Part shown: positions 1 to 64,000 of the stretch, one piece after another
Layout: each line of letters begins with the position of its first letter
How positions within the stretch are numbered: the first letter of the stretch is position 1
Origin: Aquirhabdus parva
Lineage (GTDB): Bacteria > Pseudomonadota > Gammaproteobacteria > Pseudomonadales > Moraxellaceae
DNA length: 64,000 nucleotides
Reading direction: 5' to 3'
Assembly (NCBI RefSeq): GCF_003351745.1
Contig: NZ_CP031222.1
Coordinates: forward strand, 1,594,207 to 1,658,206
Position numbers and translations under genes: made by a program
Notes under the pieces: model-generated
Told to the model about the DNA's origin: nothing
What the model saw: only the letters and a program-made list of their open reading frames with translations
Databases searched by the model: none

Positions 1-1
1 G

Positions 2-637
2 CCAGACTTAATGGCTGAGATGATTAAACAAAAAATCGCTCATCCTAAATCAGGGGCCAATACTGCATGGGTTCCATCGCCAACTGGCGCAACCTTACAT
101 GCGCTGCACTATCATGAAGTTGATGTGTTCGCGACACAAAAAGAATTGCTGAAACGCGTTCCTGCAAATGTCGATGATATCCTGACAATCCCATTGGCTC
201 CAGATACAAATTGGTCTGCAGAAGACATCAAGCAAGAGCTTGATAATAACTGTCAAGGTATCTTGGGCTATGTCGTGCGTTGGGTAGACCAAGGTGTTGG
301 TTGCTCTAAAGTTCCAGACTTGCATGACATCGGTCTGATGGAAGATCGTGCAACTCTGCGTATTTCAAGCCAACACGTTGCAAACTGGTTGAAACACGGC
401 ATCATCACAACTGCTCAAGTTGAAGAAACATTACAACGTATGGCTGCTGTTGTTGATAAGCAAAATGCGGGTGACAAACTGTATAGCAATATGGCTGGCA
501 ACTTTGATACTTCCATTGCCTACCAAGCTGCGCGTGAGTTAATCCTTGAAGGATGTGCTCAACCTAATGGTTATACTGAGCCTGTTTTGCACCGTAGTCG
601 TTTAGCTGCCAAAGCTGCACAACGCGCTGGAAAATAA
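2..637 (+). CDS. glcB: Malate synthase G, C-terminal part (truncated by window start)
   Basis: Condenses glyoxylate with acetyl-CoA to malate in the glyoxylate shunt; cytosolic. The reading frame is open from the first bases, so the gene starts before the window. The visible 210 or so residues are the conserved C-terminal part of malate synthase G: a [20 protein letters not shown] stretch typical of the family, followed by the all-helical C-terminal domain that carries the catalytic Asp region. The stop is followed within 25 bp by a strong terminator. The first in-frame ATG at 11 is internal, not the start. Identification is firm; the start and the N-terminal barrel cannot be judged here. Confidence 0.93.
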
Positions 638-659
638 ACTCAGCGGATCGGATATCTAA

Positions 660-692
660 AAAAAAGCCCATTCTTTTGAATGGGCTTTTTTT
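660..692 (+). terminator. Rho-independent terminator of glcB
   Basis: An 8-bp stem, GCCCATTC at 666-673 and GAATGGGC at 678-685 with a TTTT loop, is followed by a run of seven T. An A-run on the other side could make it work on both strands. Confidence 0.9.
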
Positions 693-710
693 AACATGAA
701 TATTAATTTA

Positions 711-754
711 CGAGACATAAAAAAAGGGCATTCATTGCCCTTTTTTATGTCTCG
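711..754 (-). terminator. Terminator of the fadL-like gene (long inverted repeat)
   Basis: About 20 bp at 711-730 pair with 735-754 apart from one A/T length difference in the A-tract, around a short loop. Read on the minus strand it gives a GGGCA stem with T-rich flank directly after the FadL-like gene. It sits only about 20 bp from the glcB terminator, as expected for convergent genes. Confidence 0.8.
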
Positions 755-763
755 TTCAATCCA

Positions 764-2092
764 TTAAAATTGATGATTGAGCTGTAATGCGACTAAGTTT
801 CCTGAGTTTTGGAAAGTCGCTTGGTAGATACCTTTGGTCGCATCTGCGCGATTAATCTTAGCGTCTTGTTCCATCAGATAGTTATAGCCAAAGTCGACAT
901 TGGTTTTATCTGTGATTTTATAATTTGCACCAACCGCAAAGATTGTACGATCACCCAATGGCAAACGCACATTACGGTATTTGTCTTGAATTGGGGTTTC
1001 ATCGAAAGCCACACCAGCACGTAAAGTCACTTTGGGATGAACTTGCCATGCAGCACCAAGGCTATACATGTTGGTATCTTTAAAGTTCAGCTCTTCGGCT
1101 GATGCGTTACTGCCATTTAAGGTTGCGGCAATTTGGGCGCTATAAACAGCCGGTAGGGGAACAGAAGGTGTGATACCAGCAGAAGTGAAATGACTTGATG
1201 GTGTTAAAGTCTTGATGGTGCTCCACCATGTACGGGTATAGCCAAATTTAACATCCAGCGTTGGGATCAGTTTAAACGATGCACCAAACTCTAAGCTATC
1301 AGGTGTAGTCAGTTTTAAGCTTCCATCACCGCGCGCCATGAACGTATAAGGCGTATTGGTAATGGGTAAGTTTAACGCTTCAGATGAACCTGTTAATTTA
1401 TAGTCGACCTTAGAGTGATAAGTTAAACCCAGATCAAAATCTTTAATCGGAGAGAACATCACACCAACATTATAACCAAGTGCATTGTCACTTCCTGCAA
1501 GTTCTGTCGATGCATTAGGCACTGCAGGACTCACGCCACTGGAGAGTAGACCATTAATATGATTGATGGTTAAACCCGCACCAACGGAGAGGTTTGGTGC
1601 AAAGGCATATGCAACAGTAGGCTGGAATGTCGCAACGGTAACAACACTCTTATCGCCAAAAGAGCGACCCTGGAAGGTATCTTCATAGTTGGTTTTTAAA
1701 CCAAAAGGCGCATAAACGCCAAAACCTAGTGATAAATTTTCTAAACCAACATGGGGAACCGTGACGAAAGTCGAACCAACTATAATTTGGGGAACCATAT
1801 CACCTTTGTTAGTCCCTGGAGCAGAACCAACCGGGTTCTTGATATCTGAATTTGCCAAAATCAAAGTAGCATTAGTAGATGCTTGGATACCTTCAAGACG
1901 AGAAATTGCTGCTGGATTGGTTTGGACCACTGTTGCGTTTTCACTGTTTGAGGCACTACCTGCATAGGCAGATCCCATAGTCGCAACATCAGAATTATAC
2001 AGTCCGAATCCTTGGGCCATGACTTGCGTGCTGCCAGTGGCCAGTATGACACCAATAGAAGCGGCGAGTGCGGTTAGTGATTTTGTACGCAT
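764..2092 (-). CDS. FadL/OMPP1/TodX-family outer membrane transport protein
   Basis: Predicted 14-strand outer-membrane barrel for uptake of long-chain fatty acids or other hydrophobic compounds. The 442-residue length fits FadL (about 430-450). Residues 1-26 are a signal peptide ending VMA; the mature protein begins QGFGLY. The hatch region carries the family NPAA motif (residues 59-62), and the C-terminus ends in an aromatic residue (HQF), the usual barrel assembly signal. It is monocistronic, with its own terminator at 711-754 and a 560-bp AT-rich upstream region. The divergently placed fadH-like gene makes a fatty-acid role plausible, but substrate cannot be read from sequence. Confidence 0.88.
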   Translation of the reverse strand: MRTKSLTALAASIGVILATGSTQVMAQGFGLYNSDVATMGSAYAGSASNSENATVVQTNPAAISRLEGIQASTNATLILANSDIKNPVGSAPGTNKGDMVPQIIVGSTFVTVPHVGLENLSLGFGVYAPFGLKTNYEDTFQGRSFGDKSVVTVATFQPTVAYAFAPNLSVGAGLTINHINGLLSSGVSPAVPNASTELAGSDNALGYNVGVMFSPIKDFDLGLTYHSKVDYKLTGSSEALNLPITNTPYTFMARGDGSLKLTTPDSLEFGASFKLIPTLDVKFGYTRTWWSTIKTLTPSSHFTSAGITPSVPLPAVYSAQIAATLNGSNASAEELNFKDTNMYSLGAAWQVHPKVTLRAGVAFDETPIQDKYRNVRLPLGDRTIFAVGANYKITDKTNVDFGYNYLMEQDAKINRADATKGIYQATFQNSGNLVALQLNHQF

Positions 2093-4690
<2,598 letters not shown>

Positions 4691-4716
4691 CGTACTGACT
4701 GAACTGATCCAATTAA

Positions 4717-4745
4717 ACGCCATCTTAGGATGGCGTTTTTATTTA
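4717..4745 (+). terminator. Terminator of fadH
   Basis: Stem ACGCCATC (4717-4724) with GATGGCGT (4729-4736), TTAG loop, T-rich tail. Confidence 0.88.
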
Positions 4746-4788
4746 TAAAAATTGAACAGCCTCATATTTTTTAGAAAATAAATCCGTT

Positions 4789-5301
4789 TCATTGCAATTG
4801 CACGTCAGAGATCAAATGGTGTTCAATGGGAACCTGATTCGCAAAAAGATCCAAAACGGGACAGTGGGCATTAACTGCAGCGGTCAATTCAGTATAACGA
4901 TCTTGAGTCTCTGGACCGCTCAATCTAACTTGAACACGAATGGCGCCGAAACCTGGACGTACATTTTCATCGACACCAAAGAATCCCCGCAAATCAATAT
5001 CTCCCTTTACAGAAACTTCAACTTTGTCGATTTGAATTCCAAGTTTGGTTGCCCAAATTCGATAAGTAATCGCCTGACATGAACCGAGTGCAGCAAGTGC
5101 ATGTTCAACCGGATTAGCGCCATGATTTTGTCCCCCTAAAACCTCGGGCTCATCAACCGTAAATTTATGACCGGATCCTACCTGTACAGAAACTTCGGTT
5201 ACTCCGACTAATGCATGACTGGCATCGAAGGTTGCTTTGGCTGCATTCGGATTCTGAGATAGCGTGCGGGTGGTATTCGAAATGATGTCTCGTAGTGACA
5301 T
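4789..5301 (-). CDS. OsmC/Ohr-family protein
   Basis: 170-residue member of the OsmC superfamily, thiol peroxidases that detoxify organic hydroperoxides. The two family cysteines are present: one in GSCQAITYR (about residue 93) and one in AHCPVLDLF near the C-terminus, where Ohr/OsmC proteins carry their peroxidatic and resolving Cys. The sequence GGQNHGANPVEHALAALGSC is typical of the OsmC subgroup rather than Ohr. It is a single gene convergent with fadH. Which peroxide it acts on, or whether it is a non-peroxidase OsmC-like protein, cannot be told here. Confidence 0.82.
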   Translation of the reverse strand: MSLRDIISNTTRTLSQNPNAAKATFDASHALVGVTEVSVQVGSGHKFTVDEPEVLGGQNHGANPVEHALAALGSCQAITYRIWATKLGIQIDKVEVSVKGDIDLRGFFGVDENVRPGFGAIRVQVRLSGPETQDRYTELTAAVNAHCPVLDLFANQVPIEHHLISDVQLQ

Positions 5302-5704
5302 TACATATGATCCTTAGTTGATGGCTAGAACTTAACCGAAATCCTACTCGGATTAAGGGCAGCTACGAACCATCAAAAATCGATAAGTAAATCTAAAATC
5401 ATCCTCTATGTTTTTTGACTTAAAACCAGATCTTAAATATGCACATAAAATTAATTTCTAATCTCTAGAACCATCGGTTTAACCACAAAGGACAAAGCAT
5501 TTGTTCATCTAGTTTCCAAAATGTTTCCTAAAGAGAACCTTAACTCCCACTATCACTCCGATGAATGATCATTTAAATCTGTTACTATTGATATGATGAA
5601 TAATGAGCTTAAAAATAGGCTTGGAATTAATGTATTTAATTTAAGCATATAAATTTATTGATTATTTTGAAATCATGTAACTGTGCTACTCAAATTATTT
5701 TTTA

Positions 5705-5716
5705 GTTTCATGAAAC
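5705..5716. promoter_or_regulatory. Palindrome GTTTCATGAAAC, candidate antitoxin operator
   Basis: Perfect 12-bp palindrome about 110 bp upstream of the MazE-like gene. A half-site copy ATGAAAC follows at 5736-5742. Toxin-antitoxin pairs usually repress their own promoter through such sites; binding here is inferred. Confidence 0.45.
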
Positions 5717-5765
5717 TTTTTTTTGATTTAGATACATGAAACATTGTGGTTTCGAGTGCAAATTT

Positions 5766-5777
5766 GTTGCATGCAAC
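5766..5777. promoter_or_regulatory. Palindrome GTTGCATGCAAC, second candidate operator
   Basis: Perfect 12-bp palindrome 51 bp before the antitoxin start, sharing the GTT-CATG-AAC pattern of the palindrome at 5705-5716. Being closer to the gene, it could overlap the promoter. Confidence 0.45.
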
Positions 5778-5828
5778 TTAAATTTGTTTTATAAATAGGA
5801 TCTAAAGGATTCAAAGAGCGATGCGGTT

Positions 5829-6041
5829 ATGCGCATGAGTGTTGCTGAAAGAGTGCAAAAACATCGGGAGGCTCTGCGTGCATCAGGGCTACGCCCCGTA
5901 CAGATATGGGTGGCAGATACTCGGCAGAAAGGTTTTGCTGAGGAGTGTCGTCGTCAATCGCTGTCTATTCAGGGTGCCGCGCTTGAACGCGAGGTTGCAG
6001 GCTGGCTAGATGTGTTTGGTGATCAGGAGGGCTGGCATTGA
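5829..6041 (+). CDS. MazE-family antitoxin (DUF3018 type)
   Basis: 70-residue protein whose N-terminal part (SVAERVQKHREALRASGLRP) is characteristic of the DUF3018 group annotated as MazE-family antitoxins. It should bind DNA through the N-terminal part and neutralise the downstream MazF-like RNase through the C-terminal part. An AAAGAG sequence about 10 bp upstream fits the ATG at 5829; an in-frame ATG at 5835 is an alternative. Its TGA overlaps the toxin TTG start by 4 bp, so the two are translationally coupled. Two palindromes upstream suggest autoregulation. Confidence 0.8.
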   Translation: MRMSVAERVQKHREALRASGLRPVQIWVADTRQKGFAEECRRQSLSIQGAALEREVAGWLDVFGDQEGWH

Positions 6042-6388
6042 CCAGTGAACTAGTCGAATCGACTTTTAAGCGTGGTGATATCGTCACCGTAGCAGTACAA
6101 GGGGATTACCGAGTACGTCGCCCAGCGCTTGTCATACAGTCGAATTTGTTTTCTGTACACCCTTCAATCGTCATCTTACCGATTACTGACGAGCGACTTG
6201 AGGCTCCTTTGTTTCGCGTTCATGTTGAGCCGAGTGAGTTAAATGGCTTACTCCAAGCTTCGCAAGTTATGGTAGATAAGCCACAGACCCTTTCTCGAGA
6301 TAAGATTGGAGAGGTTGTAGGGCAGTTGGATCCTGATATTCTACAAGCGGTCGATCGCGCGTTGATCGTTTTCTTAGGATTTGCTTGA
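6038..6388 (+). CDS. MazF/PemK-family mRNA interferase toxin
   Basis: 116-residue PemK-like ribonuclease expected to cleave mRNA at specific short sequences when free of its antitoxin. The RGDIVTVAVQGDYRVRRPALVIQSN region is the conserved MazF N-terminal beta-barrel, with the catalytic Arg in the RRPALVIQ segment. The start is TTG, overlapping the antitoxin stop in the sequence TTGA; a weak start overlapping the antitoxin is common in such pairs and keeps toxin synthesis below antitoxin synthesis. A terminator follows 22 bp after the stop. Family assignment is firm; cleavage specificity is unknown. Confidence 0.85.
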   Translation: MTSELVESTFKRGDIVTVAVQGDYRVRRPALVIQSNLFSVHPSIVILPITDERLEAPLFRVHVEPSELNGLLQASQVMVDKPQTLSRDKIGEVVGQLDPDILQAVDRALIVFLGFA

Positions 6389-6410
6389 AGCATTTTATAA
6401 GTTTCAAATT

Positions 6411-6443
6411 AAAAAACCGCATTATTTAAATGCGGCTTTTTTT
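6411..6443. terminator. Bidirectional terminator between toxin gene and cysH
   Basis: Stem CCGCATT/AATGCGG (6417-6423 and 6429-6435) with a short AT loop, flanked by A-run on one side and T-run on the other; serves two convergent genes. Confidence 0.82.
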
Positions 6444-6458
6444 GTTCTGCAAAGAATT

Positions 6459-7199
6459 TTATTTGCCTTCAATGTTCCCAGCATGCAGACCACATTCTTT
6501 TTTAGTTGCTTCTTCCCACCACCAGCGGCCTTCACGCTCATGCTGGTTTGGTAGCACTGGGCGCGTGCATGGTTCGCATCCGATAGAAATAAAACCACGT
6601 TCGTGCAATGGATTGTATGGAATTTCCATCATACGAATATAGTTCCACACTTCAGCACTGGTCCAGTTGGCAAGGGGATTATATTTAATCAGTGATTTAC
6701 CTTCACCGCTAAAGCCTGGATCAGGTTGAATCACCGGAACTTCTGAACGTGTGCCAGGACTTTGATCTTTGCGCTGGCCTGTAATCCAACCATCTAGCGT
6801 TGCGAGTTTTTTACGCAAAGGCTGAATCTTACGTACGCCGCAGCATTCTTTATGGTCATCGACATAAAAACTAAATAAGCCTTTTGCATTCACCATGGCT
6901 TGGACGGGTCCAGGCTCAGGGAAGCAAATTTCAATGGTGATGCCGTAATGCTTACGCACAGTTTCGAGGTATTGGTAAGTTTCGACATGTAAGCGCCCGG
7001 TGTCCAAACTGAATACACGAAATGGCTTGCCCGAGCGATGTGCCATATCAATAAGCACCACATCTTCAGCACCGCTAAATGAAATCGCGATTTCACCTTC
7101 TTGGCTTAATGCGAGTTCTACGATTTTTTGTGGTGACTGATCATTGTATTCTTGAGCAAGTGCGGCCACTTGATCGATGGTTGGAATTACAGCACTCAT
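6459..7199 (-). CDS. cysH: Assimilatory (phospho)adenylyl-sulfate reductase, Fe-S type
   Basis: Reduces activated sulfate to sulfite in cysteine synthesis with thioredoxin as donor. The 246 residues include the PP-loop nucleotide site ([14 protein letters not shown], about 40-53) and the catalytic Cys236 in KKECGLH near the C-terminus. The cysteine pairs Cys119-Cys120 (ECCGVRK) and Cys208/Cys211 (GCEPC) form the four-cysteine set that binds [4Fe-4S] in APS-using reductases, so the enzyme may use APS rather than PAPS. It is monocistronic. The 250-bp upstream region shows no site I can recognise as a CysB box. Confidence 0.92.
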
Positions 7200-7473
7200 G
7201 GAGGCTCCTAGCGGCTGGCTTGGGTGATAATTTTCAAGGCATATATTCTACTCAATCACAGGCAAAACTGACAGAGCTATCGTGAAGATCGTCTCGTAAT
7301 GGGATGAGTTTGGTGTCCAAATCAATATATGAATATCCCTAATTACTACAGATGAGCGCTATTTTAATACGAATGTGCTGAGGTGCATGGACGAATGATT
7401 CAATCCATTGTAGAGTGCGCCCATATTTTACTTCATTCGATACATTCATCATTTGTTTAAAGGGGAGTGCGGC

Positions 7474-8091
7474 ATGGAATTGGTCTGTTTAGATTTGGAA
7501 GGGGTGTTGGTTCCAGAAATTTGGATTAATTTCGCAAAAAAAGTTGGTATCAAGGAATTAGAAGCCACAACTCGTGATATTCCTGATTACGATGTATTGA
7601 TGACTCAGCGCTTACGCATTCTGCGCGAACACAATTTGGGTTTACCTGATATCCAAGCTGTCATTGCAGATATGGGACCCTTTGAAGGCGCGCGTGAGTT
7701 TGTAGAATGGGTGCGTACTCATTTTCAATTGATTATCTTGTCTGATACCTTCTATGAGTTTGCGCATCCTTTAATGCGTCAATTGGGCTGGCCAACCATT
7801 TTCTGTCATAAATTAGAGTCTGATGCCAATGGCATGATTACCGACTATAAACTTCGTCAACCTGATCAGAAGCGCCAAGCCGTTAAAGCATTGCATGGCC
7901 TGAACTTTCGCGTGATTGCTGCGGGTGACTCGTACAATGATACAACAATGCTCGGTGAGGCTGACCATGGGTTCTTATTTGATGCACCCGCAAACGTGAT
8001 TGCGGAATTTCCGCAATTTGAAGCGCTGCATGGTTATGAAGCCTTAAAACAAAAAATTCGTGAAGTTTCACAACGCGATATCCCAAATTAA
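7474..8091 (+). CDS. thrH: Bifunctional phosphoserine phosphatase/homoserine phosphotransferase
   Basis: HAD-family enzyme that dephosphorylates phosphoserine and can move the phosphate to homoserine, linking serine and threonine synthesis. From the ATG at 7474 the protein is 205 residues and begins MELVCLDLEGVLVPEIW, the standard ThrH start with motif I (DLEG, acting Asp7). Later motifs are LSDTFYEF (motif II region) and AAGDSYNDTTML (motif IV). The frame is open back to 7453, but AGGGGAG lies just upstream of 7474 and supports the shorter form. A perfect terminator follows. Confidence 0.93.
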   Translation: MELVCLDLEGVLVPEIWINFAKKVGIKELEATTRDIPDYDVLMTQRLRILREHNLGLPDIQAVIADMGPFEGAREFVEWVRTHFQLIILSDTFYEFAHPLMRQLGWPTIFCHKLESDANGMITDYKLRQPDQKRQAVKALHGLNFRVIAAGDSYNDTTMLGEADHGFLFDAPANVIAEFPQFEALHGYEALKQKIREVSQRDIPN

Positions 8092-8111
8092 TTTCCCTTG
8101 TGTTTTTGATT

Positions 8112-8143
8112 TAAAAAGCCAGCATTTAAATGCTGGCTTTTTT
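8112..8143 (+). terminator. Terminator of thrH
   Basis: Uninterrupted 20-bp palindrome at 8118-8137 (GCCAGCATTT and its complement), preceded by an A-run and followed by six T. Confidence 0.92.
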
Positions 8144-8406
8144 ATGATCGGTACTCATGGTGAGAGATCAAAATCAAGAAAAATGCATTACACAAAAGGG
8201 GAGTATTATTCACAATTGCAGTCTTTTCTTCACATTGCAGATATGTTGTTGCACAACATACAAATACAAGTTACAGCAATTCTTTTTATGAGGGTTCATA
8301 CTTTTTTCAGGAACATTTGGCATTGCTCTAGCCATTCATTTGAATGAGTTAAAAATTAGTGCGGAACAATGTCGATGATGCATTTTCTAAAGTCGAGGGG
8401 CTTTAT

Positions 8407-8748
8407 ATGAACAATCTCAAATTAGTATTAATGGCCGCCAGTGCTGCCGGCGCGCTCAGCCTATCAGCCTGCGTTGTTGCTCCATATCCTAGGTACGCAT
8501 ACCAAACTACGGATGATATTGTTGTAGATGCAGCACCTCCACCCCCTTACACCGAAGTCATCCCTACGGTCCCTTATCCAGGCGCCATTTGGATTGGTGG
8601 ATATTGGGGATGGTCGGGCGGGCGACATACTTGGATACCAGGCCGTTATGAGCATGGTCGTCCAGGCTATTTCTATCATCAGCCCAGTTGGGGACGTGAT
8701 GGTGGCGGTCGATACCACTTCCACAGAGGCGGTTGGGCGAGACGCTAA
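8407..8748 (+). CDS. Small YXWGXW-repeat lipoprotein
   Basis: 113 residues from the ATG at 8407, which has an AGGGGC ribosome site just upstream; the frame is open further back but without such a signal. Residues 1-21 are a lipoprotein signal with lipobox LSAC (Cys22). The mature part is rich in Pro, Gly, Tyr, Trp and His, with GYWGWSGGRHTWIPGRY matching the YXWGXW repeat found in small envelope lipoproteins of proteobacteria. Function is unknown; it is probably anchored in a periplasm-facing membrane leaflet. It is a single gene with its own terminator. Confidence 0.8.
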   Translation: MNNLKLVLMAASAAGALSLSACVVAPYPRYAYQTTDDIVVDAAPPPPYTEVIPTVPYPGAIWIGGYWGWSGGRHTWIPGRYEHGRPGYFYHQPSWGRDGGGRYHFHRGGWARR

Positions 8749-8773
8749 ACCTCTAAAGTTTTTCGGACTTAAA

Positions 8774-8806
8774 ATAAAAAAGTGCATTTTGATAATGCAC
8801 TTTTTT
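8774..8806. terminator. Bidirectional terminator after the lipoprotein gene
   Basis: Stem GTGCATT (8782-8788) with AATGCAC (8794-8800), A-run before and T-run after; it separates two convergent genes. Confidence 0.85.
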
Positions 8807-8832
8807 GATTGAGGGAGAGACTTAATAAGATT

Positions 8833-10539
8833 TTATGAATGACTAACCAACTCAACCCGCTGAGTTGCTGGCGATTCAGTACCATGAGGAATTAAATAGC
8901 CGGCATTGGGATTAAACGTGTCAGGATTGGCCATTGCCCACAATTGAGTATACACATCAGACTGCTCTTCACCAGTAATCAGGCTACTCTCTTTTAAGAA
9001 ATAATAGTGCTTTGAGAACAGTCTAATCTGTCCATCGGGTCCACGCCTAATCACATGGTAAGGTTCCAAATCATCAGGATGAGTCACACCGACAGCGCCC
9101 ATAATTTCTGCAAGTGCAGCAAGTGTGCCTTCATGGAAATTTTTGACACGCTGTGCTTTATCGGGAACAACCAATGCTTGTTGGCGATAAGGATCTTGGG
9201 TTGCCACGCCAGTGGGGCAGCGATCTGTATTACACGAGCGAGATTGAATACAGCCTAGAGCAAACATAAAGCCACGTGCGCTATTACACCAATCAGCACC
9301 AAGAGCCAGCATACGCGCAACGTCAAAACCGCTGATAATTTTGCCACTAACGCCGACCCGAATTTTGTCACGAATCCCTGCGCCTACTAGCGTGTTATGC
9401 ACCATCAAAAAGCCATCACGCAGTGGCATACCGATATGATCCATGAATTCAACATCCGCGGCGCCAGTACCGCCTTCAGCACCATCTACAACAATAAAGT
9501 CTGGATAAGTATCGGTGAGCAGCATGGCTTTTACTATGGCCATAAATTCCCACGGATGTCCAATGCACAATTTAAAACCGACGGGTTTACCCCCTGAAAG
9601 ATCGCGTAATTGTTTAATAAAAGTAATGAGCTCTCGAGGCGTGGTGAACGCGGTATGCGCTGGGGGCGAGACACAATCTTGTGCAACAGGAATCCCCCGC
9701 GTTCGTGCAATTTCTGGCGTGACTTTACCTGCGGGGAGAAGACCTCCAAGTCCAGGCTTCGCACCTTGACTGATTTTGATCTCAATCATTTTAACTTGTG
9801 GGTTGGTCGCTTTACTTTGGAATTCTTCAGGGTCAAATTTACCCTCTAAAGTTCGACAACCGAAATAGCCTGAGGCGATTTCCCAGACAATGTCACCTTT
9901 TGACTCAAGGTGATAAGGGCTCATCGAGCCCTCACCAGTGTCATGATAAAAGTTGCCAAGTTCGGCCCCTCGATTCAAAGCGCGAATAGCATTGGCTGAG
10001 AGAGCACCAAAGCTCATGGCTGATATATTGAACACAGAACAGGAGTAGGGTTGTAAGCAGTCTTTGCCGCCTATTACGATACGGAAATCATGATCTTTTA
10101 ACGTCATGGCGCCAATAGATTGTGTCATCCATTCGCTGCCGCCTTCGTATAAGTTACTGATGGTGCCAAAAGCACGAGTATCATTTTCTTTCTTCGCGCG
10201 TTGATAGACGAGTGAGCGCTGATCACGGGAAAAGGGCAATTCGTCAGTATCACTCTCAATGAAATATTGACGAATTTCTGGTCGGAATTCTTCGAATAGA
10301 AATCGCATATGCCCAATTATCGGGTAATTACGCAAGATTGCGTGATGACTTTGAAAGCGATCACGAAATCCCAGTACAACAAATGCGCCTGTGATTAACG
10401 CTAACCACCAAACATGTTCATAAATGCATAGGATTGTGAAAAGGGTAAAAATAATCCAGACTGCATAGCGGGCGATGGGAGATGCTCTGGTTTTGTGTGT
10501 TGGAGAAATTTGATGCTCTGCGATTTTTTTGTCCGTCAT
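8833..10539 (-). CDS. FMN-binding glutamate-synthase-family protein
   Basis: 568 residues corresponding to the central FMN/synthase domain of glutamate synthase, without the glutamine amidotransferase domain. About residues 24-58 form one or two membrane segments, so the enzyme is probably membrane-anchored. The catalytic domain (about 110-530) has the family features SFGALSANAIRALNRGA and the cysteine cluster CIQSRSCNTDRCPTG (about 431-446) that would ligate an Fe-S centre. Such stand-alone proteins are widespread and mostly uncharacterised; ammonia-dependent glutamate synthesis or another FMN oxidoreduction is possible. It is divergent from argJ. Confidence 0.82.
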   Translation of the reverse strand: MTDKKIAEHQISPTHKTRASPIARYAVWIIFTLFTILCIYEHVWWLALITGAFVVLGFRDRFQSHHAILRNYPIIGHMRFLFEEFRPEIRQYFIESDTDELPFSRDQRSLVYQRAKKENDTRAFGTISNLYEGGSEWMTQSIGAMTLKDHDFRIVIGGKDCLQPYSCSVFNISAMSFGALSANAIRALNRGAELGNFYHDTGEGSMSPYHLESKGDIVWEIASGYFGCRTLEGKFDPEEFQSKATNPQVKMIEIKISQGAKPGLGGLLPAGKVTPEIARTRGIPVAQDCVSPPAHTAFTTPRELITFIKQLRDLSGGKPVGFKLCIGHPWEFMAIVKAMLLTDTYPDFIVVDGAEGGTGAADVEFMDHIGMPLRDGFLMVHNTLVGAGIRDKIRVGVSGKIISGFDVARMLALGADWCNSARGFMFALGCIQSRSCNTDRCPTGVATQDPYRQQALVVPDKAQRVKNFHEGTLAALAEIMGAVGVTHPDDLEPYHVIRRGPDGQIRLFSKHYYFLKESSLITGEEQSDVYTQLWAMANPDTFNPNAGYLIPHGTESPATQRVELVSHS

Positions 10540-10864
10540 AACTCTAATCCTGCATGTATTCTGGCAATAGTGTGGCTGGTGCTTTGGAGTAGTATCTTGA
10601 CCGAGGAAAACGTGCCTAAGTATGCCAAACTAAAATGAAAAAGCGCTAGCAGAATTCAGTGACTTTATGCAACTGGAACGCTTTGCAAAACAACAGCGAC
10701 AATCTATCTTTTTATTGTTTCATTCCTGTATTTAATTAATCATCAATGATATGAACCTCTGCCAGTGAAGTAAAATCTACTGCATAATATCAACACTTTT
10801 GAGAGATCGATTTTTTAAGGTCATATCTCTCTTTTTCATTGTTCAATACATAAAGGAAAATATC
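10540..10864. other. Intergenic region between divergent glutamate-synthase-like gene and argJ
   Basis: 325 bp without a gene of its own. An in-frame extension of argJ back to 10799 lacks a ribosome site and looks non-coding. Promoters of both genes must lie here; no ARG-box-like palindrome is evident to me. Confidence 0.4.
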
Positions 10865-12085
10865 ATGGCAGTTGGCGATTTACAGATGCCGGTAATGCAA
10901 CCTGTTCAAGGTGTTCGCATCGGGATAGCTGAAAGCTATATCCGCTATCAAAACCGTCGCGATCTGGTTGTCTTTGAACTTGCAGAAGGCTCAACCACTG
11001 CTGCTGTGTTTACTCAAAACTCATTTTGTGCAGCCCCTGTACTCGTGGCTCGTGAGCATTTAGGTCTTAATAGTCCTCGTTATTTAGTGATTAATACTGG
11101 CAATGCCAATGCGGGAACGGGGCCACAGGGTCTAAAAAATGCAAATGCATCATGTGAAGCACTTGCGGCATTAACACAAACCCAAAGCAATCAAATCTTA
11201 CCTTTTTCTACGGGCGTCATTGGAGAGCAACTTCCGATTGATCGTTTAGTTGCAGGCTTACCGGCTGCTTTGAAAGCCCTCGATGAAAATGCATGGACCG
11301 AAGCTGCACATGGCATCATGACGACGGATACCTTACCGAAAGGTGCCAGCGAAATTCTCATGCTAAATGGCGATACCTACACCATTACTGGTATTAGCAA
11401 AGGCGCAGGCATGATCCGCCCCAATATGGCAACGATGCTGAGCTTTGTCGCAACTGATGCACCGATTGCACGTGATGTATTACAAACACTCTTGACCAAT
11501 GCAGTCAACCAGTCCTTTAACCGTATTACCATTGATGGTGATACATCAACCAATGATGCCTGTGTATTGGTCGCAACAGGGAAAGCTGGTGGCGATGTTT
11601 TGTCATCAGTGACTGATAACCGCTATAGTGACTTTGAGGCTGCCTTTAATCGTGTATTCTTACGCTTAGCACAACTGATTGTGCGCGATGGAGAGGGGGC
11701 AACCAAGTTCATGACTGTACGCGTTGAAGGCGGCGCGAATACTCAAGAGTGCTGTGATGTTGCATACCGTGTGGCGCATTCACCACTCATTAAAACAGCA
11801 TTCTTTGCTTCTGACCCAAACTGGGGCCGCATTGTTTGTGCGATAGGTAATGCGGGTGTGAACAGTCTTGATGTATCCAATGTGCAAGTATTTTTGGATG
11901 ATGTACAGATCGTGAAAGATGGCGGTGCAAACCCGGAGTACACCGAAGCAGCTGGAGCAGCCGTTATGGCTCAGCCTGAAATTGGCATCCGCATTAGCCT
12001 AGGTCGCGGAGAGGCTGTGGATACCGTGTGGACCTGTGATTTTTCATATGACTATGTGAAAATTAACGCTGATTACCGTTCTTAA
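10865..12085 (+). CDS. argJ: Glutamate N-acetyltransferase/amino-acid acetyltransferase
   Basis: Transfers the acetyl group from N-acetylornithine to glutamate, recycling acetyl in arginine synthesis; many members also make N-acetylglutamate from acetyl-CoA. The 406-residue precursor is self-cleaved before a conserved Thr: [14 protein letters not shown] contains that residue at Thr190, giving alpha and beta chains. The start at 10865 is chosen because AAGGA lies 10 bp before it and homologues begin there. Single gene, followed by a perfect terminator. Confidence 0.94.
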
Positions 12086-12091
12086 TCATCA

Positions 12092-12122
12092 GAAAAAAGC
12101 CCTCAATTGAGGGCTTTTTTTG
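12092..12122 (+). terminator. Terminator of argJ
   Basis: 16-bp palindrome GCCCTCAATTGAGGGC at 12099-12114 with A-run and T-run on either side; it probably also stops the convergent phosphonate operon. Confidence 0.92.
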
Positions 12123-12150
12123 TATATTAAATTTATTTTATGTCATCTTT

Positions 12151-13044
12151 TTAGCTATTTATAACAATCATGACAAGTCCAAGCAATAAGAATATATTCG
12201 AAAACACTCCCCTTAGACTGATTTTTTCGTGTAAGAAAACAACGCCCAAAAACACACCGATCGGAATGCTGAGCTGCCTAAAGGCTACCGCGTAGCTGAC
12301 ATTTGTCACGAGCATATAGCTCAAAAGGACTAAAGCATAAGTGATAAACATCATCACACCTGCCAAAAAAGCAGTTTTGGCATGGATTTGATAAGTGTTT
12401 CTAAGTTTAATGCGCTGAATTTTGGAAAAGAAGATACAGGCAAGAAAAATCATCGTTGCCCATGCTTCACAGCTTGCATAAAACAACATCAGATGCCACT
12501 TTGGCTCGTGCGGATACCAACCTTGTAGTCTTTGTAGGGCATGGTAATCAATTAATGAATATGCGACTGTACCCAATGCTGCGATTACTGCATAGACTAT
12601 TGCGATCACTTGACTCGATTCCGAATGATGAATTCTGACGAGGCTCAGCATCGCAATAACCACGATCACCATACCGCAAATTGCAATAGAATCTGGTTCT
12701 CCGTTTAGAAATATGGCACTACCTAAGGGAACCAGTAATACAGGTAATGCACGAGCAAGCGGGTAACTTAGTCCAAATGCACCATGCTGATATGTTCCTG
12801 CTAATCCAATAAAATAGACACCTTGTGCAATTCCTGTCGCACAAACAAGTAGCCAAAAAAAAGATGGAAGCTCGATAAACCAACGGCCGAAATAAATCAA
12901 AAATGGCAGAGAAACCGTTGCTGTAGCAACAGTTGTCAGGGAGTAGAATGTAACCCCAGCTTGTCCAGCACGCTTACCAAAAAGATTCCAAGAAGCATGC
13001 GCTACTGCTGAAAGGGTGAGGAGCAATAGCGCTATTAATGACAT
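12151..13044 (-). CDS. EamA/DMT-superfamily transporter in the phosphonate operon
   Basis: 297 residues with ten hydrophobic helices and two EamA-type halves; the N-terminus MSLIALLLLTLSAVAHASWN is typical of the drug/metabolite transporter superfamily. Its start codon directly abuts the stop of phnX with no gap, so it is the last gene of the aminophosphonate operon. By position it may export or import a compound linked to aminophosphonate catabolism, for example alanine, phosphonoacetaldehyde or an amine. The substrate cannot be inferred from sequence. Confidence 0.8.
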   Translation of the reverse strand: MSLIALLLLTLSAVAHASWNLFGKRAGQAGVTFYSLTTVATATVSLPFLIYFGRWFIELPSFFWLLVCATGIAQGVYFIGLAGTYQHGAFGLSYPLARALPVLLVPLGSAIFLNGEPDSIAICGMVIVVIAMLSLVRIHHSESSQVIAIVYAVIAALGTVAYSLIDYHALQRLQGWYPHEPKWHLMLFYASCEAWATMIFLACIFFSKIQRIKLRNTYQIHAKTAFLAGVMMFITYALVLLSYMLVTNVSYAVAFRQLSIPIGVFLGVVFLHEKISLRGVFSNIFLLLGLVMIVINS

Positions 13045-13875
13045 TTATGGTTTCTCTCCAATCGCCAAACGACATTCAATATCATCTAATACGGGAATCA
13101 AATCAGCAATGCTATCGATAACGTAGTGGGCTCCGGAAGCTGCAAGCTTTTCATACGCTTTAGAGCGATATTGTTCTTGCTCTTCAGTGGGTAGGATTGA
13201 CCATGCCTCTAAACTCAAACCGACCTCATTACCACTAATCGCCACACCGACGGTCCAACATCCTGCATTTAGACCTTCTTCAATACCGACAGGTGTATCA
13301 TCCACTTTAACGACTGATGCAATATTCTGTACACCTAGTGCCATCAGATTTTTCCATAGCATATCTGGGTATGGGCGCCCCCTCTCAACATCGCTGGCAG
13401 TGACAGTTGCATCTGGGGTGAACCCTTGCTTACTGGCTTCTGGTAATAGCGCATCAAGCATAATCCGAGCGTACCCTGTATTACTGCCGATTTTATAGCC
13501 TCGTGTGCGAATTTCAGCAAAAGTTTCCAATGCGCCTGGTAATAACTGAGCACATCGGGGGATTGATTTTAATTGATAGGGAATGAAATCATGATAAAGA
13601 CGATCGATATCTGTTGTTGTAGATGCTTGGTCATAATGCTTTTGCCACTCAGCAGCTATGCGCGGCATCGCCAGCAAAGCCGCAACATGTTCACGCTTTT
13701 CCAGACCCATTGGTGCACGCGCTTCTTGCTCAGTAATCGGTACAGCGTTTTCTTCAAATAACGCCATAAATGCGAGAATTGGGGCACGTGATCCAAAATC
13801 TACAGTCGTGCCGGCCCAATCAAAAACAATCGCTTGCAGCGAACCAGTGTACTGGCGGTGATAACGATAAGACAT
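13045..13875 (-). CDS. phnX: Phosphonoacetaldehyde hydrolase (phosphonatase)
   Basis: Cleaves the C-P bond of phosphonoacetaldehyde to acetaldehyde and phosphate, the second step of 2-aminoethylphosphonate use after PhnW. HAD-fold protein of 276 residues. Asp19 in FDWAGT is the nucleophile and Lys60 in MGLEKREHV is the family's Schiff-base lysine, both characteristic of phosphonatases; the acid/metal motif VKVDDTPVGIEEG is also present. It sits between the PhnZ-like gene (40-bp gap) and the transporter (no gap). Confidence 0.95.
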   Translation of the reverse strand: MSYRYHRQYTGSLQAIVFDWAGTTVDFGSRAPILAFMALFEENAVPITEQEARAPMGLEKREHVAALLAMPRIAAEWQKHYDQASTTTDIDRLYHDFIPYQLKSIPRCAQLLPGALETFAEIRTRGYKIGSNTGYARIMLDALLPEASKQGFTPDATVTASDVERGRPYPDMLWKNLMALGVQNIASVVKVDDTPVGIEEGLNAGCWTVGVAISGNEVGLSLEAWSILPTEEQEQYRSKAYEKLAASGAHYVIDSIADLIPVLDDIECRLAIGEKP

Positions 13876-13915
13876 ATAAACCTCAAGTTTATTAAGCGGT
13901 TGATTGAATTTAAAT

Positions 13916-14506
13916 TCATTGATTCAGGATGATTTTCTTCAGAAGTAGTCGATAGCTCTGAAGATCAGAGGGTCTTGCATTGGTTTGCTTGGCATGATCA
14001 TCAAGCGAGCGTAATGCCATCGCATCTTTAAACCAACGTGAGTTCTCAAATGCCTTCACCTGCTCTGAATTCATTGGTCCACCTTGGAGAGATAAACTTA
14101 GGCGAGATGCATGACTTAAGTTTGCGTGGTAATTGGAATCTACTGTGCAGAGATAGCGCTTGACTGCGACATGGAGTGCAATGGGGACATATACTGATTC
14201 AGGGAAAACTTGGGCTAACCATGCCGAACCACGTTGTTCATGTTTAGTATCAATACCTTGTGTGGCCGCATCTTCCGGTTCATCTCCCAATAAGTGACCG
14301 ATATCATGGAGCAATGCGGCTGCAACCAAATGTTCGGAGTAGTCCCGATCCTTAGCGAGTTGGGCGCTTTGCAACATATGATCTAATTGGCTGACGCCCT
14401 CGCCATAGTGTGCAATTCCACGAGTTTGCATCAACAAGAAAAGCAGGTCGAGCCAAGCATCAATTAGCGCAGGCCTTGCAAACATTTGTTCAGATGTTGA
14501 GTTCAT
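13916..14506 (-). CDS. PhnZ-like HD-domain diiron oxygenase of phosphonate catabolism
   Basis: 196-residue HD-fold protein of the phosphonate-degradation HD oxygenase group. Read from the ATG at 14506, it has the metal-site pattern of PhnZ with matching spacing: Tyr34/Glu36, His43, His67-Asp68, His89, His112 and Asp169/170. PhnZ uses a mixed-valence Fe2 centre to cleave 1-hydroxy-2-aminoethylphosphonate to glycine and phosphate. The ATG overlaps the phnW stop by 4 bp (ATGA), indicating coupling; a longer form from 14539 is open but less likely. No PhnY-type hydroxylase gene lies nearby, so the source of its substrate is unclear. Confidence 0.85.
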
Positions 14507-15642
14507 GCTGAAACAGGATCCATTTTGAATTCTAGGCATACTTTTTTCATTGCCACGAGCAAACGTTCTATGTCTGCGGCATAAACCTCACCAATATTAC
14601 CAATACGGAAACAATCCAGATCCGTCACTTTGCCAGGATAAATGACAAAACCATGAGTCTTGAGCTGTTCATAGAGATGACTAAATGAAAAATTTTCAAT
14701 CTCAGGATATCGAAACGTGGTGATGATCGGAGAGTGCCATGCTAGGTTTTCAACGACGAGTTTGAATCCTAAAGCCAGCATGCCATCAACAAGTAAGTGT
14801 TGATTTTCCTGATATCTAGTATGTCGAGCTGCAATACCACCTTCTTGCTCCAGTTCAAGCATCGCTTGATAAAAGGCATGTACCACGTGGGTTGGCGATG
14901 TGAAGCGCCACTTGCCATTCTGTTGTTCCATAGTTTGCCATTGATCAAAAAGGTCCAAACTGACTGAACGCGCAATGCCAGCACATTCTAGCAATGCAGT
15001 ACGTTTTGCAATGACGAAACCAAAACCCGGCACCCCTTGAATGCATTTATTGGCACTAGAGATCAAAAAATCGATATCCCAATTGGCAACATCAATTGGC
15101 AGACCCGCAAATGAGCTCATTGCATCTACGATCCAAATTTTTCCTGCGTCTTTAACGACACTGCCAATTTCTTGCACAGGATTCAGCATTCCAGTTGTTG
15201 TCTCACAATGGACACAAGCAACATGTGTAATGTCTGATTCTTGCAATAAGCGTTCGGCAACTAATTCAGGCGTTGGACGATCAAGTTCAGACACGCGAAG
15301 TACCGAGATGGCGATTTGCATGCGGGTTGCCATTTGCACCATGCGTTCGCCATATGCGCCATTGGCAATAATCAATAGACGACCAGAATGGGGCACAACT
15401 GAACCTAGGACTGATTCCACAGAAAAGCTGCCACTACCTTGCATCAATACTGCTGTGTAGTCAGTAATTTTGGATGTTGCTAATGCGACAAGTCTGGTAC
15501 GGATGTCTTGAATGAGGTTGTTATATTCAGCATCCCATGTGCACCAATCACGGCGCATGGCTGCTTTCACCGTTGCCGATGTTGATAACGGCCCTGGGGT
15601 AAGTAATAAATAAGGGTTTGTTGGTAAATCAAGAGTAGCCAT
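14503..15642 (-). CDS. phnW: 2-aminoethylphosphonate--pyruvate transaminase
   Basis: PLP enzyme converting 2-aminoethylphosphonate and pyruvate to phosphonoacetaldehyde and alanine, the first step of the phosphonatase route. The 379 residues start with [20 protein letters not shown], nearly diagnostic for PhnW. Lys199 in [15 protein letters not shown] is the PLP-binding lysine. It opens the phnW-phnZ-like-phnX-DMT transcription unit. A 26-nt near-perfect palindrome about 90-115 bp upstream is a probable site for the GntR regulator encoded 7 kb away. Confidence 0.96.
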
Positions 15643-15732
15643 AGATCAAAACACCTTAGAAATAAGCACGCTGTGTAAATCGAATAAAAAATACTTTTAT
15701 TGGCATGATTGATTAACGTAATTTAGCACAAA

Positions 15733-15758
15733 TTCAATCTGGTATAAACCAGATTGAA
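15733..15758. promoter_or_regulatory. GntR-type operator upstream of phnW
   Basis: Half-sites TTCAATCTGGT and ACCAGATTGAA flank a central ATAA. The inner 20 nt are identical to the palindrome at 22736-22755. The form GGT-x4-ACC resembles known sites of HutC-type GntR regulators (such as the DasR/NagR dre sites), and a HutC/UTRA regulator is encoded in the same locus. Confidence 0.8.
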
Positions 15759-15814
15759 TGAAATAGAGTATTAAATATTTATGAAAATTTGCATAAAAAT
15801 TATTCAAATATCAT

Positions 15815-16978
15815 TTATAAAATACTGTTTTTAATGAAATTAATCATAAAACCAGGTCCTGTTGTCATGCCTTTTCCAGCAATCGTACTAATGATGTGTA
15901 TATTGGGGTCGGGTTCAGCTACGAATACCAGCTCTGTCGGATGTGTCAGATAATAGCCATTCCAGCGTTCTTGGATTGCTGGTAGTTTTATGCCTAATTG
16001 ATCATGACAGTAGTCCAAAATGAATCTATTCAGTGTTTCTCGTTGATGGAATTGTGGAGGCTCATCTAACGAATGGTATTCATGGCTATCGCCAATGATT
16101 AAGCCGCCATCAGCAGTCTGCTTAATTAGAATATGAATGCCATAGGCATCCACGATTTCTGGTACTTGTGCCTTTGTTAGCGTGTTGAAACTAGGACAAA
16201 TTTCAAATGCTGGATAACGGCGTATCGATAAGCCTGAATATAAAGAGGCATTTAATGATTGATGAAAGGGTAATGTCTTAGCCATTTGCAGCGTACATCG
16301 CTTCAAGCCTGCCTGCTTGAGCACATCCGGGTAAAGAATGTCGGTGACGTCACCATGGGTGATCAACATTTTTTTTGCAGAGAAATATTGCCCGTCTGCG
16401 AGTTTCAGCGAAACATGATTCTCAGCACTTTTTACTTGAGTGACACAGGATTGAGTTAAAACACGGATGTTGTGATGTGCACGTGCGACATTAAGAAGTG
16501 AATGACCGATCTGGCCTGGTTCAACTGAATAATCTTCAGACAGCAATAACCCACCTTTTAACCGATCTGCATCGAGATATTGATAATCTTCTGCAAGATG
16601 CTCATTGCTGAGTAATTGACTTGGAATCGCATGGTCTGGCGAGATATTCGCAAATTCTTGTAGGACTTGCCATTCTTCATCGGTATTGGCGAGGTATAAA
16701 CCGTCGCGTTGCTGAAATGAAATATTGGTTTCAGCTTGAATCTCTTGATAAAACTTTCGCGATTCGAGAGCATATTGGCGCCAGATGCCACTGGGATGGG
16801 TGAGTGTGGACGTACCAATCATCCCAAAGTTACGCCTAGTCGCACCCACAGGCGAAACATTTCTTTCAAAGATGATGACACGTAAACCAGCATTTGCAGC
16901 TTGAATTGCTGCAGATAAACCTAAAATCCCAGCACCGACAATCAATAAATCGGCTAATCGTTCAGAAGGTGAACTCAT
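15815..16978 (-). CDS. FAD-dependent amine oxidase of phosphonate gene clusters
   Basis: 387 residues of the DAO-type FAD oxidoreductase fold, with the Rossmann loop GAGILG (residues 15-20) at the N-terminus and a substrate domain with the C-terminal AGKGMTTGPGF flavin-binding segment. It resembles the flavoenzymes that recur in phosphonate clusters, proposed or shown to oxidise aminophosphonates such as N-methylated or hydroxylated forms of 2-aminoethylphosphonate. The start at 16978 is preferred because the longer frame, beginning at 17032, would lie inside the upstream terminator hairpin. Substrate is inferred from context only. Confidence 0.8.
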   Translation of the reverse strand: MSSPSERLADLLIVGAGILGLSAAIQAANAGLRVIIFERNVSPVGATRRNFGMIGTSTLTHPSGIWRQYALESRKFYQEIQAETNISFQQRDGLYLANTDEEWQVLQEFANISPDHAIPSQLLSNEHLAEDYQYLDADRLKGGLLLSEDYSVEPGQIGHSLLNVARAHHNIRVLTQSCVTQVKSAENHVSLKLADGQYFSAKKMLITHGDVTDILYPDVLKQAGLKRCTLQMAKTLPFHQSLNASLYSGLSIRRYPAFEICPSFNTLTKAQVPEIVDAYGIHILIKQTADGGLIIGDSHEYHSLDEPPQFHQRETLNRFILDYCHDQLGIKLPAIQERWNGYYLTHPTELVFVAEPDPNIHIISTIAGKGMTTGPGFMINFIKNSIL

Positions 16979-16999
16979 TGCAAAAATACTCAAATATGA

Positions 17000-17040
17000 T
17001 AAAAAATGCTGGGCAAATAGACATGTAATCATTTGCCCAG
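17000..17040 (-). terminator. Terminator between porin gene and FAD oxidase gene
   Basis: Ten-bp perfect stem CTGGGCAAAT (17009-17018) and ATTTGCCCAG (17031-17040), followed on the minus strand by CATTTTTTA. It stops or attenuates transcription coming from the porin gene. Confidence 0.8.
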
Positions 17041-17065
17041 TGAAGGGGCTTACAAAGAGGATCTC

Positions 17066-18289
17066 TTAGAAGTTGTATTGCAGACGGAAGGCCGCAGATT
17101 TACCAGTTTCATCCATTCCTGGTTTTGCGATGTTGTCAGTAGTAATGTCCTGAATGTTAAACATCGCTTTGACGTTTTTATTGGCGTACCAATTGATCCC
17201 CAATAGGTATATATTGGCCTCTTTGCTGATCCCTTGATCACCAGTGACATGCTGATAACGTGCAACAAGTTCCCATGCACCATATGAGTTAACAGGGCTG
17301 ATATTGGTAAACTTACCTGCTTTAGCCTTATAGCCACGGGACTCACCCGTGAGGGTGTATGTGCCCATGACATAGTATGACGATACTTTGGCATCAACAG
17401 TTTTAGCATCAGCACTGCCTAAGTTTCGACGCAGGTACTCGCTTTGAATAGAGAAAGGACCATTCATGTAAGCCGCTTCAAGTACGCCGGAACGATCTGA
17501 ATCAAAGTTACCGGTGGCAAAAACCACACCATCAGATTTTTTGGCACCCAGTGTACTTTTTGCACTCAGACTACTGGTATTGATGTTGGCATCGTCGAGT
17601 GAAACGCCTAAATGTAATACTTCAGTTTTTTCTGCGATAGGCGCATAAGTGAAGCGGCCATCATAGCCATAGCGCGAGTTCTTGGATGGACTGGTATTAC
17701 CGTTATCATAGATAGAAACACCCCAACTCATGTTTTTGTTGCCATTACTGAGTTCAAACTGTTGGCTAGACTCGGTATCACCGGCATTGGTCAGATCCCA
17801 GATTGCCGCACGTTCAATTGTAGAAATTGCCCCTGAACTAGTTGACTGCTCTAAGCCAAATGGGCGTACAGCACGACCCAAAGTAATATCGGCTAGATTC
17901 CATCCTGTATATTTCAAGTAGAAGGTATCCCACTCAAAATGCGCACCGTCACCTTGATCGCCAGTACCATTCATGACTGCTTCAAAGTACCAGTCCTTAT
18001 ACGCTGTTCCGGTCACACCAAAATAGCCTCGGCGGATGTATGTATCTGTACGTGATTTATTTTGAGTTGCATTATTGAGTACGCCATTTGAATAAGACGT
18101 ATCTAAATTGAGGCGCCCCGTTACATCAAAGCTGAATTGACCATCTGCAGTTCTGGCTCCAAATCCACCATCTGTTTTAAGGATGATGTCTGGACCTTCG
18201 GTTGATACTACCCCCGCAGTAGCCGTAGAAACTGTCATCCCCAGACAGATCGATATTGCTAGCACGTTTAAATTAAAAAGTTTTTCCAC
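17066..18289 (-). CDS. OprO/OprP-type (phosphate-selective) porin
   Basis: 407-residue outer membrane barrel of the Porin_O_P family. Residues 1-25 are a signal peptide ending in ATA. The mature part opens with a DGGFGARTADGQFSFDVTGR-like first strand and ends with LQYNF, an aromatic C-terminus as needed for barrel assembly. OprO/OprP members pass phosphate or polyphosphate, so one embedded between the phosphonate importer and catabolic genes is likely to admit phosphonates or phosphate. A 210-bp gap separates it from the permease gene, so it may have its own promoter. Confidence 0.85.
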   Translation of the reverse strand: MEKLFNLNVLAISICLGMTVSTATAGVVSTEGPDIILKTDGGFGARTADGQFSFDVTGRLNLDTSYSNGVLNNATQNKSRTDTYIRRGYFGVTGTAYKDWYFEAVMNGTGDQGDGAHFEWDTFYLKYTGWNLADITLGRAVRPFGLEQSTSSGAISTIERAAIWDLTNAGDTESSQQFELSNGNKNMSWGVSIYDNGNTSPSKNSRYGYDGRFTYAPIAEKTEVLHLGVSLDDANINTSSLSAKSTLGAKKSDGVVFATGNFDSDRSGVLEAAYMNGPFSIQSEYLRRNLGSADAKTVDAKVSSYYVMGTYTLTGESRGYKAKAGKFTNISPVNSYGAWELVARYQHVTGDQGISKEANIYLLGINWYANKNVKAMFNIQDITTDNIAKPGMDETGKSAAFRLQYNF

Positions 18290-18499
18290 AACATTCCCCT
18301 AAATTTTTGAATAAAAAAACATGGATCACTAAAAAACAAAAACAAATACAACATCTACAACACTGGATGCCCAAAACTTTCTTTTAGGCGTAAAAAACCA
18401 CTTCTTTCGATGACTCGAAAAAATTGAATAAAACGAGGGTCTGGAAACTTAAATGACGCTAGATGTATGAAGCATCTTCATTAGAAACTGTTTAAAAAC

Positions 18500-20209
18500 T
18501 TATCCATCCTCTTGACGCCAACGTTGGGTGCGTTTTAAGAGTTGACTCGTGATGAGCCAATGTAGAACTTTAACAACCAAAGATGTTGCTAGAATCAGCA
18601 CACCCATTGCAGCAGCAGGCGCGGTATCACCGGCATCATCCATATTTAAAATAGCAACTGAGGCGAGAGTAGTATCGGGAGAGTATAAAAATATTGCAGC
18701 CGAAACAGTGGTCATGGCATTAACGAAGAAATAAACCGAAATATCCAGAATCGCAGGTAAACATACCGGTAAATAGACTCGCCAGAATGTGGTCGGGACG
18801 GAGACACCTAATGAAATTGCGGCACTATCCAACTGAATAGGCAACTGCTTTAGTGCTGTTAGCGCCGTCAAATGGGGAACCGTGTAATAATGAACAATGG
18901 TTGATAAAACTAATATAGTCAGAGTGCCATATAAGAAATTAAGCGGATTATTCGGATGATTAAAGAAGAAGATATAAGCAATACCTAATACTAATCCAGG
19001 AATTGCCATCGGCAATAATGCTAATCCTTGGAGCAAATTCTTCAGTAATACGAGCCCTTTTAATCGCTGACTACTAAACGCCGCGATAAAGACAAAGACT
19101 GTACCAATGATTGTCACTAAACAGGCGAGTTTGAGTGAGTTGAAATAGGACTTCCAACCACCACCATCAACAAACTCAAAATGGTAATGCATGAGGCCCA
19201 TGCTCAAATCATAGGGCCAGTACTTGGCAAATGATGCAAATACTGCCGTACCTACGATCGCTAGTAGACATAGAGCTACACCAGAGCAAAAAACCAATAG
19301 GACTACTGTTTGCCACGGGTCTTTCTTAGCTTGATACGGACGTGCTTCTTGCTGTTGAAGACGTTCTTGGGATTGCTTTTGAACACGATCAATGACAAAA
19401 GCGAGCAGTGCAGGCACCAGCAGCATCAAGGATACGACGGCCCCCATACTAAAATTCTGCTGGCCAATAATCTGTTTGTACACATCCAAAGCCATCATGT
19501 TGTACGAACCACCAATGACTTTAGGAATACCGAAATCAGTCAAAACATAGGTAAATGCCACCATTGTTGCGCTGAGGAGTCCATAGCGAATGGCCGGAAA
19601 CATGACTTTGATATGCGTTCGAATCGCTCCTGCACCCAAACTACGGCTGGCTTCAAATAAACGAGCATCTAGGCCGCGGAATGCTGGAACCATAATCATA
19701 AGTACGGATGGAAACAACCAGAAACAGTAGCCCATCAGAATTCCGATGGGACCATAAATCTCTGCAGTCCCAAGCCAAGATTTAAGCATGCCTTGGTGAC
19801 CAAAGAGATAAACCAATGCTATTGCAGGTAATAACGATGGGGCAAGAATGGGTAAGAGTGCAATAAGCCGAAAGAAACCCTTAAAAGGAATACGACTAGT
19901 TGTAATTGCATAAGCGTAGATAGTTGCGATGATCAAGGTGATCATCGTTGCAGTCAATGCAATGACTAATGAATGAACAATCGAACTGGTCAATGCAGGA
20001 TTAGAAAAATAAAGCGTAAAATTATTGAGTCCGACATACTCGTCATTTCTATCAAATAATGCTTTGAAAAAAAGCATAATTAATGGGAAAAGAACCAGTA
20101 TGGTCAAGATCAGACATTGGCTCATCAATACCGCAGATGGTAATGACAGAGTAAATTTTCGTCTTTGCTTCAGCGTTTGATCGTTGGGTGACAAAGCAGG
20201 ATTTAGCAT
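18500..20209 (-). CDS. ABC transporter permease, fused double-domain, 2-aminoethylphosphonate type
   Basis: 569 residues forming two successive binding-protein-dependent permease domains, about six membrane helices each, joined by a linker around residues 275-300 that is rich in Gln, Arg and Lys. The first domain carries the EAA loop near EASRSLGAGAIRTHIKVMFP, the second near DSAAISLGVSVPTTFWRVYLP. Fused permeases of this size are typical of the putative 2-aminoethylphosphonate importers of proteobacteria. Its start overlaps the ATPase gene by 7 bp. It works with the ATPase and the periplasmic protein encoded upstream. Confidence 0.88.
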   Translation of the reverse strand: MLNPALSPNDQTLKQRRKFTLSLPSAVLMSQCLILTILVLFPLIMLFFKALFDRNDEYVGLNNFTLYFSNPALTSSIVHSLVIALTATMITLIIATIYAYAITTSRIPFKGFFRLIALLPILAPSLLPAIALVYLFGHQGMLKSWLGTAEIYGPIGILMGYCFWLFPSVLMIMVPAFRGLDARLFEASRSLGAGAIRTHIKVMFPAIRYGLLSATMVAFTYVLTDFGIPKVIGGSYNMMALDVYKQIIGQQNFSMGAVVSLMLLVPALLAFVIDRVQKQSQERLQQQEARPYQAKKDPWQTVVLLVFCSGVALCLLAIVGTAVFASFAKYWPYDLSMGLMHYHFEFVDGGGWKSYFNSLKLACLVTIIGTVFVFIAAFSSQRLKGLVLLKNLLQGLALLPMAIPGLVLGIAYIFFFNHPNNPLNFLYGTLTILVLSTIVHYYTVPHLTALTALKQLPIQLDSAAISLGVSVPTTFWRVYLPVCLPAILDISVYFFVNAMTTVSAAIFLYSPDTTLASVAILNMDDAGDTAPAAAMGVLILATSLVVKVLHWLITSQLLKRTQRWRQEDG

Positions 20210-21468
20210 AATGTTTTTCCTGCCTGATCAAAGACGTGGAGTTGGGTTTCATCAAGTGAAATGTGCACGAGATCGGAGAGACGACCGGCATGATGATGCG
20301 TTGTGTCTATCTGTATTAAATACTCCGTTGGCCTTGTGCCACCAGTTTGTTGACCCCGAATTGCCACCGTTAAACGTGTTTGGGCGCCTAAGAATTCTTT
20401 TGCAGTCAAATGTACCGATAAAATGATTGTTTGTTGTTCAACTGCGTTTGAATGAACCAGTGATGCGGCTTCAGGACGGAAGCCAATTTCGACTTCAGTA
20501 TTGACAGGAAGATCAACCGACTGACGAAGTGATAGACGTAAGTGCCCTGCAACCAATAATTCCGTCCCAGATAATACTTTGGCGGGTAAAAAATTCATTT
20601 GCCCAATAAAATTTGCAACAAAGCGAGTTTTAGGATGATGATAAATATCTTCTGGTGTACCAACCTGTTCAATAACACCATGGTTCATCACCACAATGCG
20701 ATCAGCCATCGTTAATGCTTCCTCTTGATCGTGTGTAACCAGAATCGTTGGCATGTGTAAACGTTGTTGTAATGAGCGAATTTCCTGACGCAAATGCAGT
20801 CGAACTCGTGCATCAAGTGCGGATAAAGGTTCATCCAGTAAGAGAATATCTGGCTCGGGTGCTATGGCACGAGCCAGGGCGACGCGTTGTTGTTGGCCAC
20901 CAGACAACTGGAGTGGGTACTTTTGTTCCGATCCCGTTAGTCCGACTAAAGCGAGTAGTTCAGCCACACGGGATTGGCGCAACGACTTACTCCAACGCTT
21001 ACCGATAAGTCCATAGGCGATATTTTCGGCTATGCTCAAATTAGGAAATAGCGCGTAATTCTGAAAGACTATTCCACAGCGCCGCTTTTCGGTTTTGAGG
21101 TAACTGATATCCTCACCATTTTTAAAGATTTGCCCCTGATCGATCTGATCAAGACCTGCTATCAGGCGGAGTAAGGTTGTTTTACCGCAACCCGAAGGAC
21201 CCAGGAAGCAGAGCAGCTCACCTTTGCGAAGCTCTAAATCAATATGATTCAGCGCAGTAAAGTGTTTAAATCGCTTTTGTACACCACGGATTTCTAATGC
21301 AGCTTGATGGCGTTGTAGATTTGAGGGTATGGCATTGTGGTGAGAGACTAATGTGCTCAAATCAGGCATAGGGTGATCAAATAACCTGGCATGAATCTCT
21401 GTGGATTGGATCTCGGGCTGTGTTTGTTCCGGCTCACCCGTTGAGTTTTTTTTCATTGTGTCCACCAT
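20203..21468 (-). CDS. ABC transporter ATP-binding protein, 2-aminoethylphosphonate type
   Basis: 421-residue ATPase that drives the importer. Walker [10 protein letters not shown] (about 90-98), signature LSGGQQQR (about 188-195) and Walker B ILLLDE (about 208-213) are intact, and a TOBE-like regulatory domain fills the last 120 residues. It has an unusual 55-60 residue hydrophilic N-terminal extension before the ABC domain. The start at 21468 is preferred over the GTG at 21477 because AAGGGTGG precedes it. It overlaps the permease start, indicating one operon. Confidence 0.88.
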
Positions 21469-21632
21469 ATTATCCACCCTTCGACCTTATGGTCTTACAA
21501 ATAATGAGCCAACTATCTTCTAAAAAAGATTTAAAAAGAACACAGCTGAAAAAATGGACATACTCAACTGTGCTTTGAGTTTAAATATTCTCATTAAAAC
21601 AACTAATGAGCTGGAGCATTCGCTATAAACGA

Positions 21633-22658
21633 TTATTTTGGTTCAGATTTACTGTCGTACCGTTTAGACCATTCCGCCAAAATCTGGTCACGATTTTTGG
21701 CAGCCCAATCAAAATTATTTTTAATCATGAGTGCGTTAACATTTGCAGGACGGAACTTAATGGGTTTTGCGACGCCAGGATATGCAACTACTGCAAAGTT
21801 ATCCGCATAGGCCTCATTAGCTTCTTTGCTGACACTCCAATCAATAAATTTTTGGGCATCGGATAGATTCTTGGTGCCTTTAACAATCGCTGAAGCTTCT
21901 AAATCCCAGCCTAAGCCCTCTTTAGGAAATACGATTTCTAAAGGTGCGCCTTTTTCTTTAAGCTGAGATGCACGATATCCGAATGAAATACCGATCACGG
22001 CTTCACCTTGAGCTGCCATTTTGCATGGCTTTGAGCCCGAGTGCGTATACTGGGTAATATTTTGATGTAGTGCATCCATATAGGCCCAGCCTTTCTTGTC
22101 ACCGAGGGTCTGCAGCCATGCGGAAACATCCAAATAGCCAGTGCCACTTGATGCCGGATTTGGCATAACGACCAAACCTTTATAGATCGGCTTGGTCAAA
22201 TCAGCCCAAGATGTTGGCAGTGGTAGCTTGCGTGCATTAAGTTCAACCGTATTCACACATACGGCTGACTCCCATGCATCCATTCCGGTCCATGTCGGTA
22301 CTTTCTTTGGACTGACGTAGAGTTTATTGAGTTTCTCTACGCCTTTAGGCGCATAAGGCAAAAGCATGTTTTGCTGGTCCATGAGCATAAGACTTGTCAC
22401 GGCCAGTCCGGTGATGACATCAGCTTGAGGATTTGCTTTCTCTGCCAGTAAGCGAGCAGTGATTACACCTGTAGAATCACGGACCCATTTAACGCTTAAA
22501 TCAGGGTAGGCTTGTTTGAGCTTGGCCTCATAGGCGACAAGTTGATCAGCTTCAAGCGCTGTATAAACAGTAATTTGCCCAGCAGTAGCTAAGCTGCATG
22601 ACAAGGCTATCGATGTAAAAGTTGTTGTTAGCATCAAGTGTTTAAATATTGAATTCAT
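21633..22658 (-). CDS. Periplasmic substrate-binding protein, 2-aminoethylphosphonate type
   Basis: About 341 residues of the type II (iron/AEP-type) solute-binding family. Residues 1-26 form a signal peptide ending ATA. The mature protein opens GQITVYTALEADQLVAYEAK and contains ADVITGLA, both typical of putative 2-aminoethylphosphonate-binding proteins. The ATG at 22658 has a GGGGG ribosome site 7 bp upstream; ATG 22661 is an adjacent alternative. It is first in the import operon, and the shared palindrome at 22736-22755 lies about 80 bp upstream. Confidence 0.88.
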   Translation of the reverse strand: MNSIFKHLMLTTTFTSIALSCSLATAGQITVYTALEADQLVAYEAKLKQAYPDLSVKWVRDSTGVITARLLAEKANPQADVITGLAVTSLMLMDQQNMLLPYAPKGVEKLNKLYVSPKKVPTWTGMDAWESAVCVNTVELNARKLPLPTSWADLTKPIYKGLVVMPNPASSGTGYLDVSAWLQTLGDKKGWAYMDALHQNITQYTHSGSKPCKMAAQGEAVIGISFGYRASQLKEKGAPLEIVFPKEGLGWDLEASAIVKGTKNLSDAQKFIDWSVSKEANEAYADNFAVVAYPGVAKPIKFRPANVNALMIKNNFDWAAKNRDQILAEWSKRYDSKSEPK

Positions 22659-22735
22659 CATTGTACCCCCTAAAAAATGATCACTGGATTTCATTTCGAG
22701 AGGGCATTAAAACAACAAAATATGACAGACTGATG

Positions 22736-22755
22736 AATCTGGTATAAACCAGATT
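22736..22755. promoter_or_regulatory. GntR-type operator upstream of the importer operon
   Basis: Half-sites AATCTGGT and ACCAGATT around a central ATAA, identical over 20 nt to the site upstream of phnW. It lies between the regulator gene end and the binding-protein start. Confidence 0.8.
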
Positions 22756-22781
22756 GGATTGATCGAGAAATTATTACCAAT

Positions 22782-22812
22782 AAAAAAGAGAGTAAAAATT
22801 ACTCTCTTTTAA
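22782..22812 (-). terminator. Terminator of the gntR gene
   Basis: Stem AGAGAGTAA / TTACTCTCT with an AAA loop; on the minus strand it is followed by a T-run. It separates the regulator gene from the importer operon. Confidence 0.75.
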
Positions 22813-22845
22813 AAATTAAATAATATAAATTACAATATATTAGAT

Positions 22846-23604
22846 CTATTCTGATTGTTCTTTGTGGGCTTCTAGACTAATCTCGAGCACATCATGCAGC
22901 CAATATTCTTGGTCAACATCCGTAATTTTTCCGTGTTGATCATGATTGCTGCGGCAGATATATAATCCAGAAGTTCCGGGCGATACAAGGAGATGACGAG
23001 CTTGTGATGCAGATAACGATGACGGATAAAGATTCATTTTCACCCGTGTTAGTTCAACAGAGTAAAACTTACTCATCGCTTCGGTAATAGAGTTATTAAG
23101 AGGAATCTCTAGAAAATCTGGAAACGATTCAGCATTCATCCGTATATGTTCAACCATGACTGGTCGACCATCAATGAATCGACGCCTCCAAATAGAATAC
23201 ACAGGATCACCGACATTAATGCCTAAGTGTTTGGCCGCCCATTCCGAAGCACCGATTTGCTCTGCCGAAATAAGTTCAGTCGTTGGAATACGTCCTTGAG
23301 CTGTGACGTACTGCATAAAGCTCTTGGTACTTCTTGGGTTGTAAACAACACGGGGAGGGCTAACAAACCAGCCGCGACGATCTAGCCGATATATTAAGCC
23401 TTCGGTTTCTAGTGCCAGCAGGGCTTCTCGTGCTGCGACCCGAGTTGTATTAAAACTCTCTGACAGTTCACGTTCGGAAGGTAACTTGGCGCTAGCGATC
23501 AATTCACCTGTCTCGATACGGGCCGCCAAAGAGTCGCGGATATGCACATATTGTGGCGCGCGGGGTAGGGTAGATACAGGATCTAATTGCATCTTTATAC
23601 TCAT
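22846..23604 (-). CDS. GntR/HutC-family regulator of the phosphonate locus
   Basis: 252 residues: an N-terminal winged helix-turn-helix (about 15-80, with LPSERELSESFNTTRVAARE) and a C-terminal UTRA ligand domain. This is the HutC subfamily that senses small catabolites. It precedes the importer operon on the same strand, separated by a terminator and an operator-like palindrome. The same palindrome upstream of phnW suggests it controls both operons, with an aminophosphonate or pathway intermediate as likely effector. It resembles the phosphonate regulators called PhnR, but the ligand is inferred. Confidence 0.87.
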   Translation of the reverse strand: MSIKMQLDPVSTLPRAPQYVHIRDSLAARIETGELIASAKLPSERELSESFNTTRVAAREALLALETEGLIYRLDRRGWFVSPPRVVYNPRSTKSFMQYVTAQGRIPTTELISAEQIGASEWAAKHLGINVGDPVYSIWRRRFIDGRPVMVEHIRMNAESFPDFLEIPLNNSITEAMSKFYSVELTRVKMNLYPSSLSASQARHLLVSPGTSGLYICRSNHDQHGKITDVDQEYWLHDVLEISLEAHKEQSE

Positions 23605-23897
23605 AAATTAACAACTTCAGATTTTTAAGACTTTTACGCAGTTAAGCACGTTAACTGATTGTGTCCTCATGGTAAATATTAAAATGGTTTAAGGGATGCT
23701 CCGTCACTAAAAGTTCACATTTTCACTGCTATATAGCTCTCTAAAATGATGTAAACCTCTAGGCTAACTTCAGCGTTCGAAGTAAGTGATGATAGCGATT
23801 GACCGTTAAGGTAAGGATGAAGAAATAGTTGATTTGTGGCTTATTGAGCAAGTTCTGAACTGGCAAATATTATGGGTTCAAGTTTGATTATGGGTGG

Positions 23898-25082
23898 CTA
23901 AGTGATATTTCGGAAACCATGTTCAGGAAAGATGTGACTTAGCTGCTGTTGATTAAGCCCATAAATATGTCGCATGGAATGCCCTAGTAAATCACGCCAA
24001 TCCACCAATACGGGTAAATCGCGATTTTCATTTAACGCTTGATCTGAAAGACCATGAAACCCTCCAAGCATTTTTCCGCCCTGAATATTCCCACCTAGGA
24101 GTAATGCAAGCCCTCCATGCCCATGATCCGTGCCTTGAGTGCCATTCTCCCGCACCGTACGACCAAATTCGGTCATCACGATTACATGGGTACGATTCCA
24201 TTCCTCTGCCCCTAAAGACTCTTTTAATGCGATTAAGCCTTCAGAGAAATTATCAAGCGAACGCGTTAAGATACCGTCCTCTGAAACATGAGTGTCAAAT
24301 CCGCCTAAATCTATAAAAGCCAGTGATAACTTCTGGTTCGCTCGTAGCAAACGTCCCATCTGCCCAGCAATCTTTGGAAAGCCATTGACCGCAGCAGCAC
24401 CTCGTGCCGCAGTTACATCCATACCCATACTGGATTCAATCTCTGCTTCAGTCGTGATTGCTTGCTGTAGCGCTTGACCAGTCTTGGCATTTTGATTGGC
24501 AAGAAGAATGGCCTCTCGGAGGCGACCAGAAGGTAGCTTGAGCCCAGTACCGGTCAGCGGTGCAATTTCTGGAGGAGTCTCTAAGCCTTGAAAACTAAGC
24601 GGGACTTGCTGAGTGAAACTGATCGCTTCATCCGATCCACCGAGTATTCTTGCGGTACGTGCCATGAAGCCACTATTGCCATGAGCTTGCCCTGTTCCTA
24701 ATTCGAAGAAGTCTTGAGCCTGAAAATGACTACGGCTTTTATCCGTAGTGCCTGCACACGGAGCGAAAGATAATTCACCTGCATTAAACAATTCAGCAAG
24801 CCGAGTACATGATGGATGAGCCGCGAAGCCTGTCTGACCTAATCGAATGCCACTTGCAAGTACAGTTTTAGCCAGAGTAGGGCGTAGGATAGGGAGCTGA
24901 GGATCATCGATAGGAGCAATGGCGAATAGTCCATCTAAGCCACCACGTTGAAAAATAACAATGACTCGGCCATTCGATGAGCCCGAAGGACTTTCGAATC
25001 CGAAGGCTTGATGGACACTTAAACTGAGCGATGTGGCACTGGCTGCCAGCGCAAGCTTTAGGAATTCTCGACGGTGAATCAT
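23898..25082 (-). CDS. DUF1501 protein with Tat signal
   Basis: 394 residues with an N-terminal twin-arginine signal (HRREFLKLALAAS), so it is exported folded. The body is a DUF1501 domain of the sulfatase/alkaline-phosphatase-like fold, with GGLDGLF near the start, VMTEFGRTVRENGTQGTDHG and a following glycine-rich segment. Partnered with a DUF1800 protein encoded 12 bp upstream on the same strand, an arrangement seen in many bacteria; the function of the pair is not established, though secretion and surface roles have been suggested. Confidence 0.85.
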   Translation of the reverse strand: MIHRREFLKLALAASATSLSLSVHQAFGFESPSGSSNGRVIVIFQRGGLDGLFAIAPIDDPQLPILRPTLAKTVLASGIRLGQTGFAAHPSCTRLAELFNAGELSFAPCAGTTDKSRSHFQAQDFFELGTGQAHGNSGFMARTARILGGSDEAISFTQQVPLSFQGLETPPEIAPLTGTGLKLPSGRLREAILLANQNAKTGQALQQAITTEAEIESSMGMDVTAARGAAAVNGFPKIAGQMGRLLRANQKLSLAFIDLGGFDTHVSEDGILTRSLDNFSEGLIALKESLGAEEWNRTHVIVMTEFGRTVRENGTQGTDHGHGGLALLLGGNIQGGKMLGGFHGLSDQALNENRDLPVLVDWRDLLGHSMRHIYGLNQQQLSHIFPEHGFRNIT

Positions 25083-25094
25083 TGATCTATTCTC

Positions 25095-26720
25095 CTATCT
25101 CTTCATGAATTCTGGGCTGGTCAATAGCAATACGATTTTCTCAGGATCTGATAGTCCATTTTCAGCAGTTTTCGTATTACTTGAGATTGGCCCAACGAGT
25201 TGAGTGACGGTATTCAAGTCAGGCTGACAAGAAATCCCTTTTGCAAGATTTGGGGTGGCTGTTGCCTGAGTCATGGACATAGGTGAAGGCATGGCGGAAG
25301 TTGCAGTGGGGGGACTCAAATTATTCTCCGCTTTACTCACTAGAGGCACTTTACCCATTGCGATGGCTACTGCAAAACGCGTGCGCTCCGCCATCGCAGC
25401 TGGCGAGAGCCAATCGGATTCTGTCGCGCCATAGCCATCAGGCGTACTATGCATAAAAGGTGCTTCTCCCATATCCTTGGCATTAAAAACGAGAATGGAT
25501 GGATTCCCGATAGGCATACCAGAGCAAGTCGTACGAGCGGCAGATAAAATAAAATCTAAAGGTTCTTTAAATTTCAATGGGTTTGACAAGGATGCTGCAA
25601 ATTCAGGGGATGTCATGAGTGGTATTAACGTTGCTGAGATTCGACCATTACTCTGAAGGTAAGCGTTCGTCATCGCATTGACGAGAGCAGGCGGTGGATT
25701 ATCTGATAGAAACTGACGTGCCAGCTTGAATGCAATATGATGTGCTGTCGCAGGATGCATCGCAAGAATGTGCAATGCGCGGTCGATTTCATCTAGACCG
25801 TGACCTGCAGGAAAAGTATTGCCAAGGAAAGTTTTAGAACCGAAATCGTGCCTTCGTGGATCAAAGAGAAAAATTCCTTTGCGTATAGCACCTGCTTTAG
25901 ATAAAGCCTGATCCTGCATTTTGGGTGTGTAAATACCTGCACCGGTAATAATACGTGCTAATTCCTGCACATCTTTCTGACTATATCCAGCGTCTACGCC
26001 TAGTGTATGCAACTCCATCAACTCGCGTGCTAAATTTTCATTGATGCCAGTTGGTTTTCCACGTGCTGCAACAATGGTACCCGTAATAGAAGTGGGCGCT
26101 GTAGATTGGAAATTATCGAGATAAATTTGCATAGCCGCGTGGTAAAAGCTTGCACGTAACAACGACTCAAATGAGTCGCCACGCATGGCCCATTCAAGCG
26201 CATTGCTATAGTCCCAAGCCAGTAATTTGTCATAATCCTTGGGACCATAGATCGAAAAGTGATTCAGCCAAAATGAAAGTAATGCTTCATGGCCTTGATT
26301 ATCCGAATTGGCCATAGTTAATAATCTGGCTTGGATTGTTGCATCCATATATTGGTTTTCAGTCTGCTGTACCAGTTTGCGGGCTTCAGGATCTTGCTGT
26401 TTATCACTTAATGTACCGCCCGGCCCGTATTGACTCCACATGGCTATAGTTGAACCGCTGATAGGCAAAGATTGAATTTGAGTGACAATTGGAACGGGTA
26501 GGTGAGACACTCCCTGGATGGAGTGCATGAGATATTGACGCGGCGTTTGATGCATAGCGACTTTTAGACTTGACTCATCCGCACCATAGCCGAATCGACT
26601 CAACATTGCCCTTGCGCTGAGTTCATCCATTTTCTGATCAATATCAAAATTTGCCCACGCAGAATTTCCCTGAGACATCGAGAGAAGCAGTGCCAAAATT
26701 GCAAATCGCCGTTTGATCAT
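25095..26720 (-). CDS. DUF1800 protein, exported
   Basis: About 541 residues from the ATG at 26720, beginning MIKRRFAILALLLSMSQG, a probable signal peptide; the frame is open to 26777 but the extra residues are not signal-like. The DUF1800 body contains ARAMLSRFGYG near the start, WLNHFSI, ENLARELMELHTLGVDAGYSQ and a Q-x-L-S-D region typical of the family. It lies immediately upstream of the DUF1501 gene on the minus strand, so the two form one operon. A role with the DUF1501 partner in the periplasm or on the surface is likely but unknown. Confidence 0.83.
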   Translation of the reverse strand: MIKRRFAILALLLSMSQGNSAWANFDIDQKMDELSARAMLSRFGYGADESSLKVAMHQTPRQYLMHSIQGVSHLPVPIVTQIQSLPISGSTIAMWSQYGPGGTLSDKQQDPEARKLVQQTENQYMDATIQARLLTMANSDNQGHEALLSFWLNHFSIYGPKDYDKLLAWDYSNALEWAMRGDSFESLLRASFYHAAMQIYLDNFQSTAPTSITGTIVAARGKPTGINENLARELMELHTLGVDAGYSQKDVQELARIITGAGIYTPKMQDQALSKAGAIRKGIFLFDPRRHDFGSKTFLGNTFPAGHGLDEIDRALHILAMHPATAHHIAFKLARQFLSDNPPPALVNAMTNAYLQSNGRISATLIPLMTSPEFAASLSNPLKFKEPLDFILSAARTTCSGMPIGNPSILVFNAKDMGEAPFMHSTPDGYGATESDWLSPAAMAERTRFAVAIAMGKVPLVSKAENNLSPPTATSAMPSPMSMTQATATPNLAKGISCQPDLNTVTQLVGPISSNTKTAENGLSDPEKIVLLLTSPEFMKR

Positions 26721-27214
26721 GCCCATGCATCCAGAAAAATTTTCAATTGCAATGATTGTAGCGCCGAAGCTAGACACTATAGTGCGAGTGATTATGTGGT
26801 GAAATGAAATGGAATGTAGTGATTTGAGATAAATTGTGGAGGATTGAATTGTCTATGGAGTCGCTAATACAAGCTTTAGTCGGACTAGTAGCCGACTTGA
26901 AAGGTTATTATCAGGGGAAAGATGCTCCCGATTAATTAATTTGAAATAGATCGATCAAAATCTTTATTTAAGTCATTCTTATTTTTATCATTTTCTATAA
27001 ATAATCTGTAAATACAGACAAAAATTACTAATTAGGCAAAATAATTCTGTAAAATCCCACATCATTGCAAGAACCACGCACTCAGTGAGAATACTGAAGC
27101 TGTGGCTCTGCACATTCTTTTTCAAGTCAATTTCTTATCCGTGATTCGGCTTATATATCAATATTTGGATTTCTTTGTGCCAGTGGCGACATAGAGAAAT
27201 AGTTAGGTGCCCGC
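26721..27214. other. Intergenic region between divergent DUF1800 and OsmC-YcaO genes
   Basis: About 490 bp. It contains a small hairpin near 26877-26898 (AGTCGG and CCGACT) and an imperfect stem-loop at 27074-27105 whose two 5-bp arms are separated by a 3x3 internal loop. No gene is evident. Promoters for both flanking genes are expected here. Confidence 0.4.
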
Positions 27215-29419
27215 ATGGAAATCAAAGTCAATTTTCTAGACAAACTTCGACTTGAAGCCAAGTTTGATGACTTCACAGTGGTGGCTGATCAACCCATTCG
27301 CTATAAGGGCGATGGTTCAGCACCGGGACCGTTTGACTATTTTTTAGCTTCGTCAGCCTTATGCGCGGCGTACTTTGTAAAGTTGTACTGCGAAACGCGT
27401 AATATTCCCACCGACAACATTCGCTTGTCACAAAACAACATTGTTGATCCAGAAAACCGCTACAAACAGATTATTAAAATTCAGGTTGAGCTGCCACCCG
27501 ATATTTCAGACAAAGATCGCCAAGGGATTGTGCGCTGGATTGATCGCTGTACTGTGAAGAAAGTGGTGCAAGCCGGCCCAGAGTTTGTGATTGAACACGT
27601 TGAGAATATTGATGCCGACGCACAAGCACTGTTGATGCCCGGCTTAGCTTCAGAAAGTAGTACTTATATTCCGGGTAAAGACCTGCCGTTAGAAGAAACC
27701 ATTGCCAATATGTCTGGCATTTTGGCAGGTTTGGGCATGAAGATTGAAATCGCTTCGTGGCGAAACATTGTTCCGAATGTATGGTCTTTAAACATTCGCG
27801 ATGCGCAATCTCCCATGTGCTTTACCAATGGCAAGGGTTCAACCAAGGAAAGTGCGTTGGCATCGGCTTTGGGGGAGTTCATTGAGCGTTTAAACTGTAA
27901 CTTTTTCTATAACGATCAGTTCTGGGGCGAAGACATCGCTAATGCTGATTTTGTGCATTATCCCGATGAAAAATGGTTCAAACCGGGCCCTAAAGATGCC
28001 CTGCCAAAAGAAATTCTCGATGAGTACTGCCTAGAGATTTACAACCCAGATGATGAACTACGTGGCTCACATTTGTACGATACCAACTCAGGTAATGTAG
28101 AGCGCGGCATTTGTTCACTGCCGTTTGTACGTCAGTCGGATGGCGAGGTGGTGTATTTCCCATCGAACCTGATCGAAAATCTTTTTCTCAGCAATGGCAT
28201 GAGTGCCGGTAATACGTTGGTAGAAGCTCAAGTACAGTGCTTATCGGAAATTTTTGAACGTGCGGTGAAGCGTCAGATTCTGGAAGGCGAAATGACGCTT
28301 CCCGATGTACCGCAGGCAGTTTTGGACAAATATCCTAGTATTCTGGCTGGTATTAAGGCATTGGAAGAGCAGGGCTTTCCAGTATTGGTGAAGGATGCCT
28401 CGCTGGGTGGAAAGTATCCAGTGATGTGCGTCACCTTGATGAACCCGCGTACGGGCGGTGTATTTGCTTCTTTCGGGGCACACCCAAATTTTGAGGTGGC
28501 GCTGGAACGCAGTCTTACGGAGCTACTGCAAGGCCGCAGTTTTGAAGGCTTGAACGATTTACCTCAGCCTACCTTTGAAAGTAACGCTGTAACTGAGCCA
28601 AACAACTTTGTTGAACACTTTATTGATTCCAGCGGTGTGGTGTCGTGGCGCTTTTTCAGTGCCAAAGCCGATTTTGATTTTGTGGAGTGGGATTTTTCGG
28701 GCTGGGGAGGCGATCCCAATGCAGAGGAGGCTGAAGCGCTATTCGGCATACTCGAAGAGATGGGCAAAGAAGTATATATGGCCGTGTATGAGCATTTAGG
28801 CGCGACGGCCTGCCGAATTTTGGTCCCCGATTATTCAGAGATATATCTGGTAGAGGATTTAATCTGGGATAACACCAATAAAGCGCTATTGTTCCGCGCC
28901 GATATTTTAAACTTGCATCGCTTGGATGATGCGAGCCTAAAAGCCCTGCTTGAACGTTTAGAAGACAGTGAACTCGATGATTACACTGAAATAACCACAT
29001 TGATCGGTATAGAATTTGACGACAACACCGTATGGGGTCAATTAACGATTCTAGAGTTAAAGTTGCTAATTCATCTTGCGTTAAAGCAGTTCGAAGAAGC
29101 CAAAGAGCTAGTGGAAACCTTCTTGCAGTACAACACCAATACGGTTGAGCGCGGATTGTTTTATCAGTGCTTGAACGTGGTGCTAGAAGTTCAACTTGAC
29201 GATGAGCTTGAGCTGGATGATTACATGGTCAATTTCCGACGGATGTTTGGCAACGCGCGGATGGATACTGTGTTGGGATCTTTGGACGGTAGCGTGCGCT
29301 TTTTTGGTTTAACACCTACAAGTATGAAACTTGAGGGTCTTGATCGACATCTGCGATTAATCGACAGTTATAAAAAACTGCATACGGCGCGGGCTAAAAT
29401 GGCGGCTTTATCGGGTTAG
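27215..29419 (+). CDS. OsmC-YcaO fusion protein
   Basis: 734 residues combining an N-terminal OsmC-like domain (about 1-140, with FDYFLASSALCAAYFVKLYC) and a YcaO ATP-binding domain (about 150-590) with features such as GKGSTKESALASALGEFIER and FLSNGMSAGNTLVEAQVQCLSEIFER that build the ATP/Mg site. YcaO proteins activate amide backbones; the E. coli member has been linked to beta-methylthiolation of ribosomal protein S12 with RimO. No peptide-maturation partner genes are adjacent, so a housekeeping role fits better than peptide-antibiotic synthesis. By eye its base composition is richer in G+C than the neighbours. Confidence 0.85.
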   Translation: MEIKVNFLDKLRLEAKFDDFTVVADQPIRYKGDGSAPGPFDYFLASSALCAAYFVKLYCETRNIPTDNIRLSQNNIVDPENRYKQIIKIQVELPPDISDKDRQGIVRWIDRCTVKKVVQAGPEFVIEHVENIDADAQALLMPGLASESSTYIPGKDLPLEETIANMSGILAGLGMKIEIASWRNIVPNVWSLNIRDAQSPMCFTNGKGSTKESALASALGEFIERLNCNFFYNDQFWGEDIANADFVHYPDEKWFKPGPKDALPKEILDEYCLEIYNPDDELRGSHLYDTNSGNVERGICSLPFVRQSDGEVVYFPSNLIENLFLSNGMSAGNTLVEAQVQCLSEIFERAVKRQILEGEMTLPDVPQAVLDKYPSILAGIKALEEQGFPVLVKDASLGGKYPVMCVTLMNPRTGGVFASFGAHPNFEVALERSLTELLQGRSFEGLNDLPQPTFESNAVTEPNNFVEHFIDSSGVVSWRFFSAKADFDFVEWDFSGWGGDPNAEEAEALFGILEEMGKEVYMAVYEHLGATACRILVPDYSEIYLVEDLIWDNTNKALLFRADILNLHRLDDASLKALLERLEDSELDDYTEITTLIGIEFDDNTVWGQLTILELKLLIHLALKQFEEAKELVETFLQYNTNTVERGLFYQCLNVVLEVQLDDELELDDYMVNFRRMFGNARMDTVLGSLDGSVRFFGLTPTSMKLEGLDRHLRLIDSYKKLHTARAKMAALSG

Positions 29420-29445
29420 GCTTACGATTACAAGAGATAAAATAA

Positions 29446-29862
29446 ATGACAGGATTTAACTATGGCATTCCAGGTCTGCTGTTTCCTGCAATTTCTTTAT
29501 TGATGCTGGCTTATACAAATCGATTTTTTGGTCTTGCGACTCTTGTACGTCAACTTGTAGACAGATACAAGAAGCAACCAGACCCCAAAATACATGCACA
29601 AATTAATAATTTGAAAGTTCGAATTGCACTTATTCAGTACAGCCAAGCAATGGGTGTTTTGAGTTTATTGATGTGCACGTGCAGTATGTTCTCACTATTT
29701 ATTGAGTGGCAATACACGGCAAGTATTTTGTTTGGATGTGCAATGATTTTCATGCTGGCTTCTTTAATCCTCGCTCTAAGAGAGATACATCTATCAGTAA
29801 GAGCATTGAACCTAGAAATTGATGAAGTTTTAGATTCTGAAAAAAATATTAATCGAAAGTGA
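29446..29862 (+). CDS. DUF2721 membrane protein
   Basis: 138 residues with three hydrophobic helices, about residues 8-27, 70-90 and 95-115, separated by a charged region (DRYKKQPDPKIHAQINNLKVR). This matches the DUF2721 family of small inner-membrane proteins of unknown function. It follows the OsmC-YcaO gene by 26 bp on the same strand and is the last gene before the dif site at 29919. Confidence 0.75.
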   Translation: MTGFNYGIPGLLFPAISLLMLAYTNRFFGLATLVRQLVDRYKKQPDPKIHAQINNLKVRIALIQYSQAMGVLSLLMCTCSMFSLFIEWQYTASILFGCAMIFMLASLILALREIHLSVRALNLEIDEVLDSEKNINRK

Positions 29863-29918
29863 ATGTCTTAAAGGCGAGAGCATATTTCGAACACTGGGGA
29901 TGCTTCTACATAAATACT

Positions 29919-29946
29919 ATTTAACATAATATACATTATACGACAT
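29919..29946. other. dif: dif site (XerC/XerD recombination site)
   Basis: XerD-type half ATTTAACATAA, six-base centre TATACA and XerC-type half TTATACGACAT. The XerD half and centre agree exactly with the reverse complement of the E. coli dif site as I remember it; the XerC half keeps TTAT-CG. A site this close to consensus is likely the chromosomal dif at the replication terminus, or a close relative carried by an element. Everything to 37.06 kb to its right is accessory in character. Confidence 0.8.
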
Positions 29947-29970
29947 CAATCACTACTGGCATGAGCCTAT
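29941..29970 (+). repeat. dif-adjacent repeat, copy 1
   Basis: Thirty nt that begin inside the XerC half (CGACATCAATCACTACTGGC, then ATGAGCCTAT). Identical copies occur at 31197-31226 (30 nt) and 35633-35658 (26 nt). Inside it, GGC-ATGA-GCC can form a small hairpin, and AATCA before it pairs with TGATT after it in copies 1 and 2. Confidence 0.85.
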
Positions 29971-30029
29971 TATTTTGATTGTTTTCACTTTAATTTGACC
30001 TACCTCACAGCAGGTCTTCATGTTTCAGC

Positions 30030-30983
30030 TTAGCGATCATCTAAGGTTGCAATGAAACCTTTAATCTCATCATTCCTATCTTTTACAATGTTTTTTTCTG
30101 CGCTAGCAACAATTGTTGGCCAAATTGAGCCACCCTCGTAATCGGAAGCTTTAAACCTTGACCATTCTTCGCAATATTGTTCCCATTTTTCTTGAGCCGA
30201 ATTAAAGGAACTATACTTATTTGATTCAAGACGAGAATACAATTTCTTAATTAGCTCAGAAAGTTCATTTCGGCTTTCCTCAAGAGCCTTGTAGGCAGCG
30301 ATATTCATGTCCACTTGAGTTAATGCCGCATCTGGATAAAGTAGATTGGAAATTAACTCATCCGTTGCTCTTAAGAACTGTACACAACTTTCAAAGCACC
30401 TAGAAACTTCATCGTATTTGATCTCATATGCACTTGCCAGCTCATGGCACACTATATGCCTAAGTTCAAAAGTTCTAGAAACGTCAGCAAAAATTTGGTC
30501 AGAATTAACGATCATTGGGGTGTTTGGTTTGCCTAAAACTTCGTGATCCCAACGATTTGTAACGCTACTAAGCTTTGTTAGAAACTTCTCTCCAATCAGA
30601 CAAGTCAGTGTCGTATCAAGGTTCTCAATCCGGCTGAGCGGAATTACATGAGCAATAAGTTCTCCAAAAGTAATCGATTTACCATGCATTGCCTTAAAAA
30701 TGGAAAAATCAAGTTTAACTGTCGATGCTAACCGTTCTGCATTTGAAAAGTAAGGTTCCCCATGATCAACAATATCTTTAATTACTAGTCGAAAATAACC
30801 TTCAACTGTTGCAATCAGAGCAACGGGGAAATAACGCGTAAGTTCATGATTATCAGGAGTATGGATGCTAAATGCTCTTTCGAGTTCAGATAGTCTTGAA
30901 GGTAGTTCTGCCATTGCTGAGCCAAACTGTCGACGATGTCTAACTTCTTTTATTTCTTGTATAAGATCACGCGTTTTTGACAT
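30030..30983 (-). CDS. HEPN-like protein with C-terminal LprI-like domain
   Basis: 317 residues, not previously familiar to me as a named family. The first 200 residues are helical and contain ELRHIVCHE, which fits the RX4-6H signature of HEPN ribonucleases (Arg175, His180). Residues 225-312 resemble the lysozyme-inhibitor LprI/DUF1311 domain: AYKALEESRNELSELIKKLY, then SAQEKWEQYCEEWSRF and ASDYEGGSIWPTIVAS, although the disulfide cysteines of exported LprI proteins are absent and there is no signal peptide. So it is probably a cytosolic fusion. It lies right after dif, flanked by the dif-adjacent repeats, pointing to an acquired gene, possibly defence-related. Confidence 0.6.
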   Translation of the reverse strand: MSKTRDLIQEIKEVRHRRQFGSAMAELPSRLSELERAFSIHTPDNHELTRYFPVALIATVEGYFRLVIKDIVDHGEPYFSNAERLASTVKLDFSIFKAMHGKSITFGELIAHVIPLSRIENLDTTLTCLIGEKFLTKLSSVTNRWDHEVLGKPNTPMIVNSDQIFADVSRTFELRHIVCHELASAYEIKYDEVSRCFESCVQFLRATDELISNLLYPDAALTQVDMNIAAYKALEESRNELSELIKKLYSRLESNKYSSFNSAQEKWEQYCEEWSRFKASDYEGGSIWPTIVASAEKNIVKDRNDEIKGFIATLDDR

Positions 30984-31035
30984 ATGTGAGTTAACCTCTT
31001 AATCTACAATGATTAATCTTTGATATTGCATTACG

Positions 31036-31140
31036 ATTAAAAATAGCATTCCCAAATAATGACTATTCTTAATTTTGATCAATAGATTATTTGAAACTTT
31101 ATCCTGATTATTTCCACGCTAGATTTGTAATCAATGATGG
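31036..31140. repeat. 105-bp duplication, copy A (contains end of a truncated HAD gene)
   Basis: Aligns without gaps to 36190-36294 with 8 differences in 105 positions. In copy B this stretch covers the last codons and downstream flank of the HAD phosphatase gene. Confidence 0.9.
31107..31140 (-). pseudogene. Truncated HAD phosphatase gene, last 11 codons only
   Basis: Read on the minus strand, the 105-bp duplicate encodes PSLITNLAWK followed by TAA, against PSLIENLVWK-TAG at the end of the intact HAD gene (36262-36921). Upstream, the sequence jumps to a stretch (CATGCCCCTATTT) similar to that found upstream of the intact gene at about 37003-37020, as if the body of a second copy had been deleted. 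Confidence 0.7.
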
Positions 31141-31171
31141 GATCAGGATTCATGCCCCTATTTTAGGCATC

Positions 31172-31202
31172 ATTTAGCATAAATATAAACATTATGCGAC
31201 AT
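31172..31202. other. Degenerate dif-like site
   Basis: ATTTAGCATAA (31172-31182) and TTATGCGACAT (31192-31202) match XerD- and XerC-type halves, but the spacer is 9 nt (ATATAAACA) instead of 6, so it is probably a decayed or hybrid junction. Confidence 0.6.
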
Positions 31203-31226
31203 CAATCACTACTGGCATGAGCCTAT
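31197..31226 (+). repeat. dif-adjacent repeat, copy 2
   Basis: Identical over 30 nt to 29941-29970 and in the same relation to a dif-like XerC half. Confidence 0.88.
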
Positions 31227-31310
31227 CATTCTGATTATGTTGACTTTATTCTATTGTGTATTGGACCTTATTTAACTTCTTACCTTCAAGCTGCATCGGA
31301 AAAGATATCT

Positions 31311-31964
31311 TCAAGAAAGATATTTAGTCAAAAACCGTTCAACCTCACTGATCATATAAGCAACATCATTGGCATTATATTCATCAGACTTGCCATGAGC
31401 CGCACTATTTCTTATAGCAGCTAAAGCGGTGATTTGCTTTTGTTGAAGTACGTTATATACACCAGCTTTAACTAAATCCGCATTCATAATCTCTAGCTTA
31501 ATTTTTACAGTATTAATGCCATTATCATTACAAAGTTGTCTAATCGTCGTCTCAAGTACGACACCCGCAATAACAGCTGCCGCAGATACATAGCTACTTT
31601 TCAAAAGCTCTTTTGCTTGCTCTAATTCATCATCAAATACTTCTGCCTGAACTAACTGCTTAAACGAAGTTATATAACCATTTTTTAGGTCATCATATGC
31701 AGCTTTGAGAATTGGCTGCACACGCTTAATAGTTTTTAATCTTGAATCCTGCATCCTTGGTTTAGTTTCAACAATAAACCACTCTAAATGAACAGATTTT
31801 TCTCCGCAGGCCAAAATAAGTAAATGTTTGGTTTTAATTATCCATTCTGAAAATAAAGCAATTCCTTCATCATTTAATGTTTCAGAGCCCTTATTTACCA
31901 TTGATTGAATAGAATCAGCTTCGGTAATTAATTGCTCAAAACGTACTAAAAGTTTTTTACTCAT
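31311..31964 (-). CDS. HEPN-superfamily protein (DUF4145-like)
   Basis: 217 residues, helical. The C-terminal half resembles DUF4145/HEPN proteins: SAAAVIAGVVLETTIRQLC, a middle segment NADLVKAGVYNVLQQKQI, then AAIRNSAAHG, where Arg185 and His190 fit the RX4-6H catalytic signature of HEPN RNases. Such proteins occur as toxins or effectors in defence and toxin-antitoxin systems. Its start overlaps the stop of the 68-residue protein upstream by 4 bp, so the two are translated together, as in two-gene toxin-antitoxin units. No nucleotidyltransferase partner is visible. Located between dif-adjacent repeats. Confidence 0.65.
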   Translation of the reverse strand: MSKKLLVRFEQLITEADSIQSMVNKGSETLNDEGIALFSEWIIKTKHLLILACGEKSVHLEWFIVETKPRMQDSRLKTIKRVQPILKAAYDDLKNGYITSFKQLVQAEVFDDELEQAKELLKSSYVSAAAVIAGVVLETTIRQLCNDNGINTVKIKLEIMNADLVKAGVYNVLQQKQITALAAIRNSAAHGKSDEYNANDVAYMISEVERFLTKYLS

Positions 31965-32167
31965 TTTGTCAGCACCGCTTCAGATACAATGGACACATTA
32001 TCATGATCAATTTCAATCCATCCTAAAAACTCATCAAATGTAATATTGCGTGGCACAGAGTAGGATTTTACGCCAATACATTCTTTTATTTTAAGTAAAT
32101 CAAAATTAAATTTTGAAGTAGTTTGCATAATATGATGACTCACTACACTAGGTTTTTCGACTCTCAA
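31961..32167 (-). CDS. Small protein translationally coupled to the HEPN protein
   Basis: 68 residues (55 if translation begins at the ATG at 32128); unrecognised. The C-terminal half is acidic and contains FDEFLGWIEIDHDNVSIVSE. It overlaps the HEPN gene start by 4 bp (ATGA). Small size, acidic character and position directly before a HEPN gene make an antitoxin or regulatory partner possible, but no DNA-binding or nucleotidyltransferase motif is visible, and no clear ribosome site marks the start. Confidence 0.5.
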   Translation of the reverse strand: MRVEKPSVVSHHIMQTTSKFNFDLLKIKECIGVKSYSVPRNITFDEFLGWIEIDHDNVSIVSEAVLTK

Positions 32168-32237
32168 AACCTGCGTTCTGTAAGTTTCTTTGGGAATTCT
32201 CGGGAGCCGTCAAGAGTGGGAAATTCAAAAGCGAAAA

Positions 32238-32363
32238 TCATGAACACGGATGTACTTTGTTGCATACAACATGATTGCGATCAACCATCACCGCATTATG
32301 TGCCCTCGCCTTTGCTTTTTCTTCCTGCGATTGACCACAGCCAGAAATAAATACGGAAGACAT
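32238..32363 (-). CDS. Possible small lipoprotein or fragment
   Basis: 41-residue frame beginning MSSVFISGCGQSQEEKAKAR, with an ISGC lipobox-like site and a charged tail resembling the mature start of small lipoproteins. The signal region is short and no good ribosome site precedes it, so it may be the remnant of a longer gene. Low confidence. Confidence 0.25.
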   Translation of the reverse strand: MSSVFISGCGQSQEEKAKARAHNAVMVDRNHVVCNKVHPCS

Positions 32364-32464
32364 AACTACACTTAATTAGACTAAACAACGGTTTAAGTGA
32401 TACATTTTGACTATCTGAATTTTCAGATTCACACTATCACATAGTCGAATAAATATGTGTCACG

Positions 32465-32613
32465 CGCGACGCGCTGGTGGCCGCCAGCATCAGTCTAGCG
32501 CATCTTTAAGAGGACCGAACATCTGGACTGTTTCGGCTTGGGCATGACCTACGCCAACTGGTCAACACCATGGATGACCTGACAGGGCATCAAGCGGCAA
32601 ATTTTGTACCATT
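32465..32613 (+). pseudogene. Decayed serine resolvase/invertase gene
   Basis: One frame reads RDALVAASISLAHL, a stop, EDRTSG, then RLGHDLRQLVNTMDDLTG. These match successive conserved parts of small serine recombinases (the DALVAAG...HL-YEDK-ASG segment and the DRLGR-LRHLVNTV-DL segment) with an internal deletion and a TAA where Tyr is expected. Downstream, about 32629-32682, ELRQGGIKLLTGTRNNK recalls the next conserved segment (RGVGFKVLTG). G+C is higher than in the AT-rich flanks. No intact recombinase remains. Confidence 0.6.
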
Positions 32614-32715
32614 ATATTCACCCAGAGTAGAATTGCGGCAAGGTGGAATAAAATTGTTGACGGGTACTAGGAATAATAAATAGTGAGCACGCTCACTAAC
32701 GATGAGAGGGAGTGT

Positions 32716-34185
32716 ATGGGTGAGGCAAAACGCAGGGGTACAAAAGCGCAACGGATAGCCACCCTGCTAAATGAGAGCGGCGTAATTCCGATGACAGCCG
32801 AACGATACAACGCATATATAGCTTGGACACGCTCCCCGATCGCTGATGCTGTTGGCATTGAATTAGAGTTCTTTTCAGATACGGCTGAGACATTGATTGG
32901 CGTTCTAATAAAGGATCAATTTGATCGGGATTTTGGCTTTGTGATGCTTGGTCGAGACCTCAAGGGTCGATTCCGTTGTATCGACGTGAATTGCAGCATG
33001 ACTAGAACGAACGCGCGACACGCTCTGTTCGCATCGTTTAGAAAGCATCTCTCACGTGGGGAAAAGGTCTTTTCCCAAGGCGATGAGAAGACTGACAAAG
33101 GAGGTGTTGACCTCTTCAACTCAAAGCTTCCCGTCAACCAACAGCACCAAGCTTTTAAAAGGCTATGTTCAGAGCCGCATTGGGTGCCAGCACGGGGGAT
33201 CATGTCTGAAATGATGCGCCACTTTGTTGACGTTGACGGCAACTTCGTAGAGCAGTTTCAGACGACCGCATTCGACTCAAGAATTTGGGAGCTATATCTC
33301 TATGCTGCGCTACTGGAACTTGACCTCTTCGTGAACAAGGAACACGAGGCACCTGACTTCGAAGTTAGCGATGGGCAAAGCAAGGTATTCATCGAAGCCG
33401 TTATCGTCGGTCCATCTCCGAATGATCCCCCTCTTCATCCAACTGATAATGGCATGCCTAGAATGCGTAGCCCTGAAGAGATCAAGGAGCTATTGAAGAC
33501 CCGTGCACCTATTCGATTCGGCAGCGCACTGTATTCCAAGCTCAACCGGAAAATCAAATATTGGGATTTACGGCACGTTAAAGGACATCCGCTGGTCTTT
33601 GCAGTCGCTGATTTTCACGAGAACCAGTCCATGACTTGGACTTCACCGGCGCTTCTTGAATACCTCTACGGTGTCACGCACGATTTCATATTTGACGACT
33701 CGGGTCAGTTAGTCATTACGCCACTAAAGATTGAAACACATGAGTACCGCGGTAAGACTATTCCATCTGGCTACTTCCTGCTACCGGGAGCGGAGAACAT
33801 AAGTGCAGTGTTGTTCTCATCGTCTGGTACAATTTCAAAGTTCAATCGCATGGGGCTGCTTGCAGGCTTTGGCCTCCCAAACCAGAAAATCTTCCGATGT
33901 GGTGTAAAGCATCGCCACGATCCAAACGCTGCGCTGCCTGACCCCTTCTTACATGAAGTAAAGCAGGGGGTTGTGACTGAGACTTGGGCAGAAGGACTTT
34001 CGATGTTCCACAACCCAAATGCGAAACACAAGATTGATCCCGATATGTTTCCTGGTATTGCCCACCATTGGTTTGAGGACAGGAAAGTAAAGAGCTGGCT
34101 GCCTGAGTTTCACGTTTATAACTCATTCACCTGGAACGTGATTATTACCGATAAAGATGATCCAGACGAAGAGTTAGCGATATGA
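32716..34185 (+). CDS. Unrecognised accessory protein with PD-(D/E)XK-like core
   Basis: 489 residues from the ATG at 32716, preceded by GAGGGAG; an upstream GTG at 32683 is less likely. It begins MGEAKRR, a short motif seen at the start of many mobile-element and phage proteins. The middle carries RIWELYLYAALLELDLFV, PDF (Asp214) and VFIEAV (Glu227), an order that fits the PD-(D/E)XK nuclease fold, but the catalytic Lys is replaced (E-A-V), so activity is doubtful. G+C is visibly higher than in the neighbours. It sits between a decayed resolvase and a decayed Zot gene, implying transfer. A defence role is possible, unproven. Confidence 0.55.
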   Translation: MGEAKRRGTKAQRIATLLNESGVIPMTAERYNAYIAWTRSPIADAVGIELEFFSDTAETLIGVLIKDQFDRDFGFVMLGRDLKGRFRCIDVNCSMTRTNARHALFASFRKHLSRGEKVFSQGDEKTDKGGVDLFNSKLPVNQQHQAFKRLCSEPHWVPARGIMSEMMRHFVDVDGNFVEQFQTTAFDSRIWELYLYAALLELDLFVNKEHEAPDFEVSDGQSKVFIEAVIVGPSPNDPPLHPTDNGMPRMRSPEEIKELLKTRAPIRFGSALYSKLNRKIKYWDLRHVKGHPLVFAVADFHENQSMTWTSPALLEYLYGVTHDFIFDDSGQLVITPLKIETHEYRGKTIPSGYFLLPGAENISAVLFSSSGTISKFNRMGLLAGFGLPNQKIFRCGVKHRHDPNAALPDPFLHEVKQGVVTETWAEGLSMFHNPNAKHKIDPDMFPGIAHHWFEDRKVKSWLPEFHVYNSFTWNVIITDKDDPDEELAI

Positions 34186-34250
34186 TTTCCCTCATGGATT
34201 TCAGCGGTTGTGCCGCTTAGTCTACTCATTTGGATAGCGTGAATTCTCCC

Positions 34251-34534
34251 CTACCAATCCAGAATATCAGGATGCAACAACGGAGGAAGCTGGGTAATGA
34301 AAATAATGTCATGCCCAATGTGACGCTGAATTTGGAGCTTTTCCCGCATATTCTCATATTTAAGCCTTAGTTCATGTTCATGATTTTAAAATCTTTCTTT
34401 TTATGCATTGGAAGCATCTAGGCTTCGTCAACAAACACCACAGAGCCTTCAGGCGTGTCACGCCAATCCTCAGGAAAAGGAAAAATACCTGGTACATCAA
34501 TACCTGCAGTGTTGGAGTACTGGAACAACCATGG
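34251..34534 (-). pseudogene. Decayed Zot-like (filamentous phage assembly ATPase) gene
   Basis: Minus-strand fragments in one frame read PWLFQYSNTAGIDVPGIFPF, then PEDWRDTPEGSVVFVDEA (stop), and further on HEHELRLKYENMREKLQIQ followed by RHIGHDIIFITQLPPLLHPD. This is the order seen in Zot/pI proteins of inoviruses: the IPEDWRDTP and Walker B-like DEA segment, then the RH-G-DI-ITQ segment. Stops interrupt the frame at 34418-34420 and 34251-34253. It lies in the dif-associated block, and Zot-encoding phages such as CTXphi insert at dif, so it is a plausible relic of such a phage. Confidence 0.65.
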
Positions 34535-34585
34535 TTATAGGTCTTGACAGCCTTAGAGATGAAGCATATGGAAATTTTTATCTTA

Positions 34586-34620
34586 AAGCATTGATTCATA
34601 TTTAATATGAATCAATGCTT
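34586..34620. repeat. 35-nt perfect odd-centred palindrome
   Basis: Two 17-nt arms (AAGCATTGATTCATATT and its exact complement) around one central T. It lies 24 bp after the stop of the minus-strand membrane-protein gene and may act as its terminator, although no T-run follows. Confidence 0.7.
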
Positions 34621-34643
34621 GGTTTGCGAGGTATAAAGCACAA

Positions 34644-35258
34644 CTAGATAATTATACTTGCTATGAATGAAATTAGTACGATCAAGAAAGCAACTAGTCT
34701 GAGTTTAATATCTATTCCATTAATATTGGTAAGGAATATTATTTCTGCGCTTTGATTTCTAATAGTTGTTAATTTGCTGCAGTACCATAAAATAAAGTTG
34801 GCCGAGAAAATGTAAATACTACCAAAAAATGTTAACGCAAACAGTGTAAATAGCTGATTACTACTAATATTTTGCATTTTCATGAGCGCTGTTAATACTT
34901 GCCCAATTATTACACCCAATGATAGAGCGCCAACTGCAAGTGCATTGTCAAGAGTAAATTTTGTGAGTCCGGCCAGACGAACAGATCTCGGAAATAAGAA
35001 GAGTGCGGCAAAGAGCAGGAAACCAGCAGAGGCTGCAATGTTCCAGAGGTGGGGTCCGTTTGCCTCAGCAATAGCATTATCAAAATATTCCTTTGTAACT
35101 CCTACGCTTAGTTCATTGCTGAATAAGACAACAGGAATGGGGACAAGCGTAAAAAAAGAAATAAATTTTACGCCTCTTTTCCATATCCTAGGAGCCCATA
35201 GAGATCCAAAATCTATGTAATTCAATTGTTTTTTGAGATAGCTGTTAACTGTTGTCAT
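34644..35258 (-). CDS. Polytopic membrane protein of unknown function
   Basis: 204 residues from the ATG at 35258, which has a GGAG site 8 bp upstream; a GTG at 35267 is an alternative. Five hydrophobic segments are visible: about 30-48, 72-90, 105-125, 133-155 and 180-203. Apart from these it shows no motif I recognise. It lies between the Zot relic and the third dif-adjacent repeat. AT-rich codons differ from the nearby G+C-richer accessory gene, suggesting separate origins. Confidence 0.6.
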   Translation of the reverse strand: MTTVNSYLKKQLNYIDFGSLWAPRIWKRGVKFISFFTLVPIPVVLFSNELSVGVTKEYFDNAIAEANGPHLWNIAASAGFLLFAALFLFPRSVRLAGLTKFTLDNALAVGALSLGVIIGQVLTALMKMQNISSNQLFTLFALTFFGSIYIFSANFILWYCSKLTTIRNQSAEIIFLTNINGIDIKLRLVAFLIVLISFIASIII

Positions 35259-35267
35259 AGCAAACAC

Positions 35268-35727
35268 TCCATCAAGGGCAGATTGAACGAATATAGATCT
35301 TTTTTGATGAGTTTTTGATATGAAATTGTTTTATAATTGTTTGTTTTTATTTAATTTATCATGTATGGCTGTCTTTTGTATTTGATGATATTGATCTTTC
35401 AAGTGATAGTTGTGCCTGGAGATCATCTAATTAGGTGCGACAACACTCACATCATAATAAGCTTTATTGTCTTATTTCGATTGGAATAACTGTTGCCTGA
35501 AACGAAATGCTTGAAAACAACATTAGTAACACAAGAGTATAAGCAACACAGTTTTATTACTATTTAACACAAGTATTTGTCATATTTACTAATTATAAGA
35601 CAACATTTAATAGAGATTACTTAGTTTACGCAATCAATCACTACTGGCATGAGCCTATTTGTTTGAATCAATTTGGGTTAATTTCATTGCCCTAGGCTTT
35701 CTTTCACTTCTAAAGACCTCATCGTTA
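35268..35727. other. AT-rich non-coding stretch with dif-adjacent repeat
   Basis: 460 bp, very AT-rich, no plausible gene. The recognisable part is the repeat at 35633-35658. Confidence 0.5.
35633..35658 (+). repeat. dif-adjacent repeat, copy 3
   Basis: 26 nt (ATCAATCACTACTGGCATGA then GCCTAT) identical to the same part of copies 1 and 2. The XerC half beside it has decayed (TTTACGCA), and no XerD half is clear. Confidence 0.85.
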
Positions 35728-36147
35728 TTATCTACTACTATAGATTGCTTGCTTTACCTGATCATACTCATAACAGGTTATCTCAAATGGGTTGCCATCT
35801 GGATCAGTGAAATACATTGACCAACTCACATCGTGATCGACAAATTTTACTTGCTGTTCGAGCTCATCGCTTAGATGGACATGCCATCCAAGAAATTCTT
35901 GGGCTGAAGTATCGAATGCAATTGTTGAACTAATTTTTTTCTTTGTATTCTCAAACAACGCTAAATGGACAGAATTTGATTCATTGCCAATTGTCAGCGG
36001 TCCGCCATTAGTTGACCAAAAAACAAGGCTCTCAATTCTCTTTAAGCCCAGAACTCGTTCATACCATTTTTCTGATACGCTGCGATCAATTACAGCAATG
36101 TGTATATGATCAATTGATTTAAGATTCGGTATCATCATTACACACAT
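35728..36147 (-). CDS. VOC-family (glyoxalase/dioxygenase fold) protein
   Basis: 139 residues in the vicinal-oxygen-chelate fold. LKSIDHIHIAVIDRSVSEKW is the typical first beta-alpha unit with the metal-binding His, and MYFTDPDGNPFEITCYEY is the typical last strand with the metal-binding Glu; a further His is in WHVHLSDE. Metal-dependent chemistry such as glyoxalase or fosfomycin-type resistance is possible, but the subfamily cannot be set. In-frame ATGs at 36147, 36138 and 36135 compete; none has a clear ribosome site. Located in the dif-linked block, right after repeat copy 3. Confidence 0.72.
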   Translation of the reverse strand: MCVMMIPNLKSIDHIHIAVIDRSVSEKWYERVLGLKRIESLVFWSTNGGPLTIGNESNSVHLALFENTKKKISSTIAFDTSAQEFLGWHVHLSDELEQQVKFVDHDVSWSMYFTDPDGNPFEITCYEYDQVKQAIYSSR

Positions 36148-36189
36148 AAATGAGGCTATTCTGTAGCACAGTACATGAGTATGCCTCCA

Positions 36190-36294
36190 ATTAAAAATAG
36201 CACTCCCAAATAATGACTATTCGTAATTTTGATCAATATATTATTTGAAAATTTATCCTGACTATTTCCACACTAGATTTTCAATCAATGATGG
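36190..36294. repeat. 105-bp duplication, copy B (end of intact HAD gene)
   Basis: Matches 31036-31140 at 97 of 105 positions without gaps; it includes the last 11 codons of the HAD gene and 72 bp beyond its stop. Confidence 0.9.
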
Positions 36295-36921
36295 AATTTT
36301 ACGCTGAACTCTTTTCGTCGTTTTTCTTGATGCATTGATAAGATATGCTTTTTCTGCTGCGGCTAATATTGGTATATCATCCTCACTATCACTATAAGCA
36401 AAATCCCAATTAACCCCAAAACCATTTTCCATAAGGAAATTACATTTTTCTGAGTGCCGACAAAGCCTATCGCTAATCCAGCCACCCCATAAGGCGCGCA
36501 CTGTAGAACCAATAACGGCAACTTCGTCTTTCCAGGGTTCAAACAATTTTTCTGCAAGTAATTTCGGTGCAGCAGTAACGATAATGACTTTATGACCGTT
36601 TTGAATATGCTCTTCAAGCACGGCAATACCGTCTTTAAACCAATAGGATTTGGTTAGCCCGGCATGAAATCTTTGGTTAAACTGCTCAATACTTTCCATC
36701 TTTTGAGATTCATTTAAGCCAACCGTCGCAATCCAAAGAAAAATAGATGCACCGAACTTACGTTTCTCTGGAAAATGCATGAGCATCAGACCTAACGGTG
36801 CACTGACTACCCCCATGGCAAAGCGATATGGCGAACCAAAGATCTGCTCACGTATCCACGTTTCGGTAGAATCAACCGCCAATAACGTTTTATCTAAATC
36901 AAAAACGACTATTTTAGACAT
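36262..36921 (-). CDS. HAD-superfamily phosphatase (IB subfamily)
   Basis: 219 residues, the SerB-like branch of the HAD superfamily. Motif I FDLDKTLL has Asp8 and Asp10, motif II is VTAAP, and motif IV is SDSEDDIPIL. A helical cap lies between motifs I and II and includes a hydrophobic segment around residues 35-50. Such proteins dephosphorylate small metabolites or lipids; the substrate is unknown. A deleted second copy of the gene end exists 5 kb away, so this gene has been duplicated or moved within the dif-linked block. Confidence 0.78.
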   Translation of the reverse strand: MSKIVVFDLDKTLLAVDSTETWIREQIFGSPYRFAMGVVSAPLGLMLMHFPEKRKFGASIFLWIATVGLNESQKMESIEQFNQRFHAGLTKSYWFKDGIAVLEEHIQNGHKVIIVTAAPKLLAEKLFEPWKDEVAVIGSTVRALWGGWISDRLCRHSEKCNFLMENGFGVNWDFAYSDSEDDIPILAAAEKAYLINASRKTTKRVQRKIPSLIENLVWK

Positions 36922-37046
36922 TAAAATTTCACTAGTTATTTGATATCAGAAGCTTAAGAGTATAAAAAAGATATCTTACGGGATCAGTAATTAATTAACA
37001 GCATCAATGCCCCTATTTACTTGTAATTTAGTGCTAGGTTTAAACA

Positions 37047-37057
37047 TTATACGACAT
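37047..37057. other. Isolated XerC-type half-site at the right end of the accessory block
   Basis: TTATACGACAT, identical to the XerC half of the dif at 29919-29946. A poor XerD-like half ATTTAGTGCTA lies 10 nt before it. Sequence after it no longer follows the dif-adjacent repeat, so this may be the outer junction of the block. Confidence 0.55.
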
Positions 37058-37198
37058 CCATAATGATCATTTAATCACCTAAAAATAAACACGTTTAGCC
37101 TATAAATTATGGTAGCTTCTATTTCTAAATATCCAGATACTGCACATAAATCATTCGAAACGACAATGTAAGCCCGTCACTGTACTAGGAGCTATTAC

Positions 37199-38365
37199 AT
37201 GTATAAAAATCAAAAGTTTCTGCTATTGGGATTAAGTCTAGCGCTATCGGCTTTGTCATCTGCATCGCCATTTCATGAACAAACACGACTACTCGTAGGT
37301 GGCTATAACAATGCAATCGCAAGTTATGTGTTTAATCAAAGCAATGGTCAAATTGAACAAAGCACGATTGTTCGAACACCTGCCCATAATGCATCTTGGT
37401 TTACCGTTGACGCAGAGCGAAATCGATTGTTTGCCGTTGATGAGATTGGCTCAAAATCGACGAAACCTGTAGGAAAAGTCAGTGGCTTTAAGCTACTAGA
37501 TCCAGCCAAGCCACTTGATAAAATCAATACTCAGCCGACATTAGGCGATGAGCCGACTTTTGTTGTGCATAGCCCAGATGGACATTATGTATTTGTAGCA
37601 AACTACGCCGTGAATCCAAATACAGGTGCAAGTCTTGTTGTTCTACCCATTGATCAAAATGGTCAATTAGGTGCAGTGACGCAACAACTCGTTCATCAGG
37701 CCAGTCATGTTAATCTTGAACGTCAGGCGTCATCGCATATACACCGCGTAACCTTAACACCTGATGGGCAATACGTTTTTATGATGGATTTAGGAGGTGA
37801 TCGCGTTTATGCCTACCGTTATGATGCTAAATCCGATCCTAAACATCCGCTCACTCCGGCAAAAGTACCTTACACCGCCCTTCCCCCAGGCTCTGGCCCA
37901 CGTCATTTGATCTTCTCTGCCGATGGTCATCATGCTTACCTTACACTTGAAATGGCTGGGAAGCTTGCCGTTTTTGATGTACTTGATGGCGAGCTCAAAC
38001 AACGTGCAATCATATCTTTGACACCTAGTGACTTTAAAGGCAAGTTAGGAGCTGGTGCTTTGCATCTTTCAGCAGATGGACAATTTCTGTATGTGAGTGA
38101 TCGCGGTAAAGATAATAAAATATTGGTTTATAGCGTGGATCCGACTACTGGTCTCCTCAGTCAAATACAACGCCGCTCTACGGAAGGTCAAGAACCCAGA
38201 GAGTTCGCTATATCTCCTGATGGGCACTACTTGTTGGTAACGAATCAATTTTCGAATGAGATTGTTACGTTTAAACGTGATCCCTCAAATGGAAAGCTGG
38301 GTGCATCAATCCAGAAAGTGAATGTCAAGGCACCTTCGATGCTTCAGTTTGTTCCTGAAAAATAG
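37199..38365 (+). CDS. Exported lactonase-family beta-propeller protein
   Basis: 388 residues of the 6-phosphogluconolactonase (YbhE) type seven-bladed propeller, with repeated motifs such as HSPDGHYVFVANY, LTPDGQYVFMMDL, LSADGQFLYVSDR and ISPDGHYLLVTNQ. Residues 1-22 look like a signal peptide (KFLLLGLSLALSALSSAS), so it acts outside the cytosol. It is convergent with a gluconate 2-dehydrogenase operon, so hydrolysis of glucono-1,5-lactone to gluconate in the periplasm is an attractive role. That role is inferred from context. Confidence 0.82.
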   Translation: MYKNQKFLLLGLSLALSALSSASPFHEQTRLLVGGYNNAIASYVFNQSNGQIEQSTIVRTPAHNASWFTVDAERNRLFAVDEIGSKSTKPVGKVSGFKLLDPAKPLDKINTQPTLGDEPTFVVHSPDGHYVFVANYAVNPNTGASLVVLPIDQNGQLGAVTQQLVHQASHVNLERQASSHIHRVTLTPDGQYVFMMDLGGDRVYAYRYDAKSDPKHPLTPAKVPYTALPPGSGPRHLIFSADGHHAYLTLEMAGKLAVFDVLDGELKQRAIISLTPSDFKGKLGAGALHLSADGQFLYVSDRGKDNKILVYSVDPTTGLLSQIQRRSTEGQEPREFAISPDGHYLLVTNQFSNEIVTFKRDPSNGKLGASIQKVNVKAPSMLQFVPEK

Positions 38366-38373
38366 CAAGAAGT

Positions 38374-38414
38374 AAACGATAAAATCTTTTAGTAATCAAT
38401 AGGTTTTATCGTTT
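38374..38414. terminator. Bidirectional AT-rich terminator
   Basis: Arms AAACGATAAAA (38374-38384) and TTTTATCGTTT (38404-38414) around a 19-nt loop, between two convergent genes. AT-rich, so moderately convincing. Confidence 0.6.
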
Positions 38415-38430
38415 CAAGCACGTACTAACC

Positions 38431-40224
38431 TTAAACTAGCGGTCCGGGATTTTTTAGATATTTATCTCGGATCGTGTGAGCGGACCAATACGACAATGCG
38501 GCAATAAGCCCTGTGGGGTTATAACCCAGTCCTTGAGGAAAAGCCGACGCACCCGGAACAAACACATTGTGTACATCCCAGCTTTGTAAATATCGATTCA
38601 GTGCACTGGTTTGACGATCAGTCCCCATAATGGCTCCGCCATTCATATGGGTGGTTTGATAGCTCACCGTATCAAAATGATCACCGACTTTCTTACCTGA
38701 GATGCTAATGGATTTAGGGTTCATGGCTTGGGCGATGCCTTGCATTTTTCCTACCATGAATTGATTCATCTTGATGTCGTTATCTTGCCAATCAAATGTC
38801 ATGCGTAATAATGGTTGCCCATAAGCATCACGATACGTGGGATCAAGATCAAGGTAATTATCGCGATAAGATTGATGGGCACCATGACAATCCATGGAGA
38901 TTGTATGAGCGTAATAGTCAGCAACACCTTTCTTCCATGCACTTCCCCATGCTGGAATTCCTGCGGGTAATGAGATTCCACTCACTGGCTTGACCCCAGC
39001 TTGGTTGACCCAAAAAGGCGAACCACCCACGAATCCTACTTGGCTATGGTCAAAGTTATCGGCATTAAAATCATCAATCGCTATGCCGTTTCCTCCTGCA
39101 CCGATAAAGGGGTTGGCATGTACATCTTTATCAAAGTAAGCCTTAATGGTCGCCATATTCTGATAGGCAAAGTTCTTCCCGACCACACCTGTATTCGTAA
39201 CTGGGTCATAAGGCTGACCTATACCCGAGAGCAGCATCATGCGGACATTATTGAATTGAAACATCGAGATAATGACAATATCTGCGGGTTGAAAAACCTC
39301 TTGGCCTTTGGGGTCGATATAAGTGACGCCCGTTGCAGTCTTTTTATCTTCGCTGAGATTCACCTTGAGCACATGACACTGAGGTCTTAACTCAAAGTTA
39401 GGCAATAGACGCAGCGCTGGGAGAATATTGACGTTAGGAGATGCTTTTGAGTAGTTATAACAGGCATAGCCGCTACAAAAACCGCAAAAGTTACAAGGAC
39501 CCATTTGGCAACCATACGGATTGGTGTAGGGTCCAGATGTATTCGCGGAAGGCATGTTATAGGGGTGATAACCAAGACTTTCAGCGGCTTTCCCCCATAG
39601 CTGAGCGGAAACCGTATTTTTTTGCGCAGCAAGTGGAAACTCACTAGAACGATCTGGTGAGAAAAAGTTACCACCAAAGCTGCCCTCTATACGCTGATTT
39701 CCGACCACTTGTCCTTTGACTGACCATGCCGAACCTGATGTACCAAAGACTTTCTCAGCAAAATCAAAATACGGCTCTAGCTCTTCATAGGAAACTCCGA
39801 AGTCTTGAATGGTCATGCCATTTGGAATGATCTGAGCCCCATATTTTTCGGTATAGTGGCTTTTTAAGCGGAGCTCGATAGGATCGACACGAAAGTGTAC
39901 TCCAGACCAATGCAAACCTGCACCGCCCACCCCCTCACCTGGTAAGAACGCACCCAAGACGCGATAAGGAGAGGCTGTATCAGTGATGGTATGGCGAATA
40001 CTGACGGTTTCTCGAGATAAATTCAGGAAGAGTTTCTTGCGGACATTGTAAGTTAATTCATCAATGGAGGTTGGATACGCCCCATCGGTCGCAGTATCGC
40101 GCATTACGCCTCGTTCTAAGGCAACGACATTCAAACCGGCATCAGCCAGTTCTTTAGCCATGATGGCCCCAGCCCAACCGAAGCCGACGACGACAACATT
40201 TGTTTTTTTCAGACTAGCAACCAT
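38431..40224 (-). CDS. Gluconate 2-dehydrogenase-type flavoprotein subunit (GMC family)
   Basis: 597 residues from the ATG at 40224, two bases after the stop of the small subunit. GMC oxidoreductase with the FAD loop GFGWAG (14-19), the GGAGLHWSGVHFR segment and the C-terminal HMNGGAIMG...VFVPGASAFPQGLGYNPT region bearing the active-site His. CNFCGFCSGYACYNY contributes a cysteine group typical of the membrane-bound gluconate/2-ketogluconate dehydrogenases. With the next two genes it forms a three-part enzyme oxidising gluconate or a related sugar acid in the periplasm, feeding electrons to the quinone pool. Exact substrate is inferred. Confidence 0.87.
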   Translation of the reverse strand: MVASLKKTNVVVVGFGWAGAIMAKELADAGLNVVALERGVMRDTATDGAYPTSIDELTYNVRKKLFLNLSRETVSIRHTITDTASPYRVLGAFLPGEGVGGAGLHWSGVHFRVDPIELRLKSHYTEKYGAQIIPNGMTIQDFGVSYEELEPYFDFAEKVFGTSGSAWSVKGQVVGNQRIEGSFGGNFFSPDRSSEFPLAAQKNTVSAQLWGKAAESLGYHPYNMPSANTSGPYTNPYGCQMGPCNFCGFCSGYACYNYSKASPNVNILPALRLLPNFELRPQCHVLKVNLSEDKKTATGVTYIDPKGQEVFQPADIVIISMFQFNNVRMMLLSGIGQPYDPVTNTGVVGKNFAYQNMATIKAYFDKDVHANPFIGAGGNGIAIDDFNADNFDHSQVGFVGGSPFWVNQAGVKPVSGISLPAGIPAWGSAWKKGVADYYAHTISMDCHGAHQSYRDNYLDLDPTYRDAYGQPLLRMTFDWQDNDIKMNQFMVGKMQGIAQAMNPKSISISGKKVGDHFDTVSYQTTHMNGGAIMGTDRQTSALNRYLQSWDVHNVFVPGASAFPQGLGYNPTGLIAALSYWSAHTIRDKYLKNPGPLV

Positions 40225-40225
40225 A

Positions 40226-40933
40226 CTAACCTCGTTGTCCATTGATCGACACTGGGGGCAAAGGATAGGCTTCATTGCGATCAACCCAATCCATAAAGTC
40301 AGCTCGAGCTCCGGGAAATCCAATCAATGTCCAGCCTACAAGCCCTTTATTTCCCCCATGTACAGGATCAGAAAAGAAGCCTTCACGTGTGTTTTGTAAT
40401 AAAAAGGAAAAAAACGTTTTGGAGGGAACATCATTGAATTGTGCATGCCCGGATTCAAAGTCTTTCAGCATTAGATCCTGTAGGTCAGCAGATAACTGAT
40501 CGAATGATTTATGGTGGATTTGCTGGACATATTGGTTTGCTGCTTTAATGCCTAAACGATAGATATCACGAGGCACTAGGCGTAATTGATAGCCCAGTGT
40601 TGACGGTGCATCTGGCTGAAAAGGTGCTTGCATATACCACAGCGCTCCCCTTGCATATTCACTATTCATTTGCCGATCAATGAATTCTGGAACGCCTGCC
40701 TCTAAGGCACCATGGCCCAACTCATCGTGTGGGATTAACCGTGCGGTTGCGGCTTGTATAAAAGTCCATTCATTTTGAGTGAAAAATGTCGGTTTATATT
40801 CTTTAGCTGCAGATTGGCTGCTATCACTTTGCACACATTGCGGTAAAACTGCTGCGGTTATCGCAACGGCACCAAGCCCTTGAAACAGCTTGCGCCGTGA
40901 GAGTGATCGATCCTGTGGTTTATCCGCCATCAT
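40226..40933 (-). CDS. Gluconate 2-dehydrogenase small (gamma) subunit
   Basis: 235 residues with a Tat signal ([19 protein letters not shown]), exporting it and probably its flavoprotein partner, which lacks its own signal. The mature part carries [40 protein letters not shown], typical of the gluconate 2-dehydrogenase subunit 3 family. It is encoded between the cytochrome and flavoprotein subunits, with gaps of 18 and 1 bp. Confidence 0.87.
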
Positions 40934-40951
40934 CTATACCTCTTACAAAGT

Positions 40952-42277
40952 TTATTGCTTTAAAGTTTTACGCACGCTATGGACTTGAGATGAATCAACA
41001 CTGGATGCATGGTTACCAAAATTCTGTCTGATAAACGTCGCCAATTGAGCAACGTCATCATCTGACAGCCGTTGAGCAAATCCGGGCATAGACAAATCTG
41101 ATGGCGCCGTATGGGTTTGCGGCAAGGTACTGCCCGTTAGAATTAAACGAATCATTGAAATTGGGTTGTCTGATAATACGGAAGGATTATTGGCAATACT
41201 CGGAAATACGCGAGCATATCCTTGACCATCACTACGATGACAGCCTGCACAGTTATCGACATATAACGCAGCACCATGGGTAGGGTTTTTTCCTGCATAG
41301 AGTGCTTTTGCCATTGCGTCATCCGCTGTGTAGGAGGCTTTACTCTCTTTACTCGGAGTCAATGTTTTTAAGTAAGCGGCAATTGCTTTTAGATCTGCAT
41401 CGGACATGTTTTGCGTACTGTGAATGACGACATCATTCATAGGACTACCGATCACTGTGTGATGCTGGTTTCTGCCTGTTTTTAATGTGTCGACGATATC
41501 TTTTTCGGACCAACTTCCTAAACCTGTGGCTAAATCCGCACGGAGATTAGAGGTAAACCAGCCATCGATCACTTGTCCGCCGGCTAAATAATGCGCACCA
41601 TTTGATCCGTAATCGGTTAAAGTTTTTTCTTGCATTGTCAGTAGTCTAGGGGTGTGACAACTGCCGCAGTGTCCGGATGCTTGAACCAGATATGCACCCC
41701 GCGCAATTTCTGGTGAGGGGTATTGTTTGGCATCAAACTTAACATCCACGCTTGGAGCGAATAGTTTGCGCCATATGTTTAGAGGCCAGCGTATTGATAA
41801 TGGCCAAGGAATACCAGTTGCGCGGTTTTCAGCCTGAACAGGGCTAACTCCCTGCATAAAGTAGGCATACAAAGCCCGTACGTCTTCATCAGACAGACGC
41901 ACATAGGATGGATATGGCATGGCGGGATATAGCGTTAAGCCATCAGGGCGGATCCCATGTCGAACAGCGCGATCAAAATCAGACAGCGTATAGTGTCCTA
42001 TTCCTGTCTGTTTATCAGGGGTGATGTTGGTGCTGTAGATAGTGCCGATTGGTGAGGCCATACCTAGACCACCAGCAAACAGCTTGCCTTGGGGCGCTGT
42101 ATGGCACGCTGTGCAATCACTGGCAACGGCAATGTATTGACCACGTGCGACGAGTGCCGAGTTAATTGGCTCAGTTGCTATAGGAGGTGTTTTGGTTGGC
42201 CAGAAGGCAAAAGCAAGCACGATAATAAATAATATTATCGCCAGAATAAACAAACCCAGCAGTGTTTTCTTCATCAT
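40952..42277 (-). CDS. Triheme cytochrome c subunit of gluconate 2-dehydrogenase
   Basis: 441 residues with an N-terminal membrane anchor (about 4-26) and three CXXCH heme sites: CTACH (55-59), CGSCH (about 204) and CAGCH (about 342), each in its own cytochrome c domain. It passes electrons from the flavoprotein to ubiquinone. First gene of the operon; the 490-bp upstream region is non-coding and divergent to the adenosine kinase gene. Similar cytochromes serve alcohol and aldehyde dehydrogenases, but its partners here point to a gluconate-type enzyme. Confidence 0.88.
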   Translation of the reverse strand: MMKKTLLGLFILAIILFIIVLAFAFWPTKTPPIATEPINSALVARGQYIAVASDCTACHTAPQGKLFAGGLGMASPIGTIYSTNITPDKQTGIGHYTLSDFDRAVRHGIRPDGLTLYPAMPYPSYVRLSDEDVRALYAYFMQGVSPVQAENRATGIPWPLSIRWPLNIWRKLFAPSVDVKFDAKQYPSPEIARGAYLVQASGHCGSCHTPRLLTMQEKTLTDYGSNGAHYLAGGQVIDGWFTSNLRADLATGLGSWSEKDIVDTLKTGRNQHHTVIGSPMNDVVIHSTQNMSDADLKAIAAYLKTLTPSKESKASYTADDAMAKALYAGKNPTHGAALYVDNCAGCHRSDGQGYARVFPSIANNPSVLSDNPISMIRLILTGSTLPQTHTAPSDLSMPGFAQRLSDDDVAQLATFIRQNFGNHASSVDSSQVHSVRKTLKQ

Positions 42278-42766
42278 CTAATCACTCTCATTGCTGGGCA
42301 GTGGATGTAATTAAAATCTCATTCTTTATAATTCATCAATTTGATTCAATGATCAATCTGTAAAAATCATTAAATGTAGAAGATTACAAATAACCCTAAG
42401 AGTAATTAAATATCAAGTCAATGATTATTTAAATTTGAAAGTTTTATTATTCGAGCTCAATATTAAAATGGCGTATGGAAATTTCGCTCTTCCTCACGCC
42501 TCTCCTGATCACAATAGTGCAAGAGCATGCGTTTTGTGTTTCAATATTACAGTGTCTAAGTCAAGTCTTAACATCATACAAGCAGCTAATTTCATTGATC
42601 TTGTATGCATTTTTGGCTAGTTTTAGCATATAATTAAGCGCATTTATAAGCAAATTTAACGTATTGACTCACCACGCGGGATCAATCTTACTTCGTTGAA
42701 TCACTTTTCATCAGTAAAAATGATCGCCTCTCTTTAAATTTAAATCGTACTTTGGAAACTCCCGAT
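42278..42766. other. Intergenic region upstream of divergent cytochrome and kinase genes
   Basis: About 490 bp, AT-rich, no gene with coding character. Promoters of the flanking divergent genes are expected; nothing more specific is visible. Confidence 0.45.
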
Positions 42767-43768
42767 ATGTCAGTTGAACTTTATGGAATTGGTAATGCGC
42801 TTGTCGATCAAGAATACGCAATTCAGGATGACTTTTTGAGTTCAACGGGTTTAACCAAAGGTACCATGCAATTAGCCGAGAGTGATGCTCAGTATGCACT
42901 TATCAGCGCTTTGAACAATCACACTACAAGTGCTGGCCAAGTCAGTGGCGGTTCAGGCGCAAACTCCATTTATGCCTTCAGTGCATTAGGCGGCCAAGCC
43001 TTCTATGCTTGCCGTGTAGGAAATGATGATTTAGGTCAGTTTTATTTAAAAGATTTGGCTGCAGCGAATGTGCATGTCTCACCAATTTCTGAAGGTACTG
43101 GAACCACGGGCACTTGCTTGGTATTGATTACGCCAGATGGTGAACGCACCATGCATACCCATTTAGGCATCACGACCGACTTATCTATTGATCAAGTCGA
43201 TTTAAAACCCCTAGAGAGTGCGCAGTATCTCTATATCGAAGGGTATCTGGCCACCAGTCAAACTGCCCGTGAAGCCGTTCGTCATGCCCGTGCTCAGGCA
43301 CGTGCACAAAAAACAAAAATCGCAATCAGCTTATCAGACCCAGCGATGGTTCAATATGCGCGAGAAGGTTTAGTGGACTTAATTGACGATGGCGTAGATA
43401 TTTTATTTTGCAATGAGTTAGAAGCTCAGATGTTTACTGGTGAATCTGCGCTTGAGCAAGCGCTATCTGCACTGCTTACGCACAGTAAATTAGTCGTGAT
43501 TACTCGCGGTGCTGAAGGGGCACTGATTGGGTATGATGATGTCATTATCCCTGTCCCTCCCCAAGTTGCACCTCAAGTATTGGATACCAATGGTGCTGGC
43601 GATGCGTTTTCGGGCGCATTCTTGTTTGGCTTAAGCCGCGGCTTCACCCTGAGTGATTGCGGCTTTTTAGCAACGGCAATTTCATCGACTCTGGTGGGAC
43701 AGTTTGGTGCACGTCTACGTCGTGAACAATATGCTGAGATTTTAGATAAGACCATCTCTAAAGCGTAA
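42767..43768 (+). CDS. PfkB-family carbohydrate kinase, adenosine kinase type
   Basis: 333 residues from the ATG at 42767, with GGAA 9 bp upstream. It has the PfkB signature 1 region (GGSGANSIYAFSALGGQAFY) and signature 2 DTNGAGDAFSGAF, whose last Asp (about 277) is the catalytic base. Overall form is that of the proteobacterial adenosine kinases, which phosphorylate adenosine to AMP in nucleoside salvage; other PfkB members use ribose, fructose or guanosine/inosine, so the substrate is not certain. A Rieske protein gene follows 40 bp later. Confidence 0.82.
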   Translation: MSVELYGIGNALVDQEYAIQDDFLSSTGLTKGTMQLAESDAQYALISALNNHTTSAGQVSGGSGANSIYAFSALGGQAFYACRVGNDDLGQFYLKDLAAANVHVSPISEGTGTTGTCLVLITPDGERTMHTHLGITTDLSIDQVDLKPLESAQYLYIEGYLATSQTAREAVRHARAQARAQKTKIAISLSDPAMVQYAREGLVDLIDDGVDILFCNELEAQMFTGESALEQALSALLTHSKLVVITRGAEGALIGYDDVIIPVPPQVAPQVLDTNGAGDAFSGAFLFGLSRGFTLSDCGFLATAISSTLVGQFGARLRREQYAEILDKTISKA

Positions 43769-43808
43769 TTTTAAGAAAAGTGATAGATCCATCAATGCGG
43801 GGTGTGCC

Positions 43809-44129
43809 GTGGAAATGATATGTAAAACTGAACAGGTCGATGAACGTGATGCCCGGAGCTTTGATACACCGAAAGGCGAAGTGATCGTCACTCAGCGGGA
43901 TGGAATGTTTTATGCCTATTTGAACCATTGCCCGCATTTAGGGGTCAGTCTTGAGTTCCAAGAAAATCAATTTATGGATATGGATCGTGAGTTCCTCATC
44001 TGCGCAAATCATGGTGCACTATTTCAAGTTGAAGATGGACTGTGTGTGTTTGGCCCATGTAAAGGCCAAGCTTTGACCAAAATTGATATTGAAGTGCATT
44101 CTGATGGTGGTGTCTTTTTTAGAGCCTAA
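43809..44129 (+). CDS. Rieske [2Fe-2S] ferredoxin-like protein
   Basis: 106 residues with both Rieske cluster motifs: Cys41-x-His43 (HCPHLGV) and Cys65-x2-His68 (CANHGALF), spaced 20-25 residues as usual. There is no membrane anchor, so this is a soluble Rieske ferredoxin such as those of oxygenase systems or NirD-like proteins. Translation probably starts at GTG 43809, with ATG 43815 as alternative. Downstream of the kinase gene on the same strand; a functional link is not evident. Confidence 0.85.
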   Translation: MEMICKTEQVDERDARSFDTPKGEVIVTQRDGMFYAYLNHCPHLGVSLEFQENQFMDMDREFLICANHGALFQVEDGLCVFGPCKGQALTKIDIEVHSDGGVFFRA

Positions 44130-44388
44130 CCTCATGTTTTCACCGACTGAGTTTTTGATGCCTAACAAAACAGTGTGTTTCATATAAATCACTCCAGCTT
44201 GTATGACAACAAGATGGTTTTCGAATAGCCATTTAAGCTACGATCAAGGTGTAAACAGCGGATTCGAATCGTGCTGTTACCAAAATCTATCGTGAGTTAA
44301 ACGGATGGTCTGTTTAATATTTTTCTTATGCTCTTTATGATGAACGGCTTATTACTCCCCGATTCTTTATTTACAGTGCGTCAATCTT

Positions 44389-44883
44389 ATGCCACATAGA
44401 AAGTTTTTTTCTTACCCATTTCGCGTTTATATAGAAGATACGGATGCAGGCGGCATTGTTTATCACGCTAATCATCTGAAATATATGGAGCGAACCCGTA
44501 CCGAATGGCTACGGGCACAAGGGATAGATCATTATCTTTTTAGTGGTGAAAACAATGCATTAGACACAAGTCAACTCACAAATGATCAAGAAAGTTTACT
44601 GAAGTCATCTTTTTCTTTTGTGGTGCATCAGTTACAAATCACGTATCACCAACCTGCAATCATGGATGACCTGCTCATTGTAACCATTGAGGCAGTATCC
44701 TGTGGTGCAGCATCTTTTGTGCTTAAACAACGAATCGAACGTGATGACACCATTAATGGCGTGGTAAAGCGCGTTATTATTGCGACGGCTGCGGTGACCT
44801 TGGCGTGTTTGAATGGCAAATTAAAGCCTCGTCGCCTGCCCGATAATATTCGTGATCTGGTCCAGCTTGCATTACAAGATTAG
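44389..44883 (+). CDS. ybgC: Tol-Pal-associated acyl-CoA thioesterase
   Basis: 164-residue hotdog-fold thioesterase. YPFRVYIEDTDAGGIVYHANHLKYMERTR is the conserved YbgC beginning, with the catalytic Asp in TDAGG. It hydrolyses acyl-CoA or acyl-ACP thioesters and is nearly always the first gene of tol-pal clusters. A gap of 118 bp separates it from tolQ. It is slightly longer than usual (about 135 residues), owing to an insert around residues 45-70 with several Asn, Asp and Ser. Confidence 0.92.
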   Translation: MPHRKFFSYPFRVYIEDTDAGGIVYHANHLKYMERTRTEWLRAQGIDHYLFSGENNALDTSQLTNDQESLLKSSFSFVVHQLQITYHQPAIMDDLLIVTIEAVSCGAASFVLKQRIERDDTINGVVKRVIIATAAVTLACLNGKLKPRRLPDNIRDLVQLALQD

Positions 44884-45001
44884 ATGACTCAAAGCTAAGA
44901 AGGTAAACGCCTTTAAAAGTTTTTTATATTGATTTATTGATGTTTTTATTTGCTTTATATGATTTTTTGAACCTTTTTTCTTATTTAGATAGTGATAACC
45001 A

Positions 45002-45670
45002 ATGGCCGCTCCTACTCTTAGTTTTATTGATTTAGTCACTCATGCGAGTGTTATTGTTAAATTTGTGATGATTCTGCTTTTTGCAGCATCTGTTTATGGC
45101 TGGTATCTGATTGCTAAACTTGAACTTTTACACAGTAAAGTGACTAAAGAAGATCATCATTTCGAACAAGTTTTCTGGTCTGGTGCGGAGCTAAAAACCT
45201 TATTCCAAAAAGCGCAAGTGAATCCCAAAAAACAAGGCTATGAAGCTGTTTTTTATGAGGGTTTCTCTGAGTTCGTGAAGTTACGCCAAAAGGGTGTAAG
45301 CCGTGAAGAACGCTTAGCAGGCACTGAGCGTATGCTCCGTGTGTCACTAGCACGTCAGCAAACGCCACTCGAACAAGGTCTACCACTGCTTGCAAGTATT
45401 GGTTCTGTCGCGCCCTATATCGGTTTGTTTGGTACCGTTTGGGGGATTATGAATGCCTTTATGGGGCTATCCCAAGTTCAACAAGCGACTTTGGCGGCCG
45501 TTGCACCCGGTATTGCTGAGGCGCTGATTGCGACGGCGATCGGTCTATTTGCGGCAATCCCTGCGGTACTCGCTTTTAACCGTTATAGCGCAAAAAGTGA
45601 AGCTGTCTATCAACAGCGTGTTCTTTTTGCAGAAGAGCTGACTGGTTTATTGCAGCGTGAGGCAAGCTAA
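45002..45670 (+). CDS. tolQ: Tol-Pal proton channel subunit TolQ
   Basis: 222 residues of the TolQ/ExbB family with three membrane helices, at about 18-38, 125-148 and 165-188. The conserved stretch LASIGSVAPYIGLFGTVWGIMNAF and the following IAEALIATAIGLFAAIPAVLAFNRY line the proton path. With TolR it turns proton motive force into movement of TolA, which maintains outer membrane constriction at division. tolR begins directly after the stop. Confidence 0.96.
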   Translation: MAAPTLSFIDLVTHASVIVKFVMILLFAASVYGWYLIAKLELLHSKVTKEDHHFEQVFWSGAELKTLFQKAQVNPKKQGYEAVFYEGFSEFVKLRQKGVSREERLAGTERMLRVSLARQQTPLEQGLPLLASIGSVAPYIGLFGTVWGIMNAFMGLSQVQQATLAAVAPGIAEALIATAIGLFAAIPAVLAFNRYSAKSEAVYQQRVLFAEELTGLLQREAS

Positions 45671-46120
45671 ATGGCATTATCTGGCAGCCCATTTGCACGG
45701 GTAAAAAAACCGCTTAAAAGCGATATGAACGTCGTACCTTATATCGATGTTATGTTGGTATTGCTGGTGATCTTTATGGTCACAGCACCAATGATTACAG
45801 CGGGTTTGACTGTTGATTTACCAAAAGCGGTTAGTGATCCCTTGTCTGTATCTAAAGATCGTCCTGCAATAGTGACCGTTGAAGCCGATGGCAAACTCTC
45901 GGTTCGTTTTGGTGAAGAGAAAGATCAGACGGTGACTCAATCAGAGCTTAGCGATCAATTGGCTCAAGCCCAATTGAAAAACCCTAATCTTGCTGTATTG
46001 GTTCAAGGGGACAGAAAGGTGCCTTATGGGGATGTAGTCACGTTGATGGCAACGCTACAAGCCAGTGGTCTACCTCAAGTGGGTTTGATGACAGAGCAAT
46101 TGTCACCGTCTAAACCTTAA
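45671..46120 (+). CDS. tolR: Tol-Pal subunit TolR
   Basis: 149 residues, one membrane helix near the N-terminus (about 20-40) within KSDMNVVPYIDVMLVLLVIF; the Asp in PYIDVMLVLL is the proton-conducting residue of the TolR/ExbD family. The periplasmic domain follows. Starts at the base after the tolQ stop; 90 bp separate it from tolA. Confidence 0.95.
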   Translation: MALSGSPFARVKKPLKSDMNVVPYIDVMLVLLVIFMVTAPMITAGLTVDLPKAVSDPLSVSKDRPAIVTVEADGKLSVRFGEEKDQTVTQSELSDQLAQAQLKNPNLAVLVQGDRKVPYGDVVTLMATLQASGLPQVGLMTEQLSPSKP

Positions 46121-46210
46121 CGTGTCACCCAAGATTGCTTAGACTTAATTTATGTTGATAACTAAACTGTGAATTCAATTAACGTAACGCCTGAAAGACA
46201 ACGACATGGG

Positions 46211-47419
46211 ATGACGCAGGATAATAATTCTGCGACTGGTCCTCTAGTGTTTACTGTGTTGCTGCATATTGTTGTGCTTTCAGCATTCATTTGGTTTGGG
46301 CGAAATCTGGTGCCACTACCTGAGCCAAAGCATATCAAAGCAGTGATGGTATCAGCACCAGCAACCGATAGTAATGTACCGGTTACACCGGAGCAGACCT
46401 CTACTCCTACCCCATCTAACCCGACAGCGAAGGCAGCAGTAAAGCAGGAACAATTAAAAGCGCAACGCGAAGAAGCGAAAGCGGAAGCTGCGGAAACTGC
46501 TCGTGCAGAGAAACGGGCTATCGAAGTTGCAGCAGCAGCGGTAGCAGCTCAAAAAGCAGAAGCTTTAGCTGCCGAACACCGACAAAAGCAAATTGAACGT
46601 ACTCAAGCTCAAGAAAAAGTTTTACAGGAAAAGCAAGCTGCAGCTAAGGCTGCAGCCAAACAAGCAGAGATTGAGCAAGCCTATGCGCTTAAGCAAGCTG
46701 AGCAAAAAGCTGAAAAACTTAAAGCAGAACGTTTGAATGCCTTGGCTCAACAAGAGGAAGCCAAGAAAGCTCAATTAAAGGCAGATGAAAAAGCGCGCGC
46801 TCATGCTGAAAAACTTGCTCAGCAAAAAGCCGATGCGGAATTGGCAAAGAAGCAAGCCGCAAAAGAAGCAGCTGAAAACGCCAAACTATTGAAAGAAAAT
46901 GCGAATAAAGAAGCTAAAGCTGCACAGGAAAAAGCAGCCAAGCTTGAAAAAGCAAAAGCTGCAAAAGAACAGGCATTGAGTGACGCTAAAGAGGCCAAAG
47001 AAAAAGCGGCCAAAGAAGCGAAGGATAAAGCCAATGCTGCGAAGGCTTCCGCTGAAGCGAGACGTAAACTACTGACGCAGTCTTTAGGTGATGATGATGC
47101 TGAAGTGAGCAACCTCAAAGGTCAGGTTGCGGCGCAGGCCAAAGCTAATAGCATTGGTAAATATAAATCTCAGATTGAGTCGCGTATTAAAAATGCTTGG
47201 AAAGTTCCATCTGCAAGTTCGGGTCTTAAGGCAACTGCTCGGATTACATTGACACCTGATGGCTCTATAGCAAGTATCGTGATTACTTCTTCAAGTGGGA
47301 ATGATGACTTTGATACCAGTATTAAAGCGCTACGCAGCCATGGCGGATTACCCGTTCCCGATGATTCAGATACGTTTAGACAAGTAAATCCATTGGTGAT
47401 CACTTTTAGAGCACCTTAA
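46211..47419 (+). CDS. tolA: Tol-Pal energy transducer TolA
   Basis: 402 residues: a membrane anchor (about 15-35), a long Ala/Lys/Glu-rich helical rod (about 75-310), and a globular domain III (about 315-402) with SQIESRIKNAWKVPSASSGLKA that contacts Pal and TolB. It spans the periplasm and links the inner-membrane motor to the outer membrane. The start at ATG 46211 gives the normal short cytoplasmic tail; a GTG at 46169 is also in frame. Its stop overlaps an ATG of the tolB frame. The rod is highly repetitive at the codon level. Confidence 0.93.
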   Translation: MTQDNNSATGPLVFTVLLHIVVLSAFIWFGRNLVPLPEPKHIKAVMVSAPATDSNVPVTPEQTSTPTPSNPTAKAAVKQEQLKAQREEAKAEAAETARAEKRAIEVAAAAVAAQKAEALAAEHRQKQIERTQAQEKVLQEKQAAAKAAAKQAEIEQAYALKQAEQKAEKLKAERLNALAQQEEAKKAQLKADEKARAHAEKLAQQKADAELAKKQAAKEAAENAKLLKENANKEAKAAQEKAAKLEKAKAAKEQALSDAKEAKEKAAKEAKDKANAAKASAEARRKLLTQSLGDDDAEVSNLKGQVAAQAKANSIGKYKSQIESRIKNAWKVPSASSGLKATARITLTPDGSIASIVITSSSGNDDFDTSIKALRSHGGLPVPDDSDTFRQVNPLVITFRAP

Positions 47420-47466
47420 TGAGACAATTTCATATTTCATCAGATACATATGCCGGAGTAAGACCA

Positions 47467-48753
47467 ATGCACAGTAAAATACTGTCGACAAAAAAAGGTG
47501 TTTTTGCAATCCTCATGTTTGGCTTGCTTCCTTTAAGTGCAAGCCATGCGGAGTTGCAACTTGAAATCGTGAAAGCACCAGATCAAGCACCACAGATTGC
47601 GATCGTGCCTTTTGAGTCGGATTCAACCTTGCAACCGATTATTCAGAGTGATTTGCAACGTTCAGGTAAATTTGCCAGCAGCGCTAACTTGCCAGCAGCA
47701 CCGACCAAAAGTCAGGATATCGTCCCGGCTGTTTGGCAGAATGCTCAGATTCCTTATGTTGTCGTTGGGCAAGTCCATCCAGCGGGTGCAAATTTTAATG
47801 TGCAATACGAGCTGGTTGATATCCAAAAAGGGACTCGAATTCTCGGCGAAAATATCGTGGTTCCCGCAAATCGTATGCGTGAAGCAGCACATTTGATCGC
47901 AGATAAAATTTATCAAGCTTTAACTGGTATTAAAGGCGATTTCTCAGGCCGTATCGCTTACGTGCTCTTGGATAAAGCCAATGGAAAACGTACCTACACC
48001 CTTCAGGTAGCGGATACTGATGGTCAACAACCACGTACAGTATTGTCATCCCATGAGCCATTGCTATCACCGACATGGACGCCAGATGGCAAAAAAATTG
48101 CTTATGTTTCGTTCGAAACTGGGCGCCCAGCCATTTATTTACAGGATTTGGCTTCAGGTGGTCGTGAAGTCCTTGCACAATTTAAGGGTCTAAACGGTGC
48201 TCCGAGTTTTTCACCTGATGGGCAAAGTATGTTGTTTACCAGCTCAAAAGATGGCGAGCCTGATATTTATCAGATGAATCTTGCAACAAAACAACTACGT
48301 AGAATCACCAATGATAGTGCTATAGATACCGAAGCACGCTATGCACCTGATGGTAAAAGCTTTATTTTCACGTCTGATCGTGGCGGCACACCGCAAATTT
48401 ATCGTTATAACTTAGAAGATGGGTCTTCTCGTCGTCTAACCTTCAAAGGGACGTTCAATGCGCGCGGTAGTATCAGTCGTGACGGACAAAGTATGGCATT
48501 GGTTCATCGCCAAAGTGGACAAAATTATCAAATTGCAATTCAAGACTTAAACTCTGGAATTATCAATATTTTGACTCAAACACCTTTGGATGAATCACCT
48601 AGCTTCTCTCCGAATGGTCAAATGGTTGTATATGCAACACGTGAAGGCGGCCGTGGTCTATTGTCGATTATCTCAACCGATGGTCGCTTTAGAATGCGTC
48701 TACCTAGCCAAAGTGGCGAGGTCCGTGAAGCCGCTTGGGCACCTTCAAACTAA
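47467..48753 (+). CDS. tolB: Tol-Pal periplasmic protein TolB
   Basis: About 428 residues. Signal peptide MHSKILSTKKGVFAIL... ending ASHA, then the TolB N-terminal domain and a six-bladed propeller with repeated LSPTWTPDGKKIAYVS, FSPDGQSMLFTSSKDGEPDI, YAPDGKSFIFTSDRGG and FSPNGQMVVYATREGG blades. It binds Pal and TolA. The start at 47467 has GGAG 8 bp upstream; an ATG at 47419 overlapping the tolA stop is an alternative. A large hairpin lies just after the gene. Confidence 0.95.
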   Translation: MHSKILSTKKGVFAILMFGLLPLSASHAELQLEIVKAPDQAPQIAIVPFESDSTLQPIIQSDLQRSGKFASSANLPAAPTKSQDIVPAVWQNAQIPYVVVGQVHPAGANFNVQYELVDIQKGTRILGENIVVPANRMREAAHLIADKIYQALTGIKGDFSGRIAYVLLDKANGKRTYTLQVADTDGQQPRTVLSSHEPLLSPTWTPDGKKIAYVSFETGRPAIYLQDLASGGREVLAQFKGLNGAPSFSPDGQSMLFTSSKDGEPDIYQMNLATKQLRRITNDSAIDTEARYAPDGKSFIFTSDRGGTPQIYRYNLEDGSSRRLTFKGTFNARGSISRDGQSMALVHRQSGQNYQIAIQDLNSGIINILTQTPLDESPSFSPNGQMVVYATREGGRGLLSIISTDGRFRMRLPSQSGEVREAAWAPSN

Positions 48754-48760
48754 AACTTTG

Positions 48761-48793
48761 GATGAAGATGTGATATTTAATCACATCTTCATC
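48761..48793. repeat. Perfect 14-bp hairpin between tolB and pal
   Basis: GATGAAGATGTGAT (48761-48774), loop ATTTA, then the exact complement (48780-48793), 7 bp after the tolB stop. No T-run follows, so it is more likely an mRNA-end or stability element than a full terminator; pal then starts about 210 bp later, probably with its own promoter. Confidence 0.75.
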
Positions 48794-49000
48794 AAGTCAA
48801 TTTAGTGTAGTAAGTAGTGACGTTTGCGTGAAATTGGTAAAGATTTAGTTTTTGATTTTATAGCGATAATTTTATATCTAGTGGTAAAAATGCAGTTCGT
48901 AATTTGAGTCTTGTTTTTTGAAATTGAAACGATCAGTTATTTAAGTCATTTATTGATGTAGAAAGATGCTCCCCCCCTATTTAAACGAAGGAAATTGATT

Positions 49001-49543
49001 ATGAAAAACGTTCATATTTTAGCGGTATCTGCATTGCTTGCGACTTTGGCAATCACTGGCTGTACTTCCAAGCCAACCAAAACGACTGGTACACCGACTG
49101 CGACTGTTGGTGATGGCGCAAATACTTCTGGTCTCGGTAACGATGGTGGCTTAAATGGTCAAGCACTCAGCCCAGAAGAAGCAGCACGTCGCGCGCTCTT
49201 AGGTCGTGTTGTTCACTTCGAACTTGATAGCAGTGAAATTGCTCAAAATGATTTTGCCGTACTAAATGCCCATGCAAAATACCTTGCAAGCTCAAGTGCA
49301 GCACATGTCACATTGACAGGTCATACCGATGAACGTGGTACCCGTGAATACAACTTGGCACTGGGCGAACGTCGCGCTAAATCTGTACAAACCTACTTGG
49401 TGACTAACGGCGCACAACCAAGCCAAATCGAAGTGGTAAGCTATGGTAAAGAAAAACCAGTAAACGAAGGTCATAACGAAGCAGCATGGGCAGAAAACCG
49501 CCGTGTAGAAATTGGTTATGACAAACAAGATCCAAGCAAATAA
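49001..49543 (+). CDS. pal: Peptidoglycan-associated lipoprotein Pal
   Basis: 180 residues. Lipoprotein signal with lipobox ITGC, a Gly/Thr/Asn-rich linker, then an OmpA-like peptidoglycan-binding domain with VHFELDSSEI, LTGHTDERGTREYNLALGERRA and VSYGKEKPVNEGHNEAAWAENRRVEI. It tethers the outer membrane to peptidoglycan and is the outer-membrane end of the Tol-Pal system. GAAGGA 8 bp upstream supports ATG 49001 over TTG 48995. A clear terminator follows. Confidence 0.96.
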   Translation: MKNVHILAVSALLATLAITGCTSKPTKTTGTPTATVGDGANTSGLGNDGGLNGQALSPEEAARRALLGRVVHFELDSSEIAQNDFAVLNAHAKYLASSSAAHVTLTGHTDERGTREYNLALGERRAKSVQTYLVTNGAQPSQIEVVSYGKEKPVNEGHNEAAWAENRRVEIGYDKQDPSK

Positions 49544-49558
49544 TTTGCTCTGAGATGT

Positions 49559-49590
49559 AAAAAGCCCAGATCGATAATCTGGGCTTTTTT
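49559..49590. terminator. Terminator of pal
   Basis: Stem GCCCAGAT (49564-49571) / ATCTGGGC (49577-49584), five-base loop, A-run before and T-run after; can also serve the convergent acyl-CoA dehydrogenase gene. Confidence 0.9.
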
Positions 49591-49633
49591 ATGTACATCT
49601 ACAAAACTTTAAAAAGCCTAGTATGCGAAGTAT

Positions 49634-50776
49634 TTAACGACCCAACAATTCACGTGCAACCACTTCTTTCATAATCTCATTGGTTCCACCATAGATGCGT
49701 TGAATACGTGCATCGACATAGAAACGAGAGATTGGATATTCGGTCATATAGCCATATCCACCAAATAATTGCAGTAAGTTATCAGCAATTTTACATTGCA
49801 CATCGGATGCATAAGCCTTCACAGCTGCTGCTGTTGGCACATCTAATTTAGATTCCATATACTGTTCAATGCTTTGGCGAACAAAGGCTTCAGTTGCCAA
49901 TGCATCAATTTTGGCTTGAGCCAAAGTAAAACGCGTGTTTTGGAATTTACCAATCGCTTGACCAAAAGCTTGGCGATCATTGACATATTTTACGGTTACA
50001 TCGATACAGCCAAATATTGCACCTAGTGCTGTAACGGCAATGCCCAGACGCTCACGAGGTAAGTTCTGCATCAAATATGCAAAACCTTGCCCTGCTGCAC
50101 CCAATAACTGATCTGCAGGTACTTTGACGTTGTCATAAAATAGCTCAGAGGTATCTTGGCTATGCATCCCAATTTTTTCTAAGTTAGTCCCTTTTTTGAA
50201 GCCTTCTAGATGGGTATCTACCAACAGTAAAGAAACCCCTTTTGCGCGTGCAGCAGGGTCTGTCTTAGCGGCAAGAATGACCAAATCTGCATGCTGACCG
50301 TTGGAGATAAAGGTTTTCGAACCATTTAAAACATAGTGATCGCCATTCAAAATTGCGCTACTGCGTATAGCTTGCAAATCAGAACCTGCTCCAGGTTCTG
50401 TCATACCAATGGCGCCAACGGCTTCACCACTCACCAGCTTTGGAATCCATTGCAGTTTCTGAGCTTCAGTACCAATGTGTAGAATGTATGGTGCCGTAAT
50501 TTCAGAATGTACAGAGATCGCCGTAGACAATGCGCCGTAACCTGCACGAGCAGCTTCTTCAACCAGCATCAAGGAGTAATTTGTCGGTACGCCATAACCA
50601 CCGTACTGTTCAGGCATGTCCACGCATAAATAGCCGTTTTCACCCAGCTGGTTCCAGACTTCACGCGGCATGATGCCAGCTTTTTCCCATGCTGCATAAT
50701 AGGGTTCAATGTTATCGAGCATGAAACGACGGAAATTATCACGGAAGAGTTCAAGATCTGAATCATGAGCCAGCAT
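49634..50776 (-). CDS. Acyl-CoA dehydrogenase
   Basis: 380 residues of the FAD acyl-CoA dehydrogenase family, which introduces a trans-2 double bond into acyl-CoA. MTEPGAGSDLQAIRSSA is the conserved signature with the FAD/substrate contact, RERLGIAVTALG and QAFGQAIGKFQNTRF are in the C-terminal helical domain, and Glu367 in IYGGTNEI is the expected catalytic base. Chain-length or branched-chain preference is not clear. Single gene convergent with pal. Confidence 0.9.
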   Translation of the reverse strand: MLAHDSDLELFRDNFRRFMLDNIEPYYAAWEKAGIMPREVWNQLGENGYLCVDMPEQYGGYGVPTNYSLMLVEEAARAGYGALSTAISVHSEITAPYILHIGTEAQKLQWIPKLVSGEAVGAIGMTEPGAGSDLQAIRSSAILNGDHYVLNGSKTFISNGQHADLVILAAKTDPAARAKGVSLLLVDTHLEGFKKGTNLEKIGMHSQDTSELFYDNVKVPADQLLGAAGQGFAYLMQNLPRERLGIAVTALGAIFGCIDVTVKYVNDRQAFGQAIGKFQNTRFTLAQAKIDALATEAFVRQSIEQYMESKLDVPTAAAVKAYASDVQCKIADNLLQLFGGYGYMTEYPISRFYVDARIQRIYGGTNEIMKEVVARELLGR

Positions 50777-50976
50777 AGGACGTCCTTACGTTGTATTTTG
50801 AAAAAAAGTGCAAGAGAAAATTAAAAATCACATGCAACAAAACACTGATTATAAGCTAAAGCCACGCTATGATGGACTGATAAATTAATGCAAAACTGGA
50901 TTGCACAATTTGCCAATCATTAAGGCTATTTTAATTGGCGGTGAAGCTCAGTTTTAGTCACTTTTGGAAATAATGC

Positions 50977-51993
50977 ATGAATACCCCCAGACCTCGCCCA
51001 CAACCCAATCAATACAAGGATGTTGAGCATCCATTTGCTCAATATGTCCGTATATTAGGCAAGGGAAAGCGCGGTAGCCGCTCACTCACATTTGAAGAGG
51101 CAACAGACGCCTTTGGTCAAATTCTAGATGACCAAGTCTTGGATGTGCAGTTAGGTGCATTTTTAATGCTGCTACGCGTTAAAGAGGAATCCGTAGATGA
51201 GTTGGCTGGATTTGTGACGGCTACACGTGAACGTTTAAATCTCCCTGCCCTTTCCGTCGATTTAGATTGGTCAAGCTATGCGGGTAAGCGTAAGCATTAT
51301 CCTTGGTTCTTATTGGCAGCATTGACTCTGGCACAATCTGGTATTCGTGTCTTTATGCACGGTGCAGCGGGTCACACCATCAACCGCCTTTATACTGAAA
51401 ACGTGCTTCCAGTGCTAGGTTTCCCTATTTGCCAATCTGCCGATGAAGTTCAAGCGGCAATTGAGCAATATCATTTTGCCTATCTACCCTTGTCGGTATT
51501 TTCTCCCAAACTTGGCGAGTTAATTGAGCTACGGAATGTGATGGGTTTGCGTTCTCCCGTACATACGCTGGCCCGACTTATCAACCCTTTTGATGCCCCA
51601 GTAACCTTGCAATCCATTTTTCACCCTGCATATCGGGTTTCACATCAACAAACCGCACTCCGCTTAGGATATGCCAATGCAGCAGTCATTAAGGGTGAAG
51701 GGGGCGAGTTTGAGCGTAATCCTGATGCACGGACCTTGGTACTAGGCATCAAGGATGGTATTAGTTATGAAACAGAATGGGAAATGTTGAATGAGGCACG
51801 CAGTGATGTTGAAGAGAATTTCGATCTAGATCACTTTATCTCGGTATGGAAAGGAAAATCACAGCATACTTATGGTGAAAAAGCTGTGGTTGGAACGCTT
51901 GCTTTAGCACTGATGGCACTTCAAAAAGCACAAACCATGGAAGCTGCGATGCATCTGGCTCAAAATATGTGGGATAGCAGACCAAGGATCTAA
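50977..51993 (+). CDS. ybiB: YbiB/TrpD2-type protein
   Basis: 338 residues related to anthranilate phosphoribosyltransferase (TrpD) and class III phosphorylases but of the TrpD2/YbiB group. LGKGKRGSRSLTFEEATDAF and the helical N-domain match the family; FMHGAAGHTINRLYTEN and ALRLGYANAAVIKGEGGEFERNPD lie in the alpha/beta domain. E. coli YbiB binds nucleic acid and is not an anthranilate enzyme; a similar role is likely. Single gene. Confidence 0.85.
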   Translation: MNTPRPRPQPNQYKDVEHPFAQYVRILGKGKRGSRSLTFEEATDAFGQILDDQVLDVQLGAFLMLLRVKEESVDELAGFVTATRERLNLPALSVDLDWSSYAGKRKHYPWFLLAALTLAQSGIRVFMHGAAGHTINRLYTENVLPVLGFPICQSADEVQAAIEQYHFAYLPLSVFSPKLGELIELRNVMGLRSPVHTLARLINPFDAPVTLQSIFHPAYRVSHQQTALRLGYANAAVIKGEGGEFERNPDARTLVLGIKDGISYETEWEMLNEARSDVEENFDLDHFISVWKGKSQHTYGEKAVVGTLALALMALQKAQTMEAAMHLAQNMWDSRPRI

Positions 51994-52018
51994 TATTTTG
52001 ATTTGGTAAATGAGCAGA

Positions 52019-52050
52019 TGATGCCGGAAACAGGAGTCGAACCTACACCT
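52019..52050 (-). tRNA. tRNA remnant (3' part, tRNA-Thr-like)
   Basis: On the minus strand TAGGTTCGACTCCTGTTTCC plus GGCA gives a T-arm and acceptor 3' side almost equal to that of the tRNA-Thr at 53178-53253. The anticodon arm and 5' half are absent, so it is not functional. Confidence 0.55.
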
Positions 52051-52095
52051 CTTATGATGGGCTTGATCTTTAAATAATTGAAGTTTTAATCTCAA

Positions 52096-52126
52096 ACGAA
52101 CTCCTCTTTGTTCAGGAGGAGTTCGT
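52096..52126. repeat. 11-bp perfect inverted repeat near the end of the DUF815 gene
   Basis: ACGAACTCCTC (52096-52106) and GAGGAGTTCGT (52116-52126) around a 9-nt loop, 10 bp after the stop of the minus-strand gene. No T-run follows in either direction, so terminator function is only possible. Confidence 0.6.
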
Positions 52127-52136
52127 CTCATCTTCA

Positions 52137-53009
52137 TTACTTTAACCCGCTATTCTCAAGTAACTTTAAACCGGACCAATGTCGTGCAAATTGGGCGGCT
52201 GCACGGCCTGAACGCTGGCCTCGTGCCAGTGACCATTTTAAAGCTTCGGCACGTGCAATTTCATCCAGTGGGATATTCTGCTTATTGAGCCAATGGGTCA
52301 CGATATCTAAGTAGGTATCTTGATCCATCGGATGAAACGCAAGCCATAAGCCAAAACGATCAGATAAAGAGACCTTCTCTTCCACCGATTCCTGCGGATG
52401 AATCTCTCCTTGGAATGCAGCATCTGTACGTGTTACGGGCTGATTCTCATGCATAAACTCAGGTAGCAAGTGGCGACGATTGCTGGTTGCATAAATCAGT
52501 ACATTGCCAGAATTGGATTGAACCGAGCCATCAAGAGCACTCTTGAGCGCTCTATAATTCTCATCTTCGGCGTTAAATGCCAAATCATCACAATAGACAA
52601 TAAACTTCTCTGGCCGCCCGCTGATCATCGAACGAATTTGCGATAGGTGTGCTAAATCGTCGCGTGCAACTTCAATGACACGTAAACCTTGCTGCTGATA
52701 GTCGGTTAAAAGACCACGAATCAAAGATGACTTCCCCGTTCCCCGGGCACCGGTGAGCAGCACATCATTGGCAGGAAAACCCGCCAGAAACTGTTGTGTA
52801 TTTTGGATGATGCGCTGTTTTTGACGCTCAATCCCAAGTAAATCACTTAAAGCTACAGGCTGTTTAGAGTAAACAGAAATTAAGCTTTTGTTTTGCCAAA
52901 TAAATGCGGGTGCATCGAAATCAGGAGGCGTCGGTAATGGTGGTAGTACACGATGGGCCTGTTCAACGAGTTGTTCTAAACGCGCAATGAGGGATTCGGA
53001 TAAATTCAT
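52137..53009 (-). CDS. DUF815 AAA-type ATPase
   Basis: 290 residues. The core after residue 60 matches the DUF815 ATPases: LLGIERQKQRIIQNTQQFL, Walker A GARGTGKSS (about 87-95), a Walker B-like FIVYCDDLAF (about 138-147) and a sensor segment IYATSNRRHLLPEFM. C-terminal region ends with a helical lid (ARGQRSGRAAAQFARHW). These proteins are widespread but without an established function. Single gene, divergent to the tRNA-Thr gene. Confidence 0.83.
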   Translation of the reverse strand: MNLSESLIARLEQLVEQAHRVLPPLPTPPDFDAPAFIWQNKSLISVYSKQPVALSDLLGIERQKQRIIQNTQQFLAGFPANDVLLTGARGTGKSSLIRGLLTDYQQQGLRVIEVARDDLAHLSQIRSMISGRPEKFIVYCDDLAFNAEDENYRALKSALDGSVQSNSGNVLIYATSNRRHLLPEFMHENQPVTRTDAAFQGEIHPQESVEEKVSLSDRFGLWLAFHPMDQDTYLDIVTHWLNKQNIPLDEIARAEALKWSLARGQRSGRAAAQFARHWSGLKLLENSGLK

Positions 53010-53177
53010 GGTAGATCACGGTTCCATTCTTCAAAATCTATAACTGCCAAAGAGGCATAGCGTGTGTCTTAAGAGGATTCTATAATAGATCGAGTATAGG
53101 GAGTATTTTATAAGAAACCTATGCGAGTAAACCTTGCTACAAAAAAACTTTTTAAGTATGATTCCATGCGTTTTTTA

Positions 53178-53253
53178 GCCGGTATAGCTCAGTCGGTAGA
53201 GCAGCTCATTCGTAATGAGAAGGTCGTAGGTTCGATTCCTATTTCCGGCACCA
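53178..53253 (+). tRNA. tRNA-Thr (anticodon CGT)
   Basis: Full cloverleaf of 76 nt with encoded CCA: acceptor GCCGGTA, D-arm GCTCAGTCGGTAGAGC, anticodon arm CTCATTCGTAATGAG with CGT, T-arm GTAGGTTCGATTCCTAT, 3' side TTCCGGC. One acceptor pair (position 6/67) is a T-T mismatch. Confidence 0.95.
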
Positions 53254-53418
53254 TCTGCAATTTACATCTCTAAGCACTTCTTAATACTCAAACAGGGTGA
53301 TGTAAGCCCCTGGGTAAAGATCTGTACGACTTCCTTGAGTAAACCTTAATTTATGCCATAAAGGGTCTAGAATTAAAGATACTTAATTACTAAGCACTCA
53401 TGGCACAAGGAGTCAATT

Positions 53419-53556
53419 ATGAAACCCCTCTATATCGCTGCTTTAGCAACATTAGGCGTAGTCGCTTATAAAAAGATGAAGCCTAGCAAGAAGTCTAAAG
53501 TTTCTCATGTTCCCGAACACACATACCCTACTGCCCCGCCAACTGATGTCGAGTAA
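53419..53556 (+). CDS. Small hypothetical protein, 45 residues
   Basis: Begins MKPLYIAALATLGVVAYKKM, with a single short hydrophobic helix followed by a Lys-rich stretch and a Pro-rich tail (TYPTAPPTDVE). AAGGAG lies 7 bp before the ATG and a strong terminator follows 8 bp after the stop, so it is likely expressed. Function unknown; probably a small inner-membrane protein. Confidence 0.7.
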   Translation: MKPLYIAALATLGVVAYKKMKPSKKSKVSHVPEHTYPTAPPTDVE

Positions 53557-53559
53557 GTG

Positions 53560-53588
53560 AAAAAGCCCACTATTTAAGTGGGCTTTTT
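53560..53588 (+). terminator. Terminator of the 45-residue protein gene
   Basis: Stem AGCCCACT (53564-53571) / AGTGGGCT (53577-53584), five-base loop, A-run before and T-run after. Confidence 0.88.
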
Positions 53589-53822
53589 ATGAGCTTTAAA
53601 TATGATCTTTACATGATCGTTAAATTCGTTTTGATATGTATATTGCCGTTGTGGAAAGGCTCTACAAGAATTAGTCGCAGTGCAATGCTAACAAATAATA
53701 TCTTGGCTTGAAAAATAATTTTCCATAATGTATGACATACTCAAGTGATGCAGAATCCTACTGCAAATGCTAAATAATGGCTGTCTTATCAGCCTGTATT
53801 CATACGGATTATGAGGTCATAA

Positions 53823-55064
53823 ATGTCAAAAAAAATTCTACACTCAAATCGTCAATCCGTACTTCATCTATCCAAGTTACCTGTAGTTCTTGCTGTAATA
53901 GCATCGTTAACAATCGCCAGTTGTGACAAAAAAAATGACGAGGAACCAATTACACGCTTTGCTGAGAGTGACAAAGTTGTTCGTCTGATTCCTGCACGTG
54001 TCAAAGATCGCAAAGGTTGGGCCAAGGATATGCTTTCCATTATGGATGAAGCAAAAGTTCCTCATACGCTTGAAAATATTTGCAGCATTGTGGCGATTGT
54101 CGATCAAGAATCCAATTTTCATGCTGATCCCGCAGTTGCCGGTCTATCGCGAGATGCCAAAGAAGCACTGTTTGAACGTATTCAAGACAAACTTGGGGAT
54201 ACTGGTGTTGATAAGTTCAAAGCAATGTTGAAGAGTAAGCCTGCGCCTGACGAAAATTTTATGATGCAAATCGATAAAATCAAAACGGAGAGAGATTTAG
54301 ATCTGTTATATCGACAAATGTTCGATTATTTCCGAGATCACTACAACCTTTCCTTATTAACAGGTGCCGCAAGCTTGATTTCTGGGCATGATATGAAAGA
54401 GTATTTGAACCCGATTAAGACCTTAGGATCGATGCAAGTTCATGTCAATTTTGCATTTAGCCACCCTCACAATTCAAAAAAGACTGATGACATCCGTGAT
54501 GAAATGTATACCCAGTATGGTGGTATGTATTACGGTATATTAAGACTTATGGATTATGACGCGGCTTACGATAAGCCGATCTATCGCTTTGCAGACTATA
54601 ATTCTGGGATGTACTCCAGTCGGAATGCGGCTTTTCAGCAGGCAATTAGTAAGTTATCGGATATTCCGCTTGCCTATGATGGTGATCTTCTTTCTTATGA
54701 CAAAGATGAAAATGCGTTATCCCAACGCTCTAATACCGAGATCCAAATTGCGATGATTGCTCGTGAAAATAATTTAGGATTATCAGCAGCGAATATTCGT
54801 GGTGATTTATTAAAAGAAAAAGAAAAGAATCTTGAAGAAACTGAAACGTATAAAAAAATAAATGAAATCTATCTCAACGAATTCAATAAACAAGCTCCTT
54901 ACGCCATCATGCCTCAGGTGGTTATTTCTGGACCTAAGCTAAGCCGCGATTACAATACAAATTGGTACGCAAGTCGAGTGAATGGTCGTTACCTACACTG
55001 CGTTAGTGTAGGTAAAAGACTACGCTTCACATCTGAAAAATTAAGCGATAATGACGATGAGTAG
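53823..55064 (+). CDS. DUF1615 lipoprotein
   Basis: 413 residues with an unusually long lipoprotein signal and lipobox IASC (Cys34). The remainder matches DUF1615: KDMLSIMDEAKVPHTLENIC, VAIVDQESNFHADPAV, a Gly-rich LGSMQVHVNFAFSHPH and RFADYNSGMYSSRNAAFQQA. The QESNF and YNSG segments are reminiscent of lytic transglycosylase folds (catalytic Glu in QES), so peptidoglycan cleavage is possible. Single gene with about 260 bp of upstream non-coding sequence. Confidence 0.8.
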   Translation: MSKKILHSNRQSVLHLSKLPVVLAVIASLTIASCDKKNDEEPITRFAESDKVVRLIPARVKDRKGWAKDMLSIMDEAKVPHTLENICSIVAIVDQESNFHADPAVAGLSRDAKEALFERIQDKLGDTGVDKFKAMLKSKPAPDENFMMQIDKIKTERDLDLLYRQMFDYFRDHYNLSLLTGAASLISGHDMKEYLNPIKTLGSMQVHVNFAFSHPHNSKKTDDIRDEMYTQYGGMYYGILRLMDYDAAYDKPIYRFADYNSGMYSSRNAAFQQAISKLSDIPLAYDGDLLSYDKDENALSQRSNTEIQIAMIARENNLGLSAANIRGDLLKEKEKNLEETETYKKINEIYLNEFNKQAPYAIMPQVVISGPKLSRDYNTNWYASRVNGRYLHCVSVGKRLRFTSEKLSDNDDE

Positions 55065-55078
55065 ACTGTTTTCTGAAA

Positions 55079-56236
55079 TTAAAAAACTGCCATCTGATCG
55101 CGATGAATCATTTCAATCGAATTCTGCTCACCCAATAGTGCGGTAATTTTTGAAGACGGCTGTCGTGCAACAAGCGCTGCTGATGCTGAGTCAAAGTTGA
55201 CGATTCCAACAGCTATACGCTGCCCTTGTTGGCTGACACATTCCACCACATCGCCACGCTCAAACGCCCCTTCTACAGCTTGTACACCAACAGGTAATAG
55301 ACTTCGTTTATCAATTTTTAAGGCACGTATCGCGCCATCATCCAGAATCAAACGCCCTGCGGTCTGTAAATGTGCAGCTAGCCACTGCTTGCGTGCAGTT
55401 AGACGGTCTGCATCAGGCGTGAGTAATGTACCTAACTCCTCACCATCGATGAGACGCAATAAGACTTGCTCTGCTTGACCGCTGGCAATGAGTGTAGGGC
55501 AACCTGATTTAGCAGCTAAACGCGCTGCGCGTACTTTAGTGACCATCCCGCCACGACCGAGTACACCGCCACCACCGGCCATTTCGAATAAGGTTTCATC
55601 CATTGCGCGCACGCTGGAAAGTAATGTCGCGTTACTATCTTTACGTGGGTCTCGATCAAACATGCCTTGTTGATCCGTTAAAATGATGAGTAAATCAGCA
55701 CCGACCAGCGCTGCGACTAATGCCCCTAGCGTGTCATTATCTCCAAAACGAATTTCGTCAGTTGCGACAGTGTCATTTTCATTAATCACAGGAATTACGC
55801 GCCAGTCGATAAGTTGGCGTAAGGTGTTGCCACCATTAAGATAACGTTGACGATCTGACAAATCATCATGTGTAAGCAAAACTTGTGCAGTCTGGATGTC
55901 ATGATCAAGTAATGCAGAGGACCAAGCTTCGACCAGACCCATTTGCCCAATTGCTGCACAGGCTTGTAATGCAGGTAAATTATCAGGACGTCCTGACAGT
56001 TTCATACGAACCATGCCTTCAGCAACAGCCCCTGAAGATACCAGAATGACTTCACAGCCTTGTGCATGTAGAGTTGCCAACTGCTTGGCCCAGCTAGTAA
56101 TCGCTTGACGATCCAACCCAAGGCCATTGGCAGTCAGTAAGGCTGAACCAATCTTGACGACAATACGTTTACAGGCAAGTTGACGCTTTTTCATGTATGG
56201 CTCTAAATGTGATGCTTTAAAAAACGCAGTACTCAT
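55079..56236 (-). CDS. proB: Glutamate 5-kinase
   Basis: 385 residues; phosphorylates glutamate as the first step of proline synthesis. The amino-acid kinase domain shows [45 protein letters not shown] and [18 protein letters not shown]; the last 80 residues form a PUA domain. The open frame starts at 56236; an internal ATG at 56194 ([16 protein letters not shown]) gives 371 residues and is closer to some homologues. No clear ribosome site favours either. Lies after obgE on the same strand, separated by a terminator. Confidence 0.93.
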
Positions 56237-56314
56237 TGCGGAGTTGTGCAGCGAGGAATTATAGGGGATTCTTGAAGCTCTGTCCTAACCTTGCTATGAG
56301 AAGTCCATTTTTTT

Positions 56315-56355
56315 CAAAAAAAATAGGGAAGATAATGACTCATTACCTTCCCTAT
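56315..56355 (-). terminator. Terminator of obgE
   Basis: On the minus strand ATAGGGAAGGTAATGA pairs with TCATTATCTTCCCTAT save one mismatch, followed by a run of eight T. Confidence 0.9.
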
Positions 56356-56373
56356 GCATGTGGCTAAATTGGA

Positions 56374-57600
<1,227 letters not shown>

Positions 57601-57746
57601 TTATTGATATATGGTTGGTAAATATTTGATACGTGTTTTTCACGACCGCATATTATGCCACAACTATGTCTAAAAGTCTGGCGTGATTTAGCACGATCAT
57701 TCGTGACGTCGATTTTAAATGAATTAGATTGAATGGTTAAGTGGTT

Positions 57747-58652
57747 TTAATCGTAGTACGGTTCGATAGTGTATTGCGGTTCATCAGGCTCGATATCATT
57801 ATCTTTCTCAAGTCCGGCTAGACTTTCTACATAAAGCATGGTGACTTTATAACCTGCGGATTGATAAATAGTTTGTTCTAAAATCTTATTGGGGAAATCA
57901 AACTCATTGTGAGGTTCAAGCCAGATATGCGCTGGGATTGCTTCCCAATCAGAAATGTACTCACCCGCCTGTCTACTGGGTGAGCGAAGCGGTAGTGGTT
58001 GATCTTTTCTCACTTTTAAAGAATATGGCATAACCCCGCTTTTAACCCAGTAGCGTACGGTGTTTTGATGTGAGAAAACAAATGCAAGTGGGTAGTCAGT
58101 AAGTACTTTATAACGATGAATAACAGCCTCAAAACTCACATCAAAAAAATCACTTAAATCAGATATGTCTATAAGTTCTGGCGTTCCATACTCATCTAAA
58201 ATGCGCTTAAATTCAGACTGAGGCATGAGAAGCTCAGAAGCAAAATTATTGGCTTCGATCTCTATCGTCATTAAACTATGAGTAGTAGATGTCGAACGAT
58301 TTTCTGTATTATCTTTAATATCAGAGGATTTACAGCGAAAGCTTTCTTGTCTATGCCATGGCAGCAAATAGTGCCCTAATTCATGTGCAATAGTAAAACG
58401 TCTTCTGCGATACGATGTTCCTGCTTTAATCATGATCGCACCGCGTGATTTCTCAGGGTTGGTAATCAGCATCCCCTCAAAACCATCGGTTGTAAGTTCA
58501 CTGATAGACTCAATTCCGGCGAGTGTCGCAAACGCTTCGAGTGGAAATGGGTAAGACAGATTGGGATTCTGCTTGAGAATCTCATTTACCACATCGGATG
58601 GTGTTTTCTTGTCATCCAGTTCCATCAAATCAAGCGTTAATGCACTCGTCAC
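57747..58652 (-). CDS. ImmA/IrrE-family metallopeptidase
   Basis: 301 residues with the zinc site HELGH (His90, Glu91, His94) and a following ASELLMP segment, the ImmA/IrrE (DUF955) pattern. These zinc peptidases cleave partner XRE repressors, switching on stress, DNA-damage or mobile-element genes. The partner is encoded immediately upstream with 2 bp between them. The C-terminal 110 residues extend past the peptidase domain and may sense a signal. No phage or ICE genes adjoin, so it may be a solo stress switch or part of a defence unit. Confidence 0.85.
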   Translation of the reverse strand: MTSALTLDLMELDDKKTPSDVVNEILKQNPNLSYPFPLEAFATLAGIESISELTTDGFEGMLITNPEKSRGAIMIKAGTSYRRRRFTIAHELGHYLLPWHRQESFRCKSSDIKDNTENRSTSTTHSLMTIEIEANNFASELLMPQSEFKRILDEYGTPELIDISDLSDFFDVSFEAVIHRYKVLTDYPLAFVFSHQNTVRYWVKSGVMPYSLKVRKDQPLPLRSPSRQAGEYISDWEAIPAHIWLEPHNEFDFPNKILEQTIYQSAGYKVTMLYVESLAGLEKDNDIEPDEPQYTIEPYYD

Positions 58653-58654
58653 CG

Positions 58655-58972
58655 CTACCCCTTTCCACGTAATGTTTTCATCACATTAAGTATCACTTCT
58701 TGATCCTTCTGGTCAAGCGATTTCAAATCACGATAGAACACCATCGCCTCATCATTCAATCCAGGTTCTGATTGATTCGGATCGATCAAAAAATCAACGG
58801 TTACTTTATAGTAGTCCGCCAATTTCTTGAGCAATTCGGCTGTAGGGTTAGCACTTTTACCTTTTTCAAGTTCCCAAATATGGGTCTTAGTAATGCCTAA
58901 GCTATCAGCTGCTTGCTGCAAAGACTCCCCTTTTTTGGCGCGTAGCTCATTTAGCTTTGAACCTAAAGACAT
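58655..58972 (-). CDS. XRE-family repressor paired with ImmA
   Basis: 105 residues with an N-terminal XRE helix-turn-helix (LNELRAKKGESLQQAADSLG, ITKTHIWELEKGKSANP) and a C-terminal helical region (FLIDPNQSEPGLNDEAMVFY..., DQKDQEVILNVMKTLRG). Directly upstream of immA in one operon. The sequence before it carries repeated TGTAT-TTACA-like sites shared with the divergent gene at 59162, suggesting that it controls both. Confidence 0.85.
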   Translation of the reverse strand: MSLGSKLNELRAKKGESLQQAADSLGITKTHIWELEKGKSANPTAELLKKLADYYKVTVDFLIDPNQSEPGLNDEAMVFYRDLKSLDQKDQEVILNVMKTLRGKG

Positions 58973-59026
58973 TTTTAACTCTCCAAAAAAAATAAAATTT
59001 CTAAAATATAAGGGTGTTAGACGCTA

Positions 59027-59039
59027 TGTATAAGATACA
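59027..59039. promoter_or_regulatory. Operator-like site TGTATAAGATACA
   Basis: Imperfect palindrome (TGTAT and ATACA around AAG), 54 bp upstream of the XRE start. Its reverse complement shares TGTATCTTA with the site at 59086-59096. Confidence 0.5.
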
Positions 59040-59085
59040 CCCGAACATATATGTATGTCACTAGTTGACAGATAAAATCGTTAGA

Positions 59086-59096
59086 TGTATCTTACA
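59086..59096. promoter_or_regulatory. Operator-like site TGTATCTTACA
   Basis: Second copy in inverted sense, 65 bp before the gene at 59162. A third AT palindrome ACATATATGT lies between, at about 59045-59054. The placement between divergent genes fits XRE binding. Confidence 0.5.
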
Positions 59097-59161
59097 AAAA
59101 ACGTTAGCTACATGCGCTAGCTTCAATCCATTAATCAACGATGATTTAAAGAGGCAATGTT

Positions 59162-59938
59162 ATGAACAAGCACACTCAAACTGCCGTTTTTCATGATGAA
59201 AAATGGAACATGATGCTAGAGCATTCAACACGCACATTCGGCCAAGGCTTTAATCAATACAGTAGTCATGCATATACACAGCCACAAACGAATATTTATG
59301 TACACGATATTCATACACCATTTGCAACACCCAGAAAAGAACAAAGTCGTTGGCAGGCACTCCGACTGAGTATCCATGCTCGTCGAAAGATGAAAACGAT
59401 TCAGGCTGAAAATGTGGTTGATAAGACATATCCAGTTCAGGATGTACAATATGTCGTGCAACGTATGATTCATGATCTAAAATCAATTGTGAATCAACAA
59501 GGTATTCGTGAGATGTATGAGTTGACGGATAAGAAAATCGAGCAATACTGCCATGATATTGAACTTTTAGCTGAGCAAGGCTATCTACAATATGTTGATT
59601 TTAGTTTTTTGGTACCCGATTCCATGAGTCATGTGCAGCAGAAATATGTTGAACGAAAAGCTTATCGCTTTGAACTTAATACATCATCTAAAAAGCATCT
59701 ATCTATGCGGCCAAATGGTGTTTGCGTTTCTTCAAAGGCATCAGACCAGCCGATACTGCGTATTGTTTTAAAGTATACAACTGCTTATACCCTTGCTGCT
59801 CAAACAGATATCGAAAATCAGCTTATCGCTTCATGGCAAACATCGTATAGTGATATTAGTCATCAGCAGCTAAAAGCAGATATTGATCGTGATTACTCCT
59901 GTAATGGCTATGCGATCCAACGCAAGATTTTTTCTTAA
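59162..59938 (+). CDS. Unrecognised 258-residue protein, possibly HORMA-like
   Basis: I cannot name the family with confidence. The first 80 residues are polar and rich in His, Gln and Thr. Residues about 92-258 look like a folded domain: VQYVVQRMIHDLKSIVNQQG, KIEQYCHDIELLAEQGYLQY, a beta-rich middle and the end RDYSCNGYAIQRKIF. The pattern of a D-L-rich helix, a YxxDIELLxxxGYL helix and a C-terminal NGY-xQR segment is reminiscent of bacterial HORMA-like proteins, but no HORMA-associated Trip13 ATPase or cyclic-nucleotide synthase is nearby. It shares a promoter region and putative operators with the XRE-ImmA pair, so it is probably their target. Terminator follows. Confidence 0.5.
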   Translation: MNKHTQTAVFHDEKWNMMLEHSTRTFGQGFNQYSSHAYTQPQTNIYVHDIHTPFATPRKEQSRWQALRLSIHARRKMKTIQAENVVDKTYPVQDVQYVVQRMIHDLKSIVNQQGIREMYELTDKKIEQYCHDIELLAEQGYLQYVDFSFLVPDSMSHVQQKYVERKAYRFELNTSSKKHLSMRPNGVCVSSKASDQPILRIVLKYTTAYTLAAQTDIENQLIASWQTSYSDISHQQLKADIDRDYSCNGYAIQRKIFS

Positions 59939-59967
59939 TGTAAGATTAGAACTATGCGATCTGGATG

Positions 59968-59997
59968 TAAAAAGAGCCATTATTTGGCTCTTTTTTA
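59968..59997. terminator. Bidirectional terminator after the 258-residue protein
   Basis: Stem AGAGCCA (59973-59979) / TGGCTCT (59985-59991), A-run before and T-run after, between convergent genes. Confidence 0.88.
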
Positions 59998-60663
59998 TTG
60001 ATATTTTTTTGCCGAGAATAAGGCAACACATCCTTCGACTTTTACTGAGACATCTGTAAAGCGATCGTTTAATGCTTGCTTTAGATCATTTAGTTGATCA
60101 TGTTGATTCGAAAAAATGCCCTTTTTATTATAGAAAGCCATTAGCTTTTTTGCACCCCAGTTGCGTGGAAGATCACCTTGAAGAATTGTGGAGCCAAAAA
60201 CTACTCCTTCAGGCTTCATCAGAGGCTTGATGTAATCAAAGACAACTGCTTTGGATGCAATATTACCTGGTAAACAATGAAGCAGATAGTTTATGGCAAT
60301 TGAATCAAATGGCTTAGCATCAATTTCTATCGTTTTCAGCACATTGCGTTGATAAATTTCAGGGGAATATCTTGCAATACGCTTCGAACAGAAAGCTAAA
60401 GTTTGTGGATTGAGGTCCATCAATGCTATGCGAGGTGCTGATGCGAACGGACTATGATCAAGAAAATACCCCGTTCCAACACCAATATCTAAATGATTTG
60501 AAGTGATATGCTTTCTGTAGAGCTGTTCAATATGCGTAGTTGGGCATCGCCAGAGATATCGATTAGAAAATCCCAGAACAAATGCATCGTAAGCCATAAG
60601 CGTATATTTTGAATAAACAGCTTGACCTGCTTCGACTTCGCTTTGACTGGCTGATTCATTCAT
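59995..60663 (-). CDS. Class I SAM-dependent methyltransferase
   Basis: 222 residues with motif I LDIGVGTGYFLD (about 58-69) of the Rossmann-like SAM fold, followed by a motif II acidic end ALMDLNP and the NYLLHCLPG stretch. Target unknown; similar proteins methylate small molecules or lipids. Single gene; it precedes cysS with an 88-bp gap on the same strand. Confidence 0.82.
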   Translation of the reverse strand: MNESASQSEVEAGQAVYSKYTLMAYDAFVLGFSNRYLWRCPTTHIEQLYRKHITSNHLDIGVGTGYFLDHSPFASAPRIALMDLNPQTLAFCSKRIARYSPEIYQRNVLKTIEIDAKPFDSIAINYLLHCLPGNIASKAVVFDYIKPLMKPEGVVFGSTILQGDLPRNWGAKKLMAFYNKKGIFSNQHDQLNDLKQALNDRFTDVSVKVEGCVALFSAKKYQ

Positions 60664-60751
60664 GATGATTACTTCTTATTTTAAATATCTAAAGATTTAT
60701 ACTTAATAGACGACATTTTTCTGAATGTCGCCTACTCAGAATGATTTACGC

Positions 60752-62212
60752 TTATTCACCACGGCGCCAGGTTGTCCCCCCTTTACCATCTTCTAAAACC
60801 ACACCTGCATCTAACAGTTCTTTGCGAATCTGGTCAGCCTTCGCAAAGTCGCGTGCAGCTTTTGCTACTTGCCGTGCTTCAATTTGCTGCTCAATTTGTT
60901 CACTCGTGAGACCTTGCCCCGCATCAGCTTCACCTTGTAAGAAGTCTACCGGATTGCTGTTCAATAATCCGAGAATTCCAGCCAGATCGCGTAGATGCTG
61001 CGTTAACGGTAACGCTTGTGTGCGTTCTTCGATGGTTTCAAGTCGCAATACTCTATTGATTTCACGTGTTAACTCAAATAATACTGCCAAAGCTTCAGGT
61101 GTATTAAAGTCATCATTCATGGCAGCATTAAAACGCTCCAAAGTGTTACCGATAACTTTTTCATATGTTTCATGTAATTTAATTTCAGTTACATGTAGCT
61201 CTTTGGTCGCTTTTAGCGTTTGATAAAACCGCGAAAGTGCTTGCTTTGCATCCTTTAATGCACTGTCCGAGAAATTGAGTGGACTACGGTAATGACTTCC
61301 AACAATGAAGTAACGAATGACCTCTGGTGCAAACTGTCGCATCACATCACGAATAGTGAAAAAGTTGCCTAATGACTTCGACATTTTTTCACCATCGACA
61401 TTAACAAAGCCAACGTGTAGCCATGTATTGACATATGTCTCGCCTGTGGCTCCTTCGCTCTGCGCGATCTCATTTTCATGGTGAGGAAACAATAGATCTC
61501 CGCCACCACCATGAATATCAAAATGATTTCCTAAATTGCAAGTCGACATGGCTGAGCACTCAATGTGCCAGCCTGGACGCCCAATTCCCCATGGAGATTG
61601 CCAAGAAGGCTCGTGAGGTTTAGCCGCTTTCCAAAGGACAAAGTCGGCAGGATTTTTCTTATCGCTATCGACATCAACTCGGGCACCTGCTTGTAAATCT
61701 TCCTGCGCACGACCAGACAAACGTCCATAACGTGGGAATGAATTAACTGCATAATAGACATCCCCCCCCTCAACGGCATAGGCATGATCTTTTTTTATCA
61801 AAGTGCTAATCATGCCCTGCATTTCGTCAATATATTCGGTTGCAAGTGGCGATTGATCTGGACGTGCGCAACCTAAACGATCAGCATCCTCGTTCATTGC
61901 GTCGATGAAACGTGTTGTTAATGATTGGATGGATTCATTGTTTTCATTTGCCCGAGCAATGATTTTGTCATCAATATCCGTAATGTTACGCACATATTTG
62001 ACCCGCCAACCTTGCGCACGCAAGAAACGAACCATGTAATCAAAAGAGACCATGACGCGAGCGTGTCCGATATGGCAATAGTCATAAACGGTCATACCAC
62101 AAACATACAACCCAATCTCGCCTGAAACACGCGGTACAAATACTTCTTTGCGTCGTGTTTCTGAGTTATGGAGAACTAACGAGGTTAAGGGCTGAGCAGT
62201 TGCGGTGGTCAT
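60752..62212 (-). CDS. cysS: Cysteinyl-tRNA synthetase
   Basis: 486 residues from the ATG at 62212, with AAAGGA 8 bp upstream; the frame is open to 62302 but the extra residues are hydrophobic and unlike homologues. Class I synthetase with the HIGH motif in [13 protein letters not shown] and KMSKS in [11 protein letters not shown]. Zinc-binding cysteine lies in YVCGMTVYD; a second set is in WHIECSAMS with a following HHENE. Charges tRNA-Cys. Confidence 0.95.
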
Positions 62213-62515
62213 GAAACATCCTTTAAAGAATAAAAAGAAAAAAACAGGGGGCAAGCTACAAGATAAAGGCTTTAAATAAAAGCTCTTGTAATAAAGTAAC
62301 ATATCTTAAAGTATGAAGGTACGTGTAAAACAGCACGATTTGCCACGAAATGGCACCAAAAAATAAAGCCAACAAATTCTGGCTTTATTAAAAGTATGAA
62401 CACGTTGACAATTAAGGTATAAGCGCTGCGTAAATGACTGTAGAATCACTTTGCGTGCACGGCACTGTTTTTGCCATAATGGCGTATATCTATATCAATC
62501 ATCTGGAACTTGTTT

Positions 62516-63535
62516 GTGAACTCGGTTAACCCAATGCCTATTACATTAAAACCAGCACCTAAAAGTTTATTGGATTCTGCATTTGCAACGATTGCAACAG
62601 AACAACATGCGATTGATGTTCTTAAAGGCGAGTTAGATGAGCGCTTTGAAAAAGCGTGTCATGTTCTATTAGCATGTACAGGTAAAGTGGTCGTGACCGG
62701 CATGGGCAAGTCTGGCCATATCGCACGAAAAATCGCGGCAACATTTGCATCAACAGGAACCCCCGCATTTTTTATGCATCCTGGCGAAGCCAGTCACGGC
62801 GATCTGGGTATGTTAACCAAAAATGATGTCTTAATCGCCATTTCAAATTCTGGTGAAAGCACTGAGATTTTAACGCTACTTCCTGTTGTAAAGCGTCATC
62901 AAATTACCTTAATTACCATCACCCGTAATCAAAAATCAACCATGGCACGTTTAGCCGATATTGCTCTAACATCTGGCGAAAGCAATGAGGCGTGCCCACT
63001 CGGTCTTGCTCCGACCTCAAGTACAACCACAGCGCTAGTTTTAGGTGATGCCTTAGCCGTTGCGCTTCTTGATATTCGCGGTTTTACTGCAGATGATTTT
63101 GCACTATCTCATCCAGGCGGTGCATTAGGACGCCGACTGTTAACACGGGTCTCCGATATCATGCATCACGGCGATATGATACCCATGGTGACGACAGGAA
63201 CCTCCCTTGCAGACTCTCTGCTTGAGATGACCAAAAAGGGGCTAGGAATGACTGCGGTTGTTGACGAGACATCTAAACACCTACTTGGATTATTCACTGA
63301 CGGTGATTTACGCCGTGTACTTAAGCAGTCCGCATTGTCACATGATTTATTAGATCAGCCGATCGAAAAGCTCATGACTAAAAACCCCATTACCGTAACT
63401 GCCCAAATTCTTGCTGCTGAAGCGCTTGCTATCATGGAGAAGCGTAAAATTAACAGTATCCTTGTGCTCGATGATGATCGCCAATTGGTCGGTGCACTCA
63501 ATATGCATGATTTGCTGCAAGCTGGGGTAATGTAA
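62516..63535 (+). CDS. kdsD: Arabinose-5-phosphate isomerase KdsD/KpsF type
   Basis: About 340 residues. An SIS domain (about 30-200) with TGMGKSGHIARKIAATFASTG and ISNSGESTEI, then two CBS domains (about 210-335). Interconverts ribulose-5-phosphate and arabinose-5-phosphate for KDO in lipopolysaccharide. Start chosen at GTG 62516, with GGAA 8 bp upstream; ATG 62534 is the alternative. kdsC begins one base after its stop. The same enzyme serves KDO production in LPS or capsule. Confidence 0.93.
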   Translation: MNSVNPMPITLKPAPKSLLDSAFATIATEQHAIDVLKGELDERFEKACHVLLACTGKVVVTGMGKSGHIARKIAATFASTGTPAFFMHPGEASHGDLGMLTKNDVLIAISNSGESTEILTLLPVVKRHQITLITITRNQKSTMARLADIALTSGESNEACPLGLAPTSSTTTALVLGDALAVALLDIRGFTADDFALSHPGGALGRRLLTRVSDIMHHGDMIPMVTTGTSLADSLLEMTKKGLGMTAVVDETSKHLLGLFTDGDLRRVLKQSALSHDLLDQPIEKLMTKNPITVTAQILAAEALAIMEKRKINSILVLDDDRQLVGALNMHDLLQAGVM

Positions 63536-64000
63536 ATGGCATCGTATAGTGTCCAAGAGCGTGCAAAACAAATTCGTTTATTTGTCCTTGATGTTGATGG
63601 TATTTTTAGTGATGGGCGGTTAACGTTCACCAATAGTGGCGAAGAGCTCAAATCTTTTGATGTTCAGGATGGCTTTGGGATCAAATGTATTCAGGATGCT
63701 GGCATCATTGTTGGCGTTATCACTGGGCGTTCGAGCAATATTGTCCAAAATCGTATGCAAGCTTTAGGCATTACCCATATTATTCAAGGCCGAGAGGATA
63801 AAGGCGTTGCTCTACGCACACTTTGCCAAGAACTAAATATTGACTTACTTGAGACGGCTTATATGGGTGATGACTGGCCCGATTTAACGGCGCTCGGTTT
63901 AGTCGGTTTAGCTTTAACTGCTCCAAATGCACATGCCGAAGTTCGAAAACGTGCACATTTCGTGACACAAAACCGAGGTGGTCAAGGAGCTGTACGTGAA
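63536..64000 (+). CDS. kdsC: KDO-8-phosphate phosphatase, N-terminal part (cut by window end)
   Basis: 155 codons are visible with no stop before the window end. HAD-fold phosphatase hydrolysing KDO-8-phosphate to KDO. Motif I is VLDVDGIFSDG with the Asp pair, motif II is ITGRSS, motif III AYMGDDWPDL with the metal Asp. ATG follows the kdsD stop directly, so the two are coupled. The last quarter of the protein is outside the window. Confidence 0.95.
   Translation, partial: MASYSVQERAKQIRLFVLDVDGIFSDGRLTFTNSGEELKSFDVQDGFGIKCIQDAGIIVGVITGRSSNIVQNRMQALGITHIIQGREDKGVALRTLCQELNIDLLETAYMGDDWPDLTALGLVGLALTAPNAHAEVRKRAHFVTQNRGGQGAVRE

Follow-up and report, generated by a model that had tools for sequence, protein, structure and literature searches.

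The Locus and Its Features

The window analyzed here is a stretch of 64,000 nucleotides of Aquirhabdus parva DNA. It contains, next to the chromosomal dif site, a gene whose product joins a HEPN-like helical domain to an LprI/DUF1311 domain, followed by a second accessory segment with a different HEPN gene and a homologue of a phage-defence protein. The features on which the analysis relies are the following, with positions counted from the first letter of the window.

29919–29946, no strand: chromosomal dif site of 28 bp, XerC/XerD; exact in two sister genomes, one mismatch in a third
29929–29992, no strand: first copy of a 64-bp repeat (right part of dif plus flank)
30030–30983, minus strand: HEPN-LprI fusion gene, an open reading frame of 317 aa with an ATG start; 14 intact copies aligned
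30066–30326, minus strand: LprI/DUF1311 domain, residues 220–306, a three-helix bundle without the usual cysteines (PF07007, 3gi7, alignment)
30342–30896, minus strand: HEPN-like helical domain, residues about 30–214 (sub-cutoff PF18735 match, model matches)
30444–30461, minus strand: RHIVCH (R175-x4-H180), closing helix 161–180 and predicted to be the RNase active-site motif; R and H invariant (14/14)
30789–30803, minus strand: E61-x3-R65, an Ex3[KR] motif in helix 46–73; invariant (14/14)
31172–31202, no strand: dif-like site, arms with 2 mismatches of 22, spacer of 9 instead of 6
31185–31248, no strand: second copy of the 64-bp repeat, 89% identical
31311–31964, minus strand: another, distinct HEPN gene (RNSAAH) that opens the next module, with relatives on Acinetobacter plasmids
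32683–34185, plus strand: PD-T7-1 phage-defence homologue in the next module (PADLOC PDLC04073, E=8.6e-176)
35617–35680, no strand: third copy of the 64-bp repeat, 72% identical, no clear dif arms

Two Domains in One Protein

A preliminary description of this DNA had proposed that an HEPN-type half and an LprI-like half are fused in one protein, and this is borne out by Pfam matches to both halves and by the 14 intact copies, all of which keep both. In particular, the C-terminal resemblance to LprI/DUF1311 that it had pointed out corresponds to a match of PF07007 on residues 220–306 well above the curated cutoff (E=4.3e-9, 37.1 bits vs. a gathering score of 22), and the RHIVCH motif with Arg175 and His180 lies, as claimed, at residues 175–180. 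On residues 30–213 the profile PF18735 (RiboL-PSP-HEPN) is matched with E=3.7e-5 and 24.2 bits, under its gathering score of 28.4, and it stays below this cutoff in other fused copies as well (22.7 bits in Sulfuricurvum, 26.6 in the divergent copy of G365 and 21.0 in that of G1426). For PF07007, seven other fused copies score between 26 and 44 bits, but that of Sulfuricurvum only 16.9.

The HEPN signature has been described as an Rx4-6H motif with a polar residue after the arginine, located at the end of helix 3, together with an Ex3[KR] motif in helix 2 (PMC3710099). All of these elements are found in the fusion family: the Rx4-6H motif is present with its polar residue, in the form RH[IV]xxHE in 13 of the 14 copies and RNxxxH in the remaining one; it closes helix 161–180, by the loop that leads to the next long helix (190–215); and the acidic motif, E61 and R65, is carried inside helix 46–73. 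The helical half of the window protein is thus classified as a probable HEPN domain mainly on account of its motifs and their place in the helices; the fold match described below is supportive only.

The combination of HEPN and LprI is a new domain architecture, HEPN effectors and PF07007 proteins each being already known. In the literature searched, no paper treats HEPN together with LprI or DUF1311, RiboL-PSP is likewise absent, and the HEPN survey mentions neither DUF1311 nor lysozyme (PMC3710099). None of the families of PADLOC-DB 2.0.0 matches the fusion protein up to E=1, so that this database holds no model for it, and phage records gave no match. With phmmer the window protein had no relative among PDB sequences, and a profile search of the same sequences matched 6ar7 and 3gi7, in the LprI half only.

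Structural Models

The preliminary description had named structure prediction and fold search as the check on which its reading could fail. The AlphaFold2 model of the window protein, built from a 9-row alignment (pLDDT 80.7, residues 1–22 uncertain), is nearly all helical, and DSSP assigns R175 and H180 to the C-terminal end of helix 161–180, the place of the HEPN active site (PMC3710099), and E61 and R65 to helix 46–73. On these helix positions, the refuting outcome named beforehand did not arise. A model of the Boseongicola copy has the same layout, with helices at 159–179 and 188–214; the two models are not independent since both input alignments consist of the same nine proteins in differing order.

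Aligned with VIA-align, the C-terminal half of the window model superposes on the DUF1311 structure 3gi7 with Z 12.7 (1.7 Å, 91 residues) and on 4nsr, titled “Immunity protein,” with Z 11.2 (2.1 Å, 89 residues, 10% identity). The Boseongicola model repeats the LprI match (3gi7 Z 13.0, 6ar7 Z 9.1), and the predicted LprI fold of this half is firm, in agreement with the reuse of that fold suggested earlier. The best matches of the N-terminal half are HEPN proteins, namely 2hsb (Z 8.3, 3.8 Å, 124 residues) and 7ae9/7ae6, structures of the HepT toxin (Z 8.3), and the Boseongicola HEPN half matches Csm6 alone (Z 6.8), both values lying in the range that helical bundles often reach by chance; Csm6 follows in the window model with Z 7.9, and RnlA is lower, at 4.9. 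In the models a HEPN-like fold of this half is suggestive only, and the HEPN domain of the preliminary description is upheld by the motifs and helix positions, with a moderate structural match. A plain Foldseek search returned nothing at E<=0.001, 3gi7 being the 12th match with a probability of 0.97.

Distribution, Conservation and Selection

The 14 intact copies of the fusion, some only 25% identical, come from gamma- and alphaproteobacteria and Campylobacterota; a 15th copy, 54% identical to the window protein, is its closest relative and belongs to another family of the same order (G1426). A tblastn search of plasmids retrieved four full-length relatives, in Sulfuricurvum kujiense (34%), Neorhizobium, Ensifer and Paracoccus. 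Seven more were detected in genome contigs, in Roseovarius, Ensifer sp., Paracoccus sediminis, Boseongicola, Roseobacter, Rhizobium sullae and a Rhodospirillales MAG, by means of a profile made from an alignment of three alphaproteobacterial copies; the same scan with the window protein alone as query gave no match. Three matches were obtained among IMG/VR viral contigs; one of them repeats the locus of Paracoccus sediminis and another is interrupted by a stop. Whole-genome searches revealed a divergent copy with RNELVH in G365 and the 54% identical copy in G1426.

The fusion is rare. It was found in 2 of 293 genomes of the window's order; among 369 genomes of its class the window's own copy is the only full-length match; and in the class of genome G028 it occurs in 2 of 289 genomes, in both cases split between frames. 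Most matches of the class-wide search are stand-alone LprI proteins and not fusions. In all, three copies are broken by a frame split or a stop (in G028, at loci L002/L010; in G941, at L042/L044; and on viral contig L041), which may reflect assembly error or decay.

Only 12 positions are invariant in the 14 intact copies: E61, R65, K90, G107, L129, L138, W145, R175, H180, W267, G285 and R303. The four putative catalytic residues, E61, R65, R175 and H180, are thus retained despite about 25–30% identity to the window protein and, since both halves are also kept in all 14 copies, the fusion is not a product of chance. Furthermore, whole-gene dN/dS is about 0.06–0.23 in five pairs of relatives, some of them with dS near saturation, and this indicates that the gene is under purifying selection.

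The Boseongicola copy (L034, 8001–8945) is a recombinant: its first half is near-identical to the Roseobacter copy, and its second half, together with the next gene, is nearer to Roseovarius, with a breakpoint near residue 168 (0 of 2000 permutations). A swap of the LprI domain was considered for this mosaic and rejected: the exchanged stretch starts within the HEPN half and runs into the next gene, so that it offers no evidence of modular exchange of a sensor domain.

An LprI Domain Without Export Features

PF07007 proteins have been described as having conserved disulfide cysteines, and the member ScwA is periplasmic, requires its disulfides and controls the murein lytic transglycosylase MltD (PMC7933661). 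The fusion protein departs from this pattern. The HEPN domain precedes the LprI domain, and the charged N-terminus (MSKTRDLIQEIKEVRHRRQ...) has by inspection no hydrophobic signal peptide. Where three exported LprI proteins have their cysteines (MNxCA, DAxC and STCL or IGCL), the window protein has A, S and A; the single cysteine of its LprI part is located elsewhere. In the alignment the fused copies lack the cysteines of exported LprI and share with it the Trp, Gly and Arg positions. The absence of signal peptide and disulfide cysteines had been noted in the preliminary description, correctly, and the cytosolic location deduced there is supported by these missing export features.

The name of the domain should be treated with caution. 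ScwA gives no protection against lysozyme, the “lysozyme inhibitor” label of PF07007 is without experimental support, and in M. tuberculosis LprI it is the second domain, MliC, that is enough for lysozyme resistance (PMC7933661); from these facts, the label is not to be read as the function of the LprI domain.

A 194-aa protein of genome G618 (L016, 1294–1875) carries a cysteine-free LprI domain whose profile is close to that of the fused ones. At its N-terminus a short hydrophobic stretch precedes basic residues, which suggests an LprI domain on the cytosolic side.

The dif Modules of the Window

The exact dif site ends 84 bp beyond the stop (3′) end of the fusion gene. The three other genomes examined from the genus all carry it, one of them with a single mismatch, but the DNA to its right differs. 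The gene had been placed at the dif edge of an accessory block; the proximity to dif holds, but the gene lies between two sites, the second being the dif-like site at 31172–31202. It is therefore flanked on either side by an XerC/XerD-type site, as in dif/pdif modules, with a 9-bp spacer in the second. The repeat and the dif-like site at 31172–31248 divide the block into segments of 1.25 and 4.4 kb. The former has room for just one gene and carries the fusion gene only, and the latter contains the second HEPN gene, the PD-T7-1 homologue and a small predicted membrane protein. Over most of its length the block is A+T-richer than the window as a whole (33–39% G+C in four of six 1-kb bins vs. a window mean of 43%). 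XerCD recombination would presumably make these segments mobile.

About 45 bp (CAATCACTACTGGCATGAGCC...) follow each of three successive module borders (29919–29992, 31172–31248 and 35617–35680). Neither the dif sites of the three sister genomes nor IMG/VR contigs have this flank, which possibly marks the ends of a family of dif-borne elements. In the sister genome G400 (L055, 5298–10119) dif is followed by three genes that by eye are tyrosine recombinase-like, another dif-inserted element.

Relatives with 56% identity to the second HEPN gene occur on small plasmids of Acinetobacter, and on one of these (L062) dif-type sites flank the block that carries the relative. On these plasmids the gene is preceded by one of 133 aa, and the window has a short open stretch only at that place. 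With the PD-T7-1 homologue and the second HEPN gene adjoining, the defence-type surroundings of the fusion gene are supported.

Genomic Context of the Other Copies

Several of the other copies lie among genes of restriction and defence. On the Sulfuricurvum plasmid, XRE, PIN, type I R and DUF4062 genes precede the fusion, which is followed by a Mrr-type nuclease; on the Paracoccus tegillarcae plasmid it is near RnlA/RnlB, a HATPase-domain protein, a recombinase and a DNA methyltransferase; in Ensifer it is directly behind an McrBC-type gene; and in Boseongicola an HNH endonuclease gene is upstream. Caspase-like, DUF6880 and VapE-like genes are within 8 kb in Roseobacter, and in Rhizobium sullae the fusion is accompanied by a UvrD-type helicase fragment and DUF4238. 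On viral contig L041 it adjoins a gene that by eye resembles a large terminase. No obvious defence gene is near the fusion in the Rhodospirillales (L037) and Neorhizobium (L012) loci.

No adjacent gene of the kind expected of a type II toxin-antitoxin pair is conserved, the neighbours varying between the loci examined; three Rhodobacterales loci have in common one downstream gene without an assigned family. Since no partner recurs next to the fusion in all loci, a self-sufficient gene is more likely than a toxin-antitoxin pair.

In L064, the gene that follows the closest relative (9825–10475) has the same orientation, looks like a nucleotidyltransferase (VGSLARNQEVIGDID) and has no Pfam match; further on (12583–13473) there is a nucleotidyltransferase-HEPN fusion (PF05168, PF01909).

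Proposed Function and Alternative Explanations

We propose, with a probability of about 60%, that the fusion gene encodes a cytosolic one-gene HEPN RNase effector, most likely an anti-phage one of the dormancy or abortive-infection type, controlled in cis by its LprI half. RNA cleavage, toxicity, phage defence and a regulatory role of LprI are what we infer from the features presented above. HEPN RNases are usually dimeric, with a composite active site, and the HEPN half would probably act as a dimer, cutting RNA at a site formed by E61/R65 and R175/H180; the LprI-fold domain would restrain the enzyme or activate it in cis, either through a bound partner or through dimerization, and phage attack or a similar insult would release the RNase. 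Against this proposal stand the sub-cutoff HEPN profile match, the structural match within the range of chance, the loci with no obvious defence neighbour, the lack of a PADLOC model and the three broken copies.

A possible, though less likely, alternative is that the LprI half is a structural or dimerization module that unites two HEPN domains, the trigger acting elsewhere. The usual dimeric state of HEPN RNases speaks for it, as does the conservation of W267, G285 and R303 in exported LprI too, by which these may be mere residues of the fold core. However, this explanation does not account for the persistence of the LprI fold in particular over such evolutionary distances.

It is rather unlikely, but of particular interest, that the LprI half is a cytosolic sensor, to which a phage endolysin or lysozyme made before lysis would bind, freeing the HEPN RNase and aborting the infection. 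The LprI fold is common to 3gi7 and 4nsr, and the latter we take to be TsiV3/TsaB, which neutralizes the peptidoglycan hydrolase VgrG3. This pair has been described (PMC6099711); the “TsiV3” of another study (eLife, PMC9635880) is a different protein with the same name. The control of the lytic transglycosylase MltD by ScwA, a PF07007 protein, also speaks for it (PMC7933661), and the loss of the usual cysteines and of the signal peptide is what is expected of a domain kept in the cytosol. On the other hand, the failure of ScwA to protect against lysozyme and the experimentally unsupported family label (PMC7933661) argue against a sensor of this kind, and the Boseongicola recombinant lends it no support. 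Judging by titles and the openings of abstracts, the literature search found apparently nothing on point about endolysin-triggered abortive systems.

It is doubtful that the fusion serves as toxin in an ordinary toxin-antitoxin pair, with the antitoxin encoded by a neighbouring or an unlinked gene. Pairs of HEPN toxins and MNT antitoxins are well known (PMC7641770), and the nucleotidyltransferase-looking gene behind the 54% identical relative would fit such an arrangement; however, this neighbour belongs to no Pfam family, none is conserved across the loci examined, and the segment of the window accommodates one gene only. Finally, it is improbable that the HEPN protein has decayed or lacks enzymatic activity and is mere passive cargo of a dif module: the three broken copies and the sub-threshold HEPN profile score agree with this, but dN/dS is low, and the protein has few residues as well conserved as the putative catalytic ones.

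The fusion is a widely scattered yet rare HEPN architecture, absent from PADLOC, that unites HEPN in one gene with an LprI domain related to exported proteins with ties to cell-wall hydrolases. Should LprI be a sensor, sensing of the lysis step would be linked to RNA cleavage in a one-gene abortive system that detects a lysis enzyme; even if it is not, the gene is a testable one-gene candidate in which an exported fold appears to be reused in the cytosol.

Relation to Known Systems

The setting of the fusion gene resembles that of Acinetobacter dif/pdif modules, in which accessory genes lie between XerC/XerD-type sites on the chromosome or on plasmids (PMC6449649, PMC12907356); the window differs in that its sites are in direct orientation, the second spacer is 9 bp and a conserved flank of about 45 bp follows both sites.

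With the LprI/DUF1311 family PF07007 (3gi7, 6ar7, ScwA) the C-terminal half shares an above-cutoff score, the Trp, Gly and Arg positions and a three-helix bundle (Z 12.7–13.0), whereas it has neither the signal peptide nor the set of disulfide cysteines and stands behind a HEPN domain. Its fold is also like that of the immunity protein 4nsr (Z 11.2), at only 10% identity; 4nsr is presumably a periplasmic, single-domain T6SS immunity protein paired with an effector, unlike the fusion.

The closest likeness in terms of predicted activity is to the HEPN RNases of defence and toxin systems, such as RnlA, AbiF/J/U2, Csm6 and HepT. The fusion protein has in common with them the Rx4H and Ex3R motifs, a helix 3 ended by the motif and a helical bundle, as well as restriction, prophage and plasmid settings; it differs from them in the sub-cutoff score of its nearest profile, PF18735, and in the LprI domain at its C-terminus.
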